Origin: a virus
IMG/VR virus record: IMGVR_UViG_3300025687_000419
Location: 1 to 20,857 of that record
Strand: one strand, 5' to 3'
DNA length: 20,857 bases
Below the pieces are notes generated by a model, which was given only the letters and a program-made list of their open reading frames with translations, made no database searches and had not been told where the DNA came from. The stretch's first letter is position 1; every line of letters begins with the position of its first letter. Shown here piece after piece: positions 1 through 20,857 of this stretch. Position numbers and translations under genes: made by a program.

Positions 1-30
1 AACAGGTTGGGGAAATAGGTTATGGATCAT
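1..30 (-). CDS. Start of a further gene, cut by the window edge
   Basis: An ATG at 30-28 overlaps the TGA stop of the 76-aa gene by 4 nt (ATGA), the same coupling used elsewhere in this operon, and a GGAAG stretch lies a few bases upstream. Only ten codons are visible and they read MIHNLFPQPV. An opening of the type 'NLFPxPV' is, from memory, common in phage-encoded 2-oxoglutarate/Fe(II) oxygenase-like proteins. Ten residues cannot establish that, so the function is left open. The start itself is plausible from its coupling and position. Confidence 0.45.
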   Translation of the reverse strand, partial: MIHNLFPQPV

Positions 31-257
31 TTTCTTCCAGTAAGTTCTTCTATCTGCTCGGGTAGCCAGATCGTGTTTATGGAGTCCTCAAACGCTTGAA
101 TCTTGTCCATGACTTCCCTCACTTCTTCCATGCTTGGTTGCGGTCTTGGGTCATCCCACTTAGTTATGACTGAGTTAGAGATTTCCCACTTAGCACCGGG
201 GCGTAGTAGGTGCATGGCTGTGTCAATGCCAACGAGTCTGTAAATTTTTGTATCCAT
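27..257 (-). CDS. Conserved-looking 76-aa small protein downstream of the adhesin
   Basis: A short, soluble, slightly acidic protein with no signal peptide or membrane segment. It has a patterned core with a WEISN stretch near residue 25 and a WDDPRPQPSMEE stretch near residues 34-45. A helix-like C-terminal half follows (EVMDKIQAFEDSINTIW). It starts 2 nt after the stop of the 539-aa adhesin gene, so it is almost certainly co-translated with it. No good SD is visible, consistent with coupling. Small proteins directly after receptor-binding genes are sometimes fibre chaperones or assembly factors, but nothing in the sequence proves that here. Function unknown. Confidence 0.75.
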   Translation of the reverse strand: MDTKIYRLVGIDTAMHLLRPGAKWEISNSVITKWDDPRPQPSMEEVREVMDKIQAFEDSINTIWLPEQIEELTGRK

Positions 258-259
258 AT

Positions 260-1879
260 CTAAACTGTGTATTTAATAATTACAATGCCAGAGCCGCCTG
301 CTGCTCCGTTAGTGGGTGCTGCGCTAAAGTTTCCACCGCCACCTCCACCACCCGTGTTAGCAGTTCCCGCTGTTATATTGCTATTGTATGGTGCTGTGCC
401 TTGCCCACCCTGGCCGCCTCCGCCTGCACCACCTGTTCCTCCATTTGCAATATTACCGCTCCATCCTCCTCCTCCTCCACCTCCAGCGTAGGTGGTAGAA
501 ATACCAGAAATAGAAGAAGCAGTCCCGTTACCGCCATTACTAGTAGTGCCACTACCGGCTTGACTTGCCCCGCCACCGCCACCAGTCGTGAAACTACCGC
601 TTACCACAGAATTTCCACCATTATTTCCTTGTGATGGATTTACTGACGGAGTATTCCCCGCACCACCTGGAGCAGCGGCGCTTGGTGAATGGCCTCCCCC
701 TCCACCAGAACCTCCAGCAATACCGGCTAGGTTTGGAGCGTCTGACCCTCCACCTCCACCACCTGCCGAGGTGATCGTACTAAACACAGAATTGTTTCCA
801 GAGCCGCCTTTTGTGCCGGGACTCCCCGCAGCTGCGCTGCCGCCAGCACCAACTGTAACTGTGTATGTTGTTCCTGCGGTTACGGCAAATCCCGTTTCAG
901 TCCTAAAACCACCAGCACCTCCCCCACCGCCTACAGCACCGCCGCCACCTCCTGCACCAACCACTAAATACTCCACAGCAGTCACCCCTTCAGGTGCAAC
1001 CCAAGACCCCGATCCTTTGTAGATGTGCGTGACTGTGGTTCCTACTGGTACAAGGTATTTTAGGATGACAATGCCAGAGCCGCCTGCTGCGCCAGTTACA
1101 GACGGAGCAATATTATTATCATGTCCACCGCCTCCACCACCTGTGTTTGCAGTACCCGGAGTTGGAGCAACCGCATTCGTACCTCCGTTCCCACCGCCAC
1201 CAGTTCCCCCTAGGGCAACAACACCAGTTCCCGGGTCGCCATCACCGCCACCACCCCCTCCAGCATAAGGAGTAGTTACGCCAGAAATAGCAGATGTATC
1301 CCCATTTCCGCCAGCACCGGCATTTGTGCTTGCATTTGCGCCCGGAGCACCTGCTCCGCCGCCCCCACCACCGATATAGGCATTTACTCCATTCCCACCA
1401 TTGTTTCCTTGAGATGGGCTTGTAGTAGGAGTATCGCCAGCACCGCCCGGTACGGTTGATGCAGCACCACCACCGCCACCTCCAGACCCACCGGGATTAC
1501 CGGAGGGTACTGCTGCATATGATCCACCGCCACCGCCACCAGCAGAAGTGATGGTCGTAAATGGAGATGGCCCGGCTATTGACGAATTACCGCCGTTACC
1601 GCCACGAACGTTATTAGAACCACCACCACCGCCGCCACCAACAGTTATTGTGTAAGTTGATCCAACGGAAACGGACAGTCCAGTACCAGTACGATAACCT
1701 CCCGCACCGCCACCCCCACCTCCATCATAACCACCACCACCTCCACCCGCAACTAAAAGCCACTCCACCTCTGTAACACCAGTAGGGCATACCCACTCAC
1801 CAGAAGATGTAAAGGTTTGGATGACGGTTACCGACCCCCCATAAGTCATGCCCAAAAGGGCTAAGTGAATACCACTCAT
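260..1879 (-). CDS. Glycine-rich tail-tip adhesin with two tandem domains
   Basis: A 539-aa protein made almost wholly of two copies of one glycine-rich domain, about residues 17-275 and 282-539. Each copy opens with a beta element (SSGEWVCPTGVTEVEW; GSGSWVAPEGVTAVEY). It continues through many runs of 5-7 glycines separated by short loops with shared landmarks (TSAGGGGGG, SQGNNGGN, TANTGGGGGG) and closes with AAGGSGIVI followed by K-Y. This layout matches the glycine-rich domain of phage receptor-binding proteins, where poly-glycine II helices form a sandwich and the variable loops contact the host receptor (known for T-even-type gp38 adhesins). The ATG overlaps the upstream stop by 4 nt (ATGA). 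It follows two fibre genes, so the likely role is host recognition at the fibre tip. The antisense strand is open and proline-rich for that reason only. Confidence 0.85.
   Translation of the reverse strand: MSGIHLALLGMTYGGSVTVIQTFTSSGEWVCPTGVTEVEWLLVAGGGGGGYDGGGGGGAGGYRTGTGLSVSVGSTYTITVGGGGGGGSNNVRGGNGGNSSIAGPSPFTTITSAGGGGGGSYAAVPSGNPGGSGGGGGGAASTVPGGAGDTPTTSPSQGNNGGNGVNAYIGGGGGGAGAPGANASTNAGAGGNGDTSAISGVTTPYAGGGGGGDGDPGTGVVALGGTGGGGNGGTNAVAPTPGTANTGGGGGGHDNNIAPSVTGAAGGSGIVILKYLVPVGTTVTHIYKGSGSWVAPEGVTAVEYLVVGAGGGGGAVGGGGGAGGFRTETGFAVTAGTTYTVTVGAGGSAAAGSPGTKGGSGNNSVFSTITSAGGGGGGSDAPNLAGIAGGSGGGGGHSPSAAAPGGAGNTPSVNPSQGNNGGNSVVSGSFTTGGGGGASQAGSGTTSNGGNGTASSISGISTTYAGGGGGGGWSGNIANGGTGGAGGGGQGGQGTAPYNSNITAGTANTGGGGGGGNFSAAPTNGAAGGSGIVIIKYTV
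263..1036 (-). repeat. Glycine-rich adhesin domain, copy 2
   Basis: This stretch encodes residues 282-539 of the adhesin, the second copy of the domain. A linker of about six residues separates it from copy 1. The glycine framework is conserved while loop sequences and lengths differ, as expected if the loops carry binding specificity. Confidence 0.8.
1055..1831 (-). repeat. Glycine-rich adhesin domain, copy 1
   Basis: This stretch encodes residues 17-275 of the adhesin. It aligns over its full length with the second copy: the same opening beta strands, the same order of glycine runs and the same AAGGSGIVI closing motif. Loops between glycine runs differ, for example YAAVPSGNPG here against DAPNLAGIAG in copy 2. 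The copies look like an old in-frame duplication with divergence concentrated in loops. Confidence 0.8.
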
Positions 1880-2595
1880 GCTAAGTTACCTGTAATAACT
1901 ACTGTTGTCGTATCAATGAAAAGAATAGTGACTACACCCCTTGTGGTAATACTAAATCCTGTAGCAGAAATGTTTGTGTCTGTACCGCCCTCATAAACAG
2001 TAGTAATTGCAGAGCAAGTACAAGCAATACTAGCCGAGGTATTATTAAAAACACTAATTGCATCACCAGCCGCAAATACTGAGGCTGGTATAACAATGGT
2101 GCCGGAAGCACCAAGCTCAACAAACTTGCCTACATCCCCAGCAACAAGGGTGTAGCTTGCTGTTTTAGTACCTGATGAAGGAATGTTTTTAAAGCCAACG
2201 GGATTGGTTCCATCAGCCGTACAAGAAGACAGGGTTCCAGAAGAAGGTGTTCCAAGAGCACCATCAAACAGGACAACGGCCCCTGCTGATCCAGTGTTTA
2301 CACCTAACGCGGTTTGGACACCCGTTCCTAAAACGGCAGCCTTGATGAGCTTTCCTGTTGTGCCATCAAAGGCAACAATCGCATTGTCTGTTGCGGATCC
2401 CGGTCCAACCACATCGCCTGCAGATCCAGCCGCAGAGGCAAGCAATGTAACTACGCCCGAGTCGTTCTCGCAGTAGAGTTTCATGTCAGCGATGTTGACC
2501 GCTAACTCACCGGGTGCAAGATTTGCGTTACTCGGTACCGCGGCACCAGTCGTTGAGTGATAAAGAATGATTGGGGTTGCGCCTGAAGCCGCCAT
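1876..2595 (-). CDS. Tail-fibre-like protein, 239 aa
   Basis: The N-terminal segment (about residues 5-40) has the pattern ILYHSTT..VP...LAPGELAVN.AD.KLY followed by a G-V-V-T-L-L strand, common at the start of phage fibre and appendage proteins. The middle contains GDVVGPGSATDNAIVAFDGTTGKLI, a typical fibre repeat phrase. The C-terminal part is a predicted beta-rich region (TASYTLVAGDVGKFVELG ... TTRGVVTILFIDTTTVVITG) resembling trimeric fibre ends. I chose the ATG at 2595 over the upstream start at 2634 because a TTAGGAGA SD sits seven bases before it, and the upstream start would overlap the 604-aa gene by 29 nt. The stop overlaps the adhesin start. Probable partner of the neighbouring fibre and adhesin. 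Confidence 0.75.
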   Translation of the reverse strand: MAASGATPIILYHSTTGAAVPSNANLAPGELAVNIADMKLYCENDSGVVTLLASAAGSAGDVVGPGSATDNAIVAFDGTTGKLIKAAVLGTGVQTALGVNTGSAGAVVLFDGALGTPSSGTLSSCTADGTNPVGFKNIPSSGTKTASYTLVAGDVGKFVELGASGTIVIPASVFAAGDAISVFNNTSASIACTCSAITTVYEGGTDTNISATGFSITTRGVVTILFIDTTTVVITGNLA

Positions 2596-2605
2596 TTTAA
2601 ATCTC

Positions 2606-4420
2606 CTAAGTAAATGTTCCGCCGTCAACTGCACCCCACTCAGGTGCAGAGGCTCCGGCTTTTAAGACTTGTCCCTGAGTACCCAGTCCAAGCGCAGAGA
2701 GTGCGGTGCCTGTGGCGTAGTACAAAAGATCACCTGCCGTATAACTCGTTAACCCGGTGCCGCCATTGGATGTAATTAACGTTCCTGCAAGCGTCAGTGT
2801 TCCTGAGGTCGTAATAGGACCGCCCGAGAAGCTCAGCCCCGTTGTACCACCTGAGGCGTCTACCGAGGTTACCGTGCCATTGTTGGTTGCCGCAATAGTG
2901 ATCGAGCCGGTTCCATTGGTAATTGATATCCCGGTGTCTGCAGTCAACGTGGCTTTGGTGAGTGTGTTACCGGTGGAGTTCCCAATTAGCAACTCGCCGT
3001 CCGTGTACGAGGTCTGACCTGTACCACCATTGGCTACCGCAAGGGTCCCGGCAAGCGTAATGGTCCCCGATGTCGTGATGGGTCCACCGCTTGTCGTAAG
3101 CCCCGTCGTGCCTCCAGAAACATCAACAGAGGTCACTGTACCCAGTGGGTTGGATGACCATTGGAAAGCGCTTCCTGACCACTCAAGGTAGGTGCTTGCA
3201 ACCGTAGGTGCCGTGATGAATGAGGTTGTTCCCGAGGCGGTGTTAAACACAATCTGATTCGCACCACCACCTGCAACATTGGTTGCGGTGTTGACCGAAA
3301 TACCTGCAGGATCGCTCCACTGAGGAGCCGTACCGGTGGATGTCAAAATAAAAGTTGACGCACCGATGGCAAGTTTAGTAAACGCTGTACCTGTGGCGTA
3401 GTAGGTGATGTCACCTGCGGTATAGCTTGAAAGTCCCGTTCCGCCGTTGGTCGTAATTAGGGTTCCAGCCATCGTGATCGTGCCGGCGCTTGTGATTGGA
3501 CCACCGGAGTACGTTAAACCGGTTGTACCGCCTGACACATCAATTGAGGTGACCGTTCCAAGAGGATTGGCTGACCACTGAAATGCACTTCCAGACCATT
3601 CTAAAAAGGTATTGGCTACCGTAGGCGCAGAAATAAATGTCGTTGAGCTTGGTCCGTTTTGGACGAGAATTTGGTTGGCAAGTCCACCGCCGATGTTGTT
3701 CGCAATGGATGCGCCTGCAGAAAGGTTTGCCCACATTGACCCGGTGTAGTACTCCATAAAGCCTGAGTCTGAGTTAAAACGCACCTGCCCTGCCGTGCCT
3801 CCAGGTCGCTCTGCCGTTGTACCACCGGGCATTAAAACTGCGCCTGTGCCGGGTAGCGTTGGATTGCTTGCAATCGAAATGGTGGGGTTGCTTGGTCCGG
3901 TGCCGTTAGCCACATCAATCTGATTGGCCGTGCCAACCAACGTAAGACCCGTAACTGTGCTTCCGTTTAGTCCGAGGATGCCAACGCCACTTAGACCAGC
4001 AAGCGCTCCAACCGGTCCGGTAAGGCTGATCGAAGGATTGCCAGATACGCCGTCGCCGTTGGTGATCTGCACACCTGCCGTGCCAGCCACTATTTGCCTG
4101 CCTGTGACGCTACCGCCCGTCTTGGCAATCAACCCTGAGTTAGACGCCTCTAGACTGCCTGAGACGCCATTTAACGTAATTTCAATGTTGCTCTGAGCAC
4201 CACCGTCCACTAGACCAACACCAGTTGAACCGGACAGAGAGCGCGAGTTCGGCAGCGTTGGTTCTTGATTAACGGTAATAAACGTCTGATTCTGCGAGGG
4301 CGACGCAGAGATGGCCGCAGTCGTGGTCTGAACAGTCTGCCCGTTCTGAACAATGGGGACCAGTTCCTGACCGGTAATTGCGCCTGCTTGCGGTAGTTGG
4401 GTAATCGTTACGTTTGCCAT
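2606..4420 (-). CDS. Long tail fibre protein with internal repeats, 604 aa
   Basis: A Ser/Thr/Gly-rich protein without cysteine or membrane segments. The opening (ANVTITQLPQAGAITGQELVPIVQNGQTVQTT) is the usual N-terminal attachment-type start of phage fibres. From residue about 241 it consists of repeats: LEWSGSAFQWSxNPLGTVTS, then DVSGGTTGL and SGGPITxxGTxTxAGTL, then NGGTGxxSYTxGD. The last repeat ends with LGTQGQVLKAGASAPEWG, a common fibre phrase. Such repeats form beta-structured trimeric shafts. It starts immediately after the zinc-ribbon gene stop, and its TAG stop overlaps the SD of the next fibre gene. Expected role: host-contacting fibre or its shaft, with the 239-aa and 539-aa proteins as distal parts. 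The exact trimer architecture is inferred. Confidence 0.85.
   Translation of the reverse strand: MANVTITQLPQAGAITGQELVPIVQNGQTVQTTTAAISASPSQNQTFITVNQEPTLPNSRSLSGSTGVGLVDGGAQSNIEITLNGVSGSLEASNSGLIAKTGGSVTGRQIVAGTAGVQITNGDGVSGNPSISLTGPVGALAGLSGVGILGLNGSTVTGLTLVGTANQIDVANGTGPSNPTISIASNPTLPGTGAVLMPGGTTAERPGGTAGQVRFNSDSGFMEYYTGSMWANLSAGASIANNIGGGLANQILVQNGPSSTTFISAPTVANTFLEWSGSAFQWSANPLGTVTSIDVSGGTTGLTYSGGPITSAGTITMAGTLITTNGGTGLSSYTAGDITYYATGTAFTKLAIGASTFILTSTGTAPQWSDPAGISVNTATNVAGGGANQIVFNTASGTTSFITAPTVASTYLEWSGSAFQWSSNPLGTVTSVDVSGGTTGLTTSGGPITTSGTITLAGTLAVANGGTGQTSYTDGELLIGNSTGNTLTKATLTADTGISITNGTGSITIAATNNGTVTSVDASGGTTGLSFSGGPITTSGTLTLAGTLITSNGGTGLTSYTAGDLLYYATGTALSALGLGTQGQVLKAGASAPEWGAVDGGTFT
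2729..2878 (-). repeat. Fibre repeat unit 3 (residues 515-564)
   Basis: Third unit, GTVTSVDASGGTTGL through SYTAGD. It lacks the upstream LEWSGSAFQW extension and is preceded instead by a GISITNGTGSITIAATNN segment. Confidence 0.72.
2993..3142 (-). repeat. Fibre repeat unit 2 (residues 427-476)
   Basis: Second about 50-residue unit, GTVTSVDVSGGTTGL through SYTDGE. It carries the longer upstream extension (FITAPTVASTYLEWSGSAFQ), shared with unit 1 at 3560-3637. Confidence 0.75.
3410..3559 (-). repeat. Fibre repeat unit 1 (residues 288-337)
   Basis: First of three about 50-residue units beginning GTVTSIDVSGGTTGL and ending SYTAGD. Together with the preceding about 26 residues (FISAPTVANTFLEWSGSAFQ...) it forms a longer unit that recurs once at residues 401-476. 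The repeats are stronger at protein level than at DNA level, so they are old. Confidence 0.75.
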
Positions 4421-4756
4421 TTAGACCTCAATGCCATCAAGGTTCCCGTTGTCGCTGGGATTGTCATTATTTTGCTGGGTGGAGATCACAAATTCATTAT
4501 CTCCCGTCGTGATTAAGTTATTGTCATCCACCGCAATACTCAAGTCAGGTCGAGGAAACCGAATCGTTATCTTTTCCGTCTTTCTTGCGGGTAAACGATA
4601 GGGATCAAACTGATCCGCGCACCCTTGGTTGCAGACTCTTAGCCCCGGAAAGTTGGGGTCGTTCCTCATCACCGAGTAGGCACGCTTCATCTTGCACCGA
4701 TCACAAATCGCAATCGAGAGCGATGACATCCCGGTGGTATTAAGAAAGATCGGCAT
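4421..4756 (-). CDS. Small zinc-ribbon-like protein, 111 aa
   Basis: Four cysteines in two knuckles, C18-x2-C21 and C42-x3-C46, lie in a compact N-terminal region (ICDRCKMKRAYSVM ... GLRVCNQGCADQFDPYRLP). This predicts a single metal-binding ribbon. The segment after it is basic and ends in a strand (KITIRFPRPDL). The last about 35 residues are Asn/Asp-rich and probably disordered. The ATG overlaps the adaptor stop by 1 nt (TAATG), and the fibre gene follows directly. Position between neck adaptor and fibre suggests a structural or assembly role in the neck or tail, but DNA or RNA binding is also possible. Function not recognised. Confidence 0.72.
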   Translation of the reverse strand: MPIFLNTTGMSSLSIAICDRCKMKRAYSVMRNDPNFPGLRVCNQGCADQFDPYRLPARKTEKITIRFPRPDLSIAVDDNNLITTGDNEFVISTQQNNDNPSDNGNLDGIEV

Positions 4757-5817
4757 TATCTTGTGTACACGCCAATGTTCGGCGCAAAGTAGATGGGCGA
4801 CTTGTCGCGCTCTTCCTGCTCGGCTTGATGCAGGTACTTTTCGGCCTGTTGCTCGAGGTACTGAATCCTCGTAACATCCACGCCGGGCAACTCCAAAGCC
4901 ATTCGGTGAGAAAGCATCATCAAGACGGCTTCGTACCAGCGACCAGGCACCGCAATCTCGTTCGTTAACGCCCCGACATCCTCGATCTGCCGTGAGTACC
5001 AGACCGTCATCTGTACGAACGTATCAGACGGTACCGGCCATAAGTACATGGAAGGTTGCGGAATTGTGCGATCAAACCAGTACTGAAACGGTTGATTGGC
5101 AGTAAAGTTCTTGTTCGGCAGGTTCGTGTAGTCGTCACGGTTGAGCCTCGCCATAGTGATTTCGGTGGAGTTGTTGCCAAAGAAAAGCTCACGCAAGGAA
5201 AGCGTAGTGCCGCCTGTGGCTCGGATACGGTAATACTGCGCCGTTACGCCGGGGTCGATGTCATGCCAGATCCACTCGTTATCCACCCAGACTTCTGCGC
5301 CTGGACTGTAAAGCGTCTGCCATGTCGAGCCGTCATAACTGTACTCGTAGACCACCGTGTTGTTGCCGCTTACCGCAGGCAGAATGCCGATTGATCCAAT
5401 GTAGATAGGGTTGTTCGTGCCGTAATTGACTGAGATATTACCGTTCGTCGATGTCTGGGTGCAGACCGTATCAATGTCGCCGTCAAAGGCATTGGCCACG
5501 TTACCGCCTGCTGATGTAGCGTAGTCACCCGTTGGGCGGTTCATGCGCCGATAAAGTGCCTGCAGAACGTCATTGGACCCTGCCGGTAGTGTGTAGATGT
5601 ACTGGTTCTCTTTAAGACCGAAGACCTTCTTGTCGATCGCAAAGTACTGAATGCCGATATTGATCAGCGTCGATAAGAGGATGTGAAGCGAGGATCGAGC
5701 GGTTGCGACCTGCTCAGAGGTCAGTTCCTCGGCCAGCTTACCTGCTCTGCGAGCGCCCTTATCAATAAACTCTTGGACGTTAATTACGGTCGTGCCGTAG
5801 GTTCCTGAAGTTGCCAT
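4756..5817 (-). CDS. gp4-like head-to-tail adaptor with inserted discoidin-like domain
   Basis: A 353-aa protein. Residues 1-95 and 218-353 together resemble the P22 gp4 / T7 gp11-type neck adaptors: an N-terminal helical bundle (INVQEFIDKGARRAGKLAEE ... SSLHILLSTLIN) with an IYTLPAGSNDVLQALYRRMN strand-helix region. Later come MARLNRDDYTNLPNK, PSMYLWPVP and a C-terminal helical part (RWYEAVLMMLSHRMALELPG). These proteins attach below the portal and retain packaged DNA. Between them, residues about 98-215 form a separate beta-rich domain (ANAFDGDIDTVCTQ ... YEYSYDGSTWQTLY ... YYRIRATGG...LSLRELFFG), the signature of an F5/8 type C (discoidin, galactose-binding-like) fold. The start is immediately after the TAA of the 83-aa gene (TAAATG). 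Confidence 0.82.
   Translation of the reverse strand: MATSGTYGTTVINVQEFIDKGARRAGKLAEELTSEQVATARSSLHILLSTLINIGIQYFAIDKKVFGLKENQYIYTLPAGSNDVLQALYRRMNRPTGDYATSAGGNVANAFDGDIDTVCTQTSTNGNISVNYGTNNPIYIGSIGILPAVSGNNTVVYEYSYDGSTWQTLYSPGAEVWVDNEWIWHDIDPGVTAQYYRIRATGGTTLSLRELFFGNNSTEITMARLNRDDYTNLPNKNFTANQPFQYWFDRTIPQPSMYLWPVPSDTFVQMTVWYSRQIEDVGALTNEIAVPGRWYEAVLMMLSHRMALELPGVDVTRIQYLEQQAEKYLHQAEQEERDKSPIYFAPNIGVYTR
5173..5526 (-). other. F5/8 type C (discoidin)-like domain within the adaptor
   Basis: Residues about 98-215 of the adaptor. Diagnostic elements are A-N-A-F-D-G-D-x-D-T at the start, the YEYSYDGSTW strand-turn, and the closing RIRATGG...SLRELFFG. Such domains usually bind glycans or other surface ligands. 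Here it interrupts a neck protein rather than ending a fibre. Confidence 0.72.
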
Positions 5818-6069
5818 TTACCACCCCGGACAGTTCCAACGTTTCATTGATGCTCGGGCGCGGCTTCCTTTCTCGCTTTTCTCAGCGACAGGACCCATGC
5901 GAGCGCAGAACGAATCCCTTCGCTTGCCACCCTGAGGTTGCGGAGCTTTAAGATCCGATCCCGTCTCTCGGTTGTACTTGGCTCGACCTTTAGAGGTCAG
6001 TCCAGCACCCTGAGAGGCAGGTAACTTCTCGCCTCGACCAATGGCAAGACTCACGCCACCCTTTGCCAT
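5818..6069 (-). CDS. Short basic virion-associated protein, 83 aa
   Basis: A strongly basic protein that begins MAKGG, the KGG box seen in several other products here. Recognisable stretches are RGEKLPASQGAGLTSKGRAKYN (about residues 12-33), SDLKAPQPQGGKRRDSFCARM (38-58) and the tryptophan-containing end ASMKRWNCPGW. I have the impression that this pattern recurs as a stand-alone small protein in many aquatic phages, without assigned function. It lies 2 nt after the 262-aa gene and abuts the adaptor gene. Two cysteines (C55, C80) are far apart and do not make an obvious metal site. A nucleic-acid-binding or internal virion role would fit the charge but is inference. Confidence 0.75.
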   Translation of the reverse strand: MAKGGVSLAIGRGEKLPASQGAGLTSKGRAKYNRETGSDLKAPQPQGGKRRDSFCARMGPVAEKSEKGSRARASMKRWNCPGW

Positions 6070-6071
6070 GC

Positions 6072-6860
6072 CTAAACGCCACCATTGTTTTTGATGTACA
6101 TCCCTTCAAACGAAGCCGTGACGAAGAAATTTGTTCCAGAAAGAGCTATGGCACGCGCTTCAATGTCCGACTTCTCTGGGATCGCTAGGGGTATCTCCCA
6201 ATCGTAGCGGAAAACATTGGAATTCACCGTAAGGTCTGCGGTGTTTCTGAATACACCACCAAAAGGCCTGAAGAGAAATTTTCCTAAGACATACTGAGAA
6301 ACGTTATTGGATGCCGCTGAAAACGTACCGCCAGTAATGTAAAGCGTGTAACCGGCTGGAACGGTCCATAACGCCATCTGGGTTTGATTCTCGCCAGTAG
6401 GAATGGCCGCATAAACAGTTGTCGGCACGCCTGAGGTTACCGTGCCGGTTCCAACATAGATCGTGCCTGCCGCGGTACCACCCGATCCTGCAGTGGCCAC
6501 AAAAGCGCGGAATACACGAATAAACGTGGTGGTCGTCAGAACCTCGGTTTGGCCGTCAAGCTCCACCGTCTCGCTGACCTCGTCGTAATTCTCATCAAGC
6601 CCAGACACGACAACCGTGCGAGCACCTGTGCCTGCCGCGTCATCATTGGCGTCAGAACTGGAGACCTTCATGACGATCGCCGCAGCAGGATAAGCGTAGA
6701 GACCACCCTCGCTCCAAATGGTCTCAATTGAGCCATTGATGTCGGAGTTATTACCAAACTTAAATACTGTTTTGTGACCCTGAATTTGATTCCGCGCAAC
6801 TTGAAGCTCAAACGGCTCCGTTCGCCCTTCTCGCGTAATCGATGAAAGTGTGGTCGTCAT
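6072..6860 (-). CDS. Beta-rich virion structural protein, 262 aa
   Basis: No motif identifies the family with certainty. The protein is Thr/Val/Gly-rich and predicted all-beta. Its central segment is TVVVSGLDENYDEVSETVELDGQTEVLTTT, and the C-terminal part includes LGKFLFRPFGGVFRNTADLTVN and PEKSDIEARAIALSGTNFFVTASFEGMYI. Such composition is typical of phage structural proteins of head vertex, neck or tail. A GGAG SD lies before the ATG. It is preceded by a stable hairpin in the 43-nt gap and followed closely by the 83-aa gene and adaptor. I infer a virion component, possibly of the neck, head decoration or tail. Confidence 0.7.
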   Translation of the reverse strand: MTTTLSSITREGRTEPFELQVARNQIQGHKTVFKFGNNSDINGSIETIWSEGGLYAYPAAAIVMKVSSSDANDDAAGTGARTVVVSGLDENYDEVSETVELDGQTEVLTTTTFIRVFRAFVATAGSGGTAAGTIYVGTGTVTSGVPTTVYAAIPTGENQTQMALWTVPAGYTLYITGGTFSAASNNVSQYVLGKFLFRPFGGVFRNTADLTVNSNVFRYDWEIPLAIPEKSDIEARAIALSGTNFFVTASFEGMYIKNNGGV

Positions 6861-6881
6861 AAAAAATCTCCAAAGAAAGTA

Positions 6882-6895
6882 GGGGCCGAAGCCCC
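6882..6895 (-). terminator. UUCG-capped RNA hairpin between genes
   Basis: In the transcribed sense the sequence reads GGGGC-TTCG-GCCCC: a 5-bp GC stem, extendable by a G-U pair, closed by a C(UUCG)G tetraloop, the most stable common loop. It is followed by TACTTTCTTT, only a weak U tract, and then by the SD of the 262-aa gene. It is one of the longest intergenic gaps in the window (43 nt). It could be a partial terminator or attenuator that lowers expression after the capsid block, or a 3' end stabiliser after RNA processing. Confidence 0.5.
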
Positions 6896-6903
6896 CACCC
6901 TAT

Positions 6904-7974
6904 TTAGCAAGGACGGCGCATTGCCCCGCCACGTTTTGCTGGGGTGACTGTCACAGACTTTTCAGTCTCAGTTACCGATCCGATTTTAGGAGTCATTAAC
7001 GCCCCACCCTTTGCGTACTTCTCGTTGCTATCGGCTTTGGCAGCCTTCATCGCGGGAGCGTTTTCCTTCTTGAACATCTTCTGCAGGCGACCTTCAGCAG
7101 GCGTAACCTTGCCACCCTTCTTGTAGGTTCCTGCCAGTTGCCTGACATAAACCGGAGAGGGTGCAGGCTTTCTGCCCTGCGGCATGGCTACGGGAGCGCC
7201 GCTATCATCAACATTTCCCGTAGCCTTTGGCTTTTTTACACCACCGCCGTCCTTGTAACCACCCTGACCTTTGACGACACCACCGGTCTTGTAACCACCG
7301 GCGTTACCCATCTTCACACCACCGGTTTTAGCCGGGGAGTTGTCGGGATGAGCAGTGTTCATCTCAGTCGTTTTGTTGGACTTGGTCTTGATGACATTGC
7401 CGCGGTCCGAATACTCCTCGTAGGAGCTTCCGCCTTTGGCCATCTTGACTTCGCCGCCCTTCTTGTAACCGCCTTGACCCATGACAACACCGCCGGTCTT
7501 TAGGCCTTTGTGGGCCTTAGATGCGGCTTTGTCTTCATGCTTCATCAGTTTGGCTTTGACGCGACCAATCTCTTCAGATTCATTACGAATCTCTTTGTTG
7601 AGCTTGGACATCTTGCCGCCCTTTTTCATCATGGGCATTTGCTTCTCGGGCATCATTGCAGGAGCGGTTGCCTCAGCCATACGAGCGGCATCACCCACCG
7701 GAGCGGCAGGACCGGCACCAGTAGGCATACCACGCATGGCACGCCGACGAGCCATCAGAGATGGGCGCATCGGGCGCTTAGCAGGCATCATTCCACCACG
7801 GGCAGGCATCATCCCTTCACGGGCTGACATAGGAAGAGAGTCTTGTGCAGACATGGAGTCCATTGCTGGACCCCCTTGTTGCATCTTCTTCTCGACTTTC
7901 CCGCCCTTTTTGAGCTTCAGTTCGACTGAAGGCTCGGTGGTCATCATTTTGACCATGGGTTTAAATCCGGGCAT
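6904..7974 (-). CDS. Basic low-complexity protein with KxGG repeat array, 356 aa
   Basis: A highly basic, probably disordered protein. At least ten K-K/T/D/R/A-G-G boxes are scattered through it, including KKGGKV (22-27), KKGG (117-120), KTGGVV (159-164), YKKGGEV (170-176), KTGGVV (229-234), KKGGKV (285-290), AKGGAL (321-326) and the C-terminal KRGGAMRRPC. A methionine/proline-rich stretch at 54-116 repeats GMMPA. Residues 125-157 look helical. An AGGAGG SD precedes the ATG. It lies between the capsid-associated 343-aa protein and the structural block. Similar KGG boxes occur in four products of this operon. A DNA-condensing or internal virion role is plausible from charge and position. No enzymatic motif is visible. 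Confidence 0.75.
   Translation of the reverse strand: MPGFKPMVKMMTTEPSVELKLKKGGKVEKKMQQGGPAMDSMSAQDSLPMSAREGMMPARGGMMPAKRPMRPSLMARRRAMRGMPTGAGPAAPVGDAARMAEATAPAMMPEKQMPMMKKGGKMSKLNKEIRNESEEIGRVKAKLMKHEDKAASKAHKGLKTGGVVMGQGGYKKGGEVKMAKGGSSYEEYSDRGNVIKTKSNKTTEMNTAHPDNSPAKTGGVKMGNAGGYKTGGVVKGQGGYKDGGGVKKPKATGNVDDSGAPVAMPQGRKPAPSPVYVRQLAGTYKKGGKVTPAEGRLQKMFKKENAPAMKAAKADSNEKYAKGGALMTPKIGSVTETEKSVTVTPAKRGGAMRRPC
7243..7500 (-). repeat. Densest part of the KxGG repeat array
   Basis: Codes for residues 159-244 of the basic protein. The phrase K-T-G-G-V-V followed by a G-Q-G-G-Y-K-x-G-G unit occurs twice (159-174 and 229-244), and a third K-T-G-G-V-K copy (216-221) is followed by A-G-G-Y-K-T-G-G. 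Tandem copying with later divergence is the simplest explanation. Confidence 0.75.
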
Positions 7975-7987
7975 GGAAGCCTCCTAT

Positions 7988-9019
7988 TTAGCTAGGGTTG
8001 ACTGCAATACCACCCGCAGATGCTGACGGAGCCGCCATATCAACGTAGATCTGAGCCAGAGAGTTGGCATCGCTACCAAACTCGGTGATTCCGACCGTTG
8101 CTGAATTTTGGATCATCAACATACCGCCTGCCGAAGCAGGAAGCGTGGCAAGAGCAGACATCGTGGTGGAGGTCGAGGCAACGTTATTGATGAAGGAGCA
8201 CCCCTTGAAGAGGGTCCAACGGTCAATCGCAGAAGCCGCCGAAGCCAACACGCCCAGAGGCGTACCCGCAGACGTTTGGAACGGGAAAATGCAGTCCACA
8301 AACGAGTTACGAGCCGTGCCACCAGCAAGCTCAACCGTTGCATTCGCGGCACTTCGAGCGACCGTATCGCCACCCAAGGTGCAGTTAATGAACGTGTGCT
8401 CACCGCCGCCATTAAGTTTTAGGGTACGGGCATTGGCACCACCTGCAGAGGCGGCGTCAGCCATACCGTAAATATTGACGTTGGAGTAGGCGTTACGCGA
8501 GCCGCTATCGGTCCAAGCAATCATACTGGCGTTACCAGTTGAGAAGCCACAGAACACAGAAACGTTCGCAAAGTAGCAACCCGAAGCAGTTACGTTGATG
8601 AAGCTCGTCGCGTTAAAAGTAGCGGCGGTGTAGGTACCCGAAGGAGGAGCAATACGAGCACGTTGGGCAACTGCTGTGGGGGCGCAAACACCGATGAGGT
8701 GCGTAGCGTCTTTGTTCCAGTTTAGTGTGCCGGTTGTGGCCGTAGAATCGATTTCTTGAGCCAGAGCCGTCGAAAGACGAGCCGAGCCAGAAGCCGCTCC
8801 ATTACCAATAAGAACCACGACATCATTATTGCCTGCCGTGCATTTAGCAAGAGCGCCATAAAGGGTCTTGAGGGGCAACTCAACGCTGCCCTCATTACCG
8901 TCGGCACCATTCACGGGATTTACAAAGTAGTAGTCACCCGTGAACGGCAAGCCGCCGATAGTTCCAAGAACCGGCACCCCGAAGCTAGTAATCCCGTTGG
9001 GGAAGTTAGTCAGGGACAT
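7988..9019 (-). CDS. Beta-helix-like virion protein next to the capsid gene, 343 aa
   Basis: After an N-terminal FPNGITSFGVPVLG segment comes GDYYFVNPVNGADGNEGSVELPLKTLYGAL, the 'D-G-N-x-G-x-x-x-x-P-x-x-T' opening typical of right-handed beta-helix (pectate-lyase-like) phage proteins. The rest is a series of short strands with Asn/Ser/Thr/Cys turns, for example SGCYFANVSVFCGFSTGN, EHTFINCTLGG, RNSFVDCIFPFQ and LFKGCSFINNV, consistent with successive coils. AAAGGAGA precedes the ATG. It starts 15 nt after the major capsid stop, so it is probably made in large amounts as a head-decoration or vertex protein rather than as a tailspike. No catalytic residues are evident. Confidence 0.72.
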   Translation of the reverse strand: MSLTNFPNGITSFGVPVLGTIGGLPFTGDYYFVNPVNGADGNEGSVELPLKTLYGALAKCTAGNNDVVVLIGNGAASGSARLSTALAQEIDSTATTGTLNWNKDATHLIGVCAPTAVAQRARIAPPSGTYTAATFNATSFINVTASGCYFANVSVFCGFSTGNASMIAWTDSGSRNAYSNVNIYGMADAASAGGANARTLKLNGGGEHTFINCTLGGDTVARSAANATVELAGGTARNSFVDCIFPFQTSAGTPLGVLASAASAIDRWTLFKGCSFINNVASTSTTMSALATLPASAGGMLMIQNSATVGITEFGSDANSLAQIYVDMAAPSASAGGIAVNPS

Positions 9020-9034
9020 GGTTTCTCTCCTTTA

Positions 9035-9949
9035 TTAAACGCCGGGGGTACCGTAAACGGCACGAGGATCGGTAAACCCGAAGTCGTATCGCTCGGTAGC
9101 CTTGTAACGCATCGAGTCTGTCTCGAAATCGCCTTCCATGGTTTTCTCCAGACGACGGCGCATCATGAGCTTCATGCCCTCAGGAGCGTCGGTCTGCACC
9201 CAGAATGCGGTGGCAGAAGTAAGACGAGACATAACCGCGGCACCCTCGTCCAGCAAGCCAATTGACTTAATGGGGTTGATGTCGTTGTTAGCGTTGCCAG
9301 CACGGAGAACGGACTTTAGCAGAACCTCAGCCTGGAAGACGTTGCCGGGTGCCACGATCAATTGACGGGGAACCAAGCGAATCTTCTTGCCGTTGTTGTC
9401 CACGGACTGTCGGATCTGGATGAGCATCTGCTCAAGCGAGGTCTGCGACAGGTTAGCGGCAGTCGTCAGCAGGTTGCTGAAGGTACCGTTAACAATGGGG
9501 TGAGAGGCTGAGTTCAACGACACGCCATCGCCACCGGGGAACGCTGAGTTAAAGGCGCGGTTGAGGATGTTAGCCCCAAGCGTTTCTTTTGTCTCAATCA
9601 GTGACTGGGCAAGGTGTCGAGCATAAACCTGACCGATACGGATATGGTCGCCGTCTTCAACAAGCACTTTAGTCAATGCGAAGGCGAGGCCATACACATT
9701 GTAGACATAGCGCTTGAGGAAGAGCACACCACCCTGCTGATACGAAACCGGGGTTCCGTCAGGCAGTTGAGGTGCGGCACCGAATCCATAAAGGACTGGC
9801 TCTTCGTGATAGTTGCGGGGAATACCTTCTTGCTCACGGAAAACTCGTGACCATTCATCGGTACGCTGATCATAGACTCCATCGAAGCATTCGTTGAGGA
9901 TTGGTTCAACAATACTTCTAAAGTCGGTACTGCGCATCGGGGCTGCCAT
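9035..9949 (-). CDS. Major capsid protein, HK97-fold type
   Basis: A 304-aa protein at the low end of the usual size range. Family-like segments include the helical MRSTDFRSIVEPILNECFDG start, an E-loop-like region around EEPVLYGFGAAPQLPDGTPV (about 49-68), the long spine-helix region HIRIGQVYARHLAQSLIETK (102-121), and LNRAFNSAFPGGDGVSL followed by SASHPI. The P-domain phrase PRQLIVAPGNVFQAEVLLKS (about 194-213) and the end RRRLEKTMEGDFETDSMRYKATERYDFGFTDPRAVYG are characteristic of phage capsid proteins. An AAGGAGG SD precedes the ATG. No N-terminal prodomain is obvious, consistent with a separate scaffold gene upstream. The neighbouring co-chaperonin may help fold it. Confidence 0.88.
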   Translation of the reverse strand: MAAPMRSTDFRSIVEPILNECFDGVYDQRTDEWSRVFREQEGIPRNYHEEPVLYGFGAAPQLPDGTPVSYQQGGVLFLKRYVYNVYGLAFALTKVLVEDGDHIRIGQVYARHLAQSLIETKETLGANILNRAFNSAFPGGDGVSLNSASHPIVNGTFSNLLTTAANLSQTSLEQMLIQIRQSVDNNGKKIRLVPRQLIVAPGNVFQAEVLLKSVLRAGNANNDINPIKSIGLLDEGAAVMSRLTSATAFWVQTDAPEGMKLMMRRRLEKTMEGDFETDSMRYKATERYDFGFTDPRAVYGTPGV

Positions 9950-9963
9950 TTTTTATGCCCTCC

Positions 9964-10566
9964 TTACACGGCTGTGCCGGCGGCACCAGCGAACTGGTAT
10001 TCGGCGATTTGAGCACGAACGATGACATAAGCATCACCCCAAGCATTGTCCGGGTAGGGAGCAATGTCGATAACCCGCATTTGAGCGAGGTTACCGCCGC
10101 CAGCGGGGGTAATACTTAATGTCGCCTGCGAAAGACCGGTGGTCGTAGAGCCAGCGGATTCGTTGGAGATATCAAACTCGTCGCCAACGGCGGCTTGAGT
10201 AAGACTTCCAGCGGCTTGGATTTCGTACACGATTTGAGGATCGCTATAAAAATAAGCGACAACGGAGCCTACCTGGAACGACTCATTGGCAGGCCAGTAG
10301 TTAGAAACACGACGACGACCGGTCGCATCGGTCCACTCAACACCGGCAAAAGCGCCCAAGAAGGCACCACCACCTGAGACGACCTCAATGTAACCGGCGG
10401 TGTTCATCTTGATGGGTTGCCCCTTCAAAATGGTGGTGGCATAACCTGCCGATACGTTTCCACTTGTGGAAACAGCTTCAATTCCGTTAGCAAGCGCCTG
10501 AGCGCGATCCAGACCAGAGGGGTGGAACGCAGGACGCAGGCCGAACGGAGCATTGGTTGCTGACAT
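9964..10566 (-). CDS. Probable capsid decoration or minor head protein, 200 aa
   Basis: The N-terminus (MSATNAPFGLRPAFHPSG) and the barrel-like pattern (TTILKGQPIKMNTAGYIEVVSGG, FLGAFAGVEWTD, GSVVAYFYSDPQIVYEIQAAGSL) resemble small beta-barrel proteins encoded beside phage capsid genes. It ends in AYVIVRAQIAEYQFAGAAGTAV. No membrane segment or signal is present. AAGGAG lies eight bases upstream of the ATG. It directly precedes the capsid gene with 14 nt between. Decoration or capsid-stabilising function is inferred from fold pattern and neighbours; the family has not been identified by name. Confidence 0.7.
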   Translation of the reverse strand: MSATNAPFGLRPAFHPSGLDRAQALANGIEAVSTSGNVSAGYATTILKGQPIKMNTAGYIEVVSGGGAFLGAFAGVEWTDATGRRRVSNYWPANESFQVGSVVAYFYSDPQIVYEIQAAGSLTQAAVGDEFDISNESAGSTTTGLSQATLSITPAGGGNLAQMRVIDIAPYPDNAWGDAYVIVRAQIAEYQFAGAAGTAV

Positions 10567-10592
10567 AGCAAATACTCCTTAAAAAGTTGGTC

Positions 10593-11135
10593 TTAGCCCT
10601 CGAAAACGGGGACTTTGACATTTCGGTCCAAATCGCCAAATCCTTCGCCCTCAACCTGCGTCAAACTCTTGCCTGAACTGTCTCGAGCACCCTGAAGGTT
10701 CTCAACTTGAATCCGGATCTTTTCGGACTCTTCGTTAGGAAGATCGTGGTGCATCTGTTGCATGATGTCCTGATACAACTCAGTAGGGATCTTATGCAAC
10801 AACATTTCATTACAAGCGACAAATCCAATATGTTCGCCAGCTTTGACGCGGTAGTTATCGAACCCAGGAAACTCATCGGCTTTCACCGGAACGTACCCAA
10901 GACGAATCCTCTTATCAATACTGTCGTAACTGTTGGTGGTTGAAAGCCAGCAAAGGTGCCAACCGGGTAATTCCGGTAGCTTTGGCAGCGCACTTTGTGT
11001 CCACTCATCGCTCCACATCTTTCGACGTTCCTGCGTTGAAATGAACTTATCTTCTACTGGTGCTCGTTCACGGTCTTGCGAAGACCGATTGTCACGCCCA
11101 CCAGCAGAAAGAGATTTTTTTAATCGAGAATCCAT
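10593..11135 (-). CDS. Head-region protein of unknown function, 180 aa
   Basis: An N-terminal basic, disordered region (LKKSLSAGGRDNRSSQDRER) is followed by a folded core: MWSDEWTQSALPKLPELPGWHLCWLSTTNSYDSIDKRIRLGYVPVKADEFPGF, then HIGFVACNEMLLHKIPTELYQDIMQQMHH. The C-terminal tail is acidic. The WHLCWLSTTN...RIRLGYVPV phrase suggests a conserved head-assembly protein, but I cannot name a family. AGGAG lies upstream of the ATG, and the gene starts 2 nt after the scaffold stop. Its position between scaffold and decoration/capsid genes implies a role in head assembly. Confidence 0.72.
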   Translation of the reverse strand: MDSRLKKSLSAGGRDNRSSQDRERAPVEDKFISTQERRKMWSDEWTQSALPKLPELPGWHLCWLSTTNSYDSIDKRIRLGYVPVKADEFPGFDNYRVKAGEHIGFVACNEMLLHKIPTELYQDIMQQMHHDLPNEESEKIRIQVENLQGARDSSGKSLTQVEGEGFGDLDRNVKVPVFEG

Positions 11136-11137
11136 TA

Positions 11138-12091
11138 TTAGCTCCTAGAGTTTCTTGCTTCAGTTGCGTACCGTTTGATCATTTTGTTGCGTTTGTCTGG
11201 GTCATCCCAGAATCCCGCATCTTTCATCGCACGGACTTGTTCAGGGCTTAACGTGAAGGTGTTTCTACCGCTAGCACCCCCGGTCTCCCTTTCCGAACTG
11301 GTTACAAAACTCTTTGGCCTCCTTCCGGATGTTTCTCGTCTTGTCCGATTGTATAAGTGCGGTAGCCGCTTTTGCAAGCGTTCATCCAATTCATCCCAAT
11401 AATCGGGTGATGCCGGGTTATACCCCTCTTCTGTAAGACGCTCGTCAACCAGTTTGGCAATGGCGGTGTCTTCATCATTTTTAGCGGGGTCGTACCAAGA
11501 GTTCCTGCTCATCCACTCTTTGGCGTGCGCCTGAACCTTTGGGTTAATTGGATTGTTTTGTTGCGTTGCCGTATCCGTCATACGTTTTTTGAGGGTTTGT
11601 ATTGCCTCAACACGCTTACGGGCTTCATAGAGCATGTCCTGCGCCTTGATCATGGCGTCACCGTCACCTGCCTCGGTTGCCTGTTTGATCTTGGTCAGGG
11701 CGTACTGCATTCTTGCCTGCTCGTTATCCAAAGCCGAGTCAACCCGTGCAATGTCTGAGCTATGGGTCTTGCGCTCAACCACCGACAGGCGTTGCATCAG
11801 GTCTTCGTTTTGTTGCTGCAGGAACACCAGACGTTGATCTTTTTCCTGATTGGTCTTGCGGATCATGTCCTTTTTGGCTCTGCGGCGTGCTCTGCGAGCC
11901 TCGCGGATCGCCTCAGTGTCATCGGGTCGATCTGTGTCGTCGTCGTCTGAATGCGCCTCAACTTGGGTTTCCTGCTCCTCTTGGCTGTCATCTTCCTCAA
12001 CTTGAGGATTCTCAACGCCTTCGGGCAGCTCTGCCGTGACGGAGCCGTCTTGCTCCTCTCGGACTTGAATTTCTTCTTCTTTCTCGCTCAT
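11138..12091 (-). CDS. Probable scaffolding protein, 317 aa
   Basis: Residues 1-60 are extremely acidic (runs of Glu and a DDDDTDRPDD stretch). A basic segment, IREARRARRRAKKD (62-75), follows. Residues about 80-175 are a long coiled-coil helix region (KDQRLVFLQQQNEDLMQRLSVVERK; ALTKIKQATEAGDGDAMIKA). A second conserved part (189-245) contains AKEWMSRNSWYDPAKNDEDTAI and NPASPDYWDELDERLQKRLPH, and the C-terminus is basic. Coiled-coil, charged, basic-ended proteins between portal and capsid genes are the usual scaffolds, which nucleate the procapsid through a basic C-terminal capsid contact. The ATG overlaps the GroES stop by 4 nt (ATGA). Confidence 0.8.
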   Translation of the reverse strand: MSEKEEEIQVREEQDGSVTAELPEGVENPQVEEDDSQEEQETQVEAHSDDDDTDRPDDTEAIREARRARRRAKKDMIRKTNQEKDQRLVFLQQQNEDLMQRLSVVERKTHSSDIARVDSALDNEQARMQYALTKIKQATEAGDGDAMIKAQDMLYEARKRVEAIQTLKKRMTDTATQQNNPINPKVQAHAKEWMSRNSWYDPAKNDEDTAIAKLVDERLTEEGYNPASPDYWDELDERLQKRLPHLYNRTRRETSGRRPKSFVTSSERETGGASGRNTFTLSPEQVRAMKDAGFWDDPDKRNKMIKRYATEARNSRS

Positions 12092-12522
12092 AGGAAGGCC
12101 CTCATCGCTAATGGATCACCAGTAACTTTTGCAATGACTTCGTGGTCGTTAAGGATCATGAACAGGGCTGAGTCTTCTTCATCTTGACCCGGCACCGGCA
12201 CTTCCCATCGATCACCGCCATACTTAGGAACACGCAAATAGTCACCTATTTCGCACCACGAACCCTCAGGCCATGCCTGCATCGTGTCACGGTGTTTAAA
12301 CGCCAGAGGTCCAATTGCAACGACCTTGGCCACCATGTTGTTCCACTTTTCGGTTTCTTTGGTTTCTTCAACCAAAATGATTCCCGCGCTGGTTGTCCTC
12401 TTTTTGGTTCGCCGTAACTGAACCAAGATTCTGCCTCCCAGAGGCTTCGCACCGGGGTCCACGCTCGGAAATGCCCAAGCCAATTCAGCTTCGCCAGAAG
12501 CTACCGGTTCATTCATCTTCAT
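12088..12522 (-). CDS. groES: GroES-like co-chaperonin (Cpn10)
   Basis: Landmarks of Cpn10 appear in order: PLGGRILVQL (27-36; host P-x-x-D-R-V-L-V region), a flexible segment followed by SAGIILVEETKE (45-56; the GroEL-binding mobile loop and the strand after it), VAKVVAIGP (64-72), IGDYLRVPKYGG (92-103) and FMILNDHEVIAKV (121-133). Cellular GroES is about 95 aa. This protein has about 25 extra N-terminal residues and an insertion around 73-90. A ring of seven would cap host GroEL and alter its chamber; T4 gp31 does this for its capsid protein. Placement between portal and scaffold suggests the client is a virion protein. AAGGA lies five bases before the chosen ATG; a second ATG two codons later is possible. 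Confidence 0.88.
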   Translation of the reverse strand: MKMNEPVASGEAELAWAFPSVDPGAKPLGGRILVQLRRTKKRTTSAGIILVEETKETEKWNNMVAKVVAIGPLAFKHRDTMQAWPEGSWCEIGDYLRVPKYGGDRWEVPVPGQDEEDSALFMILNDHEVIAKVTGDPLAMRAFL

Positions 12523-12694
12523 TTTCTTCCTTCATCAAGTTGTTGAGAATATCTAGGCTTTCGTCAAGCCCCTGATACTGTCCGACCATTCGCTGGTACG
12601 CCTCAAAATTAGATGCATGACCCTCTGCAAGAGAGGTTGCTATCTCTGCCTTTCTCGTTTTGACGGTACCAATAAAGTCCGATAGGGTTTTCAC
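12509..12694 (-). CDS. Small helical protein, 61 aa
   Basis: Almost entirely helical by composition (KTLSDFIGTVKTRKAEIATS; QGLDESLDILNNLMKEENEDE), with an acidic tail. It starts with GTG overlapping the stop of the 50-aa gene (GTGA) and overlaps the GroES gene by 14 nt, so translation is coupled on both sides. There is no strong SD of its own. No family recognised. It may assist portal or head assembly, judging only from position. Confidence 0.65.
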   Translation of the reverse strand: MKTLSDFIGTVKTRKAEIATSLAEGHASNFEAYQRMVGQYQGLDESLDILNNLMKEENEDE

Positions 12695-12843
12695 TTAGGC
12701 TTTTTCTCGAGTTGTGCAAGCGCTCCTTTCTTGGGTTCGGACTTCTCGCCCTTGGGTTGCGGGGATTGGCCGTCAAGTTTCACGCCCATGGCGATCCGCT
12801 TGTGCTGGCGAACCATTTCGCTTTTCTGCTCGTGTTCACTCAT
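12691..12843 (-). CDS. 50-aa basic peptide between portal and 61-aa gene
   Basis: An ORF shorter than 60 codons. It starts at an ATG one base after the portal TGA and is preceded by AAAGGA at good spacing. It reads MSEHEQKSEMVRQHKRIAMG, then continues through a lysine/proline-rich stretch to PKKGALAQLEKKPK and a TGA that overlaps the next GTG start. The KKGALA phrase echoes the RKGALAAVLS tail of the 639-aa protein. Spacing, SD and the coupled chain support it as a real gene. Function unknown. Confidence 0.65.
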   Translation of the reverse strand: MSEHEQKSEMVRQHKRIAMGVKLDGQSPQPKGEKSEPKKGALAQLEKKPK

Positions 12844-12844
12844 C

Positions 12845-15373
12845 TCACATTCCTTTCATAAGGTCTTGGGCGACTTTGTCTTGATCCAACTTCAGTCGAG
12901 CCGCATCCCGAGAAAGTCGGGCCGCTTCGATGCGCTCTTCCATCTCCTGATCACCCAGTGCTAAGGCGATCTTAAGATCCTGTTCTTCCATTTTCATCTC
13001 GTACTCTTGCTCCATCTTCTCGCGCTCCATCTGCAGGCGCTGGGCTTCGGTCTGAGATTTGATCTGCATCTCAGCCTGGTCTCGAGCCGCACGACGTTTG
13101 GTCTCAGCCATCGAGGTCTCAAGCAAGACCTGACCGTCAGGCGTGAGATTGGGCTTTTGCTTGTACTTCTGAGCGAGTTGGACAATGCTTTGGATGACCG
13201 GCGTGATGCCCTGCAGGGTCTCCTCGGCGTCCAGAGAAACGTGCTGGGATGCCATAGCAAAAAGCTGATCGACCTGCTTGGGGTCGTTTATAAGCTCGTA
13301 GGGGTCCAGTTTGCGTCCCATGGATTTCTGGACATAGCCGTTCATGCGGGTGAGGTACCACAAGCCAATGTGCTGCTTGAGGTGCTCCATAACCTTGGGC
13401 ATAAAGGATGGCGCAATAAGAGGATTGGCACCCAGAGACGGGTCTTTGGCGTAATCGAGGTGCGCCTGAATGTGCGCCAAGTGGTCCTGCTCAGGGTACG
13501 CAAAGGCGGCCTGCCCGATTGTCATCGCCACATTCTCGTTGGCAGAGTCAATCTTCACAGGCGGCGGTACGTTGGTCATTAACTCGTTGACACCCGGTAC
13601 CTTGATCTGTTTTAAGAAGCGCTCGATTACCGCTCGACGGTTAAAGAGGTCCTTATTCTTGTCCATGATGGCCATAACCGCTTGGATTTGGGCCATTCTT
13701 TGGGTTTCAGAAAAAATATGGGGGTCCGACACGGGGATAACGTCCGTTTGACGGCGGAAATCCTCTCGTTTGATCTCTAATTCCTCGATCAACTCGCCTT
13801 TTCTCATGTCTTCCAGATACCAGCGGTCAATACGCTGGAGAATCCGCAGAACACGGCCTTGCGAGTCGTGCAATCGAGCGTGAATCGCAGAAAACACCGC
13901 GGCACCCTGCTCAATTAAGGCCTGAGTCGTTCCCACAGGCGTATTGGAGTTGACATCGGCAATCTTTTCCTCTGCCGTTGTCACAACGCCCTTGGCAGCG
14001 CTCGTTAACCAGCCTAGAAGCTGGAAAAGCACCGCACTTGGGGGGTTAAACGGCATTGGCATCGCAATTTTACGGATGTCATCCACACCCGGAGCGCCCT
14101 CAATCTCTGCCACCTGCGTGACTTCAACCTGCTGGGACTGCCCAGAGATCTTTGCGCCCTTAAGTTTGAGCATAGTCGCGGCATTATTGATGTGTGCCGA
14201 GTCCAATAGCGCCCTCAGAGCGCCCGTTAGAGCCGCTGATAGACCTCCGATGAGGTGAGGCAAGCCAACCGCGTAAGCGCCCCGCCACGGAATGAATTTG
14301 AACTCGACGATCCAGTCCAATTTCGTCATCGTCTCGTCGCCTTCTTCCCAGTTGCGATAAAGACCAATGACCTCGGCGTCCAGTTCGTCGATCATCAGGA
14401 TGTACGGAGCCATTTCACCCTTGGAATACTCGTCATCCGGCAATTCCATGTGGGTGTAGATGTGAAAGACTCGTCGAATACCGTCTTCGTTGTCGTTTTC
14501 GTTCTTGCCCTCAACCTTCCATGTGGCCTTCTGAGCGGAAGTGGGGTCCGGGTCCATTGTCGCTTTGACAAAACGGATGTCTCGGTACAAACCAATACGG
14601 ATACGACGCTCAAACTCAAAGTTTGAGATGTCTTGAACCTCGGTGGCACGCTGAGCGGTGTAGAAATTCGTAGCCGCAAAGGGCAGAAGAACGTTATCGA
14701 TAGGCAAAAACTCCGCGCATGGGCGCTTTTGCTTGTCGTCGTACCAGAGTTTTAAGAATTGGGAGCCGCCAAGAGGTAGTTGGGTGAGCATCTGCTCCTG
14801 CTCGTCCCTAAATTCTGGGATCTGCTCGGTCAACTGCCAGTTCATGTAGTCGCGTTTACGCTCTGCGACCTCCACTTTGCTCTGGTCAACGTCACCCATG
14901 ATCTTGGTTCGAGTGGGGCCGTCAGGGGGAAACAGTTCTTTGATGGCGCGAGAGGCAAAGTCAATGCAGGCTTCAGCCATGATCGGGTGGACAACCTTGC
15001 TTGCACCCTCAAAGTTCGCTCCGCCAGGTGCGTCATGGCCTAATCCGGTGCGCTTAATGCCCTCTTCGTACTGCTTGTCACGCTCCTTCCGGGCTTGCTT
15101 GTCCTTCTCAATGAGCTTGATATAGCGCAGGGCGATGGAGCTTAGATTCACCCCGTCGATCATGTCGTTATCGGCAAGGTTTTCGTAGAAGTCAGGGTTA
15201 TCCACAGGCCCCTTGGTGTCGAGCGAGACCACTACGGAGCCGTCTGGCAGTTCCTCAAGCTCAGAGTCATCAAGGTCAAGCTCTACTTCAACGCCTGCCT
15301 CTGCGTCTTCATCCATCGGTTGGCCGCCTACAAACCGTCCAAACTCTGGGTCGATGGGGAATTGTTCTGCCAT
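12845..15373 (-). CDS. Portal protein, P22-like, 842 aa
   Basis: The dodecameric ring through which DNA is packaged and ejected, and the site of neck attachment. An acidic N-terminal about 65 residues precede the conserved core. Its landmarks are YEEGIKRTGLGHDAPGGANF and ASKVVHPIMAEACIDFASRA (helix of the clip/wing region), followed by KELFPPDGPTRTKI, QMLTQLPLGGSQFLKLWYDD and CAEFLPIDNVLLPFAATN. Later come LSAALTGALRALLDSAHINNAATML and SNTPVGTTQALIEQGAAVFS. The C-terminal about 120 residues are a charged coiled coil (AEMQIKSQTEAQRLQMEREK...), like the barrel of large portals. 842 aa is long, even compared with P22 gp1 (725). AAGGA is six bases from the ATG. Confidence 0.88.
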   Translation of the reverse strand: MAEQFPIDPEFGRFVGGQPMDEDAEAGVEVELDLDDSELEELPDGSVVVSLDTKGPVDNPDFYENLADNDMIDGVNLSSIALRYIKLIEKDKQARKERDKQYEEGIKRTGLGHDAPGGANFEGASKVVHPIMAEACIDFASRAIKELFPPDGPTRTKIMGDVDQSKVEVAERKRDYMNWQLTEQIPEFRDEQEQMLTQLPLGGSQFLKLWYDDKQKRPCAEFLPIDNVLLPFAATNFYTAQRATEVQDISNFEFERRIRIGLYRDIRFVKATMDPDPTSAQKATWKVEGKNENDNEDGIRRVFHIYTHMELPDDEYSKGEMAPYILMIDELDAEVIGLYRNWEEGDETMTKLDWIVEFKFIPWRGAYAVGLPHLIGGLSAALTGALRALLDSAHINNAATMLKLKGAKISGQSQQVEVTQVAEIEGAPGVDDIRKIAMPMPFNPPSAVLFQLLGWLTSAAKGVVTTAEEKIADVNSNTPVGTTQALIEQGAAVFSAIHARLHDSQGRVLRILQRIDRWYLEDMRKGELIEELEIKREDFRRQTDVIPVSDPHIFSETQRMAQIQAVMAIMDKNKDLFNRRAVIERFLKQIKVPGVNELMTNVPPPVKIDSANENVAMTIGQAAFAYPEQDHLAHIQAHLDYAKDPSLGANPLIAPSFMPKVMEHLKQHIGLWYLTRMNGYVQKSMGRKLDPYELINDPKQVDQLFAMASQHVSLDAEETLQGITPVIQSIVQLAQKYKQKPNLTPDGQVLLETSMAETKRRAARDQAEMQIKSQTEAQRLQMEREKMEQEYEMKMEEQDLKIALALGDQEMEERIEAARLSRDAARLKLDQDKVAQDLMKGM

Positions 15374-15385
15374 TTTGTGTCCTTA

Positions 15386-17305
15386 TTAACTGAGTACGGC
15401 GGCGAGAGCGCCCTTACGAACGGCTCCGCCCTTCTTTTTCTCGGTGCGATAGTCAGGCATTCCTTCTTTTTTATAATATGGCATCAACACACCCTCGCCT
15501 GTTTCAATCATGTCAAGAATGTAATTGCGAATGTTTCGTGGTGTTGGGGTGGTGCCTAACCCTTGAAGGGTGTATGCCGTTTGTTTTTCAAACAAATCCA
15601 ATGCATCACCTCGTGGAGACTTTAACCCGGTAAGTTCACCACCACCAAACCACCGCCCTGCTTGCGCCATACCGCCGGGTATACCCATCTCTTCGGCAAT
15701 TTGAAGCATTTGACTTTCTGCTGGTCCATATTCGGGGGGTGCAAACCCGCCCTGTTTTGAGAAGTAAGGATGGAAACGACTTCCCCTTGTTTCGCCAGCG
15801 GCTTCGTGAACATCAAGCACAACAGACTTGCCAAAATCCCCGGCTTTTTGAGTGCCGTAAGTTGGAATTTTGTAATTTGTTGGGATGTTTGCTTTTGATA
15901 ATTCGCGCAAGTCTTGATTGCCCTCGAGCACTGATTTAACGCCCTCTCGATGCACCGGCATCAAAGACAAGCCTTTCCCATACTTTGCTTTAAAAGCGTC
16001 CATTTCTTTTCTTACAGTTTTATCGTCCATTGGTATGCCACGCGCATTCATGTCACGCAAAAATTGGCCAACGGCCATTTCATTCATGATTGAGTTGCGA
16101 GCAGACGCCGGCGCTATGGAGTAAATAAACTGATTGAACTGCTCTTCAGGAATGCCGCGCTCTAATGCCGCAAGTTTGAGCGGATACAGAGATGCATAAA
16201 ACGTCTCGCCACCCAATGGGAGACCACGTTCAATTTGTCCCTTAATGAGGGATCGGTTAACCGGATCTTGATAAATCTCCTCCATTACTGACAATGCGCC
16301 TGATCGTGGCGCTTCGTAGCGGGGAAACCTTGACTGTTCGATGCCTGGGAAACCTTCCAACGCATCCTTAATGCGCTCTCTGTCAAAGGCCTGTAATTCT
16401 TTGCGAGGTGGCTGCCACGGCTCTGTGGGTTGTTTTAAAAAGTCTTGTGTTTTTTGAATTCGACGTTGGACAACCTCAGGAACGTTTTGCATCTTTTGCA
16501 TCTTTGATGCTGAAGATGGAGCCTTAACTAGTTCTCCAAACTCTTTTTCTAGTGCAGGTTTTTGTCCTCGTTCCCATTGGAGTTTTTGTGCCGCTAAGCG
16601 TTCAGATCTCTGCTTGATCGCTTCGTCCGTTAGTTTGGGGTTCTGTTTGCGTAATTGATCTGCAATTCGAGATGCGGTGCTTTCTAACACCTTCGGTGAA
16701 TACAAAGGCGCATCTTTTTTGGCCGCCTTCACCGCCTCCTGAGCCTTTTCAATGCCAGTCAACGCAGATTTAATTGGACCGCCTCTAGCCATTTGCAACA
16801 TACGTTCTTGCGACTTTAATCCAAGAGGATCGTATGGGAACATATCAGGGCGATTTGCGTCGATGGTCGGCTTTTGTATCTCAATGAACTCGCGCAGACG
16901 ATCTGTTGACGGGGCATTGATGTCGCTGGGCCGATAACCGCCCGTATCCGTTCTGCCGAACTGGCTTGCAATGTCGTACTCAGAGAAAAAAGGAAGAAGT
17001 TTTTGAACATCAGCCTCTGACGCACGACCCATGCGATACATTTCTAACGTCTGATTTAATTTTTCATTGATATCTTGCATGGGCTGACGAATTGCAGAAT
17101 AAAACTCTGAACCACCACTTTCCTCAAACCGACGATTTTCTTCTTCAAGTTCACGTTGCAGCTTTCGGTTGAACTCTTCTAACTTATCCGGCGATGATGT
17201 AGGCGTACCAACACCACTCTTAGCGTTACCACCTGCGGCAAACTTTTTAGAAAGGTTACCTCTGCCAAACATCGGGATCAACATGGGGTCTACTTGGAAA
17301 GGCAC
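15386..17305 (-). CDS. Large virion-associated candidate with KGG boxes, 639 aa
   Basis: Starts with GTG at 17305, supported by AAGGAGG six bases upstream; an ATG seven codons in is a weaker alternative. Residues 11-26 (PMFGRGNLSKKFAAGG) match a box in the preceding 912-aa protein. Residues 40-110 and 180-320 are charged and helical. A folded C-terminal domain, about 390-600, includes SIAPASARNSIMNEM, DFGKSVVLDVHEAAGETRGS, YGPAESQMLQIAEEMGIPGG and QAGRWFGGGELTGLKSPRGD. It resembles modules seen in large phage polyvalent proteins. The end, EKKKGGAVRKGALAAVLS, is another KGG tail. Position between terminase and portal and pairing with the 912-aa protein suggest an internal or ejected protein. 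Its base composition looks AT-richer than its neighbours. Function inferred only. Confidence 0.72.
   Translation of the reverse strand: MPFQVDPMLIPMFGRGNLSKKFAAGGNAKSGVGTPTSSPDKLEEFNRKLQRELEEENRRFEESGGSEFYSAIRQPMQDINEKLNQTLEMYRMGRASEADVQKLLPFFSEYDIASQFGRTDTGGYRPSDINAPSTDRLREFIEIQKPTIDANRPDMFPYDPLGLKSQERMLQMARGGPIKSALTGIEKAQEAVKAAKKDAPLYSPKVLESTASRIADQLRKQNPKLTDEAIKQRSERLAAQKLQWERGQKPALEKEFGELVKAPSSASKMQKMQNVPEVVQRRIQKTQDFLKQPTEPWQPPRKELQAFDRERIKDALEGFPGIEQSRFPRYEAPRSGALSVMEEIYQDPVNRSLIKGQIERGLPLGGETFYASLYPLKLAALERGIPEEQFNQFIYSIAPASARNSIMNEMAVGQFLRDMNARGIPMDDKTVRKEMDAFKAKYGKGLSLMPVHREGVKSVLEGNQDLRELSKANIPTNYKIPTYGTQKAGDFGKSVVLDVHEAAGETRGSRFHPYFSKQGGFAPPEYGPAESQMLQIAEEMGIPGGMAQAGRWFGGGELTGLKSPRGDALDLFEKQTAYTLQGLGTTPTPRNIRNYILDMIETGEGVLMPYYKKEGMPDYRTEKKKGGAVRKGALAAVLS
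17225..17275 (-). other. PMF-KKFA-GG box at the N-terminus of the 639-aa protein
   Basis: Residues 11-27, pattern PMFxxGxxxKKFAxGGx, matching residues 777-793 of the 912-aa protein with the same spacing. The DNA beneath the KKFAxGG half is also similar in both copies. Confidence 0.7.
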
Positions 17306-20028
17306 GCGAGGCCTCCTTTTTTCTTGAGTTGGGTGCGCTCTACTACATCACTTGGCGCAATGGCTCGTGCTCGAGTCGTGAGTAACTCTCGATTAAATTC
17401 GTCAATGGGAAGGGCAAGTCCGTACTCTTTGCCCACGAAAGGGTCAACCATCAGCATCTCTATATGAGGATCTTCGCCTCGTGTAGCCGCTCTACGGGTA
17501 GCGTAGTACTCAGCCACCTTCCTCTGGGGCGTGGTGGACAGCACAGGCTCCTCAAGCCTCTCGCCAGTGTAGCCGCGGTAGACGCCTTGAAGCATCTTCT
17601 TGCCTTCCTTGGCGGCTTCGCTTGCGCCCTTACTGATACCTTTAAGCACCTTCCCACCTGGTGCAAACTTCTTAACGGAGCCACCCTGCTTGAACATGGG
17701 CAAACCCTGAGAGAGGATGTCATTACGCATCTCCTCTGTGATGGGCATGAAGTAGACCTCGGACTCTTTCTTCTTGCCTTCGCCAAAGGGAATGGTGCGC
17801 TTCTCGAGTTGGACGCCGTAGCGCTTGCCGATCTCGTTTAAGTGCTTGGGCAGCATGTCGTCGTAGAGCTTGTCCTTGCCCTCGCCGCCAATCTTTAGGT
17901 CAAGATCGGTCATTACCTGCGAGTCGTTGGATAAGATCTTTTCGCCTACGCCCTTGCCTACAACTTCGGTGAGTGGCTTTCCAATAAACCTGTTGTACTG
18001 ACCTGCGTTGGTTTCCCAAACGAGTCCGTCCTTATCAACCGTTAGGCGCATCTGTTTTTTGTTCGCGTCATCAAGAGTAGGTTTTAAGTCAATCGTGACA
18101 TGCTTGAACGGGCCTCCGGGTGCTGGGGTGTACAACTCGACGGTGTAATCGTCGGTGTACGACTCAATGCGGTCAACCACGTTGGCCAAGTTGTATCGAT
18201 CCTTAACGATTTCGCCGACGGGAAAGCCGATGCCACCTTTACCCTCTTTAGCGGCCTTCACGAGGAAATTGTTGATGACGGGCTTGTACCAGTTACCGCG
18301 GAATGGATTGTCGGGGACGCCGGGTGCATTTTTGCCAAGCTGGGCGACCCTTTCGGCGGCCTCTCTATCGTATCCACCAGAAAAAGTGCCGTCATCCCAC
18401 TGCACCTTCCATGACGATAAACCTCCCGGTATATCTTCCTGTTTGACCGCCTTGCCTTTTATCAATTCATTTTTAGTTCGATAACCCTGCTTTGCCCCAG
18501 CAATCGCCCAGTCGGACTGGATCTCTTCTGCAAAGAGTGTCGGCGTACCGTCAATAGTGCGGTCGGTTGCACGGATGGAGCCAAAGGTATTCTCTGCGTT
18601 GGGGAAGTGTCCGTCGGGTGGTCTAAACACGCCCTCAACCTTGTCATCCGGTAGCTTATAAAGGATCTCGCGGTAGTTCTGGCCGCCAGGGATCTGATAA
18701 TCACCCTCAAAGTTAGTGGCACCATTAAATTCTGGAAAGTCCCCAAGCTCGTTATCAATCTTGTCGATCTCAGCCTCACGCCACTCAAACCTTTTAGATG
18801 CTGGTATGTATCGCAACTCTCCAGTATTACTGTCCCTTGCGTAGAAGCTCCCCGTGTTGTCAGCCTCTGCCTCGAGGTCGTCAAAGTGACGGTCAAGGGT
18901 ACGAATCAAGTGGTTCCGCAGGTGCGCCTTGTCTTCAAACTCTTCTGCAAGGTCTTCTTTGCCCAACCAATCAAACTGCCTAGGTAGGTATTGAATGACT
19001 TCCTTATCAATACGACCAGCACCAGCGATCCGCTCGTCCTCAATCAACTGCAGGCGGTTGGTCTCGAGGTAGTCCTGCACCTCCTGCTTTGTCACCTTCG
19101 GGGTGTTCTTTAGGTACTCATCCAACCCGGTGACCTTGATCTCTGCCTGAGGCACGCCCTTCATCTTGCTCAACTGGGCTAGGAACTGGGGGCCGGTACC
19201 CTTGTCCTGTAACTTATCTACACCCTCTGAGAGGCGTGATGAGAACCCGAGTGTATCCAGACTGATAGCGCCTACCGGGGGTGTCTCGAAGTACTCCTTG
19301 GTTGCCTGCGTTGCCTTCTGGGTAAGCGGCAGCAGGTCGTCACGAATGGCAAGGCGAGCGGCTTGACCGGCTGACTGAATGGCAGGCTTAACGACCGGTG
19401 CGACATCACGAGCGCCACGGATGCCCATCTCAAGAAGGTCGTCAATCTTTGAGATGTTCTTGATACCCGGCATGAACATCAAGGCATCGAGCTTAGATTC
19501 TTCATAAGCCCTCATAGGAGATTCGAGTGCGTCTCCTACCGTTTTAAAGCCCTCTAAACTCTTGTCTATGTACCGACCGTAGAAGGCACGCTCGCGCTCT
19601 TCCTCGGGCGTTAATGCGGCCTGATCTTTCTTTAGAAACTCAGGCAGGTAGATGTTGCGTTGCATAATCGCCTCGGGATCCATCCCAAAGGCTTCACCGA
19701 CCATTCCCTTGATGCCAGCGCCTGCGCCTGAGCCGATGGTGCCAATCGCCTTGATGGCAGCCGTAATGTCGTCAGGGATAAACTCAAAGCGAGCCATCTG
19801 ACCAAGTGTTTTCTGGCCGTACTTGGCTTGGAACGCGGCCTCTTCCTGCTCTTTACGCCTGCGCTCAGAGTCTGCAATGCGCTCACGCATCTTCAGCGGA
19901 TCAGTAGGCTCTTGAAGTCGGGGTTTCTCAAACACATCAGGATACCGCGACGCTAGCCCTTTGATCTGCTCTCCGGGCTGGGTGCTCATGAGTTCGTTGA
20001 ATAGGCGGATCTGTTCTTCGTCAGTCAT
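17290..20028 (-). CDS. Large polyvalent-type protein with C-terminal ART-like domain, 912 aa
   Basis: Residues 40-70 are charged helix and 84-125 contain a Gly/Ala-rich stretch (IKAIGTIGSGAGAGIKGMVG). Residues 440-780 form a core with FAEEIQSDWAIAGAKQGY (499-516), NPFRGNWYKPVINNFLVKAAKEGKGGIGFP (574-603), YDDMLPKHLNEIGKRYG (722-738) and YFMPITEEMRNDILSQGLPMF (759-779), a combination typical of large polyvalent phage proteins. A KGG-rich hinge (777-810) leads to residues 815-897, which resemble ADP-ribosyltransferase domains: GVYRGY with a conserved-looking Arg, VLSTTPQRKVAEYYA, IEMLMVDP and acidic DEFNRE. ARTs modify host proteins; here the activity is inferred. AAGGAGG precedes the ATG. Lies 45 nt after terminase. 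Likely packaged or injected, not proven. Confidence 0.75.
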   Translation of the reverse strand: MTDEEQIRLFNELMSTQPGEQIKGLASRYPDVFEKPRLQEPTDPLKMRERIADSERRRKEQEEAAFQAKYGQKTLGQMARFEFIPDDITAAIKAIGTIGSGAGAGIKGMVGEAFGMDPEAIMQRNIYLPEFLKKDQAALTPEEERERAFYGRYIDKSLEGFKTVGDALESPMRAYEESKLDALMFMPGIKNISKIDDLLEMGIRGARDVAPVVKPAIQSAGQAARLAIRDDLLPLTQKATQATKEYFETPPVGAISLDTLGFSSRLSEGVDKLQDKGTGPQFLAQLSKMKGVPQAEIKVTGLDEYLKNTPKVTKQEVQDYLETNRLQLIEDERIAGAGRIDKEVIQYLPRQFDWLGKEDLAEEFEDKAHLRNHLIRTLDRHFDDLEAEADNTGSFYARDSNTGELRYIPASKRFEWREAEIDKIDNELGDFPEFNGATNFEGDYQIPGGQNYREILYKLPDDKVEGVFRPPDGHFPNAENTFGSIRATDRTIDGTPTLFAEEIQSDWAIAGAKQGYRTKNELIKGKAVKQEDIPGGLSSWKVQWDDGTFSGGYDREAAERVAQLGKNAPGVPDNPFRGNWYKPVINNFLVKAAKEGKGGIGFPVGEIVKDRYNLANVVDRIESYTDDYTVELYTPAPGGPFKHVTIDLKPTLDDANKKQMRLTVDKDGLVWETNAGQYNRFIGKPLTEVVGKGVGEKILSNDSQVMTDLDLKIGGEGKDKLYDDMLPKHLNEIGKRYGVQLEKRTIPFGEGKKKESEVYFMPITEEMRNDILSQGLPMFKQGGSVKKFAPGGKVLKGISKGASEAAKEGKKMLQGVYRGYTGERLEEPVLSTTPQRKVAEYYATRRAATRGEDPHIEMLMVDPFVGKEYGLALPIDEFNRELLTTRARAIAPSDVVERTQLKKKGGLACLSK
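17306..17320 (-). promoter_or_regulatory. Ribosome binding site deciding the GTG start of the 639-aa gene
   Basis: AAAAGGAGGC in transcript sense, with six bases between AGGAGG and the GTG. The same bases are the lysine and Gly-Gly codons of the KKKGG tail of the 912-aa protein, so a protein motif and an SD share the DNA. Confidence 0.75.
17338..17586 (-). other. ADP-ribosyltransferase-like domain
   Basis: Residues about 815-897 of the 912-aa protein. It has the order Arg (VYRGY), Ser-Thr-Thr (VLSTTPQRKVAEYYATRRA) and a later acidic strand (PIDEFNRELL), consistent with the R-S-E ART class. The last Glu is only tentatively assigned and the domain is short, so it may be degenerate or have another role. 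Confidence 0.5.
17650..17700 (-). other. PMF-KKFA-GG box near the C-terminus of the 912-aa protein
   Basis: Residues 777-793, PMFKQGGSVKKFAPGGK. It joins the polyvalent core to the ART-like domain and is the partner of the box at 17225-17275. Confidence 0.7.
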
Positions 20029-20073
20029 GACGCCTCCTTATCGCGCCAGTTTAAGAGACCCGCCACTCGATGT

Positions 20074-20857
20074 CTACTGAGCATACGGATTCTCGCGTCG
20101 CACCATGCCGGCATCGGCGTAGTCGTCCTCATCCAACTCATCCCGCGGTGGGTCGATATCCAGCCAGCCTGCGTCTCGTAGAAACCGAAGCGCTTGCGTG
20201 CAGGCGTCCACATAGTCGTCATGCGTGGTCTCTGGGAACGCGCAGATCTGGCTTACAAACCCTTCAGCCCAGTCCCTGACATAGCCGGGTCTCTGACTGC
20301 TCTCCGGTATCCAGACCCTGCCTCGGGCGATGATGTTCGAGACGATGTTAAGCCTCTGGATCTTGTCTGCTCGCCCTGGATTATAGGCCCTGACCGGCAG
20401 GTGCGCCCTCTGCAGGTCTTGGATCAGGCTGATACCGGCTGACTTATCCTCCACGAGGATCAGGTCCACGCGCTTGCGCTCTTTGCCCTCACCAAAGACC
20501 GTGTCGTACTCCTCGATGACCTTAGGCCGCAGGTCAGGGTATTGCAGGCGGTCTTGCCAGCAGTCGATGACCATGACCGACATTGGACTGTCCTGAGGCT
20601 TAAAGACGCCAAAGGTAATGCAGGCGGTCGGGTCGTTCTGGGTCTTCTCAGTAGAGGCGCAGTCGTAAGACTGGATGATGTACTCGAACTTAGGGAACTC
20701 CCTACCGGTAGGCCATAGCTTGAAGTGATCCCGCTTCACAATGCCTGACTCTTCGGGGTCGATGATCTCGGCGTAGATCTCCTGTCTGCCCAGCCGGGTT
20801 CCCTCGTACTGCAGGATCTGCTTCTGGAAGGATGGCGCAAGGTTCGCCAGGTTCTCG
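20074..20857 (-). CDS. Terminase large subunit, C-terminal part (cut by the window edge)
   Basis: The reading frame is open from the right edge; the GTG at 20739 is internal and not the start. About 260 residues are visible. The opening contains LQYEGTRLGRQEIYAEIIDPEESGIVKRDHFKLW, the linker typical of TerL between ATPase and nuclease. The RNase H-like nuclease follows, with its three acidic sites: IIQSYDCAST, LILVEDKSAG and THDDYVDACTQALRFL. This domain cuts concatemeric DNA at the start and end of packaging, while the missing N-terminal ATPase drives DNA through the portal. The 45-nt gap downstream holds the SD of the 912-aa gene. Terminase, large accessory genes and portal in this order mark the start of the late region. 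Confidence 0.92.
   Translation of the reverse strand, partial: ENLANLAPSFQKQILQYEGTRLGRQEIYAEIIDPEESGIVKRDHFKLWPTGREFPKFEYIIQSYDCASTEKTQNDPTACITFGVFKPQDSPMSVMVIDCWQDRLQYPDLRPKVIEEYDTVFGEGKERKRVDLILVEDKSAGISLIQDLQRAHLPVRAYNPGRADKIQRLNIVSNIIARGRVWIPESSQRPGYVRDWAEGFVSQICAFPETTHDDYVDACTQALRFLRDAGWLDIDPPRDELDEDDYADAGMVRRENPYAQ

Follow-up and report, generated by a model that had tools for sequence, protein, structure and literature searches.

A virus-specific, glycine-flanked KKFA motif at the joints of modular phage proteins

We found that a short glycine-flanked motif with a KKFA core, encoded twice in neighbouring genes of a virus genome, is virus-specific, is enriched in large modular proteins, lies at the joints between their modules and contains the breakpoint of one clean cargo swap. 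The stretch analysed (hereafter the window) is the linear IMG/VR record IMGVR_UViG_3300025687_000419, 20.9 kb (20,857 nt), whose minus strand encodes, in order, terminase, a 912-amino-acid (aa) protein, a 639-aa protein, portal, GroES, a scaffold-like protein, capsid and further structural proteins. Our best explanation, a tentative one drawn from the sequences, is that the phage-specific linear motif GG-x-V-(x0-2)-[K/R]-[F/M/Y]-A-x-GG is a docking joint of modular virion-type proteins.

Two boxes and an exchanged cargo module

The initial annotation had described a single 16-residue box, PMFxxGxxxKKFAxGG, in two adjacent proteins of virion type. The minus strand does encode both copies, in genes that lie between terminase and portal. 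Box 1, PMFKQGGSVKKFAPGG (17653–17700), spans residues 777–792 of the 912-aa polyvalent-type protein (17290–20028, minus strand), which consists of a variable N-terminus, a conserved central domain (about residues 260–779), the box and a C-terminal module. Box 2, PMFGRGNLSKKFAAGG (17228–17275), spans residues 11–26 of the 639-aa protein (15386–17305, minus strand) and closes a 26-residue N-terminal leader (17228–17305), behind which the cargo is exchangeable; one copy thus sits between domains and the other at an N-terminus, as had been proposed. The ranges first assigned, 777–793 and 11–27, were right in position and one residue too long (17 rather than 16). The boxes are identical at 10 of 16 positions, and the likeness noted earlier between the codons for KKFAxGG holds, with 17 of 21 bases identical when counted from the sequence rather than about 18. 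The window contains exactly two matches to the encoded pattern, whereas 100 dinucleotide-preserving shuffles contained none. The best ungapped 16-residue match between the two proteins has 10 identities, compared with 6–9 in sixty shuffled pairs, so the resemblance exceeds chance but is modest for this pair by itself.

The motif is indeed shared, but it is not one 16-residue unit. Proteins related to the 912-aa protein regularly close their central domain with ITPEMR...G[L/Q]P[L/M][Y/F], and in an AlphaFold model of the 912-aa protein (21 sequences) the pLDDT stays at about 90 as far as the last helix ahead of PMF and is below 30 through GGSVKKFAPGG. We therefore read P-[M/L]-[F/Y] as the end, conserved among the relatives, of a folded domain and the GG-flanked KKFA part as a linker motif. 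The common unit is the disordered [GG-x-V]-K-[F/M/Y]-A-x-GG rather than the 16-residue box; the full 16-residue form, looked for in the window and the fetched loci, is confined to the window and one close relative. A model of the 639-aa protein gave no usable structure (mean pLDDT 42.8), and a fold search with domain A returned no significant match, only weak GNAT-like ones.

That close relative (L003/L010; contig IMGVR_UViG_3300036770_000478) has a portal 99% identical to that of the window, and its 912-type protein is identical in box and C-terminus. The product of the following gene begins with MPFQVDPMLIPMFGRGNLSQKFSTGG, after which it is a different protein of 732 residues, so that the leader MPFQVDPMLIPMFGRGNLSxKFxxGG is retained while 613–732 aa of cargo differ. 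DNA homology between the window and L010 ends at minus-strand coordinate 3617 (window 17241), within the KKFA codons, and restarts immediately beyond the stop codon, at 5478 (window 15380); on the minus strand the exchanged block is 15380–17241. At this joint the relative has a motif version of its own, as expected if relatives retain the motif. The flank there, GGKVLQGIAKGAK, resembles that of box 1, and in L003 boxes 1 and 2 have common flanking sequence.

Further boxes of this kind occur on the minus strand of the window. The 639-aa protein has a second GG box, QMARGG (residues 171–176; 16778–16795), with a Lys/Ala-rich helix behind it; the Ala and the two Gly of this box do not vary among four aligned relatives. 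Both large proteins carry a C-terminal KKKGG, at 15425–15439 in the 639-aa protein and at 17311–17325 in the 912-aa protein. A 356-aa protein (6904–7974), kept in many sister phages, consists mostly of KGG-type repeats (GGYKKGGEVKMAKGG and similar), among them KKMQQGG, GGEVKMAKGG and KYAKGG, and is possibly a hub in which this box type is repeated many times. An 83-aa DUF6321 protein (5818–6069) starts MAKGG, its start codon lying inside a box (MAKGGVSLAIG); longer homologues carry KKMKxGG immediately ahead of the same domain, and DUF6321 homologues are present in 101 of 260 box-carrying loci. The window also encodes a GroES (Cpn10) between portal and scaffold (12088–12522), which is kept in many relatives, and a 539-aa glycine-rich protein (260–1879) with two similar halves and GGGGGG-rich repeats, which is probably a tail or fibre protein.

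The motif in sister phages

A search with the portal identified 570 relatives, from which 80 loci were fetched. Where the region is intact, most sister loci encode, between terminase and portal, one or two proteins that are very large and vary strongly. Pfam matches in this sister cargo are to ART-PolyVal, PcfJ and, weakly, LPD23. We class the cargo as polyvalent-type on the basis of these domains, although the 912-aa and 639-aa proteins of the window match no Pfam family, in which they differ from described polyvalent proteins. As described by Iyer et al. 2017 (PMC5512222), polyvalent proteins occur in phages and conjugative elements and are large, multi-module, encoded near structural genes and subject to extensive domain shuffling. 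The window's two proteins are likewise large and multidomain and lie near virion genes, and in one sister locus (L082), an example of module fusion and fission, the 912-type and 639-type domains form one chain, with a KKGG...RLAIGG linker at the same joint. Virion carriage and delivery to the host are candidate properties of the window's polyvalent-type proteins. A text search of PMC5512222 turned up neither linker nor glycine, and the motif passages cited from it concern catalytic motifs, with no common joint.

Sister cargo proteins contain [KRH][FYM]xxGG in 45 distinct contexts compared with 12.8 in shuffles, and permuted and reversed forms are at chance level. The doubled form GGxV(x0-2)[KRH][FYM]xxGG occurs in 19 distinct contexts compared with 0.2, and members of the DUF6321 family and the KGG-rich 356-aa protein bear the motif as well. 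In the sisters' portal, terminase, capsid and tail proteins nothing exceeded chance (3 distinct sites compared with 5.6 in shuffles). Where cargo proteins align locally, the alignment ends lie within 10 aa of a box 3.4 times as often as random positions do (1.2–1.5 for control patterns). The initial annotation proposed testing whether boxes concentrate near protein ends, and they are enriched near N-termini, with 12 in the first 60 residues where 3.9 are expected. Seven comparable sister proteins have a leader of about 40 residues, SLKEWAxAGGxVPxxYKGREHVWxKKVxKFAxGG, that ends at the box; these leaders are 40–65% identical, and the cargo behind them is unrelated in 17 of 21 pairs. In the 80 sister loci the motif is found at module joints and behind N-terminal leaders.

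These leaders raise the possibility that leader and box together act as an N-terminal signal by which variable cargo is packaged in the head, by analogy with T4 internal proteins and P1 DarB. A short N-terminal sequence does precede otherwise unrelated cargo, both in the 639-aa protein and its counterpart in L003 and in the sister leaders, and the N-terminal enrichment agrees with such a signal. For P1 DarB, fewer than 30 N-terminal residues direct the protein (PMC9024508). Unlike these capsid targeting sequences (T4 internal proteins; P1 DarB, PMC9024508), however, the core described here is also internal and C-terminal and occurs in many protein types and in unrelated phages. Boxes are mostly internal or C-terminal, and tape measure proteins, which stay out of the head interior, carry many of them. 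We consider a dedicated capsid-targeting signal rather unlikely.

The motif outside the lineage

Searches of IMG/VR, whose contigs are fragments, gave at least 119 matches for encoded GGxVKKFAxGG, 1 for the permuted control GGxVKFKAxGG, at least 120 for the Met variant and 23 for the Leu variant. An equal frequency in unrelated cellular proteins would have spoken against the initial annotation, but the pattern proved rare there: 257 Gb of bacterial and archaeal genomes contained a single match, about the chance level estimated from the information in the pattern. The GG-flanked KKFA core is a virus-specific motif. Among open-licence papers we found no description of a GG-KKFA-GG motif.

With the boxes masked, 241 carriers fell into 68 clusters, of which one, with 126 carriers, probably owes part of its size to low-complexity KGG proteins. 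The carriers that could be recognised are tape measure, DNA ejection and virion lysozyme or peptidase proteins, a head-type protein and polyvalent-type proteins; many carriers have no assigned function. In one ejection protein (L116) the ejection domain covers residues 19–309 and the box begins at 315. Genes adjoining carriers are late structural and lysis genes. Carrier loci have a structural gene in common with the window's lineage in 110 of 260 cases, and 77 of 260 have nothing in common with the window in the fetched stretch; all tape measure and DNA ejection carriers checked are among these 77. Many small phage proteins in L098–L215 end in ...GGSVSSxxxRADGCAxRGKTKGxxR behind the box, a recurrent C-terminal tail. 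One match to the 639-aa leader, in Klebsiella (E = 0.1), falls within a P2-like baseplate/tail cluster.

Third-base identity between unrelated boxes is 0.425, compared with 0.355 for neighbouring codons, which argues that conservation acts on the protein rather than on the DNA. Because this identity is barely over background, we rejected a mobile DNA element.

Among related phages with cultured hosts, Caulobacter phage RW, Roseobacter phage CRP-902 and Pelagibacter phage HTVC027P lack a KKFA/KKMA box, and some lack the cargo; the box is therefore not essential. RW, CRP-902 and Synechococcus phage MinM2 have no large cargo between terminase and portal, so the cargo at this position is accessory. 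Short-peptide tblastn against cultured phages is insensitive and overlooked a known box in MW202545, so a lack of matches by this method carries no weight.

The presence of the motif in unrelated phages bears on what might recognise it. The initial annotation suggested a portal or scaffold contact, which is unlikely because the motif also occurs in phages that, over the stretches fetched, have no gene in common with the lineage. Because unrelated phages share the motif, a partner would more probably be DNA, a membrane or a host factor than the lineage's portal or scaffold. A broader proposal is that the motif is a universal short signal in the tape measure, ejection, lysozyme and polyvalent proteins that pass through the virion and tail of unrelated phages, recognised by one of these three and needed for loading or ejection. 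In so general a form we regard this proposal as doubtful.

Linker, cleavage site or docking joint

The box might instead be a neutral, flexible Gly/Lys hinge, spread by gene duplication and recombination, that binds no partner. It is disordered and Gly-rich, modules are swapped at it, and boxes 1 and 2 have a common flank in L003; a linker that is basic and flanked by Gly could have been selected because it aids solubility or flexibility, and could have spread by descent. Against this, the core is sequence-specific, as seen in the permutation control (at least 119 matches versus 1) and the preference for Phe or Met over Leu; the motif occurs in families without other homology; and the third-base comparison indicates conservation of the protein rather than the DNA. 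We judge a purely neutral linker unlikely.

A protease that cuts after GG, removing leaders and freeing modules, would also account for GG at module joints and behind short leaders, and cleavage had been among the first suggestions for the box. The processing of P1 DarA is a precedent. Double-glycine leader peptides are similar in that a leader of 20–40 residues closes in GG, but they differ from the present case in hydrophobic spacing, in their C39 peptidase and in that the box is also internal. The box has Phe or Met five residues ahead of the putative cut, an arrangement that is not known from double-glycine or adenain sites. No known protease stands behind the box. Capsid targeting sequences of the T4 type are removed by a prohead protease; among 13 relatives we found no Peptidase_S78 prohead protease and no C39 peptidase above the cut-off, with one sub-threshold partial match to Peptidase_C39. 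This match is in a 3001-aa open frame on the contig of L028 (G002), at 23434–23550. According to PMC5512222, embedded peptidases release domains from some polyvalent proteins. However, the window's proteins contain no HExxH peptidase motif, and it occurs in only 6 of 65 sister cargo loci, whereas 48 have boxes; we rejected self-processing by embedded zincin peptidases as an explanation for the boxes in general. Cleavage at the box seems to us quite improbable.

We return to the docking joint as the reading that we prefer. The motif sits in disordered parts of large, modular proteins of virion type and marks the points where modules meet, between domains in the 912-aa protein and after the N-terminal leader in the 639-aa protein, and at these joints related phages swap whole cargo modules. 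The glycines may allow each module to fold and unfold independently, and the box would probably dock or retain proteins that are stored in the virion and leave with the genome. From the strict K-K-[F/M]-A core we infer that something recognises the box, and the joint probably has a docking role. Presence of the carriers in the virion and binding of the box by a partner are candidate properties.

How phages select the large proteins that travel inside the particle is understood in only a few model systems. A virus-specific motif in dozens of unrelated carrier families would help to predict ejected effectors in uncultivated phages. The KKFA-type motif would also provide a defined sequence to mutate, and it marks natural joints for the exchange of cargo modules.
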